Part shown: positions 1-64,000 of the stretch, in pieces
Position numbering within the stretch: position 1 is the first letter of the stretch
Layout of the letters: the number at the start of each line of letters is the position of its first letter
NCBI GenBank assembly: GCA_012517315.1
Contig: JAAYVE010000029.1
Location: 62,001-126,000, forward strand
Direction of reading: 5' to 3'
Source: Deltaproteobacteria bacterium
GTDB taxonomy: Bacteria; Desulfobacterota; Syntrophobacteria; Syntrophobacterales; Syntrophobacteraceae
Length of the DNA: 64,000 nucleotides
Notes under the pieces: generated by a model
What the model was told of the DNA's origin: nothing
Seen by the model: the letters and a program-made list of their open reading frames with translations, nothing else
Databases searched by the model: none
Made by a program: the position numbers and the translations under genes

Positions 1-2
1 TG

Positions 3-287
3 GAAGCCCTGGAGGAAGTGGAAAACGCTTTGATAGCCTATGCCGAGGTCCAGGAGAGGAGGCAGTCCTTGAGCGTTGCGACTGAAGCCGCCCAAGCGGC
101 GGCAAGACTCGCACAGCAGAAGTACGAGGCAGGTCTGACGGACTTCACGGATGTTTTGGTCGCACAGCGCTCCGTGTTGTCCCTCCAGGAGCAACTGGTG
201 TTGAGCAACTGGAACGTAGCGGGCAACCTGGTGCGCCTTTATAAGGCGCTGGGAGGTGGGTGGACGCTGCCTGCAAACGAGGGATGA
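3..287 (+). CDS. TolC-family outer-membrane efflux channel, C-terminal part (gene cut by window edge)
   Basis: The gene is already open at the left edge and ends at a TGA at 285-287, leaving the last 94 residues. They are strongly helical and rich in Ala, Glu and Gln, with the pattern KYEAGLTDFTDVL followed by a long helix, which is typical of the last coiled-coil hairpin of TolC/NodT outer-membrane factors. Such proteins form the trimeric outer-membrane duct of tripartite pumps. The next three genes encode an adaptor, an ABC ATPase and a MacB-like permease on the same strand, so this is probably the exit duct of that pump. The N-terminus and any lipoprotein signal are outside the window. Confidence 0.75.
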   Translation, partial: EALEEVENALIAYAEVQERRQSLSVATEAAQAAARLAQQKYEAGLTDFTDVLVAQRSVLSLQEQLVLSNWNVAGNLVRLYKALGGGWTLPANEG

Positions 288-372
288 AGAGATTGACCAG
301 CCTGCATTCGGGCTGCTTGAGGATGAGCGAAAGAACGGTTTGAGGAACACCGGTCTCTCCGGGGAGCGATGC

Positions 373-1659
373 ATGAAGGGAAGACAACAGGAGGAATCCG
401 ACATTGCCGGGATCCTAGGTGGGGACGGATCCTGGGGTGATGGAAAGAGTGGAAGGTGGTGGCTGGTGGCGGGAATTGTGGCCGTTGTGGTCATGGTCAC
501 CTTCTTCATATGGAGAGGCTCGGATTCCTCGTACACGCCCCGATACAGGACAGAACAAGCCCAACGGGGAGACCTGACGGTCATCGTCACAGCCACGGGA
601 ACCCTGCAGGCAACCAATGAAGTGGATGTGAGCAGCGAGCTTTCCGGCATCATCAAGACCGTTGAGGTGGACTACAACAGCAAGGTGAAGGTCGGCCAAA
701 TACTGGCGAAACTGGACACCTTGAAGCTTGAGGCGCAGGTGACGCAATCGAAAGCGGCGCTGGAATCGGCAACGGCAAAGGTCCTCCAGGCCCAGGCGAC
801 CGTGAAGGAAACCCGCAGCAAGCTCGATCAACTGCGAAGAGTGAAGCAGTTGAGCAATAACAAGGTTCCCTCCCAGCTGGAGGTGGATGCTGCGGAAGCG
901 GCAGTGGAACGGGCATTGGCAGATCTCGCCAGCGCCAAGGCGGCGGTTTCCCAGTCCCGGGCCACCCTCGCTTCCAATGAAACGGATCTCTCCAAAGCGG
1001 CCATCAGATCGCCCGTCAACGGCATTGTGCTCACGCGTAAGGCGGAGCCTGGTCAAACTGTGGCCGCATCGCTGGATCCCCCTGTGCTGTTCACCCTGGC
1101 GGAGGATTTGACGAAGATGGAACTTGTCGTGAATGTCGATGAGGCCGATGTGGGGCACATCCAGGAGGGGCAGGAGGCTACGTTCAGCGTTGCCGCGTAC
1201 CCGAATCGAACTTTCGATGCCCGGATTGTTCAGGCACGGTTCGGGTCTACAACCACCTCCGGGGTTGTGACATACGAAACGGTGCTGCAAGTGGAAAACC
1301 CCGATTTGTCCCTGCGACCCGGCATGACGGCAACTGCCGACATGATCGTCAAGCGAATCAAGGACGCCATCCTGATTCCCAGTGCCGCATTGCGGTTTAC
1401 TCCGCCCGTGCAGGAAGAGAAGAAGTCTTCCACCGGCTTGGTGGGATCGCTGCTCCCGCGTCCACCCATTCCCAAACCGCGTCAGCGCGAGGATACCGGA
1501 GGCAGGAAGGAACAGTATGTCTGGACGTTGAGAAATGGGCAGCTGTCAACTGTCCCTGTTACGATTGGTTCGAGCAACGGAGGCCTGACCGAAGTCGTAG
1601 GGGGTGGGATCGAACCGGGCATGGAAGTCGTGGTGGACACGGTCACGGCGGTGAAATGA
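373..1659 (+). CDS. MacA-like periplasmic adaptor (membrane fusion protein)
   Basis: A 428-residue adaptor of the HlyD/RND-MFP family that links an inner-membrane pump to a TolC-type duct. The start at 373 is chosen because GGGGAG lies at 361-366; an open frame reaches back to 256 but would overlap the previous gene. One membrane anchor spans about residues 27-47. It is followed by a first lipoyl half (around TGTLQATNEVDVSSELSGII), a long Ala/Gln/Glu coiled coil, a second lipoyl half (SPVNGIVLTRKAEPGQ) and a beta-barrel. A proline- and charge-rich insert (about residues 340-375) interrupts the membrane-proximal part. Gene order duct-adaptor-ATPase-permease supports MacAB-type efflux; the substrate is unknown. 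Confidence 0.88.
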   Translation: MKGRQQEESDIAGILGGDGSWGDGKSGRWWLVAGIVAVVVMVTFFIWRGSDSSYTPRYRTEQAQRGDLTVIVTATGTLQATNEVDVSSELSGIIKTVEVDYNSKVKVGQILAKLDTLKLEAQVTQSKAALESATAKVLQAQATVKETRSKLDQLRRVKQLSNNKVPSQLEVDAAEAAVERALADLASAKAAVSQSRATLASNETDLSKAAIRSPVNGIVLTRKAEPGQTVAASLDPPVLFTLAEDLTKMELVVNVDEADVGHIQEGQEATFSVAAYPNRTFDARIVQARFGSTTTSGVVTYETVLQVENPDLSLRPGMTATADMIVKRIKDAILIPSAALRFTPPVQEEKKSSTGLVGSLLPRPPIPKPRQREDTGGRKEQYVWTLRNGQLSTVPVTIGSSNGGLTEVVGGGIEPGMEVVVDTVTAVK

Positions 1660-1666
1660 CGGTGAA

Positions 1667-2395
1667 ATGAAGATGAGTGCCTCCTGCCAAGCGGACGGTC
1701 AACCCCTCCTTGAGCTGAAGGGTGTGACGAAAGTCTACGGCACCGGCCAAGCCGCAGTGCAAGCCCTGCGCGGCGTCGATCTGTGCATTCGTGAAGGAGA
1801 GTTCGTGGCCGTGATGGGACCGAGCGGTTCGGGCAAATCCACCTGCATGAACATTCTTGGCTGTCTGGACACCGCTACGGTGGGGACTTACACATTTAAG
1901 AGCCTTGAGGTGGGCAAGCTCACCCGGAATCAGCGGGCGAGATTGCGCCGCTTCTACCTCGGATTTGTTTTTCAAGGTTTCAATTTGCTGAACCGGACCT
2001 CGGCCCTGGAAAACGTGGAACTCCCCCTGATCTACCGCGGCGTGCCCGCCCATGAGCGACGCAGCCATGCTCTTCGGGCTTTGGAGACGGTGGGGCTCTC
2101 CGGGTGGGAGTCCCATTCCCCGGGTGAGCTGTCCGGCGGACAGCAGCAGCGGGTTGCCATCGCCCGCGCCATCGTCACCAAGCCCGCCGTGCTGTTTGCG
2201 GACGAACCCACGGGCAACCTGGATACGGCTAGAAGCTGTGAAATCATGGACTTGCTCACCGGTCTCAATCGCGACCAGGGAGTCACTGTAGTCGTGGTTA
2301 CCCACGAACAGGACATGGCCGCCTACGCCAGGCGCATTGTCCGCTTCCTGGACGGAATCGTGGCCTCCGATGAGCCGAATGCCGGAGAAAACTGA
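1667..2395 (+). CDS. MacB/LolD-type ABC transporter ATP-binding protein
   Basis: A 242-residue ATPase that would energise the neighbouring MacB-like permease. Walker A is GPSGSGKST at residues 51-59, the signature LSGGQQQRVAIARA is followed by Walker B with DEPTGNLD, and the switch histidine is in VTHEQ. The ATGNLD-type D-loop and the length match the LolD/MacB-N class. In E. coli MacB the ATPase and permease are one chain; here they are separate, as in many other bacteria. The TGA stop overlaps the next ATG (TGATG at 2393-2397), indicating translational coupling. ATG codons at 1667 and 1673 are both possible starts; neither has a strong ribosome site. Confidence 0.93.
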   Translation: MKMSASCQADGQPLLELKGVTKVYGTGQAAVQALRGVDLCIREGEFVAVMGPSGSGKSTCMNILGCLDTATVGTYTFKSLEVGKLTRNQRARLRRFYLGFVFQGFNLLNRTSALENVELPLIYRGVPAHERRSHALRALETVGLSGWESHSPGELSGGQQQRVAIARAIVTKPAVLFADEPTGNLDTARSCEIMDLLTGLNRDQGVTVVVVTHEQDMAAYARRIVRFLDGIVASDEPNAGEN

Positions 2396-3720
2396 TGCTT
2401 TGGAAGACCATTCTCCTGGCCTTGCGTGAGATCCGGCGCAACGTAATGCGCTCAGTCCTGACCATCCTCGGTGTGGTCATCGGCGTGGCAGCCGTCATTA
2501 TCATGGTGACCATCGGCGGCGGGGCCACTGTCCAGGTCAGGCAGCAAATCGCCAGCATGGGCAGCAACCTGGTCATGGTGACGCCCGGCAAGCGGCTGGG
2601 ACCGGGACAGTCAACCGGCAGCATTCCCTTCAAGGAATCTGACGCAAAGGCCATTGCCAGGGATATCACCGCAGTGAGGGCCGTAGCCCCCGTATCGACC
2701 CAGTCCGTCAAAGCCATCTTCGGCAATCAAAATTGGTCGACCCAAGTCATGGGAAGCAGCAATGAATATTTGCAGGTGACCAACCGCTTCCTACGGTCAG
2801 GGCGGCAGTTCAGCGACAGCGAACTGCGCACCGGGGCAGCTGTCTGTATTGTGGGAAACACGGTTCTCAAGAAGCTCTTCGGCGGACAGGAGGCAATAGG
2901 AGAGAGGATCAGGCTTCACGGGACCGCCACGAGCGGCGCCACCGCGACGGGAACCGCCAAAAGCGGCCGCAGCAAGAGCAGCAGTGGCAGTGGAAGCGAT
3001 GCCGGCACAGCCGGCAACGACGCCAGTACGTTCGCGAGCAGGCTTTCCTGCGAGGTGATCGGTGTCTTGGAGGCGAAAGGACAAAGTACCATGGGGACCG
3101 ACCAGGACGATCTTGTGCTGATCCCCCTTTATGCCTATCAGCGGCGCCTTGCCGGAAATCAGGACGTGAGCATGATCCAGATTTCTGTGCAGGAAGGGTG
3201 GGCGACCGAAAAAGTCCAAACGGACATCGTTCGGTTGCTGCGTGAGCGGCGCCATCTCTCGGCCAGTGACGATGACAACTTCAATGTCATGGACATGAAG
3301 GAGATCGCCAAAATGCTTACCGGGACCACCCAGATGATGACGGCTCTCCTCAGCGCCGTGGCGGCCGTCAGTCTTCTTGTGGGTGGGATTGGGATCATGA
3401 ACATCATGCTCGTCTCAGTGACCGAACGCACCCGTGAGATCGGCATCCGGCTGGCCATCGGCGCTCTTGAAAGAGAGGTGCTCATGCAGTTCCTGGTGGA
3501 GGCGGTTGTGCTCTCTTCTTTCGGTGGTTTGATAGGAATTGTGCTGGCTATATTCACTTCCTTGTGGCTGGCTGGTGTGCTGCGGGTTCCCTTCGTGTTC
3601 AACGGTGGTATCGTGCTCCTTGCATTCTTGTTTTCTGCCGCGGTAGGCGTCATTTTCGGATACTTCCCCGCGTTGAAGGCTGCCCGGATGGATCCCATCG
3701 AGGCTCTCCGCCACGAGTAG
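2395..3720 (+). CDS. MacB-like ABC transporter permease with low-complexity insert
   Basis: A 441-residue inner-membrane protein with the MacB fold: one N-terminal membrane helix (LTILGVVIGVAAVIIMV, about residues 20-45), a large periplasmic domain and three C-terminal helices ending in a FtsX-type region (VGGIGIMNIMLVSVTERTREIG). The ending DPIEALRHE is the usual MacB terminus. It probably works mechanically with the ATPase upstream to drive substrate through adaptor and duct. Unusual is a run of about 40 residues rich in Gly, Ser, Ala and Thr (around 2920-3042) inside the periplasmic domain, which looks like an unstructured linker. Confidence 0.9.
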   Translation: MLWKTILLALREIRRNVMRSVLTILGVVIGVAAVIIMVTIGGGATVQVRQQIASMGSNLVMVTPGKRLGPGQSTGSIPFKESDAKAIARDITAVRAVAPVSTQSVKAIFGNQNWSTQVMGSSNEYLQVTNRFLRSGRQFSDSELRTGAAVCIVGNTVLKKLFGGQEAIGERIRLHGTATSGATATGTAKSGRSKSSSGSGSDAGTAGNDASTFASRLSCEVIGVLEAKGQSTMGTDQDDLVLIPLYAYQRRLAGNQDVSMIQISVQEGWATEKVQTDIVRLLRERRHLSASDDDNFNVMDMKEIAKMLTGTTQMMTALLSAVAAVSLLVGGIGIMNIMLVSVTERTREIGIRLAIGALEREVLMQFLVEAVVLSSFGGLIGIVLAIFTSLWLAGVLRVPFVFNGGIVLLAFLFSAAVGVIFGYFPALKAARMDPIEALRHE

Positions 3721-3726
3721 TCCAGC

Positions 3727-3753
3727 TGCAGGCAAGCATCCTTCCTGCCTGCA
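3727..3753 (+). terminator. Hairpin after the macB-like gene, possible terminator
   Basis: TGCAGGCA at 3727-3734 is complementary to TGCCTGCA at 3746-3753, an 8-bp stem with an 11-base loop just after the permease stop. No run of T follows, so termination is uncertain. Confidence 0.35.
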
Positions 3754-4053
3754 TTGAGTTCACCTCCTCTTCGCTTCAGGTCGGGCAATTGGGTCTCTGC
3801 AGAAGGCAAACATTCATCCAATAGACCTCAAGAGTCTCGATTCTCTTCCATGGGCTTCCTCGACCCTTCTCCGGATTCCTCTTTTCCTCGAAAACACTCC
3901 GTCGGAGGGCCCGATAGTGCAGGACGAGAATGTCAAGACGCCGGTTACGCAAGAAAACACCTCTCGGATGAGGAACCGAACCGCGAGCGTGACCCGAAGG
4001 TAAAAGATCGAGTGAGACTTGAAGTGAAAAACTTGGGGGAGTCTTCTTATGGA
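3754..4053. other. Intergenic stretch between efflux operon and tRNA-Gly
   Basis: About 300 bases between the hairpin after the permease and the 3' end of the tRNA gene. An open frame crosses it but shows no protein-like composition, ribosome site or family resemblance. I recognise no promoter or repeat in it. Confidence 0.5.
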
Positions 4054-4130
4054 TGGAGCGGGAGACGGGCTTCGAACCCGCGACCCTCAGCTTGGAAGGC
4101 TGATGCTCTAGCCAGCTGAGCTACTCCCGC
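4054..4130 (-). tRNA. tRNA-Gly (anticodon TCC)
   Basis: Read on the minus strand, the acceptor 5' arm GCGGGAG (4130-4124) pairs with CTCCCGC (4064-4058), followed by discriminator T and an encoded CCA (4056-4054). The D arm has GCTC/GAGC. The anticodon stem TCAGC/GCTGA closes the loop CTTCCAA, giving anticodon TCC. The T arm is GCGGG-TTCGAAG-CCCGT. It reads GGA codons. A second glycine tRNA (GCC) lies near 47.0 kb with the same acceptor core. Confidence 0.96.
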
Positions 4131-4143
4131 TCAAGGTAACGAC

Positions 4144-4172
4144 CTCTTAACACGGCTTTTCGTTCTTTTCAA
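4144..4172 (-). promoter_or_regulatory. Candidate promoter for tRNA-Gly(TCC)
   Basis: On the minus strand, TTGAAA (4172-4167) and TAAGAG (4149-4144) are separated by 17 bases. The position would start transcription about 8-10 bases before the mature tRNA. The -10 is weak, so this is a candidate only. Confidence 0.35.
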
Positions 4173-4247
4173 TTAAAAAGAATTCCCTTATCCTGAGCCC
4201 CTCGGCATACGGAGCCCCATTTTTTCAGCCGCCTGGAGGAGATGCGC

Positions 4248-5228
4248 ATGGATCGCATGTACGAGGAACTTGTGAAACAGGTGAACATGCTTGAAATCTT
4301 CAAAGCTCGACGCGTTGTGGAGCAGGCCATCAAACGGACACATCTCACCCACTATAAAATGCTCTCGGATGAACTCGGAGCCCACCTCTATGTCAAACAC
4401 GAAAACCACCTTCCCACCAACTCCTTCAAAGTGCGTGGGGCTGTCAATTTCATGGCAAACATTTCCCCGGAAATCCAGAAGCAGGGGATTGTGGTTGCCA
4501 CCCGTGGAAATCACGGACTGGCCGTGGCTTGGGCTGCCCAAGCGCGGGGTGTCTTCTGCAACGTGGTGGTGCCCGAAAACAACAACCCGGACATCAACGC
4601 GGCAATCCTCTCGTATGGAGCGCAACTGATTGAAAATGGCCGCGATTTCTACGAGACGCAGGACTATTGCGAAGAACTGGCAGAGAATACGGGACTCCAT
4701 TACCTCCGCCAGGGCAACGATCCCCTTCTCATCAACGGAACGGCCACCATGGGTCTGGAAATCTTCGAAGAGCTTCCCGACGTGGAAGCAATCATCATAC
4801 CGATCGGGGGAGGGAGCGGCTGCGCCGCGCTGGCGCGGGTGATCGAGGGAATCAACCCGGGAGTGGAACTCATCGGGGTGCAGGCGGAGCGCATGCCCTC
4901 CTTTTACGAATCTTGGCGCCAAGGGAAAAAGGTGATCGTTCCAGCAGCTGAAACCGTTGCGGAGGGGCTGGCCGCGCGCTCCGTCTTTGAAGTGCCATTC
5001 ATGATCCTGAAAGATCGCATCACGGACGTTGTACTGCTGAACGAAGAGGAATTGATCAACGGGGTGAAAATGGCCCTGCGGTACACGCAAAACTTGGCCG
5101 AAGTCGCCGGAGCAGCGGCACTGGCAGGAGCCTTCAAGATACGGGATCGTTTGGTGGGCAAGAAAGTGGTCACAGTCATGTCAGGGGCAAACCTCAGCGT
5201 GCCCCGTCTGACGCAGATTCTCAATTGA
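4248..5228 (+). CDS. Threonine dehydratase-like PLP enzyme (catabolic type, no ACT domain)
   Basis: A 326-residue fold-type II pyridoxal-phosphate enzyme. The Schiff-base lysine is K61 in NSFKVRGA; the cofactor phosphate loop is GGGSGCAAL near residue 185; TRGNHGLAVAWAA is the substrate/asparagine loop; and the C-terminus has the conserved MSGANL. These match threonine/serine ammonia-lyases, which turn threonine into 2-oxobutyrate and ammonia. There is no C-terminal ACT domain, so it is not the isoleucine-inhibited biosynthetic form. The start at 4248 is preferred over 4242 because GGAGGAG (4235-4241) gives a 6-base spacing. It stands alone between a tRNA and convergent pyrR. A related lyase with another hydroxyamino-acid substrate is possible. 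Confidence 0.85.
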   Translation: MDRMYEELVKQVNMLEIFKARRVVEQAIKRTHLTHYKMLSDELGAHLYVKHENHLPTNSFKVRGAVNFMANISPEIQKQGIVVATRGNHGLAVAWAAQARGVFCNVVVPENNNPDINAAILSYGAQLIENGRDFYETQDYCEELAENTGLHYLRQGNDPLLINGTATMGLEIFEELPDVEAIIIPIGGGSGCAALARVIEGINPGVELIGVQAERMPSFYESWRQGKKVIVPAAETVAEGLAARSVFEVPFMILKDRITDVVLLNEEELINGVKMALRYTQNLAEVAGAAALAGAFKIRDRLVGKKVVTVMSGANLSVPRLTQILN

Positions 5229-5814
5229 ACGTTTTTTTGTGAAAAGAGGTGTTTTCTGCTTCCGGGGGAGTTGCAGCACCTTCTACAACAACCCGATCCA
5301 CTCCATCTTTTTCCGCAAGAAGTACATTCACCCGTTCTTCGAAAAGGGTTTCCAGGTGTAAGCCCGTAAACTGGCTGAATATGGGAAGTTCCCTGTGGCC
5401 GCGGTCGACAAGGACAGCCACCTGGACCTTTCTGGGCCGCCCGTAGTCGATCAGTGCGTCGAGGGCGGCCCGTATGGTGCGTCCCGTGTAGAGGACGTCG
5501 TCCACGAGGATGACGTCCTTGTTGTCGATGGGAAAAGGAAGATCCGTCGATCGGACAATGGGTTGGGTGTGCAGCCGGGTCCAGTCATCCCGGTAAAGGT
5601 TGATGTCGAGCGTCCCTACCGGCACTGCCAGGGAAAAGCGCTCCAAAAGGATTTTCTCGAGGCGCTTGGCCAAGTGAACCCCGCCGGTCTGGATGCCCAC
5701 CAGAGCCAACCTTGGGGGATCGGAGGCGCGCTCCAGGATCTGTGAAGCGAGGGATTCCAGTGTTTGTGCCATGTCTTGGGCTTCCAGAACAACTCGATTA
5801 GCCACCGAAGTCAT
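5221..5814 (-). CDS. pyrR: Pyr operon regulator / uracil phosphoribosyltransferase PyrR
   Basis: A 197-residue phosphoribosyltransferase-fold protein. The PRPP-binding loop VILVDDVLYTGRT lies at residues 101-113 and the upstream TGGVHLAKRL and DINLYRDDW segments are PyrR-specific. PyrR proteins bind pyr mRNA leaders in response to UMP and also make UMP from uracil and PRPP. The start at 5814 follows AGGGGAAGG; an open frame extends upstream but crosses an intrinsic terminator. That terminator (5853-5881) lies 38 bases before the start, a position expected for attenuation of this gene. No other pyr gene is in the window. The 3' end overlaps the end of the convergent dehydratase gene by a few bases. 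Confidence 0.93.
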   Translation of the reverse strand: MTSVANRVVLEAQDMAQTLESLASQILERASDPPRLALVGIQTGGVHLAKRLEKILLERFSLAVPVGTLDINLYRDDWTRLHTQPIVRSTDLPFPIDNKDVILVDDVLYTGRTIRAALDALIDYGRPRKVQVAVLVDRGHRELPIFSQFTGLHLETLFEERVNVLLAEKDGVDRVVVEGAATPPEAENTSFHKKTFN

Positions 5815-5852
5815 GATCCTTCCCCTGTTGAAAAACGTCCTCGGAAACATGG

Positions 5853-5881
5853 AAAAACAAAAGGGCGCCCTCATGGCACCC
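5853..5881 (-). terminator. Intrinsic terminator in the pyrR leader
   Basis: On the minus strand GGGTGCC (5881-5875) pairs with GGCGCCC (5869-5863) around a 5-base loop, followed at once by a U-rich tract (TTTTGTTTTT, 5862-5853). It lies just upstream of pyrR and could either end the preceding transcript or act as an attenuator. Confidence 0.75.
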
Positions 5882-6016
5882 CTCAAATTACAAGTCGTGC
5901 AAAGATCTAACAACCCAGCGGCCGTAGGCTCGCAATGGCAGCAGCGCTTCAAGTTGTCCTGGGCACAGCTCGACGCTCTTAACGGCAGCCGGTCCCCCGG
6001 CCCTCCAAGCAGGAGG
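5882..6016 (-). ncRNA. Structured leader RNA upstream of pyrR, identity unknown
   Basis: Between the stop of the preceding gene and the terminator, the minus strand can form CCTCC/GGAGG and GCCGG/CCGGC hairpins, then a longer imperfect hairpin starting GTCG and ending CGAC. GTGCCC (complement of 5961-5966) could pair with GGGCGC of the terminator's 3' arm, which would be an antiterminator. I do not find the usual PyrR-binding loop sequence. It could be a divergent PyrR attenuator or another leader RNA. Confidence 0.35.
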
Positions 6017-6409
6017 CTAAAAGAGCCGCTTGACCCACACGAGGCTCAAATGCACATTGATGTCGTACTTGCAAAAACGCTCAATCCCAAGGCTTTCCGA
6101 TGTCTGTTTGAGATCCAGAAGTCGGTCGAAGTCCTTCTCTATGACGATATTACAAAAGTCAACCGGAATGGAGCGCACAAAATCCAGTTCTTCATCACTC
6201 CAAAGCTGCTGCGCAATATCCCCCACACCCGTTTCGAGGGAATGATTGCCGCATACCTTGTAGCAGGCACCACAGTCACACCGGTGTATGGAATCGAAGT
6301 CCGTGGGAACAGGATGACCGTTTTCACAAAAAGGGCAGACCACGATGTGCTTTCGAAGCATTTTCTTCTCGGTGTGAGCCTTGCTCAGAATCGCTCTGAG
6401 ATCCTTCAT
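6017..6409 (-). CDS. Small zinc-finger-like protein, function unknown
   Basis: A 130-residue protein I cannot assign. It has a cysteine-rich centre (VCPFCENGHPVP, then RCDCGACYKVCG), which could hold a zinc ion, and a C-terminal half predicted to be mixed helix and strand. The start at 6409 follows AGGGGGAGA. A candidate promoter (TTGGAA, 17 bases, TATATA) lies at 6480-6508, about 65 bases before the start. It precedes the pyrR leader on the same strand and might share a transcript with pyrR through the terminator, but no functional link is visible. Confidence 0.65.
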   Translation of the reverse strand: MKDLRAILSKAHTEKKMLRKHIVVCPFCENGHPVPTDFDSIHRCDCGACYKVCGNHSLETGVGDIAQQLWSDEELDFVRSIPVDFCNIVIEKDFDRLLDLKQTSESLGIERFCKYDINVHLSLVWVKRLF

Positions 6410-6479
6410 TCTCCCCCTCACTGGCTGTGGGGCGCGGGACCGCCCCGACTGAAACAAGCAAAACAAAGAACGCAAAATA

Positions 6480-6508
6480 TATATAAAGCCTTTTATCTTG
6501 AATTCCAA
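6480..6508 (-). promoter_or_regulatory. Candidate sigma-70 promoter for the small zinc-finger gene
   Basis: Minus strand TTGGAA (6508-6503), 17-base spacer, TATATA (6485-6480), in an AT-rich patch. It points toward the 130-residue gene and pyrR. Confidence 0.5.
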
Positions 6509-6559
6509 TGCTAACTTTGCCATATACGCCACGGGCTATGCCGATGCCAGGAGTCGAAG

Positions 6560-7291
6560 ATGCCGAAAACCGTTCGTGGAGAAAAGGGAAGGGTGCCGCA
6601 AGGATTGGACGAAAGCCCGGAAAACAGGGCATGTGCGTCATTGCCCCTTTCGGAAGCCAGGGTGAAGGCGATTCTGGACCTGCTGGATGAGCATTACCCC
6701 GAGGCACACTGCTCACTCCAATATGCCAATCCCCTCCAACTGCTCATCGCCACCATTCTTTCCGCCCAGTGCACCGACGAAAGGGTGAACCAGGTCACCC
6801 CAGGACTTTTTAGAAAATACCCCTCAGCCAGGCATTTCGCTGAGGCTCCCTTAGAGGAACTGGAGAGCGAGATCCGTTCCACAGGTTTCTACCGGAACAA
6901 GGCAAAGAACATCAAGGAATGTTGCCGACTACTGCACCAGCGGTTCCACGGGCATGTGCCAAGGGATCTGGAAACGCTTGTGCAACTTCCGGGGATCGGG
7001 CGCAAGACGGCCAACGTCATCCTGGGCAACGCCTTTGGAATTCCTGGAATCGTCGTGGACACCCATGTGGGAAGAGTCTCGCGCCGATTGGGACTCACAC
7101 GGAGCGACGACCCCGAAAAGGTTGAACGGGACCTGATGGAACTCGTTCCACGGGAAAGATGGGTCAGGTTCTCCCACCAGCTGATTCTTCACGGAAGACA
7201 GATCTGCCAGGCCAGAAAGCCCAAGACCCATCTCTGCCCCCTGGCTCCGCATTGCGAATTCGCAGCTGCGTTGAAATCCCGGGAGGGGTAA
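6560..7291 (+). CDS. nth: Endonuclease III, lacking one Fe-S cluster cysteine
   Basis: A 243-residue base-excision-repair glycosylase/AP lyase for oxidised pyrimidines. The helix-hairpin-helix LPGIGRKTANVILG carries the catalytic lysine K149, and the catalytic aspartate is D167 in VVDTHV. The C-terminal cluster loop normally reads C-x6-C-x2-C-x5-C; here C216, C226 and C232 are present but the second ligand is T223 (codon ACC at 7226-7228). The cluster is therefore either absent, three-liganded or completed by another residue. The N-terminus is about 20 residues longer than E. coli Nth. The start at 6560 follows AGGAG with a 7-base gap. The gene is monocistronic. Confidence 0.94.
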   Translation: MPKTVRGEKGRVPQGLDESPENRACASLPLSEARVKAILDLLDEHYPEAHCSLQYANPLQLLIATILSAQCTDERVNQVTPGLFRKYPSARHFAEAPLEELESEIRSTGFYRNKAKNIKECCRLLHQRFHGHVPRDLETLVQLPGIGRKTANVILGNAFGIPGIVVDTHVGRVSRRLGLTRSDDPEKVERDLMELVPRERWVRFSHQLILHGRQICQARKPKTHLCPLAPHCEFAAALKSREG

Positions 7292-7383
7292 ACTCCAGGA
7301 AATGGGGGAACGATTGTGCACCCCTCCGGGGGAGTTTGGCCTCAGCATCCGGATCGACGGATGGCATCCTTTCCAGGAGGAAA

Positions 7384-7842
7384 TCAGGGAACGCCTTCAT
7401 TCCTTATCCAGGATTGCATCACAGCCGTAAGATCCTCGGGCAGAGGGCGTGATCTCCATGAGGCGTCGATGCAAACGAGGGTTGCGCGTCCTTGGGCCAC
7501 AAGTTCAGGGGAATCGTTTCGATGGAACTGAAACTGGAAGGTGAGGGATTTTTCTTTCATGTGGAAGATGGTCACCACCAGTCGCAGGAAATCTCCGTAA
7601 CGCACGGGTCTTAGGAAATCACAAGAGGCTCCCACGATGGGCAGCCCGAATCCCTTTTCCTGATTGCGAAAAAGGGCCCCGGGGCGAAAACCCAGGGTTC
7701 GGAAAAATTCCTCGATTCCGTGATGGCAGTAGCGAAAATAGGATGCAAAATAGACGACGCCGTATGGGTCCGTGTCCCCGAAGCGGACTGGAATGGACAC
7801 TTCCACCTGCCGGTCATGGGCCGCTGAGATTTCTTCTGTCAT
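7384..7842 (-). CDS. Acyl-CoA thioesterase of the 4HBT/YbgC family
   Basis: A 152-residue hot-dog-fold protein. The motif RFGDTDPYGVVYFASYFRYC near the N-terminus holds the catalytic aspartate of 4-hydroxybenzoyl-CoA thioesterase and YbgC relatives, which hydrolyse acyl-CoA or aroyl-CoA thioesters. The length is typical. In E. coli ybgC belongs to the tol-pal cluster; here it is alone, so its substrate cannot be read from context. It is convergent with the nth gene and divergent from the 142-residue gene at 8191. Confidence 0.85.
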   Translation of the reverse strand: MTEEISAAHDRQVEVSIPVRFGDTDPYGVVYFASYFRYCHHGIEEFFRTLGFRPGALFRNQEKGFGLPIVGASCDFLRPVRYGDFLRLVVTIFHMKEKSLTFQFQFHRNDSPELVAQGRATLVCIDASWRSRPLPEDLTAVMQSWIRNEGVP

Positions 7843-7936
7843 GGTTTGCCCTTCCCCGTTTGCGTTTGGGATTCTCCTCGCAGCGAAGCCTCACCTTTTC
7901 AGCCCCTACCCCCAGGGGGCTTTTTCCCAGATGGGG

Positions 7937-7966
7937 TTGGCGCCAGGGTGCATTCGGCCGTATAAT
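7937..7966 (+). promoter_or_regulatory. Candidate promoter toward the gene at 8191
   Basis: TTGGCG (7937-7942), 18-base spacer, then a perfect TATAAT (7961-7966). It would give a leader of about 215 bases before the 142-residue gene. The rest of the 348-base gap (7843-8190) shows nothing else I can name. Confidence 0.45.
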
Positions 7967-8190
7967 GACAAAGCTTTTCGTGGCACTGTATGGCCGTAAC
8001 CTTGTCGCGAAGCGCCTCTTAGGCGGCAACGAGCGAATGTAATCTAGGCGGTCAAGCAGTCACGTGGCTTTCAAGCTCAACAAAATGGGGGAGGGGGTCC
8101 CTCGTAAGGATCCGATCTCGTAGTGTTTCATATGAGTCGGTGCGTGACACGGTCGAAGAATTTCACCAAAGAGCAGAAAGGGAGCTGAGA

Positions 8191-8619
8191 ATGAACCACT
8201 TTCCACCGAAGGAGCAAGGAGACGGTTCCAAGGGCACCGCCTCGTCCGTCCGCAACCCCTATATCTTGAACTATTGCAGAGTGCTGGTCGAGAAGAAGGG
8301 TGAGAAATTCGACCCCGAACCCATGAAAAAGCACCTCGAGAAGATGTACCAACTCTATGAGTATATGCTCGGCAAGAACATGATCAATAGTCTTCCGGAA
8401 GCACTGAAGCAGCAATACCTCACTCTCACTCAGGATCTTACGAACCTCACCTACGAAGCCATCGCGGATATCTTCGACAAGAATGTACCAGATTATGAGA
8501 GAATCATGAAGGAGACGATGAAGGAATTCGCGAACATTTACTTCAGAAACCGGGTCCTGGATCCCAAGGACTATCCGGTGCCCAAGGAAATCTTCCAGGA
8601 CGGACAGGACGAAGATTGA
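8191..8619 (+). CDS. Helical protein of unknown function
   Basis: A 142-residue, mostly helical soluble protein without membrane segments or cysteine motif. The N-terminal 25 residues are polar and probably flexible; helices follow (YCRVLVEKKG, MKKHLEKMYQLYEYMLGK, ALKQQYLTLTQDLTNLTYEAIADIF). The start at 8191 follows AAAGGGAG with a 6-base spacing; a GTG at 8140 is in frame but has no ribosome site. I cannot assign a family. The next gene downstream is a small zinc-ribbon protein on the same strand, 206 bases away. Confidence 0.6.
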   Translation: MNHFPPKEQGDGSKGTASSVRNPYILNYCRVLVEKKGEKFDPEPMKKHLEKMYQLYEYMLGKNMINSLPEALKQQYLTLTQDLTNLTYEAIADIFDKNVPDYERIMKETMKEFANIYFRNRVLDPKDYPVPKEIFQDGQDED

Positions 8620-8825
8620 AAGTCCCGGGACCGGCGTCAGCGTCCGGAACTGCGGACACTGATCATTCATTGCCGCCCCGTGAAACCCGCTTTCCCCTTG
8701 TAATCGAGGGGCTCAGTGCTTAAAAGTCGGGGACATGAAAATCGGGTGCCACTGGTTTTCAGCAATGGATCTCAAGCGGCATGCATACGGAACGGTGAGG
8801 CTGTTAACATCTCGAGGAGGTTCGA

Positions 8826-9092
8826 ATGTCAGAGGACAAAACCATATGCCCGCATTGCAACACCAAGATGAAAAAATGGCGCACTCCGCCCCTTTCAACC
8901 TGGACGGCAGAGTATTTCTACGTGTGTTTCAACGATGAATGCCCGTATTACATTCGCGGTTGGAAGCATATGGAATCAACGACGAAAACCGCCTGTTCGT
9001 ACAGGCACCGATATGATCCGGATACCGGCGCCAGTGGACCCCTTCCCGTGTGGTCACCCGATGCGGGAAAGGATGATATTATTGATGATTGA
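8826..9092 (+). CDS. Small zinc-ribbon protein
   Basis: An 88-residue protein with an N-terminal CPHCNTKM knuckle and a second cysteine pair (VCFNDECPYY), spaced as in Ogr/zinc-ribbon folds, so it probably binds one zinc ion. The C-terminus is acidic. The start at 8826 follows GAGGAGG. No enzymatic motif is present. It might be a nucleic-acid or protein-binding accessory factor; this is inference from the fold only. It is convergent with the ykgJ-type genes. Confidence 0.65.
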   Translation: MSEDKTICPHCNTKMKKWRTPPLSTWTAEYFYVCFNDECPYYIRGWKHMESTTKTACSYRHRYDPDTGASGPLPVWSPDAGKDDIIDD

Positions 9093-9112
9093 TCGTTCGG
9101 TATTTGCAGTTG

Positions 9113-9143
9113 CACGACCAACAGGGCCCTTCCAAGGGTCGTG
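9113..9143. terminator. Hairpin between convergent genes
   Basis: CACGACC (9113-9119) is complementary to GGTCGTG (9137-9143), with CCCTT/AAGGG inside the loop. It sits between the stops of the zinc-ribbon gene (+) and the ykgJ-type gene (-). There is no clear T-run on either side. Confidence 0.4.
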
Positions 9144-9170
9144 GATCTCAGAACATTCCGCCCGGACCGG

Positions 9171-9953
9171 CTACGTGTCGGTCCGACGCAGCTTGAGGTA
9201 AGGCTTGTTGAGGAGGGAAAAGGAAAGCCATTTCATTCCCAGTCGGAGCAAACCGGTATCGTCCATTATGGCGGCTTGCTTTTCTGCTGCGTCGATTTCA
9301 AAAAGAGTCAGGAAACGCGTAGAGAGGACGAACTTCCGAAATCGCTCCGAGTCGTAACAGACCATGTAGAACATTTGCTGCTGCTTTTCAGACAGCCGTC
9401 CTTTCTTCTGAAGACCTTTATCGGTTATGAGTTCCATCCACAAGTTGTTCAGTTCGTGATAGGGTTCGAGACCCTGATCGAGGAGCCACTTTTCCACCGA
9501 CCACTCTTTTGCCTCTTCAAATCCCCGGCAGTGGGTTTCCTTAAGGAGAAAGTAGCTTTCCACCAAGGTGCCGTGGAGGGGGTGCATCCTGCTTGCCCGT
9601 GCCACAGGATAGATCCGGCATGCACTGGGGCGATCTTCGTAAATGGCACAGCCCTCAGAGGAGACAAAAGGGCATGTCTTCCTCTCGTTTTCCTCCATTC
9701 GGAGGTGTATCATGGGCAGACACCGCTTCTCGTCCAGATGAACCTCCCCGTATTTTTCGATGAAGGCATCCGTCGCCAAGCCCAGACGCGTTTTCATGCG
9801 GAGAATGTCATAGGGTGTGAGCAGGAGGCGAAGGTCTCGGCAACATTCCGTGAAGCAAGACACCCCCGGATGGCAAGCGAATCGGAAAGAACCATTTTCG
9901 ATGGGCTGAAGCAGATCCTGTATGACATCAGGGGCGGTTTCCTGCAGGGACAT
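9171..9953 (-). CDS. YkgJ-type cysteine-cluster protein, paralogue 2
   Basis: A 260-residue protein of the YkgJ family (CxxCxxCC-type, thought to bind a zinc or iron-sulfur centre). The N-terminal cluster is FACHPGVSCFTECC and the second is GCAIYEDRPSACRIYP. The function of the family is not firmly known. The start at 9953 follows GGAAAG and lies 22 bases after the stop of its paralogue, so both are co-transcribed. They share the segment LLTPYD and the same motif spacing, pointing to tandem duplication. The operon seems to continue from qmoA-qmoB-hdrD-like upstream. Confidence 0.8.
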   Translation of the reverse strand: MSLQETAPDVIQDLLQPIENGSFRFACHPGVSCFTECCRDLRLLLTPYDILRMKTRLGLATDAFIEKYGEVHLDEKRCLPMIHLRMEENERKTCPFVSSEGCAIYEDRPSACRIYPVARASRMHPLHGTLVESYFLLKETHCRGFEEAKEWSVEKWLLDQGLEPYHELNNLWMELITDKGLQKKGRLSEKQQQMFYMVCYDSERFRKFVLSTRFLTLFEIDAAEKQAAIMDDTGLLRLGMKWLSFSLLNKPYLKLRRTDT

Positions 9954-9975
9954 GGGCTTTCCTTTCCGGTCTTCA

Positions 9976-10698
9976 TCATGGATGTTCGAGGAGTTCTTCC
10001 AGTTGATTGCGAATGTACTGAAAGGCGAGTCGCAGAAGAAGTTCTTTGTCTTCTTCCACGCGACGGAGGAGCTCGTCGTCGATTTCATAAAACGATCTCA
10101 CCTTGGAGTCTTGGAGAAGACCGGCGAAACGATCCAAGTCGTAAGCAAGGAAAAGAATCTTGCCTATTCCGGCCGAACCGGCTTTCGCAGGGTCGTACCC
10201 CGGCGGCATAACCGACTGAAAGGCCTGTTCCATGAGCACGTACGGTTGCACTCCCTGGCCGTCCAACCACTCGTTCACAGGCATGGAAGACTTCTCCAAA
10301 AGACCGAGGCAGCGCTCCTTGCCGATGATGAGCGTGTATTCTCCTTCCCGCATGACCAAGTCCAGGGGATACATGCGGCATGCCCAGGGACGATCCTCGT
10401 ACACACTGCAGCCCTCATCGGTGACCAGCTTGCAGTAGAGAGTCTCCGGATCCATGGCGAGTTGCACTACCGGGATTTGTCCTGCCCCGGCCAAGTAGTG
10501 GATGGTGTGTTTCCGCAGGAATTCCCCGGAACTCAATTTCAGAGCCTGGCGAAGCCTCAGAAGATCATAGGGTGTGAGAAAGATGTTCACGTCCCGGCAG
10601 CACTGAGTGAAACAGGGCAGGGAACTGTGACATTTGAAATGAAAGATGCTTTGAGTGCTGAAGCGGATTTTTCCATTTTCCTTTGTTTCCGGTTTCAT
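9976..10698 (-). CDS. YkgJ-type cysteine-cluster protein, paralogue 1
   Basis: A 240-residue paralogue of the following gene. It carries FKCHSSLPCFTQCC near residue 20 and GCSVYEDRPWACRMYP in the middle, the two halves of the YkgJ metal site. The start at 10698 follows AGAGGA. It lies 55 bases downstream of the small cysteine-rich gene and in the same direction as the Qmo genes. A role in cluster delivery, thiol chemistry or maturation of the APS reductase electron chain would be consistent with the position, but this is inference only. Confidence 0.8.
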   Translation of the reverse strand: MKPETKENGKIRFSTQSIFHFKCHSSLPCFTQCCRDVNIFLTPYDLLRLRQALKLSSGEFLRKHTIHYLAGAGQIPVVQLAMDPETLYCKLVTDEGCSVYEDRPWACRMYPLDLVMREGEYTLIIGKERCLGLLEKSSMPVNEWLDGQGVQPYVLMEQAFQSVMPPGYDPAKAGSAGIGKILFLAYDLDRFAGLLQDSKVRSFYEIDDELLRRVEEDKELLLRLAFQYIRNQLEELLEHP

Positions 10699-10753
10699 GT
10701 GCAATCCTCTGTTTGCCCCGTTCGAGCCGGCCTGTGCAATTCGGCTTCTGCCA

Positions 10754-11014
10754 TCACCTGTTGAGGACCATCGCCTGGTAGTCCCGGAAACTAGGATTGC
10801 CGCGAATGAGCCTTTCCACCGCCTGGAGAATTTCCACATCCTCACAGGCAATGAAACGACAGTCGCACTTGCGTTGGCAATTGGGGCAGTAGTAATCCTC
10901 TTCCAGGGGGGTTCCGCAGGCGCAGGATGGCTCCATCACCAGTTCTCCGTTCTCCGCGTGGGCCCAATAGTAATCCAACCCCTTCAACTTGAGTTCATTC
11001 AGGCTGATCCGCAT
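10754..11014 (-). CDS. Small cysteine-rich zinc-knuckle protein
   Basis: An 86-residue protein with a dense cysteine centre (CACGTPLEEDYYCPNCQRKCDC, here given in two parts: CACG then CPNCQRKCDC), giving seven or eight potential metal ligands. The remainder is helical (VEILQAVERLIRG). I do not recognise a named family. It is 109 bases after the HdrD-like gene and 55 bases before the first YkgJ-type gene on the same strand, so it is probably the fourth gene of the qmo transcript. Confidence 0.65.
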   Translation of the reverse strand: MRISLNELKLKGLDYYWAHAENGELVMEPSCACGTPLEEDYYCPNCQRKCDCRFIACEDVEILQAVERLIRGNPSFRDYQAMVLNR

Positions 11015-11123
11015 TGGTCCTGAACTCCTTTTGCACTGTCTTCACTGAAAACACTTGGGGCAAACTCTGTGCATCCGTTTCCGCTTTTCCGCTTTTCCAG
11101 CCTCATCTCGAGGCGACGTTGTC

Positions 11124-12287
11124 TCAACTCAGGGTCCTGGAGAGCACTTCAGACAATTCAGCGATCTCCAGGGCATCTTGTCGACCGAGGCTTGTACACG
11201 CATCCGTGAGCATGTTGACGCAGTAGGGACAAGCCGTTGCGAGAATCTCGGCACCCCGTGCACAAGCGTCCTCAATGCGCAATTCTCCAAACCGTTCCCC
11301 CATGGGAACTTCACCCCAAATGCGGCCCCCTCCGCCGGCACAGCAAAGGCTCATTTCCCTGGTGCGATTCAACTCCACCGCGTGGCACCCTGGAAGACTT
11401 TTGAGAAGGTTTCGGGGTGGCTCATACAACCCCCCGTGCCTTCCGAGGTAACAGGGGTCATGGAAAGCGACGCGCTTGCCGGTTTCCCGGGAAAAACTGA
11501 GTTTCCCCTGCTGGACGGCCCGGTCAAGAATCTCGGTGTAGTGGAAAACCTCCCACTCCCCTCCCATCGCCGGGTACTCATTTTTGAAAGACCATGTGCA
11601 GTGTGGTGATGTGGTGATGATTTTTGTGACCCCTCTGCCGTTGAAGAGGCCTATGTTCGATTCGGCCAGCTTCTGAAAGAGTTCCTCATCTCCAATCTTG
11701 CGCATGCTCTCCCCGCAGCAGCTTTCCTCCACGCCGATGACTCCGAAACTCACTTGCGCAGCGGTGAGAAGGCGCACAATGCTCTTGGCGATCTTTGTGC
11801 TGCGGGGGTCATAACAGGAATGACAGCATACGAAAAGAAAATATTCCCTGTCCGGGCCGAACTGGGGGACATCAAGTCCGCTTTGCCATTCCGTCCTCTT
11901 CTCCCTTGGGCCGGACCATGGATTTCCATTGGCGTGGGCGCTGCCGAGAATGGGTCTCAGACTGCCGGGAGCCATCCCGGCACCCACGATACTCGCCCTC
12001 ATGGCACGGACATTGTCGATGATCTTCACTCCCCGCGGGCAGTTGACCTGACAGGTGCCGCAAGTGGTGCACGCAAAAAGAGACTTTTCATCTTCGAACC
12101 CCTCCATCCCCATCTGTCCAAGGCGCTGCATGTGACGAATATTGAACGATTCGCTTGTTTCCCCGGGGACCAGCCGCCATGGGCAAAGATTGGTGCACAG
12201 TCCGCATTGCATGCACCAGTTGAGGGTCTCTGCCCCCATCTCCCAGATGTAGTCTCTCATTTCCAACGAAATGTTCTTGGGGTCCAT
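11124..12287 (-). CDS. Heterodisulfide reductase HdrC-HdrB (HdrD-like) fusion in the QmoC position
   Basis: A 387-residue soluble iron-sulfur protein. Residues 25-35 (C-x2-C-x2-C-x3-C) and 73-83 (C-x2-C-x2-C-x3-C) are two [4Fe-4S] motifs of the HdrC type. Two CCG domains follow, with CCHSC/CCGESM and DPCYLG/LCCAGGGG, the HdrB/HdrD signature for a noncubane cluster. No membrane helix is present. In most deltaproteobacterial sulfate reducers the third Qmo gene encodes QmoC, a membrane haem-b subunit; Gram-positive sulfate reducers instead have HdrBC next to qmoAB. This gene would be a fused version of that arrangement. It follows qmoB by 149 bases. Confidence 0.88.
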   Translation of the reverse strand: MDPKNISLEMRDYIWEMGAETLNWCMQCGLCTNLCPWRLVPGETSESFNIRHMQRLGQMGMEGFEDEKSLFACTTCGTCQVNCPRGVKIIDNVRAMRASIVGAGMAPGSLRPILGSAHANGNPWSGPREKRTEWQSGLDVPQFGPDREYFLFVCCHSCYDPRSTKIAKSIVRLLTAAQVSFGVIGVEESCCGESMRKIGDEELFQKLAESNIGLFNGRGVTKIITTSPHCTWSFKNEYPAMGGEWEVFHYTEILDRAVQQGKLSFSRETGKRVAFHDPCYLGRHGGLYEPPRNLLKSLPGCHAVELNRTREMSLCCAGGGGRIWGEVPMGERFGELRIEDACARGAEILATACPYCVNMLTDACTSLGRQDALEIAELSEVLSRTLS

Positions 12288-12436
12288 CTGTCTTGACTCC
12301 CTTCTAATTGAATACCCGTTCTGCCTTCAATCGGCCTCGATTCCAAGAAGCACAATGGAGAAAAATGGGCGGACAGCAAAGAAGTCCCTGTAAGGACTCC
12401 AATTCTTCGATGAGGCTCATCAAGGAGCCGTTTTCC

Positions 12437-14656
12437 TCAGTACCCCTTGTAAGGGTTGGGACCGAGTTCTTCGAGCCTTGCGGCGAAGGACTCCAGTATT
12501 TCGGGCAGCCGTGGATAATCCGCAATGGAGAGTTGTTCCAGGCGAACACGATCAGATTCGAGAACCAGCCGATTGAGGGTTTCCTGGATTTTGCTCATTC
12601 GAATCTGAGCCAACTCACTTCCCTTGATAAAATGGCACTGGTAGTCCTCCCCGTGCCTGCAACCGAGAAGCAGAATGCCGTCGATGCCCTTCGAGAGGGC
12701 ATCGGCAATCCAAACCAGATTCATGGAGCCAAGGCAACGCAGAGGAATGATTCGGAACCAGGGGGAGTACGACAATCTCTTGATTCCTGCAAGGTCCAGG
12801 GCGGGATAGGCGTCGTTTTCGCAGGCAAGCACCAGAATGCGGGGCTTCTCCTCGTATTCGTCGGGCACCTGGATGCTCTTGATCATGTTGCCGATCATGC
12901 CCACGGAATAATTCCTGAATGAGATGATCCGCTCAGGGCATGCCCCCATGCAGACTCCACAGCGGCGGCAGCGGGTCGGGTTCGGGAGGGGATTGGCTTT
13001 CTCGTCTTCGTTGATGGCTCCAAAGGGACATTCCTCGGTGCACCGCTTGCATTGGGTGCAGCGCTGCATGAAAAATTCTGGGTAACTGAGGTCGCCGGAT
13101 CGAGGGTGCACGGCTCCACCTCTCGAAGTCATTTCCACGCATTGAATTGCCTTGAGGGCTGCTCCCGCAGCGTCTTCCACAGCCCGTGCCCAGTCCATGG
13201 GTGCCCGTACCGTGCCGGCGGGATAAATCCCCGTGCGGCGGGATTCGTAGGGAAAACAGATGAAGTGGGAGTCGGGGAAGCCGTACTTGAGGGCGGGGAG
13301 TTCGGGGCCCTGGCGGTATTGTAGATTGAGAATGTCCGATGCGATGATGCTGTCTGCAGGGGCGGCGGGAGTCTCCTCGCCCTCGGCGGGCGTCTGTGCC
13401 TTGAAGGGTTCACCCATGGCCGTGGTGGGGACCATCCCGTTGGCAAGGACCACGAGATCCACGCTTTCCGTAGTTACAGGGGCACCTGTGAGGATGTCGT
13501 CCGCTGTGACGATCAAGCCCCCGGAGCCGTCGTCCTCAACCCCGGTCACCGTTCCCCGAACGAAAATCGTCCCATCCTTTTGGAGTTGTTTGTAGAAGAG
13601 TTCATAATGCCCATGGGCTCTCAGATCCCTGTAAAAGATATAGACGGGGGTCTGGGGATTGGACATCTTGAAGTACTTGGCCTGCTTTAGGGATTCGATG
13701 CAACAGGCCGAGGAACAATAGGGCAGGTGGTCGGGATCCCTTGAACCGGCGCAGAGGATGAAAGCTACACTGCTTACCGGTTCGCCGTTGGAGGGACGAA
13801 CCACACTGGTGGACGTGAACATGGATTCCAGTTGGAGTGCGGTGATCACATCGGGAAAAACCCCATAACCCAAGTGCCCCAACTTGTGTGGGTCGTAGGG
13901 AACTGCACCGGTGCAAAGGACAACAGCTCCCACTCGTTCCGCCACGGGACCACCGTTCACGTCGATTTCCACGTCAAACAGGCACGGCCCGCCCGAAATC
14001 CGGGCGATGCGGGCTTTCTGGTAAACCTTGATGTTTTCCGTCGCCAAGAGTTGTTCTACCTGAGCCTGGAGATCGAAATCCCGCAACTCTTCGTATGGAG
14101 GTCCCGAGGGGGGCAGTTTGTGAACGGATTTCATGTATCCCCCCAACTGATCGCTCTTTTCCACTAGCACAGCTTCATAACCCGCCTTGGCCGTCTCCAT
14201 GGCGGCGGTCATTCCCGCAAGCCCGCCCCCAACCACCAAGATCCGCTTACTGAAATCGTCCTGGCTGAAAGGCGCTGGCGGCTCACATTCCAGCGCCTTA
14301 ATAATTCCCATTCTCAACTGGTCCTGGGCAAGCATCTGCGTATCCTCATCATTGGCGGCATGACACCAGATCACCTGCTCCCTCAGGTTCACACGCTCCA
14401 GTACGGTGCCGGGTCCGAAGTCGAACACATCGTGCATCACTCGCGGCGAGCACGCGGCGATGACCAGCCTATTCAAGCCCTCGACTTCCATGCATTGGCG
14501 AATGTACGCGATCCCTTCCGGACTGCACAGGCAGGGGTGTTCCCTGCAAATGCCCCCTTGAACGTGCTCGGAGGCGTCCCTTTTCAGCGATTCCAGGTCC
14601 AGTGATTGGGCGATGCCGCAACCGGCACAGACAAAGACCCCCGTTTTCTTCTCCAT
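12437..14656 (-). CDS. qmoB: QmoB, HdrA/MvhD-type subunit of the Qmo complex
   Basis: A 739-residue flavin and iron-sulfur protein of the quinone-interacting oxidoreductase that feeds electrons to APS reductase. It has an N-terminal cysteine cluster region (CAGCG, then ACSPRVMH), an FAD Rossmann motif VVGGGLAGMTAA near residue 140, two ferredoxin motifs (CTQCKRCTEECP and CRRCGVCMGACP) near residues 560-600 and a C-terminal MvhD-like domain with CRHGEDYQC. This HdrA plus MvhD layout is diagnostic for QmoB. It starts 4 bases after qmoA ends, so the two are translationally coupled. Confidence 0.95.
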   Translation of the reverse strand: MEKKTGVFVCAGCGIAQSLDLESLKRDASEHVQGGICREHPCLCSPEGIAYIRQCMEVEGLNRLVIAACSPRVMHDVFDFGPGTVLERVNLREQVIWCHAANDEDTQMLAQDQLRMGIIKALECEPPAPFSQDDFSKRILVVGGGLAGMTAAMETAKAGYEAVLVEKSDQLGGYMKSVHKLPPSGPPYEELRDFDLQAQVEQLLATENIKVYQKARIARISGGPCLFDVEIDVNGGPVAERVGAVVLCTGAVPYDPHKLGHLGYGVFPDVITALQLESMFTSTSVVRPSNGEPVSSVAFILCAGSRDPDHLPYCSSACCIESLKQAKYFKMSNPQTPVYIFYRDLRAHGHYELFYKQLQKDGTIFVRGTVTGVEDDGSGGLIVTADDILTGAPVTTESVDLVVLANGMVPTTAMGEPFKAQTPAEGEETPAAPADSIIASDILNLQYRQGPELPALKYGFPDSHFICFPYESRRTGIYPAGTVRAPMDWARAVEDAAGAALKAIQCVEMTSRGGAVHPRSGDLSYPEFFMQRCTQCKRCTEECPFGAINEDEKANPLPNPTRCRRCGVCMGACPERIISFRNYSVGMIGNMIKSIQVPDEYEEKPRILVLACENDAYPALDLAGIKRLSYSPWFRIIPLRCLGSMNLVWIADALSKGIDGILLLGCRHGEDYQCHFIKGSELAQIRMSKIQETLNRLVLESDRVRLEQLSIADYPRLPEILESFAARLEELGPNPYKGY

Positions 14657-14660
14657 CGCT

Positions 14661-15935
14661 TTATCCCCTCCTTGTGGCCTGAATCGCTCTCAGAGCGGCC
14701 GCAGTCGCTTCCTGAACACATGAAGCAACATCCATGGGAGCCGTGACGCAACCAGCCCCATAAATCCCCGGAATCCCGCCCTCGGAAAGGACGAAACCCA
14801 TGGCGTCCAAGGCCACCCGGGGATCCGAAGGGATCGCGTCCACTGCCGTGCTTGGAACCATTCCCGTAGCGAGAACGACCAAATCGAACGGCTCTTTGAG
14901 TATGCGGCCCGACCCCTGATCCTCCACCTGCAACGTGACAACCCCGCTCTCAGGGTCCTCCGTGATCTCCCCGACCTTTCCCTTCACGAGGCGCACCCGC
15001 TCGTCGGATTGCACTTTCACATAGAAATCCTCGTATTTCCCCAATGCGCGGATATCAATGTAAAAAATGGTGGCACGGGCTTCCGGTTCCTGTTCGAGCA
15101 GGTACGTGGCCTGTTTGAGCGATGCCAGGCAACAGATCCCCGAGCAATAGGGGAGATGGTTTTCATCCCTGGAACCAGCACACTGGACGAAGGCGATATG
15201 GTGCACCCCTTTTCCGTCAAAGGGGCGGAGGATCCTGCCGCCGGTCGGTCCACCGGGGGAGGCAAGCCGTTCCATAAGGACATTTGTGATGACGTTGCGG
15301 TGTTTTCCAAAGCCATAGTAATTGATCTTTTCGGCGGCATACGGTTGCCACCCTGTAGCCCAGATGACCGCCCCCACCTTAAGATCGAAAAGACGGGGTT
15401 GCATGTCTAGTTCGATGGCGCCGTACGGGCAGGACGCCTTGATCTTTTCCGCTTCCTCGGTTCCCAAAATTTCCGGGGCTAGGACATAGCGCATGGGAAA
15501 GGCGAATTCATGAGGCAGGTGGGCGGCCATCACTGAGCTCAGGCCGTAGTTGAAGGGATCCGGCACCTTGGTGACCGCGGCGGCCTCGCACGCACCGCAT
15601 CCTGTGCACCGTTCGTTCACGTATCGCGGCATCATGCGGATGGTCACGTCGAAATTGCCGGCCTCCCCGATGATCTTCTCTACCTGAGCAAGGGTGAACG
15701 TTCGAATGAGTGGGTTGTTCCGAATTCGGCGGAAGTTGATCTCAAGGCCGCAACTGGGGGGACAGAGTTTGGGAAAATACCTGTTCATCCGAGCCACCCG
15801 CCCCCCAAGGTAAGGCTCCCGCTCCACGAGGTACACCTGAAATCCTGCTTCAGCGGCTTCCAGAGCGGCACTGAGCCCACTCATGCCACCGCCGACAACC
15901 AGGATGCTCCGGTTTCCTTCAAGACTACTGCTCAT
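14661..15935 (-). CDS. qmoA: QmoA, HdrA-like flavoprotein subunit of the Qmo complex
   Basis: A 424-residue FAD protein resembling the flavin part of heterodisulfide reductase HdrA. The dinucleotide motif VVGGGMSGLSAALEA begins near residue 13, CPPSCG follows near residue 60, a single cysteine cluster CTGCGACE lies near residue 110, and CSGICCLASLKQA is typical of HdrA/QmoA. With QmoB it forms the soluble half of the complex linking menaquinol to AprBA. It is the first gene of the qmo transcript; the preceding gene ends in a hairpin 480 bases upstream, and an FNR-like box lies in that gap. The start at 15935 follows GGAGGACATTTT. Confidence 0.95.
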   Translation of the reverse strand: MSSSLEGNRSILVVGGGMSGLSAALEAAEAGFQVYLVEREPYLGGRVARMNRYFPKLCPPSCGLEINFRRIRNNPLIRTFTLAQVEKIIGEAGNFDVTIRMMPRYVNERCTGCGACEAAAVTKVPDPFNYGLSSVMAAHLPHEFAFPMRYVLAPEILGTEEAEKIKASCPYGAIELDMQPRLFDLKVGAVIWATGWQPYAAEKINYYGFGKHRNVITNVLMERLASPGGPTGGRILRPFDGKGVHHIAFVQCAGSRDENHLPYCSGICCLASLKQATYLLEQEPEARATIFYIDIRALGKYEDFYVKVQSDERVRLVKGKVGEITEDPESGVVTLQVEDQGSGRILKEPFDLVVLATGMVPSTAVDAIPSDPRVALDAMGFVLSEGGIPGIYGAGCVTAPMDVASCVQEATAAALRAIQATRRG

Positions 15936-16428
15936 AAAATGTCCTCCGTGTTTGCTTCTGAGACCTCGGGTTCATTCGGCTCGCCCCTCCCATTGCCATT
16001 CCCGCCGTGCGTCTGATTCCACCGGGTAAAGGCGTCTTCAACGCATGAGCGCATTCGTTTCTCACCTCAAATGCACCCCAAGCATGACTTGAGGAGTGAC
16101 CCGCCAGAGACGGGAAAAAAGACGCCTCGTGCTCGAGATGCTGAGGTTTGTCCATGCTCCTTCTCAAAGGAGAGTGCATTTTCCCATAATTGCCCTTGTT
16201 GGAGTAAAAGGAAAGGGTTCGATCCGGCGGGATTCTTCCTCTCGCAAACTGTCCCCCTGCGAAGCCCGCCTGCTCCTTGATCGGAATCAAGGTATAGAAG
16301 ATCCTGTCTGCAGAACAGAAAAAAAGCGGCAGACCTCTCAGGCATGGATCCGGGTCTGGAAGGCTCATGGATGGAACACCCGGCAAAATCGTGTGGGGGA
16401 ATGAGCAGGCTTCGACAAGAATCAACAA
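15936..16428 (-). other. Upstream region of the qmo operon
   Basis: This 490-base gap between the sat-linked gene and qmoA codes for nothing I can support. It contains the FNR-type palindrome listed separately and a hairpin-forming CTCGTGCTCGAG patch (16134-16137 region). No consensus promoter is evident; a weak -10 (TATACC on the minus strand, 16296-16291) abuts the palindrome. Confidence 0.5.
16275..16292. promoter_or_regulatory. FNR-type palindrome upstream of qmoA
   Basis: CCTTGAT-CGGA-ATCAAGG is a perfect inverted repeat with 7-bp arms. Its core TTGAT-N4-ATCAA equals the consensus site of FNR, a CRP-family regulator. CRP/FNR-family HcpR regulators are known to control sulfate-reduction genes, although their best-known motif differs. 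The box is about 340 bases before qmoA. Confidence 0.5.
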
Positions 16429-16451
16429 GGGGAGGCCAAAAGGGCCTCCCC
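16429..16451 (-). terminator. Strong hairpin after the sat-linked gene
   Basis: GGGGAGGCC (16429-16437) pairs perfectly with GGCCTCCCC (16443-16451) across a 5-base loop. On the minus strand it is followed by TTGTTGATT, a poor U-tract. It closes the sat transcription unit 43 bases after the stop of the 99-residue gene. Confidence 0.65.
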
Positions 16452-16494
16452 CGTTTCCTCTCCTCAAAGGGGGAGTTCCTCTGGAAACAGCCAG

Positions 16495-16794
16495 CTAGAA
16501 AGTTTTCAGGAAATCATCCAGTACGTCAATGCTCTTCTTCTGAATGACGAGATCAAAGATCTTGTCCTTCTGCTTGCGGGGAATCAACTCGATGCTCTTG
16601 GTGGTGGCGGAGTCGAACTTCGCCTGGGGAATCACCTGCAGAATCTTGTCCTTTTGAGCATCGTTGGCATAAACGTAAATGACCTTCAGGCCTGCCATGG
16701 CTTCCTTGCACATGTCCGCAAGGCCCGCAGCCTGCAGTTTTGCGTATCTCTCCTCGTTGACCCAGAGGTTGATGGGGTATTTTCCTTCTGACAT
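16495..16794 (-). CDS. Sat-linked small protein of unknown function
   Basis: A 99-residue soluble protein, probably alpha/beta (alternating PINLWV, LKVIYVYA, SIELIPR strands and KLQAAGLADMCKEAMA, DKIFDLVI helices), with one cysteine and no catalytic motif I know. The start at 16794 is preferred because GAGGAG then has a 7-base spacing; an in-frame GTG lies two codons earlier. It begins only 13 bases after sat ends and is followed by a hairpin, so it is a sat-operon gene. A role in sulfate activation or Sat/Apr interaction is suggested by position alone. Confidence 0.8.
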   Translation of the reverse strand: MSEGKYPINLWVNEERYAKLQAAGLADMCKEAMAGLKVIYVYANDAQKDKILQVIPQAKFDSATTKSIELIPRKQKDKIFDLVIQKKSIDVLDDFLKTF

Positions 16795-16807
16795 GGTCAC
16801 GCTCCTC

Positions 16808-18067
16808 TTAAGCTTTCAGGGGTTCGATTGAGAAAACGGGAGTTCTCTTCTCCAGGTACTCGTCGGTGACGAAGGGGGAACCGAATCCGTACTTTTCCGC
16901 GCATTCCATGACCAGGTCGAAGACCTCGGGGCGGAAGATGAGGCGCGGCGGTTTGACACCGTCATCCACGATGCTCCGGATGAGGGTTCCGCTGAACTTC
17001 TGCCACTCGCTCTTGTGATTGCACAGCCCTTCGGAGGTCACCTCGCCGCAGTGCGGACAATAGAGCCAGTTCATGGAATAGACGGGGGTAATGTCCAATT
17101 CATCCTGGATCGTCGCGAGCAGATTGTGGGCGTCGTAGGCGCCATAGTAGGTGCCAACACCCGCATGATCGCGGCCGAACATGTGGTGGGTGAGCCCAAG
17201 GTTGGTCCTCAGGATGGAGTGGAAAACGGCTTCCTTGGGTCCTGCGTAGCGCATATCCCAGAACGTGAGGGAAGTCAGGTGGTTGTGATCTCCGAAGTAG
17301 CCGGACTTTCTCAGTTCATCCTGGGTGAGGATGATGGCTTCGTCGATGTAGTCGCCTTTCCTCTTTTCACCGATGATGGCGTTCACCAGCACGCCGACGT
17401 AAGGTTTGTCAATGGGGAGTTCAGCATAGGTCTGACTCCAGGCGCCTTTCATGAGCCACTCATGGCCAGTGTGGGGAACGTTCCGTGTCTGGTGGGCCAC
17501 GATGCGTTTCCATCCCCGCTCCTCGAATTTCTTGCGCATCTCGAGGGGGGTGATGAAATAAGGACCGTAAGGCTCGTTGATCTTGGGACGGTTCACGAGG
17601 GTGATCTTGCCGCCGATGAATTTCTCCGCATACTTATAAGTCCTGGCGCAACCGGGATGTTTGTCTTCCGTTGTCCCGTAAATGGCCTGTGCCATTTCCT
17701 TCTTGTCATAGGTGAAGATCTCTTCCACTTCGAAGAGGGCCATAGGATTGCCCATGTAAGTGAGGACCACCGACTTGCCGGGGGTGATGCCGTACTTGCC
17801 AATCTCTGCGTCGGACATATCAAAAACGATGGGGATACTCCACACGACGCCGCTGGCAAGGCGCATCTTCTTGCAGACGGAGTCCACATCCGCACTGTTC
17901 ATGAAGCCTTCGAGTGGGCTGAAGAAGCCGTAGGAAATACCGATGACCTCGTTGGCGATCTGGCTTCGGATGGGCACCTGCGGCAGTCCCTGGATTTTCT
18001 TCACCGCTTCTGCGGGTTCCAGGATTCTTTCGACGATCGGTTTGCGACCATGTCCTATTGCGGCCAT
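16808..18067 (-). CDS. sat: Sulfate adenylyltransferase (ATP sulfurylase)
   Basis: A 419-residue homooligomeric bacterial/archaeal-type ATP sulfurylase that activates sulfate to APS with ATP in the cytoplasm, the first step of dissimilatory sulfate reduction. The nucleotidyltransferase motif QTRNVPHTGHEW and the downstream GRDHAGVG hold the ATP-binding residues. The YCPHCG...CNH group (about residues 340-360) is the zinc site found in prokaryotic Sat. There is no APS-kinase domain. The start follows AAAGGAGAGAGAA. A strong terminator separates it from aprA, so either read-through or a promoter in the 50-base gap drives it; no such promoter is clear. Confidence 0.97.
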   Translation of the reverse strand: MAAIGHGRKPIVERILEPAEAVKKIQGLPQVPIRSQIANEVIGISYGFFSPLEGFMNSADVDSVCKKMRLASGVVWSIPIVFDMSDAEIGKYGITPGKSVVLTYMGNPMALFEVEEIFTYDKKEMAQAIYGTTEDKHPGCARTYKYAEKFIGGKITLVNRPKINEPYGPYFITPLEMRKKFEERGWKRIVAHQTRNVPHTGHEWLMKGAWSQTYAELPIDKPYVGVLVNAIIGEKRKGDYIDEAIILTQDELRKSGYFGDHNHLTSLTFWDMRYAGPKEAVFHSILRTNLGLTHHMFGRDHAGVGTYYGAYDAHNLLATIQDELDITPVYSMNWLYCPHCGEVTSEGLCNHKSEWQKFSGTLIRSIVDDGVKPPRLIFRPEVFDLVMECAEKYGFGSPFVTDEYLEKRTPVFSIEPLKA

Positions 18068-18120
18068 GCTTCTCTCTCCTTTTTCTCAACAGTTACAGCG
18101 AAAACAACATGAAGCGGACG

Positions 18121-18158
18121 TTAAAAAAAACCTCCAGGTGCAGCATTGCACCTGGAGG
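18121..18158 (-). terminator. Strong intrinsic terminator between aprA and sat
   Basis: CCTCCAGGTGCA (18158-18147 on the minus strand) pairs perfectly with TGCACCTGGAGG (18142-18131): a 12-bp stem with a 4-base loop, followed by eight T. It lies 22 bases after the aprA stop and 53 bases before the sat start. Confidence 0.92.
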
Positions 18159-18180
18159 CGGAGTGGACTACGTGGTCATT

Positions 18181-20094
18181 TTAGACCGGCAGGTTGATGA
18201 TGGGAACCTTCTTCAGGGTCCATTCACCGGTCTTGGGATTCCAAACCGAATTCACGAAGCACTTCCAGTTGGCCTCGTCCATTTTCGGGAAGTCGGCACG
18301 GTAATAATACCCCGGCCAACGGCTCTCTTCGCGGAAGAGGACATGACGCAGGTGGCTTTCGGCGATCCACATGCGGTGGGTGTTCTCCCATGCACGCATT
18401 AGTTCGTGGAGGTCGGCGGCCGCCAACTTCTCGGAGTCTTCCTTCAGCATGCCGAGGAGTTCGAGACCTCTCTCCAGAAGGGACTTGTTGGTGGTGAACT
18501 GGGAGCTCACGCCGGCGCAGTATTCATCCATGATCTTCTGGAGGCGGAACATAAACATCTTGGGTTTGATGAAATTGGGGTTGATGTCGGGATCACTCGA
18601 GAGGGCGTGGAACTGCTCGAACCGAGCCATGGGGGCCAGGATGGTTTCTTTCATCTTGGCGACCACGGCATCATCCACCTTGGGGGCCACGTTATTGTCC
18701 AGGATGTAAGCGATGGCGCCCTTGGCGGCGATGCGGCCTTCCGCATGGGAACCGGAGGAGAATTTGTGGCTGGAGGCACCGGCGCCGTCACCGGCCGTGA
18801 ACAATCCCTTGACGGTGGTCATGTGATTGTACACGCCGATGGGTTCCCACTGCTTGCGGTATTCTGCAGGCATCACGTCTTCGGGGCCGCACACCCAGGC
18901 GCCTGAGGCACCGGAGTGGGAACCGATGAAGTAAGGCTCGGCAGCGGCGATTTCAGAAGACCGCTCTTCGGGCTGGATGTTCATGCCGGCCCACAGGAGG
19001 GACTGGCTGATGGTCATATCCAGGAAGTCTTCCCACGCCTCGGCTTCCAGTTCCTTCATCTTCTTTTTGAAAGCCTTGGGATCGTCCTTGTATTTGGCGG
19101 CGAGGTTGGCGATGGCCTCTTCCGTCCTCATATAGATGGGACCCTTACCCGCCATGACGTCTTCCATGCCCAGCCAGTTGCGGAGGTTGGCGGGGATGGG
19201 CTTGCCCGTTCCGTAAGGAGCCCACTGGGGCAGTTCGTCGGCGCGGGTCACCATGTATTCTTCACCGAAGGCATTGGTTGCACGGGACTTGAACAGGAGG
19301 AACCAGGCTCCCACAGGGCCGTAGCCGTCCTTGAAGCGGACGGGGATGAAGCGGACTTCCTGGCAGGTCATTTCCGCACCGGCGCGAATGGTGAAATATG
19401 CGGTGGAGCCGGCGTTCCAGGGGGGATACCAGGCGCGGCCGAGACCCTCACCCACGGATCGGGGACGGAACACATGCACGGCACCGCCCATGCAGGCGAT
19501 GGTCGCTTTGGCCTTGAAAACGTAAAACTTGTTCTCGCGGACGCTGAAGCCCACGCCGCCCAGGCACTTATTGTTGTCGTAGTCCATGAGCGGTTCAACG
19601 ATGAAAACGCGCTCATAGAGCCAGTCGGTGAAACCGGCCTCGTTCATGGCGTTTTTCGCAGCCTCGGCGACGATGACCTTGTAGGACTCGCCGTTGATCA
19701 TGATCTGCCAGCGGCCTTCATTCACGTAGTTGCCCTGCTCGTCCTTCCAAATGGGAAGGCCCCACTTTTCGAACAGATGCACGGTGGAGTCCACGTGACG
19801 GGCGATATCATAGACCAGGTCTTCCCGGGATACGCCCATGAGATCCTGGCGGACGTACTTGACATAGTCTTCCAGGGTGTTCACGCCCTTGGCGTAGTTG
19901 ATGTACTGATTGATGGCGGAGAGACCCATGGCGACGGCGCCGGAACGGTCCATGGCGGCCTTGTCCACCACCACAACCTTAAGCCCGTTTTTCTTCGCCC
20001 AGTAGGCCGCCTCGAAAGTGGCGCCGCATGCGGACATGCCACCGCCAATGATGAGCAGATCAGTATCGACGACTACAGTTTCAAAATTAGGCAT
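18181..20094 (-). CDS. aprA: APS reductase alpha subunit
   Basis: A 637-residue FAD subunit of dissimilatory adenylylsulfate reductase, which reduces APS to sulfite and AMP in the cytoplasm. The N-terminal FAD motif IIGGGMSACGATFEAAYWAK starts near residue 14; SGAVAMGLSAINQYIN follows, typical of AprA within the fumarate-reductase superfamily. Length matches the family (about 630-665). It is 24 bases after aprB and shares its transcript. The mRNA is closed by a strong terminator. Electrons arrive from QmoAB through AprB. Confidence 0.97.
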   Translation of the reverse strand: MPNFETVVVDTDLLIIGGGMSACGATFEAAYWAKKNGLKVVVVDKAAMDRSGAVAMGLSAINQYINYAKGVNTLEDYVKYVRQDLMGVSREDLVYDIARHVDSTVHLFEKWGLPIWKDEQGNYVNEGRWQIMINGESYKVIVAEAAKNAMNEAGFTDWLYERVFIVEPLMDYDNNKCLGGVGFSVRENKFYVFKAKATIACMGGAVHVFRPRSVGEGLGRAWYPPWNAGSTAYFTIRAGAEMTCQEVRFIPVRFKDGYGPVGAWFLLFKSRATNAFGEEYMVTRADELPQWAPYGTGKPIPANLRNWLGMEDVMAGKGPIYMRTEEAIANLAAKYKDDPKAFKKKMKELEAEAWEDFLDMTISQSLLWAGMNIQPEERSSEIAAAEPYFIGSHSGASGAWVCGPEDVMPAEYRKQWEPIGVYNHMTTVKGLFTAGDGAGASSHKFSSGSHAEGRIAAKGAIAYILDNNVAPKVDDAVVAKMKETILAPMARFEQFHALSSDPDINPNFIKPKMFMFRLQKIMDEYCAGVSSQFTTNKSLLERGLELLGMLKEDSEKLAAADLHELMRAWENTHRMWIAESHLRHVLFREESRWPGYYYRADFPKMDEANWKCFVNSVWNPKTGEWTLKKVPIINLPV

Positions 20095-20118
20095 ATTGTG
20101 ACCTCCTTTGGAGAATGG

Positions 20119-20562
20119 TTACTTCTTCAGTGTGGGAAGCGTGGCTTGGCCGGTGGAAGCCGGTTCCGTGCAGAGGATCGGGCTCTTGATGTCGTCTGTG
20201 CCTGTCTCGAAGCCGGCCAGAGGGTTGGCCTTGCCTTCCGGGGTCGTCCGGATGGGGAATTTGAAGCGCTTCACCTGACCGTTGCGGAACTTGACGGTCC
20301 ACATGATATCTTCGGATCCGCGGAGGGGTACCACCGATGCTCCCATGGGTACGAAGTCGGCATAGGCGCGAACGTCAATCGCCTGCTGAGGACAAATCTT
20401 CACGCAGTTGTAGCACTCCCAGCACATCTCGGGTGCTCTGTTCCAGGCCTTCATCTTTTCTTTATCCAAAACCATGAGATCGTTGGGGCAGATGTACATG
20501 CATGCGGTCTTGTCCTGCCCTTTGCAACCATCGCATTTCTCAAGAATCACGTAACTTGGCAT
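20119..20562 (-). CDS. aprB: APS reductase beta subunit
   Basis: A 147-residue ferredoxin-like subunit with two [4Fe-4S] clusters. KCDGCKGQDKTACMYICP carries the extended first motif characteristic of AprB, and CWECYNCVKICP the second. The C-terminal tail wraps AprA in known structures. The start is put at 20562 because TAGGAG (about 20576-20571) touches the ATG at 20571 but is 9 bases from the one at 20562. It is the first gene of aprBA, with a consensus promoter about 430 bases upstream. Confidence 0.96.
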   Translation of the reverse strand: MPSYVILEKCDGCKGQDKTACMYICPNDLMVLDKEKMKAWNRAPEMCWECYNCVKICPQQAIDVRAYADFVPMGASVVPLRGSEDIMWTVKFRNGQVKRFKFPIRTTPEGKANPLAGFETGTDDIKSPILCTEPASTGQATLPTLKK

Positions 20563-20995
20563 AGTCTTCATCTCCTAATAGGTTTTGACTTCGTTTAGCC
20601 CAAAACTACACATTGATGGGATCTGCCACTTCGACCTGCGCGCACCTCCTTTCCTCTTGTGCAACTGGCCCCGAAATGCTTTCCATACTCATCTCAGAGC
20701 ATCAAAGCCAGTTCCATATGGTAGGGGATTCCAGACACGTTCCTGATGATGATGGTTCCAATTTCATTCGAGACCGGTGGAGTATCCGCTTCGGATTCTC
20801 GGGGGGGCGCGGCGACTCGAGGATTGGATCGCCCGAGAAAGAACCCGAAAGTTCGGACTATCCCCACCGCAGTGGAGGAATGGTCCGCTTGCCGGACAAG
20901 AAACATTCCAAAACACTTGGGAGTGTCTTGAGCCCAACGGCTTCCCTCGCTTGACTTGTACATTGATGCACAAAAAAGGACAAACCGCGAACGGC
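20563..20995 (-). other. Long leader of aprBA
   Basis: If the promoter at 20996-21023 is used, the mRNA has a leader of about 425 bases. The leader contains a perfect 10-base match to the anti-Shine-Dalgarno complement (AAAGGAGGTG, 20651-20642) about 70 bases before the aprB ribosome site. An open frame at 20963-20694 has an ATG but no good ribosome site. I do not recognise a known riboswitch. Confidence 0.45.
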
Positions 20996-21023
20996 ATTAT
21001 ACGGGTGACTCGGTCCTTGTCAA
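20996..21023 (-). promoter_or_regulatory. Consensus sigma-70 promoter for aprBA
   Basis: On the minus strand TTGACA (21023-21018) and TATAAT (21001-20996), both perfect, are 16 bases apart. It reads toward aprB, and nothing else lies between on that strand. Strong expression of aprBA is expected in sulfate reducers. Confidence 0.75.
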
Positions 21024-21106
21024 GCAAAAACGGTCGCAACTTGAGCCGCTGGGTCGGTCGGCGCAAAAACCCGTCAGGTCGAGCTTCAACCCGGGACATG
21101 TCCTTG

Positions 21107-21170
21107 GGGACAGAGTCAACACGGTTGACCTACCACAGGAAGACAAAGAATGCAAGACAGACTTGTCCCC
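21107..21170. repeat. Nested imperfect inverted repeat
   Basis: GGGGACA (21107-21113) is complementary to TGTCCCC (21164-21170). Inside the left half, GTCAAC-ACG-GTTGAC (21115-21129) forms a further 6-bp palindrome. GGGGACA...TGTCCCC ends resemble extragenic repeats found in many proteobacterial genomes, but only one copy is in the window. Confidence 0.4.
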
Positions 21171-21280
21171 TTTTGTGAGTTGATTTCCTCCAACACATGG
21201 AATAGAGAATTGAACGCGAGACCATCTCTCCCCCGATGATCCGATAATCTGCATCGAATGGTAACCAACGGGAATTTCTT

Positions 21281-22330
21281 ATGATAAAAACGTGGCTTTC
21301 GGCGACCTTTCGCCATGCAGGCCCGCTCCTCGTGCTCCCCATCGCCCTCATCGGCATCGGGACTGCAGGGTTCATGTTCCTCCAGGACTATTCCCTTCTG
21401 GAGGCCCTTTATATGACCATCATCACCCTGAGCACCGTCGGTTTCGGAGAGATCAAGCCCCTCGATCAGACGGGCCGAATTTTCACCATCGTGCTGATTC
21501 TCACAGGGGCCACCTTTGTTGCCTATCAATTGACGTACTTTAGTCAGTTGATGCTGGATATGGATCTGTTGGACTTGGTTCGGAGGCGCAGGTTGAAAAA
21601 GCAACTGGAGCAAATGCACGGACATTACGTGGTGTGCGGATTCGGGCAAATGGGTCAGATCATTGTGGATGAACTGATTCGGGGGGGGATCCCCGTGGTT
21701 GTGGTGGACAACGACGAGTCCCTTCTGGTGCGACTCCGGGAAAAGGGAATCCTTCATCTTCTTGGCGATGCGACCGAGGAGGAGAATCTCCTGGAGGCCG
21801 GCATCAAACGGGCCGACGGACTGGTCTCCGTGGTCAACAAGGACACGGACAATGTCTATATTGTCCTCACAGCCCGCGATCTCAACAAGGATTTGCTCAT
21901 TTTCGCACGAGCCGGAACCCCCTACACTGAAAAGCGGCTCTTCCAGGCAGGCGCGAACCGGGTTGTGTCCCCTTTTGCCATCGGGGCGATCCGCATCGCC
22001 CATAACATTCTCCGCCCAACGGTCACGGACTTTCTCGAACTGGCCCTTTCGGGGGAAGGCATGGAACTCACCATGGAGGAACTGCGCATCCCCGATGGGG
22101 CCGAACTCGTGGGCAAGGAACTCATGCACTCGGGTATCCGCAGCCAGTACAATCTCATTGTGGTTGCCATCAAACGGGCCGACGGCCAGATGGTTTACAA
22201 CCCCTCGCCTCTCGAGGTGCTCCAGGCAGGGGACATCATGGTGGTGATCGGCCCCCAAGAAAACCTCGCTCGATTCGGAGGCGCCGTGCTGGGTTGCCCC
22301 CTTCCAACCTTCGGACCCTGCAAAAGTTGA
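21281..22330 (+). CDS. Two-helix potassium channel with TrkA-N/RCK domain
   Basis: A 349-residue channel of the MthK/Kch type. Two membrane helices (about residues 15-35 and 65-90) flank the pore with selectivity filter TVGFGE near residue 62. A TrkA-N Rossmann domain follows (YVVCGFGQMGQIIVDEL, near residue 116), then a TrkA-C domain at about 255-340. Such proteins conduct K+ under control of ligands such as NAD(H), nucleotides or Ca2+ bound to the RCK ring. It stands alone, divergent from the aprBA promoter region. No obvious ribosome site stronger than GGGAA precedes the ATG. Confidence 0.92.
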   Translation: MIKTWLSATFRHAGPLLVLPIALIGIGTAGFMFLQDYSLLEALYMTIITLSTVGFGEIKPLDQTGRIFTIVLILTGATFVAYQLTYFSQLMLDMDLLDLVRRRRLKKQLEQMHGHYVVCGFGQMGQIIVDELIRGGIPVVVVDNDESLLVRLREKGILHLLGDATEEENLLEAGIKRADGLVSVVNKDTDNVYIVLTARDLNKDLLIFARAGTPYTEKRLFQAGANRVVSPFAIGAIRIAHNILRPTVTDFLELALSGEGMELTMEELRIPDGAELVGKELMHSGIRSQYNLIVVAIKRADGQMVYNPSPLEVLQAGDIMVVIGPQENLARFGGAVLGCPLPTFGPCKS

Positions 22331-22342
22331 CACGCGAACGGT

Positions 22343-22371
22343 TTGACAAAATCAAAATCTTTTTATATAAA
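22343..22371 (+). promoter_or_regulatory. Consensus promoter with palindrome before the beta-oxidation genes
   Basis: TTGACA (22343-22348), 17-base spacer, TATAAA (22366-22371). TTTGA-CAAAA-TCAAA (22342-22356) overlaps the -35 box as an inverted repeat that could bind a repressor. The leader to the thiolase gene is about 380 bases and codes for nothing I can support (rest of gap 22331-22755). Confidence 0.75.
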
Positions 22372-22755
22372 GGCGCTGTCTCGAGCAATAACCACAGTGA
22401 ATTGCTGAGAAATAGATTCCAGGAGGCGAAGGCAACCGCTTCAGCTTTTTCCCCCTTAGAAGGAGCGGTCTGTAAGAGGGATGGCCGACGACGAATGGAT
22501 CGGGTTGAGAATGGGCCTTTTGAGCACGGAGAGCTTTTTTAGGTGCCCAAGAGGATCGCCTGTTGTTGACCGGCATCGGGGGAGGATTTCGTGGGATTCG
22601 CGCCGTGGCTGTTTTTTAAAACCCATAAGTCTCCATGAAACCCGTTTTGATTGCGGTGACGGCTTCTCGGGGCCATCGCCAGGACCCGTCGAGTTGCTCT
22701 ACCTTCCAACTGTTTGCCTATCTTCGTCGATTCCCTGTTTGATCTGGAGAGAAGC

Positions 22756-23940
22756 ATGCAACAACCTGTTATCGTCAGCGCTTTAAGAACCCCCGTGGGG
22801 AGTTTTGGAAAGAGTCTCACCCAGGTTCCCGCCGTGGAGTTGGGGACCGCTGTTCTCAAGGAAACCCTGAATCGCCTCTCACTGGATCCGGCAGTGGTCG
22901 ACGAAGTGATTCTCGGCAACGTCCTACAGGCGGGGCAGGGACAAAACCCCGCGCGCCAAGTGAGTATTCACTCTGGCATTCCTGAGGATGTTCCTGCGTT
23001 CACCGTGAACAAGGTGTGCGCGTCAGGTCTCAAGTCCGTTCTCCTTGCAGCTCAGGCGGTAATGCTGGAGGACGCTCAGGTGGTCGTTGCGGGGGGTATC
23101 GAGAACATGTCCCGGGCTCCTTATGCATTGCAGGAAGCCAGGTGGGGTCGCCGGATGGGGGACGGATCCCTCACCGACCTCATGATTCTCGACGGTCTTT
23201 GGGACATTTTCAACGGGTACCATATGGGAAACACCGCGGAAAACGTAGCTGAACGTTTTCAAGTGAGCCGGGAGGAGCAGGACGCGTTTGCATTGGTCAG
23301 CCAGCAAAAGGCGGAAGCGGCCATTCGGAGCGGCCGGTTCAAGGATGAGATTGTCCCCGTCCAGGTGCCGCAGAAGAGAGGCATTTACGTGACCATGGAC
23401 ACGGACGAACACCCTCGTCTGGGAACCACCCTCGAAGCGCTCGCCAAGCTCCCCGCCGCCTTCAAGCCGGGAGGGACCGTGACCGCCGGGAACGCATCGG
23501 GGATCAATGATGGTGCGGCCATCATCGTGGTCATGTCTGAAAGGAAAGCTTCTGAACTGGGCTTGAAGCCCATGGCCCTCATTCGCGGTTATGCATCCGC
23601 CGGAGTGGATCCCGCCATTATGGGAATGGGTCCCGTGAAGGCGAGCGAGAAGGTCTTGGCCAAGGTCGGCTGGAGGGTGGACGACCTTGATTTGATCGAG
23701 GCCAATGAGGCCTTTGCTTCACAGGCAATCGCCGTCAATCGTCACATGCAGTGGGATCCGTCTAAAGTCAACGTGAACGGCGGAGCCATTGCTTTAGGAC
23801 ATCCCATTGGGGCCTCCGGGGCGAGAATCCTTACGACCCTCCTCCATGAAATGGAAAAGAGGGGAGCAAGAAAGGGATTGGCGACGCTTTGTATCGGGGG
23901 AGGGCAGGGGTCGGCCGTTTTGGTGGAAAGACATGAGTGA
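22756..23940 (+). CDS. Acetyl-CoA acetyltransferase / thiolase
   Basis: A 394-residue thiolase. The nucleophilic cysteine is in KVCASGLKS (about residue 90), the conserved histidine in [10 protein letters not shown] (about residue 350) and the second cysteine in CIGGGQG (about residue 380). Such enzymes cleave 3-ketoacyl-CoA or condense acetyl-CoA. The start at 22756 follows GGAGAG; an open frame extends upstream without a ribosome site. The stop precedes an enoyl-CoA hydratase and an acyl-CoA dehydrogenase, so catabolism of short or medium acyl-CoA is likely. No 3-hydroxyacyl-CoA dehydrogenase is in the operon. Confidence 0.95.
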
Positions 23941-24020
23941 TCAGTAGGTACCCCGAAGTCGAACCCCGTGCAATGCAATGGGACCTGGCACCTGCCGCAA
24001 TCCAGGGGAAAGGGGGAGGA

Positions 24021-24818
24021 GTGACAAGAACATTTGAAAATATTCTTTTTGAAGTCAGGGACAGAGTGGGGGTTGCCACTTTCAACAGGCCGAAGGTTCT
24101 CAATGCCCTCAATCCGGGAACCTTTGACGATCTGGAACAAATCATCCATCTGGCGGAAAAGGACGATTCCATCAGGGTCCTGGTTCTGACCGGTGCGGGG
24201 GAGAAGGCATTCATCGCCGGGGCGGACATTACGGAATTCCCGAACATGAACCCTCTGCAGGCGCGAGCATTTGGTGAGAGAGGCCAGGACGTTTTCTTCC
24301 AACTCGAGCAACTGCCCCTTCCCGTCATCGCCTGTGTCAACGGGTTTGCTCTGGGAGGTGGTTGTGAATGTGCCATGAGCTGCGACTTTATCTACGCTTC
24401 GGAAAATGCCCGTTTTGGAATGCCGGAGGTGAACCTGGGTCTCGTTCCCGGGTTCGGAGGGCCCCAGAGACTTCTCAGGCTTGTGGGCCGCGCCAAGGCG
24501 AAAGAACTGTGCATGACCGGAGAAATGATCGACGCAAGACAGGCGCTCCAACTGGGGCTGGTCGCCAAGGTTTTTCCCCCGGACCAACTGGTGGAGGAAA
24601 CCATGAAAGTTGCCAAGGTGCTGGCCGCGAAGAGCGCCGGGGTATTGCGATGCTTGAAGCGGGTCATTGACAGGGGAGTGGACGTGGATCTCAAGACCGG
24701 CTGCGCCCTCGAGGCGGAGACGTTTGGGATTTGCTTTGCGGGGGAGGATGCTCGGGAAGGGGTTGCGGCCTTCCTGGAAAAGCGCAAACCCCAATTTAAG
24801 GGAACACTCACCAGTTGA
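24021..24818 (+). CDS. Enoyl-CoA hydratase (crotonase family)
   Basis: A 265-residue crotonase-fold enzyme that hydrates trans-2-enoyl-CoA. The oxyanion-hole segments are FIAGADITEF (about residue 70) and ALGGGCECAM (about residue 115), and the catalytic glutamates are in GGGCECAM and MPEVNLGLVPGFGG. The start is placed at GTG 24021 behind AAAGGGGGAGG; an ATG at 23973 and a frame back to 23937 are possible but have no ribosome site. It forms an operon with the thiolase before and the dehydrogenase after. Confidence 0.93.
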   Translation: MTRTFENILFEVRDRVGVATFNRPKVLNALNPGTFDDLEQIIHLAEKDDSIRVLVLTGAGEKAFIAGADITEFPNMNPLQARAFGERGQDVFFQLEQLPLPVIACVNGFALGGGCECAMSCDFIYASENARFGMPEVNLGLVPGFGGPQRLLRLVGRAKAKELCMTGEMIDARQALQLGLVAKVFPPDQLVEETMKVAKVLAAKSAGVLRCLKRVIDRGVDVDLKTGCALEAETFGICFAGEDAREGVAAFLEKRKPQFKGTLTS

Positions 24819-24957
24819 TGGGAGGGAAAACAATTCGTTATCTGTTTTGCGACGAGAGGCCGGGAAATCATCCATTGGGGGAGCCGTCCGTTTCCGGTCC
24901 CCGGCATCGGAAACCGAAAGCAATGGATCACCATCAAATCGGCAGGGGGAGGAGACG

Positions 24958-26106
24958 ATGAATTTTGAGCTCACTGAAGAGCAGCAGATGATCCAGGACA
25001 TGGCCCGCAAGTTCGCTGAACGGGAAATCAAGCCTGTTGCGGCGGAACTGGACCGAACCCATCGACACCCCGCCGAAATCTGCGCCAAGATGGGGGAACT
25101 GGGACTCATGGGAATCACGACTCCCGAAGAGTACGGTGGGGCGGGCATGGACTATGTCTGCTATGTGCTCTCCATGATCGAGATTTCCAAGGCCTGCGCA
25201 TCCTGCGGGGTCATCATGAGTGTCTGCAACAGCCTCTACAATTTTCCTGTACTCAAGTATGGTACAGAGGAACAGAAACAACAGTATCTTCGGCCCGTTG
25301 CCAGTGGAGAAGCACTGGGCTGTTACGGCCTCACCGAGGCGGGAGCCGGTTCGGATCCGGCAAGAATGCGGACCACAGCCGTTCTCGACGGGGACGAATG
25401 GATCATCAACGGCGTCAAGAGGTTCATCACCAACGGGAACGTTTCCCGCTACTGTGTGCTGGCGGCGGTGACGGACAAGTCCGCAGGTTACAAAGGGATC
25501 AGTTCGTTCCTGGTCGACTTGGAGAACACACCCGGTTTCAAAGTGGGGACGGTGGAGGAAAAGCTGGGCATCAACGCCTCGGGAACGGCGGAACTGGTTT
25601 TTGAAGATGCGCGGATTCCCAAGGAAAACCTGCTTGGGAAGCCGGGAGAGGGCTTCAAACAGATGCTCACCACCCTGGACGGGGGGCGGATTGGAATCGC
25701 TTCCCAGGCGATAGGGATCGGTCGGGCGGTTCTGGAAGAGGCCATCGAATACAGCAAGAGTCGTGAGCAGTTTGGTCAGCCCATCGCCAACTTTCAGGCC
25801 ATTCAATGGAAGCTTGCGGACATGGCTACCCAGCTGGATGCAGCTGAACTGCTCACGCTGAGAGCAGCTTGGCTTGAACAAAACGGGCGGGGCTATGAAA
25901 AGGAAGCGGCCATGGCCAAGCTGCATGCCTCAGACACCGCCATGTGGGCCGCCATAGAGGGAGTGCAAATTCTCGGTGGCTACGGTTATTGCAAAGAATA
26001 TCCGATGGAAAGACACATGCGGGATGCGAAAATCACCCAGATCTACGAAGGGACCAACGAGATCATGCGACTGGTGATCGCTCGGAAGTTGCTGAAGGCG
26101 GGATGA
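24958..26106 (+). CDS. Acyl-CoA dehydrogenase (butyryl-CoA dehydrogenase type)
   Basis: A 382-residue FAD acyl-CoA dehydrogenase. The flavin-binding stretch CYGLTEAGAGSDPARM lies at about residues 122-137, and the catalytic glutamate is in QIYEGTNEIMRLV near residue 365. Length and motifs match short-chain enzymes such as butyryl-CoA dehydrogenase, which deliver electrons to EtfAB. No etf gene is near. The start at 24958 directly follows GGGGGAGGAG. An intrinsic terminator 47 bases after the stop closes the operon. Confidence 0.95.
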   Translation: MNFELTEEQQMIQDMARKFAEREIKPVAAELDRTHRHPAEICAKMGELGLMGITTPEEYGGAGMDYVCYVLSMIEISKACASCGVIMSVCNSLYNFPVLKYGTEEQKQQYLRPVASGEALGCYGLTEAGAGSDPARMRTTAVLDGDEWIINGVKRFITNGNVSRYCVLAAVTDKSAGYKGISSFLVDLENTPGFKVGTVEEKLGINASGTAELVFEDARIPKENLLGKPGEGFKQMLTTLDGGRIGIASQAIGIGRAVLEEAIEYSKSREQFGQPIANFQAIQWKLADMATQLDAAELLTLRAAWLEQNGRGYEKEAAMAKLHASDTAMWAAIEGVQILGGYGYCKEYPMERHMRDAKITQIYEGTNEIMRLVIARKLLKAG

Positions 26107-26152
26107 AAACAACACCGCACACCTGATCATCCCGGATGCAGCCGTTGATGAG

Positions 26153-26189
26153 AAAGCCCCGCGTCGCATGGGCGCCGCAGGGCTTTTTT
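26153..26189 (+). terminator. Intrinsic terminator after the beta-oxidation operon
   Basis: AAAGCCC (26153-26159) pairs with GGGCTTT (26180-26186), with GC-rich bases pairing partly in between, and T continues to 26189. Confidence 0.85.
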
Positions 26190-26281
26190 CTTTCAAAACG
26201 GCATGGAGCCTGACGGCGAACGGCCCACCCGCCTGGGCAGGCACGGCACGGGTGCTCCCCGCTCGAGAAGCGACATCGGGA

Positions 26282-26476
26282 TCAAAAACTCCTTATCAAC
26301 CGACGTTCACGCCTCTGGATTCGTTTGATCGCTTTCTTCTTTTTGATGCGGCGTCGTTCTCCCTTCGTGAGGTAGTAATTGTGACGACGCAAGACAGGCT
26401 GCACGTTTTTTTGAAAGTCCTTACGAAGTTTACGAATCTTTTTTTCTATGCTCTCTTTTGTCTCGGCTTCCGCCAT
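26282..26476 (-). CDS. rpsU: Divergent ribosomal protein bS21
   Basis: A 64-residue, extremely basic protein (about half Lys and Arg), with the order ESIEKKIRKLRKDFQK, then RRHNYYLTKGERRRIKKKKA. This follows the bS21 pattern of a first amphipathic helix, an aromatic-basic linker and a long basic tail, though several signature residues differ. bS21 contacts the 16S rRNA 3' domain during initiation. It stands alone, with a candidate promoter at 26638-26666 on the same strand. Another small RNA-binding basic protein is possible. Confidence 0.6.
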   Translation of the reverse strand: MAEAETKESIEKKIRKLRKDFQKNVQPVLRRHNYYLTKGERRRIKKKKAIKRIQRRERRLIRSF

Positions 26477-26637
26477 TCAGTATTCACCTGCCTTTCGCCC
26501 GGAGAACTGCGGGTGAGATGCTTTCCCGCCGCGCTTCCATGAAATTCCGCCGCATTCCCGGCGGACAACTTGTGCCGGATCGCCCATGATCCCTGGGGCC
26601 ATATGCCGGCTACCCGCGTAACCCTCAGGGTGGCGCC

Positions 26638-26666
26638 ACCATAAATCATGTTGACAAATATGGCAA
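26638..26666 (-). promoter_or_regulatory. Candidate promoter for the S21-like gene
   Basis: Minus strand TTGCCA (26666-26661), 17 bases, TATGGT (26643-26638). It would give a leader of about 155 bases. Confidence 0.4.
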
Positions 26667-26752
26667 GTCATTAACGGTGATTTTCAATCGCGCCGATGCT
26701 GCACGTGCGGACGTTTCCATGCCATCTTGCGACGTGGTTCGTCTCCAGACCG

Positions 26753-28795
26753 TCAGGGAGTCGACGCCAGGTCGTAATGGGAAAAGTGCATGGTGAAGGT
26801 GGCCCGCCCCTGGGTTGCGGACCGCAGAGCAGTGGAATACCCGAACATTCTGGACAGAGGAACCACCGCTTTCACCACCTGGATGGCCTTGCGCGCAGAG
26901 ATGCTCTCCACGCGCCCCTTCCGCAGATTCACGTCTCCCAATACTTCCCCCAGGAACTCTTCGGGAGTGAGTACCTCTACAGACATGTATGGTTCCAGAA
27001 GACCTGGAGATGCCTCCTCGGAGGCCTTCTTGAACGCCATGGAAGCCGCTACGCGGAAAGCCAGTTCGCTGGAGACGTTCTCCTGGTATTCCCCGCCCAG
27101 GATTTCCGTCTCAATGTCCACCATGGGGTAACCGAGGATGGGGCCGCTGCTCAGGGCGTCGCGAACACCCTCCTCCATTGCTGGAAGAAATATGCCGGGA
27201 ATCTTTTCATCCTTCAAACGGTTGATGACGACATTTCCTTTCCCCCTCGGAAGCGGGCGGATCTTCAGTGCCACCATCGCGTATTGGCGGCTTCCAGCGA
27301 TTTCCCTGTCAAAAACCGCCTGGGCGCCGGCTTCCTCGTGAACCGTCTCCCTGAATACGACCTGCGGCTTCCCTGCATTGACAGGCACGTGGTATTCCCG
27401 CTCCAAGCGGGTCCGCACGATCTCCAAGTGAAGCTCGCCCATTCCGCTGATAATGGTTTGGCCGGTGTCCGGGTTTTCCTGGAACCTGAAGGTCGGGTCT
27501 TCTTCAGAAAGCCTCGCCAAGCTCTCCAGAAGCTTCTCCTGGTCTGCGCGCGTTTGAGCCTCTACGGCCATGGAGATCACCGGTTCGTAAACATCGATGG
27601 CTTCGAGCAGAACGGGGCGGACCGGATCGCAAAGGGAGTCACCTGTGGCTGCAGACTTGAGGCCCATGAGAGCAACAATATTTCCGGCACCCGTTTTTTC
27701 AACACGATCCCTCTTGTTGGCGTGCATCTCGAAAATCCTGGAGACTTTCTCCCTCACCCCCTTGGAAACATTGAGGATGTCGCTGCCTACCTGGAGTCTC
27801 CCGGAGTAGACGCGAACATAGGTGAGCTTGCGGCCCTGATCCATGAATATTTTGAAAGCCAATGCGGCGAAAGGCTCCTTCTCACTGGATTCGATGCGTA
27901 CGAGTTGTTCGGTTCCCGGAAGGACACCTTCTACCGCGGGAACGTCGAGGGGTGAGGGAAGAAAATCGACAATGGCATCCAACAGAGGCTGGACCCCTTT
28001 GTTTCTAAGGGCGGAACCGCAGAGCATCGGGACCGCCCGGAGCTCCAGGGTGAGTTTCCTGATGGCTGGGATCAGGTCAGTCGATCCGATGTGTTCCCCG
28101 GCAAGATAGCGATCCATGAGCCCCTCATCGGATTCGGCGATTTTTGCCACAAGACCGTCTCTTGCCTCAACCGCCTGATCCAAGAGTTCGGGTTCGATCT
28201 CCCGTGCCTCATAACGCGCCCCCAAGGTCTCCTCGAGCCATACCAGCTGTTTCATGTCCAGGAGATCGACGACCCCCCGGAATTCCGACTCCTGCCCCAC
28301 AGGGATCTGGAGGGGCAGGGGGATGACCTTGAACTTGTCCGCGAGCTGCCGGACCACGTTGTTGAAGTCGGCCCCGATGCGATCCATCTTGTTGACGAAA
28401 GCGATTTTGGGGACATGATACTTGTCGGCCTGATGCCAGACCGTCTCCGATTGTGGTTCCACTCCTCCGACTCCGCAGAAAACGGCCACCACGCCGTCCA
28501 GGACTCTCAGGGACCGCTCCACTTCGATGGTGAAATCCACATGGCCCGGGGTGTCTATGAGGTGAATCTCGTGATCTCTCCAATGGCAGGTCGTCACGGC
28601 GGAAGTGATGGTGATACCCCGCTCCTGTTCCTGTTCCATCCAGTCCATGACCGCCGTGCCGTCGTGCACTTCCCCCAGCTTGTAAGATCGGCCCGTGTAA
28701 AAAAGGATCCGCTCCGTCACCGTGGTCTTGCCCGCATCGATGTGGGCAATGATGCCGATATTTCTGTAATTCTTCAGTCGCTTCCAATGGGTCAT
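26753..28795 (-). CDS. Elongation factor G-type GTPase (EF-G2-like)
   Basis: A 680-residue translational GTPase. G1 is AHIDAGKTT near residue 17, G3 DTPGHVDF, G4 NKMD and G5-like CGSAL; domains II-V continue to the end. EF-G moves tRNAs on the ribosome; EF-G2-type paralogues also act in recycling or under stress. It is alone and not beside rpsL/rpsG/tuf, where the main fusA normally lies, so it is probably a second copy. The start at 28795 follows GGAAGGAC; upstream frame is leader. A consensus promoter lies about 100 bases before. Confidence 0.9.
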
Positions 28796-28892
28796 GATGT
28801 CCTTCCGGGGATGAGGTGAGGACCGCTGCCACGCGTTGCCGATGATCGCGGCATCGGAGCCTGTTGCGCTCGGGGAACCCTCAAGGTCGCCC

Positions 28893-28921
28893 AATGTAAA
28901 AAATTCATGAAAAACTGTCAA
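28893..28921 (-). promoter_or_regulatory. Consensus promoter for the EF-G gene
   Basis: Minus strand TTGACA (28921-28916), 17-base AT-rich spacer, TACATT (28898-28893). Transcription would start near 28886, about 90 bases before the ATG. The remainder of the 545-base gap to 29341 shows an AT-rich patch (29120-29180) but no gene. Confidence 0.75.
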
Positions 28922-29340
28922 GAAACGGGAACACAAACGACCGTTTCGAATTTCTGCGCCCTTTGAGGTCACAATGTGTGTTTACGGCTTGTCCGAGAGG
29001 ATCCGAATCTGTGGGGAATTCGCCCAAAGAACGAACCTGCCAGGGGGTCCAGCAAGCATGGGAAGATCCCTCAAATTTAGCGATTATTCTACACTCTCTC
29101 GTCCTCCGACATGAACGAAAGGATTTGGATAATGGGAAAAATTGTAAAAAAACGATATCGGAAGGTTTTTTTTGCGAAATTGATAGATATGAGCGCCTAG
29201 TCTCCGGATCTGATCGGATAAGGAATGATATGGCGTTTGCCTATTCCTGAACGTTGCTGCTACAAGAGGAGCATCCTAAACTCTCTCGGTCATCCGCGAG
29301 GGCGGTGGACGTTTTCTTTGAAAACATAAGGAGAACCAGT

Positions 29341-30399
29341 ATGGCGCCTGATTCCAGGTTCTGGAGGCACCAGCTGGGGGAAGCTACCAATCGTGGCCGA
29401 AAGTACAGGCTTCTCAAGGCCACCCTTCCGGTTTTTCTTCTTTTCACCCTTATCACCACACAATCGAAAGCAAAGACGGAGCCCGTCGCAGGCTCATGCA
29501 GCGTATTGGCATCGTATACGTTTCGCCACAAGACGCTGCAGGGAAATTACACGGCGCTGGCGTCCCTTTCCCCTTCAAAGATAATACCTTCCACTTCCCC
29601 TGCTGGTCGACGGAGTAGCACGATTCAGATGCGTATTCCTAAGGAACCGGCAATTCAAAGATACATCCGCCACCTGGAAGATGAGGGTCGGCCCACGGTG
29701 CTGAAGGCACTGGAGCGTTCGAGACCCTACCTTCCGGTCATGACCGAATTATTGGATTCCCACGGGGTCCCTGCCGAGCTGATCGCGATCGTCTTGGTTG
29801 AGAGCTGTTTCGACAGGGAGGCTTCCCATAAGGGAGCGGGTGGTTACTGGCAATTGTTGGCGGCGACGGCCCGCAGGTTTGGGTTGAGAGTCGATCGCTG
29901 GGTTGACGAGAGACGGGACCCGGTGAAGTCGACGGAAGCTGCCGCCAAGTATCTGCGCTTGTTCTACGATAAATATCAGTCGTGGGAACTCGCATTGGCC
30001 GCGTACAACGTCGGGGATGGAAAACTCGACAAGGCGGTCGAAAGATGTAGGACAAGCGACTTCTGGGAACTCGCCAGGCGAAGAGCGTTGCCAGAGCGAA
30101 CGCGGGCATACGTTCCGAAAGTCCTTGCAGCCGCCAAGATCATGATGGACTTGGAGGCTCATGGGTTCGAGTTTCTTCACGGAACCCCTGTTTACGACTT
30201 TGAGCCTGTTCGGGTCCAATCTCCGCTCAAGCTGGCGGAGATTGCCCGGTGGATCAATGTACCGTTGAATACTTTGCAGGACTTGAACCCATCGTTACGC
30301 CTCGGTGTATTGCCCCCAGATTGTGACGTGAACTTGAATTTACCGTCGGGTGCCCGGGACAATTTCGATTTGGCATACAACAGAAATCACCGGCGGTAA
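29341..30399 (+). CDS. MltD-like membrane-bound lytic transglycosylase
   Basis: A 352-residue cell-wall enzyme. A hydrophobic N-terminal stretch (about residues 22-38) serves as signal or anchor. The SLT domain covers about residues 125-245: the catalytic glutamate is in VLVESCFD, followed by GGYWQLLAATARRFGL and the AYNVGDG motif. The C-terminus (VYDFEPVRVQSPLKLAEIA...NVPLNTLQDLNP) resembles the region before LysM repeats in MltD. It cleaves peptidoglycan with 1,6-anhydro product formation. The start at 29341 follows AAGGAGA. The GxxGxWQ region is GAGGYWQ, slightly unusual. Confidence 0.88.
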   Translation: MAPDSRFWRHQLGEATNRGRKYRLLKATLPVFLLFTLITTQSKAKTEPVAGSCSVLASYTFRHKTLQGNYTALASLSPSKIIPSTSPAGRRSSTIQMRIPKEPAIQRYIRHLEDEGRPTVLKALERSRPYLPVMTELLDSHGVPAELIAIVLVESCFDREASHKGAGGYWQLLAATARRFGLRVDRWVDERRDPVKSTEAAAKYLRLFYDKYQSWELALAAYNVGDGKLDKAVERCRTSDFWELARRRALPERTRAYVPKVLAAAKIMMDLEAHGFEFLHGTPVYDFEPVRVQSPLKLAEIARWINVPLNTLQDLNPSLRLGVLPPDCDVNLNLPSGARDNFDLAYNRNHRR

Positions 30400-30464
30400 C
30401 CCAAAAACCTGAGAACCGCCCCGTGGATGACCCTTCTCTTTTGGGGAGAACAGCTAGAGAAGAG

Positions 30465-30653
30465 ATGAGTATTAGGATGTTGGCCGTTGAGCTTTATCGA
30501 GCGATGAAGCGGGTCGAGGAGCTCGAAAAGAGCCTTGAGGCCCTCGCCTCGGATGCCCCTGAAGTTGGGCAGGTTATGGACGAACTGAGGCGTGCAAGGG
30601 CCGAACGTGATCGTGTCCGGGCAATGATGGAAGGGGCGAAGCATTCCGATTGA
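30465..30653 (+). CDS. Small coiled-coil protein
   Basis: A 62-residue, almost entirely helical protein, rich in Arg, Glu, Leu and Met (ELYRAMKRVEELEKSLEAL, then MDELRRARAERDRVRAMMEG). It probably forms a helical hairpin or dimeric coiled coil. ATG at 30465 gives the shorter form; GTG at 30423 would add 14 residues. It is 65 bases after the transglycosylase and 123 before the phosphodiesterase, in one direction. No function can be assigned. Confidence 0.55.
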   Translation: MSIRMLAVELYRAMKRVEELEKSLEALASDAPEVGQVMDELRRARAERDRVRAMMEGAKHSD

Positions 30654-30776
30654 CGCCCCTTCCATACCCATTCGCTTCCCGGAGACGGGTTCTCCTTAGT
30701 CACCGAAAGACTCCCCGCTGAATCCCCGCATCCGAGACCGCCTGTCTTCAAAATTATTGAATGCCCCCGGACGGTA

Positions 30777-31616
30777 ATGAACATTCTGGAGCTTCCACGC
30801 CGAAGGCCTCTCAACATCGCTCACCGTGGGGCACGTTCCGTGGCACCGGAGAATACGCTCGCCGCTGCGGAAAAGGCCGTGGAAAGCGGCGCAGACATGT
30901 GGGAACTGGACCTCCAGGCCACCCGCGATGGAGAACTCGTGGTCTTGCACGACTCCACTCTGGGGCGAACCTCCAATGTCATGGATGTGTTTCCTCAGAG
31001 ACGGCCTTGGCGGGTCGGTGACTTCACCCTCCAGGAACTCCGAGAGTTGGATTTCGGTTCGTGGTTCGAGGTGGTGGACCCCTTCGGTCAGATTGCAGCG
31101 GGCGCTGTGGAGCAAAGTGACCTGCACAGGTACAGGGGAATAAAGGTTCCAACCCTGGAAGATGCGCTGCGGTTCAGCAGACGACACTCGGTGGGACTCA
31201 ACGTGGAGATCAAGGATCTGACCGCGCACCGCGACCGCAGGGTGCTCCTGGAGAAGGTTGTTTCGGAAGTGGCGAAATGGGACATGACAGACAATGTGCT
31301 CATATCCTCCTTTCAGCACGATGATCTGCGGGAGGTCAAACGACTAGACAGGCGCATTGCCACTGGCGTTCTCACGGGGACCTGCTGTGGGGATCCAGAA
31401 GAACTCGTCCGCTCCTTAGGGGCGGACGCCTTTCATCCTCGCCTCGGTATCCTCTCGCTGGGAGAGATGGGCCGGCTGTGCTCCATCGGATTTCCGGTCC
31501 TTGTATGGGTTGTGAACGACAGGGACACGATGTCCCAGCTAATAATGGCTGGATTAACAGGGATTTTTACAGACTTTCCCCAGACACTGTCTTACATTCT
31601 GTCCTCATGGGTTTGA
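30777..31616 (+). CDS. Glycerophosphodiester phosphodiesterase
   Basis: A 279-residue TIM-barrel enzyme of the GDPD family. HRGARSVAPENT near residue 16 carries the first catalytic histidine and the Glu of the metal site; ELDLQATRDGELVVLHD contains the metal ligands E and D and the second histidine. The C-terminus VWVVNDRDTMSQLIMAGLTGIFTDFP is the conserved barrel end. It hydrolyses glycerophosphodiesters to glycerol-3-phosphate and alcohol. No signal peptide, so cytoplasmic. It overlaps the probable start of the nucleosidase gene. Confidence 0.93.
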   Translation: MNILELPRRRPLNIAHRGARSVAPENTLAAAEKAVESGADMWELDLQATRDGELVVLHDSTLGRTSNVMDVFPQRRPWRVGDFTLQELRELDFGSWFEVVDPFGQIAAGAVEQSDLHRYRGIKVPTLEDALRFSRRHSVGLNVEIKDLTAHRDRRVLLEKVVSEVAKWDMTDNVLISSFQHDDLREVKRLDRRIATGVLTGTCCGDPEELVRSLGADAFHPRLGILSLGEMGRLCSIGFPVLVWVVNDRDTMSQLIMAGLTGIFTDFPQTLSYILSSWV

Positions 31617-32482
31617 GCGGTTTCGCCGCATCCCCCTTGTCAAAAGACCGGAATGGAACTCATGTGAACCTCACGGCACGCCGCACACGCATTGCCCTTT
31701 TCGCCGCACTGCCCTGGGAATTCCATGCCTTCCGGCGGCGATTTCACCCGTGGAAGCTCCTTTGTAGAGTTCCTTTCAGGGTGTCTTGCAGTTTTTGGAA
31801 GGACAGGGAGCTGCTACTGGTGGAGACCGGCATGGGCAAGGAAATGGTGGAAAGCGCTATGAACTGGGTCTTTTGGTCCTGGCCGTTCGACTTCTTAGTC
31901 TCTTTTGGTTTTGCAGGCGGGCTGCACCCGTCCATGAGCGTGGGAGACTCTTTTCTTTGTCGTGATTTTTACCGTTTCGATACGAAGACCATGAGGTGTG
32001 ATGAACTCCATTATGTGGCGGACATTCCCGCAGAGCTCCTCGACTGGTGCAAGAGCGCCGCAGTCGAATGCTGTCGCACGATCACCACTCTTCGGCATGA
32101 ACCCAAGAATGTCTTTTCCGATGCTCTGAAATCGATTCCCACGGCTGTGGACATGGAAAGCTACTATGCCGCTGCCTTCGCCCATGCCTGGAAGCTGCCC
32201 TTTTGCTGTTTTCGATCCATAAGCGACTCATGCACACAGGAGCTGGGTTTTCAGGTTCAGGATCTTGCCGGCGAAAGAGGACGGATCAAGATTGTCGAGG
32301 TCCTGCGAACCATCGGGAAAAACCCCAGGACGGTGCCGTCTTTTTTTCGATCGTGGATGCGTTCGCAACAGGCGGGGCACAGCCTGGGCAAAGTGGTTTC
32401 AGCTTTTGTGACCTGCCGCGGCCTGACACTTCCAGACAGACTTCAATTGCTGGTCAATTGGCCTCGGGCCTCTTCGTCATGA
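31607..32482 (+). CDS. hpnG: HpnG-like nucleosidase/phosphorylase of hopanoid synthesis
   Basis: A 291-residue member of the nucleoside phosphorylase fold. LVSFGFAGGLHPSMSVGD matches the substrate loop of HpnG/MTA-nucleosidase relatives, and AVDMESYYAAAFA holds the ME(S) ribose-binding motif. HpnG removes adenine from adenosylhopane to give (phospho)ribosylhopane. The start is uncertain: ATG at 31607 overlaps the previous gene, GTG at 31664 is an alternative. Its 3' end overlaps that of the convergent CruF-like gene by 6 bases. HpnH and HpnA on the other strand support the assignment; a general futalosine or MTA nucleosidase is the alternative. Confidence 0.75.
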   Translation: MGLSGFAASPLSKDRNGTHVNLTARRTRIALFAALPWEFHAFRRRFHPWKLLCRVPFRVSCSFWKDRELLLVETGMGKEMVESAMNWVFWSWPFDFLVSFGFAGGLHPSMSVGDSFLCRDFYRFDTKTMRCDELHYVADIPAELLDWCKSAAVECCRTITTLRHEPKNVFSDALKSIPTAVDMESYYAAAFAHAWKLPFCCFRSISDSCTQELGFQVQDLAGERGRIKIVEVLRTIGKNPRTVPSFFRSWMRSQQAGHSLGKVVSAFVTCRGLTLPDRLQLLVNWPRASSS

Positions 32483-33367
32483 GTCCTGACCGGTGCCCTC
32501 TGGATCTCCGGCCAGGAGGCAGCGTGCTGTGGGGAAGTCCTCAAGGTGCCTTTCCAATGCGGCGGATGATGGGTTGCGGAGTTTGGAACGCGTCACGAGG
32601 CATGAGAGAAGCAGTGGGTAAAAGACGATGAAACATCCCACGACCCCCATGAAGGTTTCTCCGATGGAAAAGGTGACGGTGAGGTTGAACACCAGAACGG
32701 ACAGGTAGAGGAGGGGGCCCAAGACTCCGACGCCGGGCAGCCTTCTCAGGACGCTGCACTGGGATGGCTCCAGTACGTGGAAGCGGCTGAGAACCTGAAG
32801 CATGCCCACGAGGACGAAACCCACGAAAAGCCAGCCGGCAAAATTGCTCAGGGGGACGCCGAAATAGATCCCTGAAACCCGGTATGCGTAGATCTGCCCC
32901 AGAAACCAGCGGTCTCCCTGGAGTGCCACGGGATCAATAATGATGTCCAGAAGGACGAAGAGGAAAGCCCCGAGCAACCACACCTCCAAGGATCTTCGCA
33001 GACGCTTGGTTTCGAGAATGAGAAGGCGTCCCCGCACCATGGCCAGCGGGCTGAGGAGAAAGACGGCGGTGGCGTAGCTGCAGTAGGACAGGAACACGTA
33101 GGAGAGAGAATCCATGAACGGGACACCGTGGATCCAGAGTTCCCGATCCGTTGTCCTGGGAATGTAGTAATAGTCGCCGTAGGGGAAGCCCCAGTGAATG
33201 GAGGAGAACTCGGAGAGCCAGGCAATGGCATAGCCAAGTGGCAGGAAAAGCCATGTCCTCGCCGGACCGATGTGTGCGATGGCCCCCGCCAGGAACACGA
33301 GGAGAAAAATGAAGACATAGGGACGCAAAAGGATGGTCCCGAGGAGAAGATGGGCGCTATCGGACAT
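32477..33367 (-). CDS. CruF-like carotenoid-biosynthesis family membrane protein
   Basis: A 296-residue integral membrane protein with about seven hydrophobic segments (for example LLLGTILLRPYVFIFLLVFLA at the N-terminus). It carries the DUF422/CruF-type features WGFPYGDYYY and an Asp-rich membrane turn (LLDIIIDPVAL). In carotenoid producers CruF adds water to the psi end; in hopanoid-linked neighbourhoods its role is unknown. It overlaps hpnH by 11 bases, so the two are coupled. No other carotenoid gene is visible. Confidence 0.8.
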   Translation of the reverse strand: MSDSAHLLLGTILLRPYVFIFLLVFLAGAIAHIGPARTWLFLPLGYAIAWLSEFSSIHWGFPYGDYYYIPRTTDRELWIHGVPFMDSLSYVFLSYCSYATAVFLLSPLAMVRGRLLILETKRLRRSLEVWLLGAFLFVLLDIIIDPVALQGDRWFLGQIYAYRVSGIYFGVPLSNFAGWLFVGFVLVGMLQVLSRFHVLEPSQCSVLRRLPGVGVLGPLLYLSVLVFNLTVTFSIGETFMGVVGCFIVFYPLLLSCLVTRSKLRNPSSAALERHLEDFPTARCLLAGDPEGTGQDS

Positions 33368-34355
33368 GGAGGTTCCAGCGGATCATGCGAAGAAGGTCTC
33401 GCCCGTTCATCCGGCGCACGACGGTGGGTTCGTAGCCGCAGTGGACCATGCACTGCTCACATCGGGGGTCCCGTCCGGAAACATAATAGTCCCAGTCGGT
33501 TTCTTCCATGAATTCCCCGTAGGCTGGGTAGTGGGTGTCCGTGATGAGGTAGCAGGGGGATTTCCATCCCTGAGGATTCCGGGTGGGATTTCCCCATGGG
33601 GTGCACTGAAAGTGGCGATCTCCACTCAGAAAGTCGAGATAAATCGGGTTGCTGATGATGGGAAAACGGTTCTGCCACTTCCGAATGTGCCTGAATTTTT
33701 CGATGATTTCAGCCCGCGTGAGAAAGACTTCTCCCGTGACATCCTCATAACTGAAACCCGGAGCCACCAGAATCCCGTCGACGCCGAAGTCGGTGAGTTG
33801 TGTGAAAAGGGTTTCCAGATCGGAAATCTCTGTTTCCCGATACACCGTTGTATTGGTGCTCACCCGGAATCCTTGCCTTTTTGCAGCCTGTACGCCGGAG
33901 GCGGCCTTCTGAAAACCTCCCGGTTTTCCGATGATGGCGTCATGGACGGCTTCTGTCCCGTCAAAATGCACGTTCCAGGTGAAGCGCGTGTTGGGGTGGA
34001 ACTTGGGTAGCGCTTCCTCGAGGAGGAGTCCGTTGGTGCAGAAGTAGACGTGCTTGCGGCGCTTCAGCAACTCCTTCACAAGAGACGGGGCGTGGGAGTA
34101 GAGGAGGGGTTCCCCGCCGGTGACGGTCACGACGGGAGTCCCCGCTTCATCTACGGAGTGGAGGCATTCCTCCAGGCTCATCTCCTTGCCGAGGGTACTT
34201 TGATACTCTCGTATTCTCCCGCACCCGGCACACGTGAGGTTGCACCGGTGGGTGGGTTCCAGCATGAGCACCAAGGGAAACCGTTCGATTCCCTTCCATT
34301 TCATGAGGAGGAGATACCGTGTCATGGAGACGTAAAGGCTCAAGGGAAAGCGCAT
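33357..34355 (-). CDS. hpnH: Adenosylhopene transferase HpnH (radical SAM)
   Basis: A 332-residue radical SAM enzyme. The cluster motif CNLTCAGC (C38, C42, C45) follows PLVLMLEPTHR, and PVVTVTGGEPLLY is the GGE SAM motif. FTWNVHFDG and the C-terminal CEQCMVHCGYEPT are HpnH-type features. HpnH joins the adenosyl radical from SAM to diploptene, starting the extended C35 hopanoid side chain. It lies between hpnA (upstream) and the CruF-like gene on the same strand. The N-terminus MRFPLSLYVSMTRYLLLM fits the family. Confidence 0.92.
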   Translation of the reverse strand: MRFPLSLYVSMTRYLLLMKWKGIERFPLVLMLEPTHRCNLTCAGCGRIREYQSTLGKEMSLEECLHSVDEAGTPVVTVTGGEPLLYSHAPSLVKELLKRRKHVYFCTNGLLLEEALPKFHPNTRFTWNVHFDGTEAVHDAIIGKPGGFQKAASGVQAAKRQGFRVSTNTTVYRETEISDLETLFTQLTDFGVDGILVAPGFSYEDVTGEVFLTRAEIIEKFRHIRKWQNRFPIISNPIYLDFLSGDRHFQCTPWGNPTRNPQGWKSPCYLITDTHYPAYGEFMEETDWDYYVSGRDPRCEQCMVHCGYEPTVVRRMNGRDLLRMIRWNLHVR

Positions 34356-34391
34356 GGAATCCTTTCTGATGGGTGTCGGGGCAATGTTCCC

Positions 34392-35438
34392 TCACCTGCT
34401 GCCACATGCAGGGACCTTTTCAGGAGCCGCCTCATCGGTTGGCAGCGGTCTGCACAGATAGCCGTTTTCGGAAAACCAGTCGACAGCGTCGCGAAGCGCC
34501 TTTTCAAGGGGAGTCTGGGGCAATCCCAGTTCCCTGACCGCTTTTCCGGCATCGAAATACATGCGGCGACGCGCCATCCGGACCCCTTCCAGGGGAACCA
34601 GAGGTTCGTGGCCGGTCATCGTGGAAACGGCCTGGAGCAAGTATGCCATGGCCAACACAGGTCCGTAAGGGAGGCGTGTGGTGGGGACCTTGACTCCGGA
34701 AATCCGGTGAAGCTCCCGGAAAAGGTCGGCCAGAGTCATGTTGCGATTTCCCAGGATGTACTTTTCGCCGACACGTCCTTTCTCGAGGGCAAGCAAGTGG
34801 CCTTCAGCCACATCTCTTACGTCCACGAAGTTCATGCCGGTGTCCAGGTAGGCGGGCATGCGACCGCATAAGAAATCCACGAGGATTTTGCCAGTGGGAG
34901 TCGGCTTGTGATCGCCGGGCCCCACAGGTGTGCTCGGATGGACCAAAACGATGGGGAGCCCCATGCGGACGAATCGCTCCGCTTCACGTTCCGCAAGGAA
35001 TTTCGATCGCTTGTAATGGCCAACCATGTCCTCTAGTTTCACCGGGGTGGATTCGTCGGCGGGAGAACCGTCATCCGTCAGACCGAGAGCGCCAACACTG
35101 CTGGTATAAATGACGCGCTCCACCCGATGGTCGAAGGCGGCTTGGAGCACGTTGACGGTGCCTTTCACGTTGCTCTCGTACATTTCAACGGGTTTCCGCG
35201 CCCAAAGCCGATAGTCTGCGGCTACGTGGAAAACCACCTCACAGCCTTCCATGGCCCTGGCCACCTGGTCCCGGTTTCTCAAATCGCCCAGTTGCCACTC
35301 CACGTCCAGGGGGTCCATCATGGGATGGGTTGAAGTGCTCCTCCTGAGGGCCTTTACCGACCACCCCCGATGCAAGAGTTGCAGGGCTACATGACGGCCG
35401 ATAAAACCGCTGGCTCCTGTGAGAAACGCATAGGGCAT
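34392..35438 (-). CDS. hpnA: Hopanoid-associated sugar epimerase HpnA
   Basis: A 348-residue extended short-chain dehydrogenase. The NAD(P) motif TGASGFIG lies at residues 7-14, VFHVAADYRLWARKP and YTSSVGALGL follow, and the catalytic YxxxK is in GHYKRSKFLAE. HPSTPVGPGDHKPTPTGKI is characteristic for HpnA. The protein is thought to modify the hopanoid head group or a sugar on it; the exact reaction is unsettled. It is the first gene of the hpnA-hpnH-cruF-like operon. The start at 35438 has a weak ribosome site. Confidence 0.92.
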   Translation of the reverse strand: MPYAFLTGASGFIGRHVALQLLHRGWSVKALRRSTSTHPMMDPLDVEWQLGDLRNRDQVARAMEGCEVVFHVAADYRLWARKPVEMYESNVKGTVNVLQAAFDHRVERVIYTSSVGALGLTDDGSPADESTPVKLEDMVGHYKRSKFLAEREAERFVRMGLPIVLVHPSTPVGPGDHKPTPTGKILVDFLCGRMPAYLDTGMNFVDVRDVAEGHLLALEKGRVGEKYILGNRNMTLADLFRELHRISGVKVPTTRLPYGPVLAMAYLLQAVSTMTGHEPLVPLEGVRMARRRMYFDAGKAVRELGLPQTPLEKALRDAVDWFSENGYLCRPLPTDEAAPEKVPACGSR

Positions 35439-35687
35439 AATCCCGGTCCTTGATTTCTTTTCTTTTCTTTAGAGCTTCTGGAGAGGCTCCGCCAATCCCC
35501 CCGGAGGGCAGCGGCCTCAGTGTCCGTTCAGACGAAGGGCCTCCTGGTTTCCGGTGCCGTCTGCACGCAAATTCCATGGTCCGCCGGGGTTGTCCCGTCA
35601 CGAGTGTGTTTCATATAGCAAAACGGATGACCGGATGCAATGCGACAGGCATTGCGCAAGGGCCCTTGCAGGGCATGGAGGTTTTTG

Positions 35688-35716
35688 TTGACAGCAAACA
35701 GGACGGAAGGTAGAGA
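35688..35716 (+). promoter_or_regulatory. Promoter of the first liv operon
   Basis: TTGACA (35688-35693), 17-base spacer, TAGAGA (35711-35716). The leader to livK is about 70 bases. The rest of the 352-base gap (35439-35790) holds no recognisable gene. Confidence 0.65.
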
Positions 35717-35790
35717 CATTAAAACACACGGGAAAAGACTTTTTTCCGGGGCGTCAGGATCATTGGCAATAGCTCTTCAAGGAGGCGGAA

Positions 35791-36924
35791 ATGTCGGCAA
35801 AGAGAATTCTTGGGTGGACGAGTGTCTTGAGCATCCTGCTTTTCGGGATGGCGGGGATTTGTCTTGCGCAGGACATCGTGAAGATCGGAGCGTATCTTCC
35901 CATGACCGGCGCTGTTGCAGCCTACGGCGAGTCGGAATGGGCAGGGATTCAGATTGCCAAGGAGATGGAACCGGAGGTGCTGGGGAAAAAAATTGAGACG
36001 GTTCTCGTGGACACTAAGAGCGATAAGATCGAAGCGGCCAATGCCATGACACTCCTGGTTGAAAAGGAGAAGGTGGTGGGCGTGCTGGGGGAGGCCATCA
36101 GCGGAAACAGCATGGCCGGCAATCCCATATCTGAAGCAGCCAAGATCCCCACGGTCAGTCCGACGGCCACAAACCCCCTCGTCAATCAGGGCAAGCAGTA
36201 TGCCTTTCGGGCTTGTTTCATCGACCCCTTTCAGGGTGAAGTGGCCGCCCGATTTGCCAAGAACGAACTGAAAGCGCAGACGGTGGCGGTGATCATCGAC
36301 ATCGCTCAGGACTACTGCGTGGGACTGGCCAATTTCTTCGTCAAAGAGTTTGTGAAGCAGGGTGGAAAGGTTCTCTCCACCACATACATCCAAACGGGTG
36401 ACCAGGATTTTTCCGCTCAACTCTCCGCCGTCCAGGCCGCAAAACCTGACGTCATCTACGCCCCGAACTATTACACGGAAGACGCTCTCTTGGCCAAGCA
36501 GGCCCGTGACCTTGGAATCAAAGTGCCGATTCTCACCGGGGACGGGGCTCAGGAAGAGGCGCTGCTGAAGATTGGCGGAGCGGCGGTGGAAAACATGTAC
36601 TTCACCGGTCATTTTCATAAACAGGCAGCCACGTCAGCACGAGCCAAGGAGTACATCAAGCGCTTCGAGGAAAAACACAAGGGTAAGGAAGCGGACGCTT
36701 TCAGTGCACTGGGGGCTGATGCCTACTTCTTGCTGGTGGATGCCATCAAACGTGCCGGTTCGACAGAGGGGCCCAAGATCCGCGAAGCTCTTGCCAAGAC
36801 AAAGGACTTCGAAGGGATTTCAGGGAAGATCACCATGGGTGAAAACGGCAATCCCATCAAGAGCATGGTCATCAACAAGGTGGAAGGCGGCAAATTTGTG
36901 TATGTCACGACAGTGAATCCGTAG
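35791..36924 (+). CDS. livK: Branched-chain amino acid ABC transporter, substrate-binding protein (copy 1)
   Basis: A 377-residue periplasmic binding protein with a signal peptide (SVLSILLFGMAGICLA, cleavage near residue 26). The type-I fold begins VKIGAYLPMTGAVAAYGE, and AYGESEWAGIQIAKE and SPTATNP are typical of LivK-like proteins. It feeds leucine, isoleucine, valine or related substrates to the permease below. The start follows AAGGAGGCGGAA. A terminator after the gene separates it from livH, so it is probably made in excess. Confidence 0.92.
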   Translation: MSAKRILGWTSVLSILLFGMAGICLAQDIVKIGAYLPMTGAVAAYGESEWAGIQIAKEMEPEVLGKKIETVLVDTKSDKIEAANAMTLLVEKEKVVGVLGEAISGNSMAGNPISEAAKIPTVSPTATNPLVNQGKQYAFRACFIDPFQGEVAARFAKNELKAQTVAVIIDIAQDYCVGLANFFVKEFVKQGGKVLSTTYIQTGDQDFSAQLSAVQAAKPDVIYAPNYYTEDALLAKQARDLGIKVPILTGDGAQEEALLKIGGAAVENMYFTGHFHKQAATSARAKEYIKRFEEKHKGKEADAFSALGADAYFLLVDAIKRAGSTEGPKIREALAKTKDFEGISGKITMGENGNPIKSMVINKVEGGKFVYVTTVNP

Positions 36925-37025
36925 GGGGATGAAGACCTGAGATGGTCACCCCCGTTGCCTCGGCGTTCTTGAGAGAGCACACCCTCAGAGGTTCTGGAAC
37001 GGCAATCTCTTGGGAATCCACGGAA

Positions 37026-37060
37026 AGGGCAGGGAAACGCAATGCGTCCCTGCCTTTTTT
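37026..37060 (+). terminator. Intrinsic terminator between livK and livH (copy 1)
   Basis: GGCAGGGA (37028-37035) pairs with TCCCTGCC (37047-37054), with CGC/GCG inside the loop, followed by six T (37055-37060). It lies about 105 bases after livK; partial read-through would lower permease expression relative to the binding protein. The rest of the 361-base gap codes for nothing clear. Confidence 0.85.
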
Positions 37061-37285
37061 GTCCTCCATGAACTTTGACGGTTGATCTTCTCAGCCCCTC
37101 CTCGGATCCACGTCCGGGATTGTAACATTGTGCAGTGCGGGTTATGATCCCTCCTCTCGGAGGGAATGGGCGCAAGGCGAGACAAATCCGGTATCCGAGG
37201 CGGCTCTGGCGGAATGTGAACTCTCCTCTCTCACGGACGGAAGATGCTGTCCTATTGTCTTCCTCCGTGGAAAGGTTTCCAAAGC

Positions 37286-38179
37286 GTGTCGGGAACAATC
37301 TTTTTTCAGCAATTGATCAACGGTATGTCCCTCGGCAGCCTCTATGGTCTCGTGGCCATCGGCTACACCATGGTCTACGGGATTCTCAGGCTCATCAATT
37401 TCGCCCACGGGGATCTGCTCATGTTTGCCGCATATGCGGCCATCTATTGCGTCACGCTTTTCTCCTTGCCATGGACTCTCTCGTTTCCTGTGGCCATCTT
37501 GATGACAGGCCTCATGGGCATCGTGCTGGATCGCACCGCCTATAAGCCTTTGAGGAACGCTCCCCGGATCTCCCTTCTCATTTCCGCCATCGGTGCCTCC
37601 TTTCTGCTGGAGAATCTGGCCCTGGTCGTGCTGGGAGGTGTCCCCAAGGCATTCCCGAGGCCCGACGTTTTCGACCAGGTGATCGAACTCTGGGGACTGC
37701 GCATCCAGGTACTCACCATTTACACACCCGTTGTGACGCTGGCCCTCCTGGCCGGTCTGCTCTTCATCGTCTACAAGACCAAAGCGGGCAAGGCGATGCG
37801 GGCGGCCTCCAAGGACTTCGAAACGACGCGACTCATGGGAATCAACCTGGACCGCATCATCGCCCTGACATTTCTTCTGGGTTCATCTCTCGCTGCAGCT
37901 GGCGGCATCATGTGGGCCATGAAGTATCCTCAGGTGAACCCGTTCATGGGTGTGTTTCCGGGCTTGAAGGCCTTTATCGCCGCTGTCCTGGGAGGCATCG
38001 GCAACATCGTGGGGGCCGTCATCGGCGGGTTTCTCCTCGGCCTGGGCGAAATCCTCATCGTGGCTCTGCTCCCTGAGTTGGCACAGTACCGGGATGCCTT
38101 TGCCTTCGTCATTCTCATCCTGGTGCTCCTGTTCCGCCCCACCGGCATCATGGGGGAACCGCTGACAGACAAGGTGTGA
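37286..38179 (+). CDS. livH: Branched-chain amino acid ABC permease LivH (copy 1)
   Basis: A 297-residue polytopic permease. FQQLINGMSLGSLYGLVAIGYTMVYG (described here in part) and LRLINFAHGD are LivH hallmarks, and the C-terminal VILILVLLFRPTGIMGE is the usual end. The start is GTG 37286 behind GGAAAGG, which aligns with copy 2; the frame extends to 37244. It pairs with LivM in the inner membrane. Confidence 0.92.
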   Translation: MSGTIFFQQLINGMSLGSLYGLVAIGYTMVYGILRLINFAHGDLLMFAAYAAIYCVTLFSLPWTLSFPVAILMTGLMGIVLDRTAYKPLRNAPRISLLISAIGASFLLENLALVVLGGVPKAFPRPDVFDQVIELWGLRIQVLTIYTPVVTLALLAGLLFIVYKTKAGKAMRAASKDFETTRLMGINLDRIIALTFLLGSSLAAAGGIMWAMKYPQVNPFMGVFPGLKAFIAAVLGGIGNIVGAVIGGFLLGLGEILIVALLPELAQYRDAFAFVILILVLLFRPTGIMGEPLTDKV

Positions 38180-38265
38180 CGGGAATAGCGTTTTCTGACC
38201 TGTGGAAGCCCTTTCTACGGGAATAAGGCATGCCGGGGGCTTCCCTTTTCGGCGGATGGAGACTT

Positions 38266-39312
38266 ATGGAGAGGACAAGGCGGAATGCTCTGCTGAACCT
38301 GTTGGCGCTGCTGGCTTTGGCGTATGCGCTCTATCTTTTCGATCGTTACGGCACGGATTATCAGGTTCGGATTCTCAACAACATGGCCATCTTCATCACC
38401 CTTGCCGTCAGTTACAACCTCATCAACGGGGTTTGCGGCATCCTTCATCTGGGCCCTAACGCCTTCGTGGCCATCGGTGCGTATACCTCGGCCCTTCTCA
38501 CCATGAGTCCCATGGAAAAACAGATGAACTATATCATTGAACCCCTCATGTGGCCGTTCAGCGTTCTGAATGCCCCGTTTCTCGTGGCGCTCATCGCCGG
38601 TGGTCTTCTGGCCGCTTTTTTTGCCTTTCTCATCAGTTTTCCCGTGTTCCGCGTGAGGGGAGACTACCTTGCCATCGTCACTCTGGGGTTCGGTGAAGTG
38701 GTTCGGGTCATCTGCAATGCTTTTCAGAGCGTCACTAACGGCCCCCTGGGGCTGAAGGGCCTCGCTCTGCACTCCAATCTCTGGTGGACTTGGGGAGTCG
38801 CGGTCGTCACGATCACGGCAGTTTCGAAGCTCGTCCAAAGCAGTTACGGAAGGGCGATGAAAGCCATTCGAGAGGACGAGATCGCTGCAAGGGCCATGGG
38901 AATCGACCCGTTCAAACACCTGCTCATGGCGTTCCTCATCAGCGCTTTCTTTTCAGGGGTCGCAGGGGGGCTTCTCGCTCACCTCATCAGGACCATCTCA
39001 CCGACCCTCTTCACCTTCTTCCTCACCTTCAATCTGCTCATCATGATTGTGGTTGGCGGTCTCGGGAGCACCACAGGGGCGGTCATCGGGGCGGCCCTTT
39101 TTGCTTGGGGAGGGGAGGCGTTGAGAATTGTGGAGCAGCCTGTTCAGGTGGCCGGTTTAAAGATACCGGGGATTCCCGGAATGCGCATGGTCGTGTTCAG
39201 TCTGATCCTCATGGTTGTCATCATCTTTGCGCGCCACGGCATCATGGGACGCCACGAATTCAGCTGGGACTGGCTGTTCCACAAGGTTAGGTTCGGCGCA
39301 GCCCGGGACTGA
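38266..39312 (+). CDS. livM: Branched-chain amino acid ABC permease LivM (copy 1)
   Basis: A 348-residue polytopic permease with a GVCGILHLGPNAFVAIGAY motif and the cytoplasmic coupling loop FRVRGDYLAIVTLGFGEVVR near residue 140, followed by GLKGLALHS. The start at 38266 follows GGATGGAGA; ATG 38230 is an alternative. It is 87 bases after livH. Confidence 0.92.
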   Translation: MERTRRNALLNLLALLALAYALYLFDRYGTDYQVRILNNMAIFITLAVSYNLINGVCGILHLGPNAFVAIGAYTSALLTMSPMEKQMNYIIEPLMWPFSVLNAPFLVALIAGGLLAAFFAFLISFPVFRVRGDYLAIVTLGFGEVVRVICNAFQSVTNGPLGLKGLALHSNLWWTWGVAVVTITAVSKLVQSSYGRAMKAIREDEIAARAMGIDPFKHLLMAFLISAFFSGVAGGLLAHLIRTISPTLFTFFLTFNLLIMIVVGGLGSTTGAVIGAALFAWGGEALRIVEQPVQVAGLKIPGIPGMRMVVFSLILMVVIIFARHGIMGRHEFSWDWLFHKVRFGAARD

Positions 39313-39364
39313 AGAAGGCACCCGTGACAGCGAATATGAAACAGGAGGAGGCGACACAGCTTCC

Positions 39365-40138
39365 ATGAGCCATTTTTTCCGCGCGGAACAACTGGTCATG
39401 CGCTTTGGTGGCCTGACCGCCGTCAACGATTTTTCCATTTCCATGGAACCGGGGGAACTGGTCGGCCTCATCGGTCCCAACGGGGCCGGAAAGACGACGG
39501 TTTTCAACATGATCACGGGAGCAATCAGTGCCACCTCAGGTCGTGTCGTGTGGCTGGGTGAGGAGATCACTCAATTCCCGCTCCATGTCATCGCCTCTCG
39601 CGGTATCGCCCGGACCTTTCAAAATATACGCCTTTTCACCGACCTGACCGCTTTGGACAATGTCATGGTTTCATTCCACCACAAGCTCCGGGCTAATTTT
39701 TGGGATGCCATGTTTGGACTGCCGGCTTACCGTCGGGAAGAACGGCGCATAAAGGAAGAGTCCCTGGAGCTTCTTCAGGAGATGGGCCTGGCGCACATGG
39801 CCATGGAAAAAGCAGGTGCACTGCCTTACGGAAAACAGAGAAGGCTCGAGATCGCCAGGGCTCTTGCCACAAAGCCGAGACTTCTCCTCTTGGACGAACC
39901 TGCGGCGGGAATGAATCCTCAGGAAACCCTCGAACTGGTGGGTCTGGTGCGGGAATTGCGGGACAAGTATGCCCTGACCATTCTGCTCATCGAGCACGAC
40001 ATGAAATTTGTCATGCGCTTGTGTGAACGCATCAAGGTTCTCGATTACGGTTATACCATCGCCGAGGGGACTCCAGCTGAAATCCAGAACAACCCGGAAG
40101 TCATCAAGGCCTACTTGGGGAGCCAGACGCATGCTTGA
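39365..40138 (+). CDS. livG: Branched-chain amino acid ABC ATPase LivG (copy 1)
   Basis: A 257-residue ATPase. Walker A is GPNGAGKTT, the signature LPYGKQRRLEIARAL, Walker B LLLLDEPAAGMNPQE and the switch IEHDMKFVM, the LivG pattern (PAAGMN rather than PSLGLA). The ATG at 39365 is 13 bases from GGAGGAGG. Its end overlaps livF by 8 bases. Confidence 0.93.
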   Translation: MSHFFRAEQLVMRFGGLTAVNDFSISMEPGELVGLIGPNGAGKTTVFNMITGAISATSGRVVWLGEEITQFPLHVIASRGIARTFQNIRLFTDLTALDNVMVSFHHKLRANFWDAMFGLPAYRREERRIKEESLELLQEMGLAHMAMEKAGALPYGKQRRLEIARALATKPRLLLLDEPAAGMNPQETLELVGLVRELRDKYALTILLIEHDMKFVMRLCERIKVLDYGYTIAEGTPAEIQNNPEVIKAYLGSQTHA

Positions 40139-40847
40139 GGTGCAAGATCTCCATGTCTACTACGGTGGGATCCATGCCCTGAAGGGTGCCCGCCTGAAGG
40201 TCGACCGGGGGCAGATTGTCACCCTCATTGGAGCCAACGGTGCTGGAAAGAGCACCACCTTGCGAACCATCGTCGGCTTGGTGAAAGCCCGTTCAGGTTC
40301 CATCCGATTCAATGGGGAGGATCTTTCCCGCCTGGAGACCCACGAGATCATCAAGAGGGGAATCGCTATCAGCCCGGAGGGGCGCAGGGTCTTTCCAAAC
40401 CTCACAGTCCTTGAGAACCTGGAACTGGGGGCGTACAATCAGGGTCATGAGACGTTCGACAGGCAGCGGCAATGGGTTTACTCCCTGTTTCCACGTCTCG
40501 AGGAAAGGGAGAAGCAGTTGGCTGGAACTCTGAGCGGGGGTGAGCAGCAGATGCTCTCAGTGGGGAGAGCCCTGATGAGCCGACCTCAGCTGCTTCTTCT
40601 CGACGAACCATCTCTGGGACTGGCTCCTCTTGTCGTGGAGGAAGTCTTCAGAATCATACAGACAATCAACAAAGAAGGGGCTACAATTCTTTTGGTGGAA
40701 CAGAATGCCATGGCGGCTTTGCAGGTTGCTCATTTCGCCTACGTGTTGGAAACGGGCAGAATCACCTTGGAGGGAACGGGCCAGACATTGCTGATGGACG
40801 AGCGGGTCCGCAGCGCCTATCTAGGGGAAAGTACTCAGTCCGTCTGA
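40131..40847 (+). CDS. livF: Branched-chain amino acid ABC ATPase LivF (copy 1)
   Basis: A 238-residue ATPase. Walker A is GANGAGKST, the signature LSGGEQQMLSVGRALM and Walker B LLLLDEPSLGLAP, which is the LivF pattern. The start at 40131 lies inside the end of livG (ATG in GCATGCTTGAGG), so translation is coupled. It completes the first transporter; rarA follows 21 bases later. Confidence 0.93.
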   Translation: MLEVQDLHVYYGGIHALKGARLKVDRGQIVTLIGANGAGKSTTLRTIVGLVKARSGSIRFNGEDLSRLETHEIIKRGIAISPEGRRVFPNLTVLENLELGAYNQGHETFDRQRQWVYSLFPRLEEREKQLAGTLSGGEQQMLSVGRALMSRPQLLLLDEPSLGLAPLVVEEVFRIIQTINKEGATILLVEQNAMAALQVAHFAYVLETGRITLEGTGQTLLMDERVRSAYLGESTQSV

Positions 40848-40868
40848 AGAGGTTGGTCCCCGAGAGCT

Positions 40869-42239
40869 ATGGAGCAACTGAACCTTTTTCAAGGCCGGGA
40901 CGAAAGCCCGTTGAAAGGGAGCGCGCCTCTCGCAGAAAGAATGCGCCCCACATCCCTGGAGGAATTCGTCGGCCAGAGACAACTGGTGGCATCCGGAAGG
41001 TTTCTCCATCGCATCCTCCGAAATGAGCACTTACAGTCCCTCATATTGTGGGGTCCCCCCGGCTGCGGAAAAACCACCCTTGCCAGGATCATCGCCCGCC
41101 ATACCAAAGCCCATCTGATCTCTCTTTCCGCCGTCATGGCTGGAACCCACGAAATCCGCGCTGCGGTTGACGAAGCTCGCAGGCGCTGGACAAGGGAAAA
41201 ACAGCGCACTTGGCTCTTCATGGACGAAATCCATCGTCTCAACAAAGCTCAGCAGGACACCCTGCTCCCTCACGTGGAAAACGGAACCCTCGTGCTGCTG
41301 GGGGCCACGACGGAAAATCCCTCCTTCGAGGTCATCCGTCCCTTGCTCTCCAGAGCCCAGGTCATCGTCCTCGAACCTTTGGGGGAGGAAGACATGCGCA
41401 CGCTGGCGGAGCGAAGCCTGCAGGATGTGGAGCGAGGGCTCGGAGGGTATTCGGCACGCCTCACGGCGGACGCTCTCGATTATCTGGTGGGAGCCTCGGG
41501 AGGTGATGCGCGTGTCCTCCTCAATGCTTTGGAAACGGCCGTTCTCACTACACCCCCAGACAGGGACGGTATTCGCCAGGTTGACCTGGAAGTCGTGGTG
41601 GAGGCACTCCAAAGGCGAGCTCAGCACTATGGCAAGGGGGGAGAAGAACACTTCAATCTCATCTCGGCGCTGCACAAAAGCGTTCGTGGAAGCGACCCCG
41701 ATGCAGGGCTCTACTGGCTTGCCCGAATGCTCGTTGCCGGTGAGGACCCGCTCTACATTGGCAGGCGCCTTGTCAGGATGGCGACTGAAGATGTGGGACT
41801 GGCCGATCCCTTTGCCTTGGTGCACGCCATGAGTGCGGTGCGTTCGTTTGAATTGGTGGGCAGTCCCGAGGGTGAACTGGCGCTGGCACAAACCGTAGTG
41901 TACCTCGCGCTGGCCCCTAAGAGCAACGCTGTGTACACTGCCTACGGAAAGGCCATGGAAGCGGCCGAAAGGACGGGGGCCGTGCCGGCACCGCTTCATC
42001 TGCGCAACGCTCCTACGGCTTTGCTGAAAAAGATTGGCTACGGCAGGGAGTATCGGTATCCTCACGACGATCCGTCCGGGTGGATCCCGGAGGTTTACCT
42101 CCCGAAGGGATTTGAGGGGACGAAGTTTTATGAACCGACCTCCCGCGGATGGGAAGGCAAATGGAGGCAGAGCCTGGAGGAGAGGCGCCGGAGGGTGAGA
42201 GAGCATTCGAAAGAAACAGAGGCGGTGAAACGATCATGA
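40869..42239 (+). CDS. rarA: Replication-associated recombination ATPase RarA/MgsA
   Basis: A 456-residue AAA+ clamp-loader-like ATPase. Walker A is GPPGCGKTTLARI near residue 60, Walker B MDEIHRLNKAQQD (a DEIH box) and sensor 1 GATTENPSF. The C-terminal MgsA tetramer domain (SALHKSVRGSDPDAGLYWLARML, ATEDVGLADP) ends with YRYPHD and YLP. It acts at stalled forks. It is only 21 bases downstream of livF and so may be expressed with the transporter. The C-terminal tail is rich in Arg and Glu. Confidence 0.96.
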   Translation: MEQLNLFQGRDESPLKGSAPLAERMRPTSLEEFVGQRQLVASGRFLHRILRNEHLQSLILWGPPGCGKTTLARIIARHTKAHLISLSAVMAGTHEIRAAVDEARRRWTREKQRTWLFMDEIHRLNKAQQDTLLPHVENGTLVLLGATTENPSFEVIRPLLSRAQVIVLEPLGEEDMRTLAERSLQDVERGLGGYSARLTADALDYLVGASGGDARVLLNALETAVLTTPPDRDGIRQVDLEVVVEALQRRAQHYGKGGEEHFNLISALHKSVRGSDPDAGLYWLARMLVAGEDPLYIGRRLVRMATEDVGLADPFALVHAMSAVRSFELVGSPEGELALAQTVVYLALAPKSNAVYTAYGKAMEAAERTGAVPAPLHLRNAPTALLKKIGYGREYRYPHDDPSGWIPEVYLPKGFEGTKFYEPTSRGWEGKWRQSLEERRRRVREHSKETEAVKRS

Positions 42240-42291
42240 GAACCTCGTCGACTGGAGGAGATCCCGTCGAAGAGAGGGTGCGCCCGGGAGA

Positions 42292-43782
42292 ATGGCATCC
42301 ATGAACTCCCTGGAAGAGAAGAGAAAAAGCATTGAAGGACTCAAACCGTTCAGGCTGGTAAAGCATCTGTCCCTCTCCAGCCTGATGGTCATTCTCGTGT
42401 GCACGCTCATCATTTCCGGTTTCATCTCCCAAAAAGCCAAGGAGATCCTCCTTCACAAGAGTGAACAGTACGCGCTCTTGGTGGCGGAAAACCTCAATCA
42501 TCAGGTGTTCTTCCAGTTCACCCTGCCCACCCTCATTACCGAGGGGCAGATCCGGCTTTCCAGGGAAAGCCAGTCCGAAAGGCTGGACAAGGTGGTCAGG
42601 AACACGATCCACGGCTTTGACGTGGACCGTGTGAACATATACAGTGCGGAGCAGATTCTCACATACAGCACGGAACCGGAAACCACCGGTTCCCGAGGCG
42701 ATCTGGGGGAAGTGTTCGAGCGGGCGCTGAAGGGGGAGTCGGTATCCGTTCTTGCAGGGGAGGACGAGTCCTTTTTCCTTCTGCCGTGGAAACGAACCTC
42801 ACAGAAACAGCTGAAAACCTATCTCCCCATGTGGGAGGAGCGCCCTCTGTCGTGGAAGCGGGGTAAGATACTGGGTGTGTTCGAAATCACCCAGGACATC
42901 ACCCGTGACTACAAAATCATTCAACGTTTTCAGCTGATTGTGGCCCTGAGCTTTATGCTCTTCGTGAGCATTCTTTTTGCGGCGATTTTTATCATCGCTA
43001 GGAGGGCGGAGCGGATCATCGGCCAGAGGGCGGCTGAGCGGATCCGGCTGGAAGAACAGTTGCACCAAACGGAGCGGCTGGCTGCACTGGGTGAGATGAT
43101 CGCCGGCGTCTCCCACGAAATACGTAACCCTCTAGGAATCATACGAAGCACCGCAGAGATGCTTCACAACCGAGCTGAAAGCGAACGACAGAAACGGTTC
43201 ACTTCCATCATCGTGGAGGAAGCAACGCGGCTCAATGGTATCCTCACGGAATTTTTGGACTTCGCCCGTCCCAAGACGCTGAAGCCTTCCTATTGCAGGC
43301 TGGAGGAAGTTGTGGAACGCAACCTCAAGATGCTGGAGGCGGAGTTCCAGAAGCTCGGTGTTGTGGTTCATAAGGATTACCACACCCGTGACTATTGCAT
43401 GGAAGCCGATTTTGACCTCCTCTACCGAGCTTTTGTGAACCTTTTCGCCAACGCCCTTCAGTCCATGCCTGAAGGCGGGACGCTGAGCGTCCGCACGGGG
43501 CTCGTCAACGGGAAGAACGGTTCTCCGGCGGAGGTGGAGTTGAGGATTGAGGACACGGGGCACGGAATTCCAGGTGACGTGATGAAAAAAATCTTCAACC
43601 CCTTCTTCACCACAAGGGAGAAGGGATCAGGGCTTGGGCTGGCCATCGTCCAGAGCATCATCGACAGTCATCATGGCATGATCGAGGTGGAAAGCGAGGA
43701 GCAAAAAGGCACCACGATGATCGTGCGCCTTCCCCTCACACAGCCCGAATCGGCGAACCAGCCCCAAGAAGCAGCGGGATAG
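42292..43782 (+). CDS. NtrB-type sensor histidine kinase
   Basis: A 496-residue membrane sensor. Membrane helices at about residues 28-45 and 215-240 flank a periplasmic sensor domain of about 170 residues. The H-box is GVSHEIRNPLG with phospho-acceptor H275; the N-box NALQSMPEGG, G1 DTGHGIP and FFTTREKGSGLGLAI give the ATP lid. The start at 42292 (GGGAGA close by) or 42301 is open. Its stop directly precedes the response-regulator ATG, so it phosphorylates the partner at 43783. The signal sensed is unknown. Confidence 0.93.
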   Translation: MASMNSLEEKRKSIEGLKPFRLVKHLSLSSLMVILVCTLIISGFISQKAKEILLHKSEQYALLVAENLNHQVFFQFTLPTLITEGQIRLSRESQSERLDKVVRNTIHGFDVDRVNIYSAEQILTYSTEPETTGSRGDLGEVFERALKGESVSVLAGEDESFFLLPWKRTSQKQLKTYLPMWEERPLSWKRGKILGVFEITQDITRDYKIIQRFQLIVALSFMLFVSILFAAIFIIARRAERIIGQRAAERIRLEEQLHQTERLAALGEMIAGVSHEIRNPLGIIRSTAEMLHNRAESERQKRFTSIIVEEATRLNGILTEFLDFARPKTLKPSYCRLEEVVERNLKMLEAEFQKLGVVVHKDYHTRDYCMEADFDLLYRAFVNLFANALQSMPEGGTLSVRTGLVNGKNGSPAEVELRIEDTGHGIPGDVMKKIFNPFFTTREKGSGLGLAIVQSIIDSHHGMIEVESEEQKGTTMIVRLPLTQPESANQPQEAAG

Positions 43783-45285
43783 ATGGAAACGATTCTCATC
43801 GTCGACGACGAAAAGAATTACCTCCTGGTCTTGGAGGATCTCCTCCTGGAGGAGGGATACCGTGTCGTCACGTCGGACAACGGCGCACGGGCTCTTGAAA
43901 TTTTGAAAGCTCACGAACTGGACGTGGTCATCACGGACATGAAGATGCCGGGTATGGACGGGATGAGCCTTCTGGAACACATCCACGCAATGCACCCCGA
44001 TCTGCCGGTGATCATGATGACCGCCTACGGATCTGTGGAAAAAGCTGTGGAAGCGATGCGCAAAGGTGCCTTTGACTACATCCTCAAACCCTTCGAGAAC
44101 GAGGAACTCAAGCTGACCATCCGTAAGGCCATCGACCACTATCAGCTGGTTTGCCAGAACCGCTACCTGACCCGCGAACTCCAGGATCGCTACCAGTTCA
44201 ACAATATCATTGGTAAAAGTGCTGTAATGCAGCGCATTTACCGCCTCATCGAAAAGGTGGCGCCCAGCAAGGCGACGGTTCTCATCACCGGTGAGTCAGG
44301 AACGGGGAAGGAGCTCATCGCCCGGGCCATCCACTTCAACAGCCCCCGGGGCGAACGACCCTTCATCTCCGTGAACTGCGGGGCACTCCCTGAGACGCTC
44401 TTGGAAAGCGAGCTTTTCGGACATGAGAAAGGGGCCTTCAGCGGGGCGGTGAGCCTGAGAAAAGGACGATTCGAACTGGCCCATCAGGGAACGCTTTTTC
44501 TGGATGAAATCAGCGAAATGTCACCGCCGCTCCAGGTGAAACTCCTCCGCATCCTGCAGGAAATGGAGTTCGAACGGGTGGGAGGCAGTCAGTCCCTGAA
44601 GGTCGACGTTCGCGTCGTGGCGGCTTCCAACCGCGATCTCCGCCTGGAGGTCGCAGAGGGCCGGTTCCGATCCGACCTTTTCTATAGATTGAATGTTGTC
44701 CATGTCGCACTGCCTCCTCTCCGGGACCGTAAAGACGACATTCCTCTCCTGGTGAACCATTTCCTGAGGAAATTTGCAAACGAAGAGAGCTCCTGCAACC
44801 TTCGCATTCACCCGGAGGCCATGAGGCTTCTTCTGGACTATCACTGGCCCGGAAATGTCCGGGAATTGGAAAACGTTATCGAAAGGGCGGTCATTCTCTG
44901 TAACGGAGAATCCGTGGAAGCGAAGGATCTGCCTCCCGAAGTGACCGCTCCAAGAGTTGCGGCGGCAACCATGGAATCGGCCGGAGCTGGAAACGCCTCT
45001 CCCGCGTTTTTTCGTCCCGACGACAGTTTGCCCATCCCGGAGCCGGCCCCCGGTGAACGCCTTCCCGATTCAGGTCTCAGACCACGACAGTTGCGCGCAC
45101 TGGAGTTCATCAAGGCCCACGGCTTCATCACCAACAAACACTACTCTCAGCTCAACAACATCTCGGAGCGACAGGCTCTCAGGGAACTGAGCGAGATGGT
45201 GGATACGGGAGTGCTCCACCGCACGGGGAAGGGGAGGGGCTGTCGGTATATGGTGAGAATGAGCTCTCCGACTGCGCATGGCTGA
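43783..45285 (+). CDS. Sigma-54 activator with winged-helix-like C-terminus
   Basis: A 500-residue NtrC-family response regulator. The receiver domain has acceptor D52 in VITDMKMPG; the AAA+ domain has Walker A GESGTGKE at about 170-177 and the sigma-54 contact loop as GAFSGA (217-222; the usual form is GAFTGA). [11 protein letters not shown] closes the domain. The C-terminus (about 433-495, [19 protein letters not shown], then [26 protein letters not shown]) looks like a winged helix rather than the usual Fis-type helix-turn-helix. It forms a two-gene pair with the kinase. Confidence 0.93.
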
Positions 45286-45293
45286 TGGCGGTT

Positions 45294-45749
45294 TCAGCCC
45301 ATGATAGCTCCGCGGGCCAACTGGTCACACCGTTCATTCTCGGGGTGCCCGTGATGGCCCCGCACCCAATGCCAGTGAACCGTGTGCCTGCGGGACAGGG
45401 CGTCGAGGACTTCCCATAGGTCCCGGTTTTTCACCGGTTCCCGGGTGGAGGTGAGCCAGCCGTTCCGTTTCCATTTATCGATCCAGTTCGTGATTCCGTT
45501 TTTCAGGTATTGGGAATCCGTATACAGGTCCACCTCGCACGATCCCTTAAGCTTTTCAAGGGCGCGGATGACAGCGGTGAGTTCCATGCGGTTGTTCGTC
45601 GTGTGGGGTTCGCCCCCGGAAAGTTCCTTTTCCACGGTCTTGTACCGGAGGATGGCTCCCCATCCCCCGGGGCCGGGGTTTCCCCTGCAGGCCCCGTCGG
45701 TGAATATTTCGACCCTCTTTCTCGTGGGTCTGCGCGTGGTTTTCTCCAT
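45294..45749 (-). CDS. rnhA: Ribonuclease HI
   Basis: A 151-residue RNase HI that cleaves RNA in RNA-DNA hybrids. The DEDD metal residues are D18 ([11 protein letters not shown]), E56 ([10 protein letters not shown]), D78 (YTDSQYL) and D142 (NERCDQLA); the basic handle region (WKRNGWLTS) is present. The start at 45749 gives a normal length; ATG 45758 is three codons earlier. It is convergent with the sigma-54 activator, with 8 bases between stops. Confidence 0.96.
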
Positions 45750-45889
45750 AATCAACATCCCGTTTTTACATAGATTTTTCGCAACCCGCCCGATCCGGCT
45801 CGGGTGACGCAAAGGGGGAGGAGCGGCGGATGGGTCCTCGAACCGGCAAAGCACAAGGGATATTCATGGCGGAGATATGCCGTGGAGCG

Positions 45890-46912
45890 TCACATAGGGG
45901 AAAGTTGTCTTCGAATGTATGCTTCAATGTTTCGGGAACTCGCCTTGCCAAGGATGGTGGTCACTTTATCCATGGGGATCTCCACTCTCGCCATGGCCTG
46001 ATGTCCGCCCGCACAACCGATGGATTCAAAAGCTTTTCGGACGGTTCTCCCGGCGTCTTTGCGATAGCCGTCGCTTCGAACGCTGATGATGAGATGGCCC
46101 TCGTAAATCCCCGAAACAATACTCCACGAGATGTCATGAATCTTGAGGAAAAACTCGGCGATTTCCACCAGGATGTCGGCGGAAGGCACTTCGTCCAGGT
46201 GGGCGAAGATGCGGTCCCTGGCCACGTGCTTTCTTGCCACCGCTTTCTGGAAATAACGAAGATCGCTGAGGGCCAGGTCCGAAATCTCGATTTTCCTCAT
46301 GATATGATGATTGGCATACCGGAACAGATACCGAAACGCATCGATGTCCGCTTCCGTAGTGTGCCGCTCGAAATTGCGCGTATCCGTCTTGATGGCATAC
46401 AGGAGCGTTGTGGCGAGGCCTTGTGAGGGTTTGATCTTCGCCTCTCGCAGATATTGGGTGAGGATCGTGGCCGTTGCGCCGTACTGGGGGTATATGGCGG
46501 TGAAAGGCGCCGCAACCGGGGTGTTCAGAGGGTGATGGTCGATGACCACGGTGTAGGACAACCGCCTGAAAAAATCGTTGTGGTGGGGTTGGCTGTCTAC
46601 CAGAAGGTAGCGGGTGTATGCGTCCACAGAAACGTCCTTCAGAAGAACGAGAGGGATCCTGAGAAGGCGGACCATGGTGAGATTGTTCAGTCTGCGAATG
46701 GGTCGTATGATCCCGATGGTGGTGGATTGAACCTTGTGCCAGAGCAGCCTCTTGAGGGCGAGAGCAGACCCGATGGCATCGGGGTCGGGATCGATGGTGA
46801 TGAGGACATGGTCTCTGGACTTGAAGTGGGAATAGAGCTCTGCGAGCGATGCCTTGGCGGATCGATGCGATGTGAGAGACCTTGCGGTGACGGAAGGCGC
46901 CTTTTCATCCAT
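45890..46912 (-). CDS. DHH-family phosphoesterase (NrnA/RecJ-like)
   Basis: A 340-residue protein of the DHH superfamily. TIDPDPDAIGSALALKRL replaces the usual xxNPDGDxxGS motif with P-D-P-D-A, LLVDSQPH is motif II and VVIDHHPLN the DHH motif; the C-terminal DHHA1-like part ends GCAGGHQAMARVEIP. NrnA-type members degrade short oligonucleotides, pAp or cyclic dinucleotides. The start at 46912 is preferred over the TTG at 46942. It is transcribed away from the glycine tRNA. Confidence 0.87.
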   Translation of the reverse strand: MDEKAPSVTARSLTSHRSAKASLAELYSHFKSRDHVLITIDPDPDAIGSALALKRLLWHKVQSTTIGIIRPIRRLNNLTMVRLLRIPLVLLKDVSVDAYTRYLLVDSQPHHNDFFRRLSYTVVIDHHPLNTPVAAPFTAIYPQYGATATILTQYLREAKIKPSQGLATTLLYAIKTDTRNFERHTTEADIDAFRYLFRYANHHIMRKIEISDLALSDLRYFQKAVARKHVARDRIFAHLDEVPSADILVEIAEFFLKIHDISWSIVSGIYEGHLIISVRSDGYRKDAGRTVRKAFESIGCAGGHQAMARVEIPMDKVTTILGKASSRNIEAYIRRQLSPM

Positions 46913-47006
46913 GCTGGCTGTGGTGTTTACCTTGGTAAACAAAAGAAGGATGAGGTCGCAAAAGGACGAAAAAAAGGGCGACTCATGCGCCGCCCCTGGG
47001 ATTTCG

Positions 47007-47081
<75 letters not shown>

Positions 47082-47097
47082 TCGCGTTGCAGGGGAT

Positions 47098-47126
47098 TAA
47101 TTATTAGAGACGGTGGGATTAGTCAA
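47098..47126 (-). promoter_or_regulatory. Candidate promoter for tRNA-Gly(GCC)
   Basis: Minus strand TTGACT (47126-47121), 17 bases, TAATTA (47103-47098), in an AT-rich stretch. Transcription would start about 10-15 bases before the mature tRNA. Confidence 0.35.
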
Positions 47127-47179
47127 GCAAAAAAATAGGTTGTGGCTCTGATAAAATCGGATAATGTATATTATGTAAA

Positions 47180-47195
47180 CATAAACTTGTTTATG
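47180..47195. repeat. Short perfect palindrome in AT-rich spacer
   Basis: CATAAAC-TT-GTTTATG, arms of 7 bases, lies in the 306-base gap between the tRNA and the KptA-like gene (47082-47387). It may be an operator. Nothing else in the gap is recognisable. Confidence 0.4.
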
Positions 47196-47387
47196 ACCGC
47201 ATCGCTCGTGGCACCTGTGTGTCCCCGTGGAAGCTCAAATGGAGCGCTTCTCGGCCGATCTCCCGCGGGATGCCTCACGCTGAGCCGGAACTCGGGGCCA
47301 CCCTCAACTGTTTCCAAGGGGCTTTTGTGCAGACGCGTTCAGAGCATTTCCTTTTGGGGTGCTTTGCAAGGATGGTGAACCAGGAAA

Positions 47388-48152
47388 ATGGCGGCTCGAT
47401 ACAATCCCAAAACACTGGCCAAGACTTTAAGTTACATCGGGTATCATTCCCCTGCCGAATTCGGCCTTTTCTGGGACATGGACGGCTCCATGCCCTGGAA
47501 GGAATTCCATCGAGCGCTTCAGGAGGATGTTTCCCTCCGTTTCGTCCGGGAAAGTCATTTGAGGGAGCTGGAGTACCTGGCCATGGAACTGCCTTTCACT
47601 CTGGAATCACCGTTCCTGCACCTGCGAGATAGCGTTTCCCCGCCGCATTATGCAGTCGTGCCATGCCACCAGGAGCGTCTTTTCTTCCCTTTCAGCCTGA
47701 ACCAGTTGCATTTTTTGCAGAAAAAGGGTCTTCTCCCCGCCGGCCGTTTCTTCCTTCCCCTCTTTGGGGACAGAGATTTTGCCCTGCGAATGGGAAAGAG
47801 ACGGGATCCCTCCCCGTTCGTATTGGAAGTATTCCCCGGCAAGGCCATCACTAAGGGGCTGACTTTGCTCAAGGCCGGCGAATCACTGTATCTCGCACAA
47901 GCCGTGCCCCCCGAATGCCTTGTTTTTCCACGCCTCCGGGAATCTGCACTGGTGGGGCTCGCCGACAGGAGAGTCCCCTCAAAGAAGGATCCTCCGTCCA
48001 ATACTTTCGAGTCACCAGGATCGTTTATAATGGATATCAAACACATGGAGGAGAACTATCCCGTTCCGGCAAAACCTGGCGGCAGGAAGCATCCCGACGC
48101 GCCAGGGTGGAAGCGCAACTCCCGAAAGGAGAGATTCAAGAGAACCCTTTGA
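47388..48152 (+). CDS. Degenerate KptA/Tpt1-like RNA 2'-phosphotransferase
   Basis: A 254-residue protein whose first 180 residues follow KptA/Tpt1, the enzyme removing 2'-phosphates from RNA with NAD. TLAKTLSYIGYHSPAEFGL aligns with the family's LSxxLRHxPE motif, but the catalytic Arg-His pair is Tyr19-His20. The NAD-binding half aligns at FLPLFGDRDFALRMGKRRD and VLEVFPGKAITKGL, yet the usual YHGT is not conserved. Residues 185-254 are basic, Pro-rich and probably disordered. The start follows CAGGA. It may be a binding protein rather than an active enzyme. It is convergent with livF copy 2. Confidence 0.6.
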   Translation: MAARYNPKTLAKTLSYIGYHSPAEFGLFWDMDGSMPWKEFHRALQEDVSLRFVRESHLRELEYLAMELPFTLESPFLHLRDSVSPPHYAVVPCHQERLFFPFSLNQLHFLQKKGLLPAGRFFLPLFGDRDFALRMGKRRDPSPFVLEVFPGKAITKGLTLLKAGESLYLAQAVPPECLVFPRLRESALVGLADRRVPSKKDPPSNTFESPGSFIMDIKHMEENYPVPAKPGGRKHPDAPGWKRNSRKERFKRTL

Positions 48153-48179
48153 AGATTCCTGGAGCTCATTTGTGGGGCA

Positions 48180-48902
48180 TCAACGGCCTTTTTCCCCGCC
48201 GAGGTAAGCGGCCTGCACCTCTGGATTCTCCATGAGAGCGGAGGAAGAGTCTTCCAGCACGATACGGCCGAGTTCCATGACGTAACCCCTGTGAGCCAGT
48301 TTCAGTGCTGCACGCGCATTCTGTTCCACGAGGACCATGGTGACGCCTTTTCCATTGATTTCCTTGAGCGTCTGAAAAATCGCTTTCACCAGGAGCGGCG
48401 CAAGACCCAGACTCGGCTCGTCGAGAAGAAGAACGCGCGGTCGGCTCATGAGAGCCCGTCCGATGGCCAGCATCTGCTGTTCCCCGCCGCTCAAGGTTCC
48501 AGCGAGCTGCCGTCGTCTTTCGGCAAGAATCGGAAATAGTTCATAGATCCACCCCAGCGTCTGGCGCACTTCCCCTTTTTCATCCCGCACGAAAGCCCCA
48601 AGACTCAGGTTTTCCTCGACAGTGAGAGTTCCGAAGACCCTGCGTCCTTCAGGAACTTGTGCAATGCCCTGCTTGACAATGGCATGAGCGGGCAGCTTAT
48701 GGATGGGGGTTTCACCCAGGTGGATGGAGCCTGCCGAGGCTTTCACCAGGCCGCTGATGCTGAGCAGAGTGGTGGATTTGCCGGCCCCGTTGGCGCCCAG
48801 GACGGAAACGATCTCCCCTTCGCCCACCCGGAGGTCAATTCCGTGGAGGACTTCGATATTTCCATATCTTACATGGAGACCTGCGATTTCAAGAAGCGCC
48901 AT
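48180..48902 (-). CDS. livF: Branched-chain amino acid ABC ATPase LivF (copy 2)
   Basis: A 240-residue ATPase: Walker A GANGAGKST, signature LSGGEQQMLAIGRALM and Walker B LLLDEPSLGLAPLL. It is the last gene of a second liv operon on the minus strand, 61 bases after livG. It is related to but clearly different from copy 1. Confidence 0.93.
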   Translation of the reverse strand: MALLEIAGLHVRYGNIEVLHGIDLRVGEGEIVSVLGANGAGKSTTLLSISGLVKASAGSIHLGETPIHKLPAHAIVKQGIAQVPEGRRVFGTLTVEENLSLGAFVRDEKGEVRQTLGWIYELFPILAERRRQLAGTLSGGEQQMLAIGRALMSRPRVLLLDEPSLGLAPLLVKAIFQTLKEINGKGVTMVLVEQNARAALKLAHRGYVMELGRIVLEDSSSALMENPEVQAAYLGGEKGR

Positions 48903-48963
48903 TCACGAAATCCTTCTTCCTCTCTATCCCAATTGAACGGGAAAAACGCAGGAGACGGGGGAA

Positions 48964-49731
48964 TCACCAGTCGCTGTCCGTTCCCAGATAGGCTTCTATG
49001 ACACGGGGATCCTGCTTGATCGCCTCGGGAGGGCCTTCGGCGATCTTGGATCCATATTCCAGTACGACGATTTGTTCGCACACCTTCATGACCAGACTCA
49101 TGTCGTGTTCGATGAGAAGGATCGTGATGCCCTGGTCCCTCATCTTTCGGATGAGGGTAACCAGCCGCCCGGTTTCCTGTTCGTTCATTCCCCCTGCGGG
49201 TTCGTCCAGGATGAGGAGTTTGGGGCGGGTGGCCAGTGCCCTGGCGATTTCGAGAAGTCTTTGATTGCCATAGGAAAGGTTTTTGGCGACTTGTTGCGCT
49301 TCGCGGTGGAGTCCCACGAAGGAGAGAATGGACATGGCTCCGACTATGGCTTTTCTTTCCTCCCTTCGCTGCAGTGGGGTGTGCAAGAGCGAGGCCACGA
49401 CTCCCCCCTTCATCTGGCAGTGGCAGCCGGCAAGCACGTTTTCGAGCACCGTGAGATTCTGAAAGAGGCGGATGGTCTGAAAAGTTCGGGCGATTCCCAT
49501 GGCGATGATGCGATGAGTTCTGAGACGTACGAGGGATTTGCCTGCGAAAAGAATCTCACCCTGGTCGGGAGCGTAAATTCCGGTGATGAGATTGAAGACG
49601 GTGGTCTTGCCGGCCCCGTTGGGACCAATCAAACCGACGATGGCTCCCGGCTCTACGTCGAAGGAGACGTTATTGACCGCCGTGAGTCCCCCGAAGTTTT
49701 TCGTGAGTCTTTTGAGGCTCAGCAAACTCAT
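48964..49731 (-). CDS. livG: Branched-chain amino acid ABC ATPase LivG (copy 2)
   Basis: A 255-residue ATPase: Walker A GPNGAGKTT, signature LSYGNQRLLEIARAL, Walker B LLILDEPAGGMNEQE and the switch IEHDMSLVM, all LivG-like. The start at 49731 gives the family N-terminus MSLLSLKRLTKNFGGL; upstream frame would overlap livM's end. Confidence 0.93.
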   Translation of the reverse strand: MSLLSLKRLTKNFGGLTAVNNVSFDVEPGAIVGLIGPNGAGKTTVFNLITGIYAPDQGEILFAGKSLVRLRTHRIIAMGIARTFQTIRLFQNLTVLENVLAGCHCQMKGGVVASLLHTPLQRREERKAIVGAMSILSFVGLHREAQQVAKNLSYGNQRLLEIARALATRPKLLILDEPAGGMNEQETGRLVTLIRKMRDQGITILLIEHDMSLVMKVCEQIVVLEYGSKIAEGPPEAIKQDPRVIEAYLGTDSDW

Positions 49732-49798
49732 ATCCAGCCCAGCCTCAAAAAGGTTCCAGCTGCGTTCAACGCCGGAAATCCAAGGATGGAACACATTG

Positions 49799-50764
49799 TC
49801 ATCCCGTCCCACTCTCCTCCCCTGAAGATTCCGGCAGGCTATAGCGCCGTTGTTTTGCGGGAAGGATTCCCTGGGTACGGAAAATCATCATGGCGATCAT
49901 GGCAGCGCCGAAAACGAGCATGCGCGCATTGGCGAACTCCCTGAAGAGTTCGGGAAGACCCACGATGAGAAAGGCTCCAAGAAGCATTCCGGGAATGCTC
50001 CCCGAGCCTCCCAGAATGACGATGGCGAACATGAGGACCGATTCCCAGAAAGTAAAAGACTCCGGTGAAATGATTGTCATTTTGGAAGCATAGATGTTTC
50101 CAGCCATTCCAGCCCAGACTGCCCCCACAACGAAAGCCGCCAGTTTGTAGTGGGCTGTGTCCACCCCGCTGCCTTCCGCTGCCACTTCATCTTCTCGCAG
50201 GTAATTGAGTGCCCTTCCAAAGCGGGAGTTTTCCAGCAGGTGGAAGAGACAGACCGTGATGCCGGCGAAGGTCCAGATGTAGTAGAAGAAATGCTGAGGC
50301 GACCGGACGGAGAAACCGAAAAGACTGGGCCGAGCGATGCCGAAGATGCCGTTGGCACCGCCGGTGACACCGAACACGTCGTTGATGAGAGCGATCCGCA
50401 CGATCTCTCCCACGCCGATGGTGACGATACAAAGGTAATCACCTCTCAGGTGAATGATGGGGCGTGCGATGAGAACGGCGAACACGCCTGCGGTGAACCC
50501 GCACGCGGGAAGAAGGGCGAGAATGGGAATGCCGTAACCCGTGTTGAGGATGGCTGCAGTGTAAGCCCCGATGGCATAAAAGGCCGCATGGCCCAAGTTG
50601 AACAACCCGGCGTGACCCACGATGAGGTTCAGGCTCAGGGCCAGGATGGAGTAGATGCCGATGCTGTTGAGGACATCCACCCAATAGGTGTTGAGAAAGA
50701 ACGGCAGGGAAGCGAAAACAACGTTCGCGAGGGAAATCGTGATGATGGTGCGTTGATTCGTCAT
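49799..50764 (-). CDS. livM: Branched-chain amino acid ABC permease LivM (copy 2)
   Basis: A 321-residue polytopic permease with GHAGLFNLGHAAFYAIGAY, the coupling loop LRGDYLCIVTIGVGEIVR near residue 120 and the usual GANGIFGI after it. The ATG overlaps the livH stop (ATGA at 50764-50761), so translation is coupled. A long frame extends upstream inside livH and is not the real start. Confidence 0.92.
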   Translation of the reverse strand: MTNQRTIITISLANVVFASLPFFLNTYWVDVLNSIGIYSILALSLNLIVGHAGLFNLGHAAFYAIGAYTAAILNTGYGIPILALLPACGFTAGVFAVLIARPIIHLRGDYLCIVTIGVGEIVRIALINDVFGVTGGANGIFGIARPSLFGFSVRSPQHFFYYIWTFAGITVCLFHLLENSRFGRALNYLREDEVAAEGSGVDTAHYKLAAFVVGAVWAGMAGNIYASKMTIISPESFTFWESVLMFAIVILGGSGSIPGMLLGAFLIVGLPELFREFANARMLVFGAAMIAMMIFRTQGILPAKQRRYSLPESSGEESGTG

Positions 50765-51666
50765 ACCTTCTCGGCCACCCGCTCCCCCAGGAGCCCCGTG
50801 GGACGGAAGATCAGGATGAGGATCAGAACGCAGAAAGCAATGGCATCCTTCCAGGCGATGGAGAGGTACGCAGCCCCCATGGCTTCGATGACACCCAGGA
50901 GGATGCCTCCAACCATCGCTCCCGGAATGTTGCCGATCCCCCCCAGGATGGCGGCGGTAAAAGCCTTGAGCCCATAACCCCATCCCATGGTGAAATTGAT
51001 CTGACCGTAGTAGAGCCCCACCAGGAGCCCCGCGACGCCGCCGAGGGCCGGTCCTACGAGAAAAACCATGAGAATGACGCGGTTGACATCGATGCCCATG
51101 AGGCGGGCAGCTCCCTGGTCAATGGCCGCTGCGCGAATGGCGGTGCCGGTTTTGGTCTTCTGAATGAAAAAAAACAGGGCCAGCATCATGAGGGTCGAGG
51201 TGCACAGGACGATCAGCCGGACCATGGGAATGTCCAGTCCCATGACCCGAATGGCGGTGGAAGGAAGAATACCCTGCGGATAGACCTGAAAGCGGGCTCC
51301 GTAGACGAGCATCACCGTGTTCTGCAAGAAGATGGATGCCCCCAGGGCGGAGACCACGGCGGAGAGTCTGGGGGACTGCCTCAGGGGCCGATAGGCGACC
51401 CTGTCCAGCAGTGCCCCCACAATGGCAATCAACAGCATCACCATGAAGGCGAGAAGAACGGTTCCCCAAAACGGCCCCAGGCGGTCTGTGAGGGCCATGG
51501 ACGTGAGGAGGGTGAGCCCCAGATATGCGCCCAGGGTGAAAAGGTCGCTGTGGGCGAAGTTGATGAGCTTGAGAACCCCATAAACCATGGTGTAGCCCAG
51601 GGCGATGAGGGCGTAGATGCCTCCTACGGCGAGGCCGTTGGTCAATTGCAGGAAAAATTGCTCCAT
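50761..51666 (-). CDS. livH: Branched-chain amino acid ABC permease LivH (copy 2)
   Basis: A 301-residue polytopic permease: FLQLTNGLAVGGIYALIALGY, VLKLINFAHSD and the terminal LILIFRPTGLLGE. It follows the binding-protein gene by 126 bases that hold a 13-bp hairpin, and is coupled to livM. Confidence 0.93.
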   Translation of the reverse strand: MEQFFLQLTNGLAVGGIYALIALGYTMVYGVLKLINFAHSDLFTLGAYLGLTLLTSMALTDRLGPFWGTVLLAFMVMLLIAIVGALLDRVAYRPLRQSPRLSAVVSALGASIFLQNTVMLVYGARFQVYPQGILPSTAIRVMGLDIPMVRLIVLCTSTLMMLALFFFIQKTKTGTAIRAAAIDQGAARLMGIDVNRVILMVFLVGPALGGVAGLLVGLYYGQINFTMGWGYGLKAFTAAILGGIGNIPGAMVGGILLGVIEAMGAAYLSIAWKDAIAFCVLILILIFRPTGLLGERVAEKV

Positions 51667-51721
51667 GGAGTCTCTGGCTCAATGATGACAGCGTTACCCG
51701 GGGAGGACTGTACAAGCCGAC

Positions 51722-51760
51722 GCCCCCCTTCCCTTCTCCGGCGAATGAGGGAAGGGGGGC
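51722..51760. repeat. Very stable hairpin between livK and livH (copy 2)
   Basis: GCCCCCCTTCCCT (51722-51734) pairs perfectly with AGGGAAGGGGGGC (51748-51760): 13 bp with a 13-base loop. No T-run follows on the minus strand, so it is more likely an mRNA-stabilising hairpin protecting the livK message than a terminator. Confidence 0.8.
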
Positions 51761-51792
51761 CTTACAGGGTGGTCCCCGATGCGGCGAGACCT

Positions 51793-52917
51793 CTAAGGTT
51801 CCAGGATGAACTGCCCCTCGGCATTCACTTTGTAGACCTTGTACACTTCCCCGATGCGATCGCCTTTGTCATTGAAGGAGATCTTTCCCGTCAGCCCTGG
51901 GAATTCCTTGAGCTCGGTCTTGAGATACTTGGCCAGCTTTTCGGGATCCGTGGATTTCGTCTCCGCGATGGCGTGCGTGATGACACGGAACCCGTCTCCC
52001 GCAAGAACAGGATAGATGGAATTGGGTGGGTTTCCATACTTCTTGGTGAAGGCCGCCAGGAAGGCCTTGGCCTCCTGTGTGGGAAGATCCTTCGGCAGTG
52101 GTGGACTGAGAAAATAAAAACCCGCGGCGGCCTCCTTGCCGGCGATTTTGACCAGATCCGGATTATTGGTGGCGTCGCCGCCCATGAAAGGAACGTTCCA
52201 GTTCATCTGTCGCTTCTGTTTGAGGAGCAGTCCCCCTTCTCCGTAATATCCTGTGAAAAACACGAAGTCCGGTCCTGCAGCCTTCATTTTGGTCAAGATG
52301 GCTGTGTAGTCCTGTTCCTTGGGGGTGAGGGCATCGAAAAAGACGATTTCCAGGCCCTTCTTTCCGGCCAGCAGCCCCTTTGCCTCCTCCGCGAGGCCTT
52401 TGGCGTACGTGCTGTTGTCGTGCAGGATAGCGAGCTTCTTCACGCCCAGCTTCTCGATGGTCGCGGCGGCTACCTTGGCCTGCTCATCGTCCCTCGGACA
52501 GGTTCTGAAGAAATACTTGAGGCCCTTTTCCGTCAGACGGATGGCGGTGGATCCATTGGCGACCTGGATGATCTTCGCTTCATTATATATATTCTGGGTC
52601 GCTTCCGTGACGGCTGAACCGTACGTCCCGATGACCGCCGCAATGCCCTGTGTCGCAAGCCGCTGAGCGGCAAGAGACGCCGTGCGTGGATCGCCCCCGT
52701 CGTCTTCGCTGACCACCGCAACCTTTTGTCCCATCAGCCCGCCTTTGGCGTTCAGTTCCTCACACAGAAGATCGAGTACTTGCTTCATCTCCTGTCCTTC
52801 ACTCGCCCAGGACCCGGTCATGGGACCCATGAGGCCGATTTTGACGGGATCCGCCGCAAAAGCAGCTGTCGCGGTAGCGACAAAAAGGGCGACAAGGATG
52901 AAAAGCACCTTTTTCAT
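51793..52917 (-). CDS. livK: Branched-chain amino acid ABC transporter, substrate-binding protein (copy 2)
   Basis: A 374-residue periplasmic binding protein with signal peptide (KKVLFILVALFVATATAAFA, cleavage near residue 21) and type-I fold start VKIGLMGPMTGSWASEG. The regions IGTYGSAVTEATQNIYNE and YGEGGLLLKQ are typical. The start follows GAGGAGGATCCC. It has its own consensus promoter (52998-53026) and is divergent from putA. Confidence 0.92.
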   Translation of the reverse strand: MKKVLFILVALFVATATAAFAADPVKIGLMGPMTGSWASEGQEMKQVLDLLCEELNAKGGLMGQKVAVVSEDDGGDPRTASLAAQRLATQGIAAVIGTYGSAVTEATQNIYNEAKIIQVANGSTAIRLTEKGLKYFFRTCPRDDEQAKVAAATIEKLGVKKLAILHDNSTYAKGLAEEAKGLLAGKKGLEIVFFDALTPKEQDYTAILTKMKAAGPDFVFFTGYYGEGGLLLKQKRQMNWNVPFMGGDATNNPDLVKIAGKEAAAGFYFLSPPLPKDLPTQEAKAFLAAFTKKYGNPPNSIYPVLAGDGFRVITHAIAETKSTDPEKLAKYLKTELKEFPGLTGKISFNDKGDRIGEVYKVYKVNAEGQFILEP

Positions 52918-52997
52918 GGGATCCTCCTCTTCAAAGTGTGATGTTGTCTGATTTCGGGAAGGCGCCGGTGAATGATGATGCCCTCGGAAGTGTGCGG

Positions 52998-53026
52998 AAA
53001 ATAGCAGAGAGAGCGGAAACTGTCAA
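52998..53026 (-). promoter_or_regulatory. Consensus promoter of the second liv operon
   Basis: Minus strand TTGACA (53026-53021), 17 bases, TATTTT (53003-52998). The leader to livK is about 75 bases. Confidence 0.75.
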
Positions 53027-53105
53027 TCTCAAGCTGGAAAGCGGGACATGGTCCCCCGAGGCAAGAAACACGCCATGACGGTTCTCCACCGGGTTTCGAT
53101 TGTAT

Positions 53106-53139
53106 TTGGGGCTGGAAAACGGTTTTGATAAGATCAAAA
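53106..53139 (+). promoter_or_regulatory. putA promoter region with operator-like palindrome
   Basis: TTTTGAT-AAG-ATCAAAA (53123-53139) is a perfect inverted repeat with 7-bp arms. It covers the -10 (TAAGAT, 53129-53134) of a candidate promoter whose -35 is TTGGGG (53106-53111, 17-base spacer). A repressor bound there would block putA. Confidence 0.5.
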
Positions 53140-53201
53140 TTGTGCGCTGTGCACCCCCACCCCCAAATTGCAGAGAACTCTACACGACAGAGGGAATCCA
53201 T

Positions 53202-56200
53202 ATGCGGGAGGACTTTGAAAAGCGCGTCTTGGAAACGGGCCTGCGCTTGTTCGATTTCATCGAAGGAGAGTCTCCTTCTGTCTTCCAGAAACAGTTCTGG
53301 ACCGGAAAGGTTCTGGAGTGGTGCATGGGAGATGAATCCTTCAAAGTGGAAATGTTCCGATTCATCGATGTATTCCCTTATCTCACCCGCCCCGAATCCA
53401 TCGCGAAACACCTTCAGGAATACTTCGCCCGGCCCGAGGTGAATTTTCCCCCGGCGCTTCAATGGGGGATCAAGTTCCTTTCTCCCCACTCCATGGCTGC
53501 CCGGATGATCGTCAAACCCATCGCGTCCAACATCATGAACATGGCCAAGCAGTTCATCGTTGGCGCCGATCCCCGATCGGCCCTTCCGGAGCTTGAAAGA
53601 CTCCGGAAACAGGGAATGGCGTTCACGGTGGATCTGCTGGGTGAAGCTGTTGTTTCGGAAAGGGAAGCGGACGAGTATCTGGAAAGATATCTGCACCTTC
53701 TGGACATTCTGGGCGCGGCCCAGACCCACTGGTCCCCGTTGGGCGGGGGCTCCGCCCATATGGACTGGGGGGTCTCTCCAAAAGTCAATGTGTCTATCAA
53801 GGTATCCTCCCTCTATTCGCAAATGAATCCCTGCGCCTTCGAACACTCCGTCGGGGCGGCCAAGGAAAGGCTTCGGCCCTTGCTGCGCAAGGCCATCTCC
53901 CATGGGGCTTTCGTGACGCTGGACATGGAGAGCCGAAGCATCAAGAATCTGACTCTGGCGCTGTACAGGGAACTCAAGGAGGAATCGGAATTTCGGGATT
54001 ACCCTCACACGGGAATCGTGATCCAGTCTTATCTCAGGGATTCTGAAGGGGATTTGGCAAATGTCCTGGAGTGGAGCCGCACCGGAGGGCACCGCCTGAC
54101 TATCCGCCTCGTCAAGGGAGCCTACTGGGATGCAGAGGTGATTTCGGCCCACCAGAACGGGTGGCCGGTTCCTGTTTTCACCAACAAGCACGCAACGGAC
54201 GCCAATTTCGAAAAACTGGCACGGATGATCCTTGCCCGTCACGACCATGTGAATCTCGCATGCGCCTCCCACAACATGCGGTCCATCGCCGCAGTCATGG
54301 AATCCGCGAAGGAGGTGGGGATGCCGCCGGAGAGAGTGGAATACCAGGTGCTCTATGGAATGGGAGAGCCCGTTCGGAACGCGTTGAAGAAGACCGGCCT
54401 CCCCCTGAGGGTGTATGCTCCCGTGGGGGAGATGATTCCGGGCATGTCCTACCTGGTGAGGCGCCTGCTGGAGAACACGGCCAATGAATCCTTTCTGCGC
54501 CAGGGATTCGTGCAGGGCCTCTCCCGGCTGGAGTTGCTCCGCAGCCCAGAGGAACGGCTCAAGGAACACCCGGAGGACCAGGATCCTTACGCCCCCAAGT
54601 CAGGGCTCTCCGCGGATTCCAGGGACCCATTGCGGACGCCGTTCTGCAATGAACCCCGGTGGGACTGGACCTCCGAAAAGAACCGAGCCCGGTTTCGGCA
54701 GGCTCTGGAGGATGTGAGAAAGACGTTTCCCGTGAAGGTCCCCCTTGTCATTGGCGGCAGAAAGATCCACACGGAAAGGGAAATCCGGTCGAGCAACCCC
54801 AACGCCCCCGGGGAACAGGTGGGGACCGTGGCATGTGCGGGTCTCAAGGAGGCGGAAATGGCCATGGAAGCCGCCAAGGCCGCTTTTCCCCAATGGCGTG
54901 ACACCGATCCTGTTCAGCGGGCGCAAGCCCTGTTGAAGGCGGCGGCCATCGCACGTTCCATGCGATGGGAACTGGCTGCCCTCCAGGTATTTGAGGTGGG
55001 AAAGAATTGGAGTGAAGCGGATGCAGACGTGATCGAAGCCATTGACTTCCTGGAGTATTATGCTCGAGAAATGGTCCGGCTCAGCACTCCGAGGCGCATG
55101 GGGCACGCACCGGGCGAGGTGAGCCACCTGTTTTACGAGCCCCGGGGAGTCTGTTTCGTCATTGCCCCCTGGAACTTTCCTTTCGCCATTTCCGTGGGGA
55201 TGACATCCGCCGCTCTTGTAGCGGGGAATTCGGTCATCTACAAGCCCGCTTCCCAGTCCCCCGTCATCGGGTCCATGGTTTACGAAATCTTTGGCGATGC
55301 CGGCCTTCCGCCCGGAGTCCTCAACTTCCTACCCGGTTCGGGAGCGGAAATCGGCGACCACCTGGTTTCCCATCCCGATGTCGCCATCATTGCGTTCACG
55401 GGCAGCCGTGAAGTGGGACTCCACATCCTGGAACTGGCTGCAAGAACAGACCGCCGAAGCTGGTGCGTCAAACAGGTCATTGCGGAAATGGGCGGAAAGA
55501 ACGCCGTCATCGTGGATGCCGACGCAGACTTGGATGAAGCCGTCCAACACATTCTCCAGTCGGCTTTCGGCTACCAGGGGCAGAAGTGCTCCGCGTGCTC
55601 CCGCCTCATCGTCCTGGAAGAGAATTACGAAAAATTGCTGGCAAGGCTGAAGGCGGGCGCCGAAAGCCTGAACCTCGGCCCTGTGGAGGATCCGGCGAAT
55701 TTCATGGGCGCTGTCATTGAACCTGCAGCGCAGCGTCGGATCCTGGAGGCCATTGAAATGGGGAAGAAAGAGGGTGATGTTCTTGTGGAACGTCAGGGGC
55801 CGGCGGAATGCGGGCATTTCGCGCCCCTCACCATCCTCACCGGCATCAGACCCGAACACCGCATCGCGCAGGAGGAGGTTTTCGGGCCCGTCCTGGCGGT
55901 GATGAAAGTCAGGGACTTCGATGAAGCCCTGGAGGCAGCCAACAGCACTTCGTACGCTCTTACCGGCGGGCTTTTCTCCCGGAGCCCGGGAAACATTGCT
56001 CGGGCGAGAAAGGAATTCAGGGTCGGAAACCTCTACATCAACCGCGGTTGCACAGGCGCTATTGTAGGGCGCCATCCCTTCGGCGGTTTCAAAATGTCCG
56101 GCGTCGGGTCCAAGGCAGGGGGCCCCGACTACCTGCTTCAATTCATGGTTCCCAGAAATGTCGTGGAAAATACCCTGAGACGCGGGTTCGCTCCCCTGGA

Positions 56201-56216
56201 GTCGGAACGTACATGA
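53202..56216 (+). CDS. putA: Bifunctional proline dehydrogenase / pyrroline-5-carboxylate dehydrogenase
   Basis: A 1004-residue protein that oxidises proline to glutamate in two steps. The FAD proline-dehydrogenase barrel covers about residues 1-430 (RLVKGAYWDAE near 305, YQVLYGMGEP near 385). The aldehyde-dehydrogenase part runs from about 500 to the end, with PWNFPFAISVGM near 656, general base E762 (AEMGGKN) and nucleophile C796 (GQKCSAC). There is no N-terminal DNA-binding domain, so it does not autoregulate as in E. coli. The start at 53202 follows AGAGGGAA. Divergent liv genes suggest joint amino acid use. Confidence 0.95.
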   Translation: MREDFEKRVLETGLRLFDFIEGESPSVFQKQFWTGKVLEWCMGDESFKVEMFRFIDVFPYLTRPESIAKHLQEYFARPEVNFPPALQWGIKFLSPHSMAARMIVKPIASNIMNMAKQFIVGADPRSALPELERLRKQGMAFTVDLLGEAVVSEREADEYLERYLHLLDILGAAQTHWSPLGGGSAHMDWGVSPKVNVSIKVSSLYSQMNPCAFEHSVGAAKERLRPLLRKAISHGAFVTLDMESRSIKNLTLALYRELKEESEFRDYPHTGIVIQSYLRDSEGDLANVLEWSRTGGHRLTIRLVKGAYWDAEVISAHQNGWPVPVFTNKHATDANFEKLARMILARHDHVNLACASHNMRSIAAVMESAKEVGMPPERVEYQVLYGMGEPVRNALKKTGLPLRVYAPVGEMIPGMSYLVRRLLENTANESFLRQGFVQGLSRLELLRSPEERLKEHPEDQDPYAPKSGLSADSRDPLRTPFCNEPRWDWTSEKNRARFRQALEDVRKTFPVKVPLVIGGRKIHTEREIRSSNPNAPGEQVGTVACAGLKEAEMAMEAAKAAFPQWRDTDPVQRAQALLKAAAIARSMRWELAALQVFEVGKNWSEADADVIEAIDFLEYYAREMVRLSTPRRMGHAPGEVSHLFYEPRGVCFVIAPWNFPFAISVGMTSAALVAGNSVIYKPASQSPVIGSMVYEIFGDAGLPPGVLNFLPGSGAEIGDHLVSHPDVAIIAFTGSREVGLHILELAARTDRRSWCVKQVIAEMGGKNAVIVDADADLDEAVQHILQSAFGYQGQKCSACSRLIVLEENYEKLLARLKAGAESLNLGPVEDPANFMGAVIEPAAQRRILEAIEMGKKEGDVLVERQGPAECGHFAPLTILTGIRPEHRIAQEEVFGPVLAVMKVRDFDEALEAANSTSYALTGGLFSRSPGNIARARKEFRVGNLYINRGCTGAIVGRHPFGGFKMSGVGSKAGGPDYLLQFMVPRNVVENTLRRGFAPLESERT

Positions 56217-56247
56217 AAGATGGGCAGCCCCGCGGATTGCTTACGCC

Positions 56248-56281
56248 CCTCAAGCGGCGGCATCACTGCAGCCGCTTGAGG
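56248..56281. terminator. Hairpin shared by convergent gene ends
   Basis: CCTCAAGCGGC (56248-56258) pairs with GCCGCTTGAGG (56271-56281), 11 bp around a 12-base loop. It lies after putA and covers the last codons of the gene at 56263 on the other strand. No T-run is present. Confidence 0.5.
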
Positions 56282-56607
56282 AGCCGGAGATTGTCCTTTT
56301 CCCTGAGGGAATAGCGCACCCCCTTGAAATCGAACTCGTTCTCGTAAACGTAGGGAATCCCCAGGTCCTTAGCAGCGGACATGGTTTCCAGAAGAAAGGA
56401 GATGACATCGCCGTACTCCTGGAGGGAAGCGATGATGTCCTCCGTCTCGACTCGGATTTCCTTCAGACCGAAATATTGCATGAGCCCTTCTGTTTCAAAG
56501 TGGCCGTTGAAGCGATTCTGCACCAACTTGATCAACTGGTCCGGCTTCTGCCTGTTCTGTATGGTCATGAGGACAATTCTATCCTCCCCGTAATCCGGAT
56601 CGTTCAT
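56263..56607 (-). CDS. Protein of unknown function
   Basis: A 114-residue soluble protein without cysteines or metal motif, with the segments DRIVLMTIQN, KLVQNRFNGHFE and a helical middle (TEDIIASLQEYGDVISFLLETM). The start at 56607 follows AAGGGGATAAC, a good ribosome site, which supports a real gene. I cannot name a family. It lies 24 bases after the SAP-domain gene and may be in its operon. Confidence 0.6.
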   Translation of the reverse strand: MNDPDYGEDRIVLMTIQNRQKPDQLIKLVQNRFNGHFETEGLMQYFGLKEIRVETEDIIASLQEYGDVISFLLETMSAAKDLGIPYVYENEFDFKGVRYSLREKDNLRLLKRLQ

Positions 56608-56631
56608 GTTATCCCCTTTTCAGGCCTGGCC

Positions 56632-56838
56632 TCAGGTGGCTTGACCCGACTTCTTTTGTTTATTCAGGCAGGAGGATCGAAACAGGCAATCCAATTGGTC
56701 GCAAAAATCCGTGGCAGTTCCGTAGCAATCGAAGTTCCCTTCCGCCCGCTGAATTTCCCGGATCAACTCCCCCTTGCTTTTGCCGAAGGACTTGATTCCC
56801 ATCCTTTTCGCCATCGCTCTCACATCCTGCATTTTCAT
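56632..56838 (-). CDS. Small SAP-domain protein
   Basis: A 68-residue protein. The N-terminal MQDVRAMAKRMGIKSFGKSKGELIREIQ is a SAP-type helix-extended loop-helix, a nucleic-acid-binding motif; four cysteines follow (FDCYG, FCDQLDC, SSC) and may bind metal. The ATG overlaps the stop of the gene before it (ATGA, 56838-56835), so the two are coupled. Function unknown; DNA or RNA binding is inference. Confidence 0.7.
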   Translation of the reverse strand: MKMQDVRAMAKRMGIKSFGKSKGELIREIQRAEGNFDCYGTATDFCDQLDCLFRSSCLNKQKKSGQAT

Positions 56839-57584
56839 TGCATCATCCCCTTCTCACTTAATTCCTGAAGGCACGTTTTACAAGTACGGTGCTCGAAAAG
56901 CTCCATCACTTGAAAAAAGGAGAGAAACCCGTCTCTTCCGTGTGAACTCGATGGCCACAGGGAAAGATCAACTCCAATGCGCAGTTTGCTGTTCTCGTCT
57001 TCGAGTTGGAGGAGAATCGAGCCGCTCACGTCCCGAATCCTGAGAAAATCGCCACTTTCCTGCCTGCCGAGGATGGTGCCTGAAGAGACGCTTACCTGCA
57101 AACGGGAAAAGGGGAGCCGGCGATTCGAACTGGGGAGAGCCTCCCCCTTTGCCCTCGCGCGATGATGCTCCACCTCCCCGGGTAACCGCCAACGACCCCG
57201 GGCATCCTTTTCCAGGTGAATCAAGGGTCTCATCAGTGAGACCTCCTGTATGCGCACAAATGGTCGACCGAGGGAGAGGTGGTATCGAAGTTCCGCCTGC
57301 TCGCAGCGGATGATTTCACTTTCCTGTGTCCGCACGACTGCGTTGTGGAGGACAAGCCGCGAAAACGGGTGCCAGTCAAACGCTTCAGTGGTGACGGACC
57401 ACTGTGTCCTCTTTTCCAGGGTTCCCAGGAGAAACCTGAGGACCCAATTCCCAAAAGGCGGGAAATGAATCAATGCCAACATGGCAAGGGGAATTCCCAC
57501 GGCAACAACGATCCCCAACCGGAGTCCGCCGGACGGAAAACCACTTCGATTCGCTCCCCCGGCGCTGTTGATTTCAGCCGACAA
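56835..57584 (-). CDS. AsmA/TamB N-terminal-like membrane protein, short form
   Basis: A 249-residue protein with one membrane helix (about residues 23-45) followed by beta-rich sequence resembling the start of AsmA/TamB-type proteins (TEAFDWHPFSRLVLHNAVVR, EVSLMRPLIHLEKDARGRW). Full-length relatives reach 600-1300 residues and bridge the periplasm for lipid transport; this one stops after the first repeats with ordinary codons. It could be a short membrane-anchored relative or a truncated gene. It is divergent from uspA. Confidence 0.5.
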   Translation of the reverse strand: MSAEINSAGGANRSGFPSGGLRLGIVVAVGIPLAMLALIHFPPFGNWVLRFLLGTLEKRTQWSVTTEAFDWHPFSRLVLHNAVVRTQESEIIRCEQAELRYHLSLGRPFVRIQEVSLMRPLIHLEKDARGRWRLPGEVEHHRARAKGEALPSSNRRLPFSRLQVSVSSGTILGRQESGDFLRIRDVSGSILLQLEDENSKLRIGVDLSLWPSSSHGRDGFLSFFQVMELFEHRTCKTCLQELSEKGMMQ

Positions 57585-57680
57585 GGTCGATCTCCGTTTG
57601 CAATGGCGAATAGATATAATGCATTATGCTGAAATCGAACACACAAAGCAACTGGCAAACCGCTGAGAGGATGCGTCGCC

Positions 57681-58094
57681 ATGAAAGTGCTGGTAGCCAC
57701 AGACGGCTCTGAGTATGCCATGAAGGCCGTCCGAAGGGCACTCGAAATTGCCGAGCATGAGGGCGCGGAAGTCACCGTGATCTCGGTTGCCTTTTATTCC
57801 AGAGAGGATCTGAAGGACATGCCTCCTGGTGTCCGAGAGAAATTGGAAGCCTTGGCCGTGGAAGCTCTTGCGTCTGCCAAGGCGTTGTTCGATGCGAAAG
57901 GCATACCCGTAAAAACAATTCTGGAGGCGGGGTTGGTCCCTGCCAACATCATCATCCGCACGGCCGAGGAGGGGGGGTTTGACAGGATCCTGCTTGGCAG
58001 CATGGGATTCGGCGGCTTGAAGAGGATCTTCCTGGGAAGCACCGCTGCCAAGGTCGTTGCCAATGCCCCGTGTTCCGTGACCGTCATCCGGTGA
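57681..58094 (+). CDS. Universal stress protein, ATP-binding type
   Basis: A 137-residue UspA-fold protein. MKVLVATDGSEYAMKAV is the first strand with the ATP-binding Asp, and GSMGFGGLKRIFLGSTAAKV the G-2x-G-9x-G(S/T) phosphate loop. Such proteins help survival under stress by binding ATP. A TATAAT at 57615-57620 may be its -10, without clear -35. It lies 87 bases before the alcohol dehydrogenase gene. Confidence 0.93.
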   Translation: MKVLVATDGSEYAMKAVRRALEIAEHEGAEVTVISVAFYSREDLKDMPPGVREKLEALAVEALASAKALFDAKGIPVKTILEAGLVPANIIIRTAEEGGFDRILLGSMGFGGLKRIFLGSTAAKVVANAPCSVTVIR

Positions 58095-58181
58095 CAATGA
58101 ATCCAGATCTCGGGCTAAGAGGGTACCGTGGGACTTCCGGGTGTCCCGCGCGTATCTCTCCCGCCAAAGGAGTGGAGAGAA

Positions 58182-59198
58182 ATGATCGCCATGGTTTTGA
58201 ACCAGTGCGCTCCCATGGAAACCTCACCTCTTCAGCGGACTGTTGTACCGGAACCGGTCCCCGGTCCGAATGAAGTGAGGGTCAAAGTGAAGGTTTGCGG
58301 CATCTGCCGTACCGACCTCCACATCATTGAGGGGGAGTTGCCGGACCAGGGAAAGCCGGTCATTCCCGGTCACCAGATCGTGGGGATCGTTGACCTGCTC
58401 GGTGCAGGAGCGTCCCGGTTCAAAATCGGGGACCGTATCGGCATTGCCTGGTTGCGGCACACTTGCGGAGAATGCGTTCACTGCAGAGGAGAACAGGAGA
58501 ACCTGTGCGAACACTCCACCTTCACGGGATACCATGCCCCAGGTGGATACGCCCAGTACGCCGTCGTGCCCGAAGAGTTCGCTTACCCCATCCCCCGCGT
58601 GTTCGCAGACGAAGAAGCCGCCCCCCTCCTTTGCGGGGGAATCATCGGTTACCGCAGTCTCAAGCGCAGTCAATGCCGTCCCGGCCAGTCCCTGGCTCTC
58701 TTCGGGTTCGGCTCCTCAGCCCACATTGTCATCCAGGTGGCCAGGTACTGGGGGTGTACCGTCTACGTGTGCACGCGCAGCGAAAAACATCGGGCACTGG
58801 CCTCGGAGCTGGGTGCGTCATGGGTGGGTGTCAGCGCCGCGGACATGCCGGTGGACGTGGATAGTGCGATCATTTTCGCTCCGGCGGGAGAGCTTGTGCC
58901 CGCAGCTCTCTCTCGGCTGAGGAAAGGAGGAACGCTGGCCCTGGCGGGCATATACATGACCCCTATTCCCCAGTTGGATTACGAGCGGCATCTCTTCTAT
59001 GAAAAGAATCTGCACAGCGTCACCGCCAACACGAGACAGGACGGCGCGGAACTCCTTGAAGTGGCATCGAAAATCCCCATCAGGCCTCAGGTGCAGATGT
59101 TCTCACTGGAAGAGGCCAACAGGGCTTTACTGGAACTCAAACGGGACAGGCTGCAGGGTTCAGGAATCCTCAGGATTGATGCGGACGGGCCACCCTAA
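58182..59198 (+). CDS. Zinc-dependent alcohol dehydrogenase family protein
   Basis: A 338-residue medium-chain dehydrogenase. VCGICRTDLHIIEG carries the catalytic zinc cysteine; CGECVHCRGEQENLC holds the four cysteines of the structural zinc; the cofactor loop is GFGSSAH (normally GxGxxG) near residue 175. The usual GHE motif is GHQ, so the conserved Glu is Gln. The start at 58182 follows AAAGGAGTGGAG. Substrate is unknown; an alcohol or aldehyde in fermentation or detoxification is likely. Confidence 0.9.
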   Translation: MIAMVLNQCAPMETSPLQRTVVPEPVPGPNEVRVKVKVCGICRTDLHIIEGELPDQGKPVIPGHQIVGIVDLLGAGASRFKIGDRIGIAWLRHTCGECVHCRGEQENLCEHSTFTGYHAPGGYAQYAVVPEEFAYPIPRVFADEEAAPLLCGGIIGYRSLKRSQCRPGQSLALFGFGSSAHIVIQVARYWGCTVYVCTRSEKHRALASELGASWVGVSAADMPVDVDSAIIFAPAGELVPAALSRLRKGGTLALAGIYMTPIPQLDYERHLFYEKNLHSVTANTRQDGAELLEVASKIPIRPQVQMFSLEEANRALLELKRDRLQGSGILRIDADGPP

Positions 59199-59321
59199 GT
59201 GCTTTCCCCTCCTAAATGTCATGGAGTCTGCGCCCGGATTCAGCGATTGTGCCTCTTCCCTCAAGGTGTAACGGGTGATGGTCTCGGGCAGTTCCTCGTA
59301 TCTGAGCAGGAGATGCGGAAG

Positions 59322-61661
59322 ATGGTGATTCGCACCCGGCTGTTGCTGGGATTTGCCTTGATCCTCTGCATCGTGGGAGGGTTGGGGATCTCCTTTTGCT
59401 TCATGGCCGATACATGGCGCGACAGGGTGCAAGGAGTCCATAGGGAAACCCTTGAGCTCCTGGGTCACGTCGAATCGGTGGAGCGCACAGCTCTCGAGCT
59501 CGCCCTGGAGAAAGGAAGCGATGGGTTCTCCAAAGCCCATCAGCTTTATGACGGAGCCAGGGAGAGGCTGAATGCTCTCAACCTCCAGCTCATCCAACTG
59601 AGACACTCACCGAGTCTGTCCGGAACACCCCCACTGGCAAGAACGCTCTCTGAAGTCTCTGAAGCCGCTGAAGAGCATGTGCGGGCTATCGAAGAATTCC
59701 GCTCAAGCATCAAGAGAGAGCAGGAAGAGGAAGGACTGCTCCAAAGTAGGGCTGCTGGGGTCCTTGCAGGGGTGGAAGAGTTGTGGCGTTTGCATGATGA
59801 AAGATATAAGAGACTTCAAAAGAGTGCGGATGGCATCCGGGCTCTGATGGTGTCCTTCAGCGAGTTGCGCAAAAAGGAACAGGACACTCTCGCCGGCCGA
59901 GATCCCGCATTGCGGGAAGAAATTGCGCAGGATGCGAGGAGTCTTGCGGCTTCCATTGAAGCTTTGGTTGAATCGAGTCTCGGCGGCGCGGAGAGAAGTC
60001 TTGCAAACATGGTTCGGGAGAGGTTTCAGATATACGGGAGCACTCTGCTCCCGTGGGCCGAGGGCTCGAACGCGAGAAAGCGACGGCAGGGGAGGAAGCT
60101 TTTTGCAGCCGTTGCCGGTAAGATGACCAGGGCCGGCGAAGAGGTTGAACGGGCCTTGCGGGAAGTCACCGACGTCCATACACGGGAGCTTCTCGAGGCT
60201 GCGGAACATGTCTTGCACGCTGAGCAATTGAAGGAACAGGCCCTTCTCGTTCAGATGCACCAATCCCTGGGGTTCATGACAAGGGAAATGGGCCACATGA
60301 ACTTGGCCAAAGGGAGTCTCGATCGCCTTTTGGCACTGAGTGGGGAGCTTCTTGCGGGCAGTGACAACTCCGAAGCCGAACGCCTCGTGAAGACCCTCCA
60401 GGAAGCCGCTCGAAGTCATCTTGCGTCCCTCCAGCCAAGGGTCTCCTCGGAAACAGAAGGAAAGCCCGCAGATGTCACTCTTCCAAGTCGAACCGGGGAA
60501 AAACTTGTGCACTCCGCTCGCCTGCTCCGGGATGGTATTCAGGAAAGAGTCCGGGAGCTGCAAGGAAAGATGAGTTCCGCATGGGTGCGGTTCCTCTGGG
60601 GAGTGGTTACGGCGACTTCTATCGCCTTTTTCCTGGTTCTCTTCTGTGTCGCGTTTTTGAGCCGAAGCATCACAACTCCGCTGCGTATTCTCCTCCGCGA
60701 CCTTGAAAGGCCGATCCTGGAACTCCAAACGCTCCGCGAACGATTTTGGGGGCATCTCATCACCCGACCAGGGGGAAAATCGGACCGAAATGCCGGTCTG
60801 GTTGAGGCCTCACGCTCTCTGGGCGAGCTTTCCTCCCACAGTCGCACAGACGAGGAAGAGGCAGGCAAGGCCCATCGCCTTCTGGGGGAGACCGCCCGAA
60901 TCATTGCCTCCGTTGACGGTTCCTTTGCTGAACTGCGGCAATCCATGGAAGATATCGCCGCCTCGGGTGAGCAGATCCAACAAATCGTCCGTGTGATTGA
61001 CGAAATCGCGTTTCAGACGAAGCTCTTGGCGCTCAATGCCGCCATCGAGGCCGCCCGTGCAGGAGAGGCGGGGGGAGCATTCGCCGTGGTCGCCGAAGAG
61101 GTGCGGACCCTGGCCGGCCGCTGTGCCGAGGCAGCCCAAAGCACCACACGGTTGATCGAGGCCAACGCTGATCGAGTGGTTGCCGGAAAAGGGTTACTGG
61201 CAAGGGTGTACTCGCAATACCTCGGTGTTGCCGCCAATGTGCGGGAATCGGAGAGACTGGCGGGAAATCTTCTGCAGAGCTTTCAAGAGCTGTCGAACCG
61301 ACTGACGACGGCTTGCCGACGTGTGGAGAAGTTCGCCGGTGAGAGCAGGTCAAATGTGGCTCAGGAGGCATTGTTGAACGATTTCATGGAGGTCCTGCGT
61401 CAGTACTCTGAGGAGCTCAGGGAGCAGGCACGGCAACTGGCTCTATTGGTTGATTCCTCCACGGGCAAGGATGATGAGAAGGGCCCCGGCTCTGTTTTGG
61501 GGAAGCGGGAGTTTCCCCTGACGGTATCTCACGGGAAGGGCGGTGGACTCTCGAGGCAGGGCAAAGACGCGGCGACCATCAAAGAAGATGACGCCAGGGA
61601 CGAGGAGGAGACAGCGAGACGAATCCTCAACAAAGTGCTTCCTCCCGAAGGAAACTCATGA
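59322..61661 (+). CDS. Methyl-accepting chemotaxis protein with long sensor domain
   Basis: A 779-residue chemoreceptor. Membrane helices at about residues 5-25 and 424-446 enclose a periplasmic domain of about 400 helical residues. A short HAMP-like part ([15 protein letters not shown]) follows; the signalling tip near 553-605 is [20 protein letters not shown], then [15 protein letters not shown]. There is no C-terminal CheR-binding pentapeptide. The start at 59322 is 9 bases after AGGAG; ATG 59313 is an alternative. The ligand is unknown. Confidence 0.93.
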
Positions 61662-61894
61662 GAAATGCCTTTGCCTGAGAGGGCCTGTCTCGAACCATCC
61701 GCATCCCCTCATCACAGGGACGTTCTCTCCAATCCCTCACAGTGCCGACATTTCCGGACGCCTTGCCATTACGCTTTGTTTTTGCCCTTGTCTCATGTGG
61801 GGGTCTTGGTCGGGGGCATGCCTGGAGAACCGCGGGCACACCTTTCTGCTCTCCAGTGGTTATCTTGCAGGGAGTAGAAGGGAGGTGATTTGAA

Positions 61895-62473
61895 ATGCAA
61901 CAGCAGGCCCTACAAGAATCAGAAGGGAAAACGGTCAACGGCGTGGATGTGACCCGCCTTTTGGGCACGATCGATGCTGTGAGGGGCAATCCCGATATCG
62001 CCAAGTTCCGCTTCAGGGCGACAAACCAATGGGTTAAGGGCGGTCACAATCGCACCACCATTCGGGATTTCCATGGCGCTTTGGAAACGCACGCTCACGA
62101 GCGGCCCTTTCAACTGGACGCCGACGAACCGCCTGTACTCCTGGGCGAAGACGGCGGTCCAAACCCGGTGGAATACCTTCTCACGGGATTGGCCGGGTGC
62201 CTCACTTCCTCCCTGGTATACCATGCGGCTGCCAAGGGAATTGAAATCAGGAAAGTGGAATCGCGCCTGGAAGGGGATCTTGACCTCCGCGGTTTTCTCG
62301 GGCTGTCGCCGGACGTGAAGGTCGGTTATGAGAGCATTCGGGTGTACTTTACCATCGATGCGGACATCTCTCGTGAAGACAAGGAAGAACTGGTGCGAAT
62401 GGCCAAGAAATACTCGCCTGTTTTCAACACGGTTTTTCACGCCACACCGGTTTCCGTGGATCTGGAAAAGTGA
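61895..62473 (+). CDS. OsmC/Ohr-family protein
   Basis: A 192-residue OsmC-fold protein. LLTGLAGCLTSSLVYHAAAKGI holds the first (peroxidatic) cysteine, while the second, normally in a CPV motif, is replaced in KYSPVFNT. It therefore resembles YhfA-like members rather than a two-cysteine peroxidase. The start follows a near-perfect ribosome site, GGGAGGTGAT. The 235-base gap before it has no gene. Confidence 0.9.
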   Translation: MQQQALQESEGKTVNGVDVTRLLGTIDAVRGNPDIAKFRFRATNQWVKGGHNRTTIRDFHGALETHAHERPFQLDADEPPVLLGEDGGPNPVEYLLTGLAGCLTSSLVYHAAAKGIEIRKVESRLEGDLDLRGFLGLSPDVKVGYESIRVYFTIDADISREDKEELVRMAKKYSPVFNTVFHATPVSVDLEK

Positions 62474-62839
62474 GACACGACCTCCACAAGATGCCCGGTC
62501 TTTCTCCAACGGGGGGGCCGGGCGGACCCGGGTATCGAGCATGCCCGTGCACCCTGCCCTGAAAACATCAGCGGCTACAATTTCACTGCACGATGGCCTA
62601 TAATATTTTCATGCAGGAGTGAAGTGACAGAGACACTTGCAGGCTTTGCGCAATCCCTCGACACCATGGGCCGCATTCGGCAAAATATTGAGGATACGAT
62701 GGAGTGGATAGTCTTGCGCCTTTCCTCAAGAGACTTCCACCCCTCGAAAGAGGAGATTGCCGCACCGTCTGCAGATAGGGTCGGCTTCCAGGGGATGAAA
62801 TCCATCCCAGGTCAGACCGGTGGTGGAAGGAGGCGTCAC
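62474..62839. other. Intergenic stretch before the cyclopropane synthase
   Basis: It holds GCCCGG/CCGGGC (62493-62498 with 62518-62523), a weak hairpin after the OsmC gene, and a TATAAT at 62599-62604 without a clear -35. An in-frame extension of the next gene reaches back to 62624 but has no family similarity. Confidence 0.5.
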
Positions 62840-63952
62840 ATGATCCAGGCAAAGCGTTTGGTCGAGGGGATGCTTCAAGAGGCCGGGGTTCAGCTCGACG
62901 GTCCCAACCCGTGGGACATCCATGTCAAAGATGAGAGGCTCTTCGAAAGGGTGCTCCGCTGGAAGAACTTGGGGCTTGGGGAAGCATACATGGACGGCTG
63001 GTGGGAATGCCCCCGGGTGGACGAGTTCATCTGCCGCATCCTCAAAGCGAAGCTGGATGAAAGACTGCGGTTCAACATCAGAGATCTGCCTCACCTGCTC
63101 CCCGCCTTGTTCGTCAACCTTCAGTCCAAGGGGAGAGTCCGCCTTTCAGCCGAGGCCCACTATGATCGGGACACGGAGCTGTTCATGTCTTTCCTGGACC
63201 CCTTCAACCAATACAGCTGCGCCTACTTCAACGGCACCGGTGACCTGAACGAAGCTCAAGAGAGGAAATTGGATCTCATTTGTCGCAAAATCGACCTCAA
63301 GCCGGGGGATCGGGTGCTGGATATCGGATGCGGATGGGGCGGATTCGCCCGATACGCCGCGGAGCGATACGGCTGCGTGGTGACAGCCATCAACGTCTGC
63401 CGGGATCAGATCCGGTATGCGAGGGAGTTTTGCCGGGATCTGCCGGTGCTGATCATGGAATGTGACTACCGCGACTGCACGGAAACCTTTCATAAGATCG
63501 TTTCCATAGGGATGTTCGAGCACGTGGGCTACAGGAACTACCGTCTGTTCATGCGCTGCGTCCGTAGATGCCTCAACGACGACGGGATATTCCTCCTCCA
63601 GACCATCGGGAGCAACCAGTCTCGTGTAAGGACCGACCCATGGATCGGCACCTATATTTTTCCGGACAGCATGCTGCCCAGCATTGCTCAGATCGGACGC
63701 GCCATCGAGGGTCTTTTTGTGATGGAGGATTGGCATAATCTCGGTCCCCATTACGACAGGACGCTCATGGCTTGGTACCGCAATTTTCAGGGAGCGTGGG
63801 AAAGGCTCAGGAAAAGGTTCGACGATCGCTTCAGACGCATGTGGGAATACTACCTGCTCTCCTGTGCTGGGGCTTTCCGTGCCCGCAGCATTCAATTGTG
63901 GCAAATCGTCCTGACTCCTTGCGGCAGGGCTCAGCCTGCATGCCGCCTCTGA
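62840..63952 (+). CDS. cfa: Cyclopropane-fatty-acyl-phospholipid synthase
   Basis: A 370-residue SAM-dependent enzyme that adds a methylene across cis double bonds of membrane lipids. LGLGEAYMDGWWECP, DPFNQYSCAYF and the SAM loop VLDIGCGWGGFARYAAE follow E. coli Cfa closely, as do SIGMFEHVG, ALQTIGS-like LLQTIGSN and AGAFRARSIQLWQ near the C-terminus. The start at 62840 follows GGAGG. It is monocistronic; the last 48 bases of the window are non-coding. Confidence 0.96.
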   Translation: MIQAKRLVEGMLQEAGVQLDGPNPWDIHVKDERLFERVLRWKNLGLGEAYMDGWWECPRVDEFICRILKAKLDERLRFNIRDLPHLLPALFVNLQSKGRVRLSAEAHYDRDTELFMSFLDPFNQYSCAYFNGTGDLNEAQERKLDLICRKIDLKPGDRVLDIGCGWGGFARYAAERYGCVVTAINVCRDQIRYAREFCRDLPVLIMECDYRDCTETFHKIVSIGMFEHVGYRNYRLFMRCVRRCLNDDGIFLLQTIGSNQSRVRTDPWIGTYIFPDSMLPSIAQIGRAIEGLFVMEDWHNLGPHYDRTLMAWYRNFQGAWERLRKRFDDRFRRMWEYYLLSCAGAFRARSIQLWQIVLTPCGRAQPACRL

Positions 63953-64000
63953 AGCGTCGCTTTTCCTGTTGCGTCGTTCCCCCTCATTTGGTACATAGGA

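Follow-up and report, generated by a model that had tools for sequence, protein, structure and literature searches.

We have identified a gene cluster whose product is probably a soluble electron donor of APS reductase, QmoAB-HdrCB (QmoAB-HdrD), in a genome that also carries, on another contig, the genes for a membrane-anchored QmoABC. The cluster lies in the window, the 64,000-nucleotide stretch of DNA from a member of the Syntrophobacterales that was analysed here, and we assign this reading a probability of roughly 0.65. Whether sulfate respiration conserves energy in its first reductive step depends on the donor that reduces APS reductase, and an order that has Qmo systems of both kinds, membrane and soluble, for a single APS reductase is one in which this question can be put to a direct test. 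Among its members are syntrophs, in which the donor of the entering electrons may differ between growth with sulfate and growth without it.

The arrangement itself is already known. Kuever et al. 2014 (PMC4148979) described QmoAB linked to an Fe-S oxidoreductase/HdrD in Desulfosporosinus and in two Gram-negatives, Desulfomonile tiedjei and Syntrophobacter fumaroxidans (the latter genus appears once in print as Syntrophomonas). The same authors reported two systems for APS reductase in S. fumaroxidans and Desulfovirgula, and considered that the apr/qmo genes of the Syntrophobacterales probably came from Gram-positives. QmoAB-HdrBC and QmoAB-HdrD have been attributed to Gram-positives and some Deltaproteobacteria (PMC10504309). 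The window locus has the same partner set as the loci of Desulfosporosinus, D. tiedjei and S. fumaroxidans, with no QmoC beside qmoAB and no essential difference, and is another QmoAB-HdrD member, in the order of S. fumaroxidans. Added here to the known picture are an order-wide count, a QmoB tree, a distinction between fused and split HdrB, and a His signature.

The genes occur in the order aprB-aprA-sat-DUF6955-qmoA-qmoB-hdrCB on the minus strand (Table 1). The first-pass annotation had called qmoA and qmoB with confidence; both are indeed recognisable, directly upstream of hdrCB, on the same strand and within the apr/sat cluster.

Table 1. Positions in the window of hdrCB and the genes around it
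Feature	Position	Strand	Remarks
hdrCB (HdrD-like third subunit)	11124..12287	-	387 aa, ATG start, soluble
qmoB	12437..14656	-	739 aa; HdrA-like, FAD, 4Fe-4S, C-terminal FlpD/MvhD domain
qmoA	14661..15935	-	424 aa; HdrA-like
DUF6955 gene	16495..16800	-	101 aa; between sat and qmoA
sat, sulfate adenylyltransferase	16808..18067	-	
aprA, APS reductase alpha	18181..20094	-	called from sequence, aprB adjacency and tblastn matches beside aprB in relatives
aprB, APS reductase beta	20119..20571	-	TIGR02060 above cut-off
two tandem CxxCxxCC (PF03692) genes	9976-10851 and 9171-10088	both -	downstream of hdrCB

HdrCB is one soluble protein that combines two Fer4 motifs with a pair of CCG domains, and the open reading frame, Pfam and hydropathy agree with the earlier description of the third gene in these terms. 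The N-terminal half is an HdrC-like dicluster ferredoxin with two [4Fe-4S] motifs (Cys 25/28/31/35 and 73/76/79/83). CCG1 contains Cys 154/155/158, Cys 190/191 and the signature Ser227-Pro-His229-Cys230, and CCG2 contains Cys 279, 315/316 and 353/356. Pfam returned CCG over two stretches (E 4e-30) and Fer4_8 (E 1e-9). No membrane helix was predicted in HdrCB: the maximum 19-residue hydropathy is 1.44, with 0 windows above 1.6, compared with 2.77 for the QmoC of this genome. The QmoC profile NF038018 aligned with residues 8-115 only and scored 42 of the 300 bits expected of a QmoC. Identity of HdrCB within the order is 74-82%, and across 34 homologues every ligand-type Cys is invariant or close to it. 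With this conservation and its linkage to qmoB in the order, the open reading frame is not a chance one.

When the genome was searched with the QmoC family, a single match ran over nearly the full length. It lies on contig C47, where a second qmoAB is directly followed by a gene for a haem-b-type membrane subunit (qmoA-qmoB-qmoC). The protein is called QmoC-type on its position and make-up, without support from the curated model, since its score of about 202 bits lies below the NCBIfam cut-off of 300 bits. It combines two ferredoxin motifs with several stretches of strong hydrophobicity, and its eight ferredoxin Cys and three His (227, 341 and 360) are invariant over 61 sequences. The 18 kb of sequence read on either side of and including this qmoABC showed neither apr nor sat, and a genome search found only one copy of aprA. 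There are thus two Qmo systems for one APS reductase, and HdrCB is no replacement for QmoC in this organism. The first-pass annotation had proposed such a replacement and had named a separate qmoC elsewhere in the genome as evidence against it; with the contig C47 gene, subject to its score, the proposal is wrong for this organism. The two sets did not arise by a recent duplication, a possibility that was rejected because their QmoB proteins fall on separate starred branches and are 61% identical (QmoA, 60%). The genome also carries a DsrK above its curated cut-off.

Compared with QmoABC of the Desulfovibrio type, the window system shares QmoA, QmoB and the HdrC-like dicluster N-terminus of the third subunit (the HdrC halves of HdrCB and QmoC can be aligned at 35% identity over 86 aa), whereas the second half is CCG/HdrB-like and soluble rather than a haem-b membrane domain. 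QmoC, in which this shared module precedes the cytochrome b domain, and HdrCB thus look like one adapter whose second half can be exchanged.

The CCG1 domain sets the fused family apart. Ser-Pro-His is present in 34/34 homologues, and the next residue is Cys in 33/34. An HdrB has the five-Cys motif in both CCG domains; in HdrCB the set is complete in CCG2 (34/34), and in CCG1 Ser227 replaces the first Cys of CxxC in all 34. Eight split HdrB proteins of the Desulfotomaculum class have a complete CCG1 with CxxC (e.g. PCSSC), as does methanogen HdrB. BLAST of split HdrB against the HdrB half of HdrCB gave no significant match (best E 0.03), and split HdrC is 28-33% identical to HdrCB. The other CCG paralogues read in the genome have CPEG or CPEC at the signature position. 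A description of the fused family as distinct from a joined split pair was not found in the literature consulted.

By both sequence and predicted fold, the nearest solved relative is mycobacterial EtfD (PDB 9ojn), which has Cys-Pro-His-Cys at this position. The AlphaFold model of HdrCB (mean pLDDT 79, with low confidence at residues 1-24 and 108-123) matched EtfD with a Z of 30.1 over 355 residues and HdrB with a Z of 20 over the C-terminal half. HdrCB and EtfD have in common the CCG-domain fold and a His, H229 in HdrCB, which aligns with H583 of EtfD. H583 seals the noncubane cluster of EtfD and renders it non-catalytic (PMC13083937); for HdrCB, ligation of the cluster by His is a prediction. 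EtfD differs in having a membrane cytochrome b domain, ETF as donor and Thr for the second CCG1 Cys, whereas HdrCB keeps Cys190 and Cys191 and has a further two Cys, 154 and 158, that EtfD lacks and that are invariant or almost so. With these extra Cys, the HdrCB cluster may differ from the linear 3Fe cluster of EtfD and may still be reactive. The His signature, as compared with EtfD, the eight split HdrB proteins and methanogen HdrB, suggests that the CCG half of HdrCB serves as an electron relay rather than in disulfide chemistry. Archaeal HdrD does cleave a heterodisulfide. Ser-Pro-His-Cys could then serve as a simple sequence criterion for separating relay-type from HdrB-type third subunits.

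The order was sampled with 37 genomes, including that of the window. A close orthologue of HdrCB was found in 34/37, and 33/37 have both HdrCB and QmoC; of the other four genomes, one has HdrCB without QmoC, and in three neither protein reached that level. Named members with HdrCB are Desulfacinum, Desulforhabdus, Desulfoferrobacter and Desulfosoma, and all four genomes searched for both systems (Desulfoferrobacter suflitae, Desulforhabdus sp. TSK, Desulfacinum hydrothermale and D. infernum) have them. In the order, hdrCB adjoins qmoB in 30/30 loci examined, and nearly every qmoC locus that was read has qmoC behind a different qmoB. Among the 198 qmoB loci examined overall, hdrCB is beside qmoB in 133 (a redundant count), and in three more hdrCB is followed by qmoC.

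Outside the order, the gene after qmoAB encodes a fused HdrCB also in Desulfosporosinus, Acididesulfobacillus, Desulfovirgula and Desulfomonile, and the proteins of Desulfosporosinus, Desulfovirgula and Desulfomonile are 59-67% identical to the window protein. The statement that Gram-positives use separate HdrB and HdrC thus holds for the Desulfotomaculum class but not for Desulfosporosinus and Desulfovirgula. QmoC gave no match in four Desulfosporosinus/Acididesulfobacillus genomes with hdrCB, so that QmoAB-HdrCB seems sufficient there. D. acididurans of the genus Desulfosporosinus has two near-identical qmoAB-hdrCB copies and aprBA within about 13 kb (L096/L139).

In the QmoB tree, the HdrCB-paired sequences of the order form one branch (99, starred) and the QmoC-paired sequences of the order, together with others of the phylum, another (99, starred). 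A Gram-positive branch (97, starred) is mixed, with partners that are fused HdrCB, split HdrC, QmoC or combinations of them, and Desulfomonile stands apart; the order of the three main branches is left open. In the HdrCB tree, the sequences of the order group with Gram-positive ones (99, starred) and are nested inside them at 87%, at a fork that is not starred. The trees are compatible with the transfer from Gram-positives proposed in PMC4148979.

In the proposed mechanism, HdrCB would dock on QmoA/QmoB through its HdrC-like N-terminal half, as its gene linkage suggests. Electrons from a soluble donor would pass through the CCG clusters to the two cubane clusters, the flavins of QmoA/B and finally AprB. 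With less certainty, the CCG half would act as a relay of the EtfD/HdrD type and not as a heterodisulfide-cleaving HdrB, because its first CCG motif is Ser-Pro-His-Cys rather than CxxC, with the invariant His at the cluster-closing position of EtfD. Depending on conditions, APS reductase could be fed by menaquinol through QmoABC or by a soluble donor through QmoAB-HdrCB. An electron entry to APS reductase that differs from the usual one, as the first-pass annotation had supposed, is likely given a soluble Fer4 and CCG third subunit after qmoAB. More tentatively, HdrCB may be a non-catalytic, His-closed relay of the EtfD type, unlike the catalytic HdrB of Desulfotomaculum, with the Syntrophobacterales switching between soluble and menaquinol entry to one APS reductase. 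If true, two chemically different feeds of APS reductase have been lumped as QmoAB-HdrBC/HdrD.

Four other readings were weighed. Flavin-based confurcation, in which the FADs of QmoA and QmoB would drive APS reduction by merging electrons from two donors, one of low potential (ferredoxin, or a dehydrogenase that docks on the QmoB FlpD domain) and one of higher potential that acts via HdrCB, is a possibility that we hold with clear reservation. QmoA and QmoB are HdrA-like flavoproteins, QmoB has the FlpD domain, and confurcation was proposed earlier for QmoABC, as quoted in PMC10553843; against this, the window cluster contains no partner gene. Confurcation is compatible with the soluble-donor reading and does not exclude it. 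Rather unlikely is that HdrCB is an active thiol/disulfide enzyme, acting on DsrC or a small thiol and exchanging electrons with APS reductase via QmoAB, much as HdrB acts on CoM-S-S-CoB. In HdrB it is the CCG domains that are catalytic, the five-Cys set of CCG2 is intact, and a split HdrB with the full catalytic motif occupies the same place in genomes of the Desulfotomaculum class; however, HdrCB has Ser227 in the CxxC, the invariant His229 corresponds to the residue that makes the EtfD cluster non-catalytic, and the closest fold is EtfD, not HdrB.

In a third reading, HdrCB and the contig C47 QmoC would join one larger Qmo complex, so that menaquinol entry would be kept. Desulfovirgula-type operons (L103, L114 and L142) have qmoA-qmoB-hdrCB-qmoC in a row, with both third subunits side by side, and genomes of the same family as the window encode natural fusions of a QmoC-like cytochrome b with an HdrCB-like protein, of 772-840 aa (L182:3242-5557, L183:8343-10862 and L184:3-1757, minus strand; one is cut by a contig end). 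The fusions adjoin other HdrA-like genes (in L182 and L183) and not apr/qmoAB, contig C47 has its own qmoAB, and the Desulfosporosinus genomes with hdrCB gave no QmoC match, which makes such a complex improbable. Least credible is an origin of the gene by plain fusion of the separate HdrC and HdrB of Gram-positives. The Desulfotomaculum pair shares with HdrCB its module order and its place after qmoAB; it differs in consisting of separate genes, in having CxxC in both CCG domains and no Ser-Pro-His-Cys, and in its weak similarity. This origin was rejected on the BLAST result, the HdrB-type CxxC motifs and the low identity of HdrC given above, and the QmoB partners of split HdrC form a starred branch of their own.

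Several further features of these loci were recorded. A hidden HdrE-like membrane partner in the cluster was rejected because the genes downstream of hdrCB encode two CxxCxxCC proteins, with no such domain. Of the named loci of the order that are long enough to show it, most have the CxxCxxCC pair downstream of hdrCB, and the pair was not detected in the Gram-positive and Desulfomonile loci; a similar pair adjoins a divergent aprA in four loci (L081, L084, L091 and L093). On contig C2 of the genome, a DsrK/HdrD-like CCG gene (L267, about 1344-2562) has one in-frame TGA in its first CCG motif (LPE*GHAYY), which is possibly selenocysteine. The DUF6955 gene is found beside sat also in Desulfovirgula (L103) and in L142, L094, L102 and L140, a linkage to sat/apr that extends across phyla. 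Promoter and terminator scans of the cluster gave little information overall, and the number of sigma-70 sites across the region was not above chance; a perfect 12/12 match to the consensus, TTGACA-16-TATAAT, stands out at 21023-20996 (minus strand) of the window, ~425 bases upstream of aprB.
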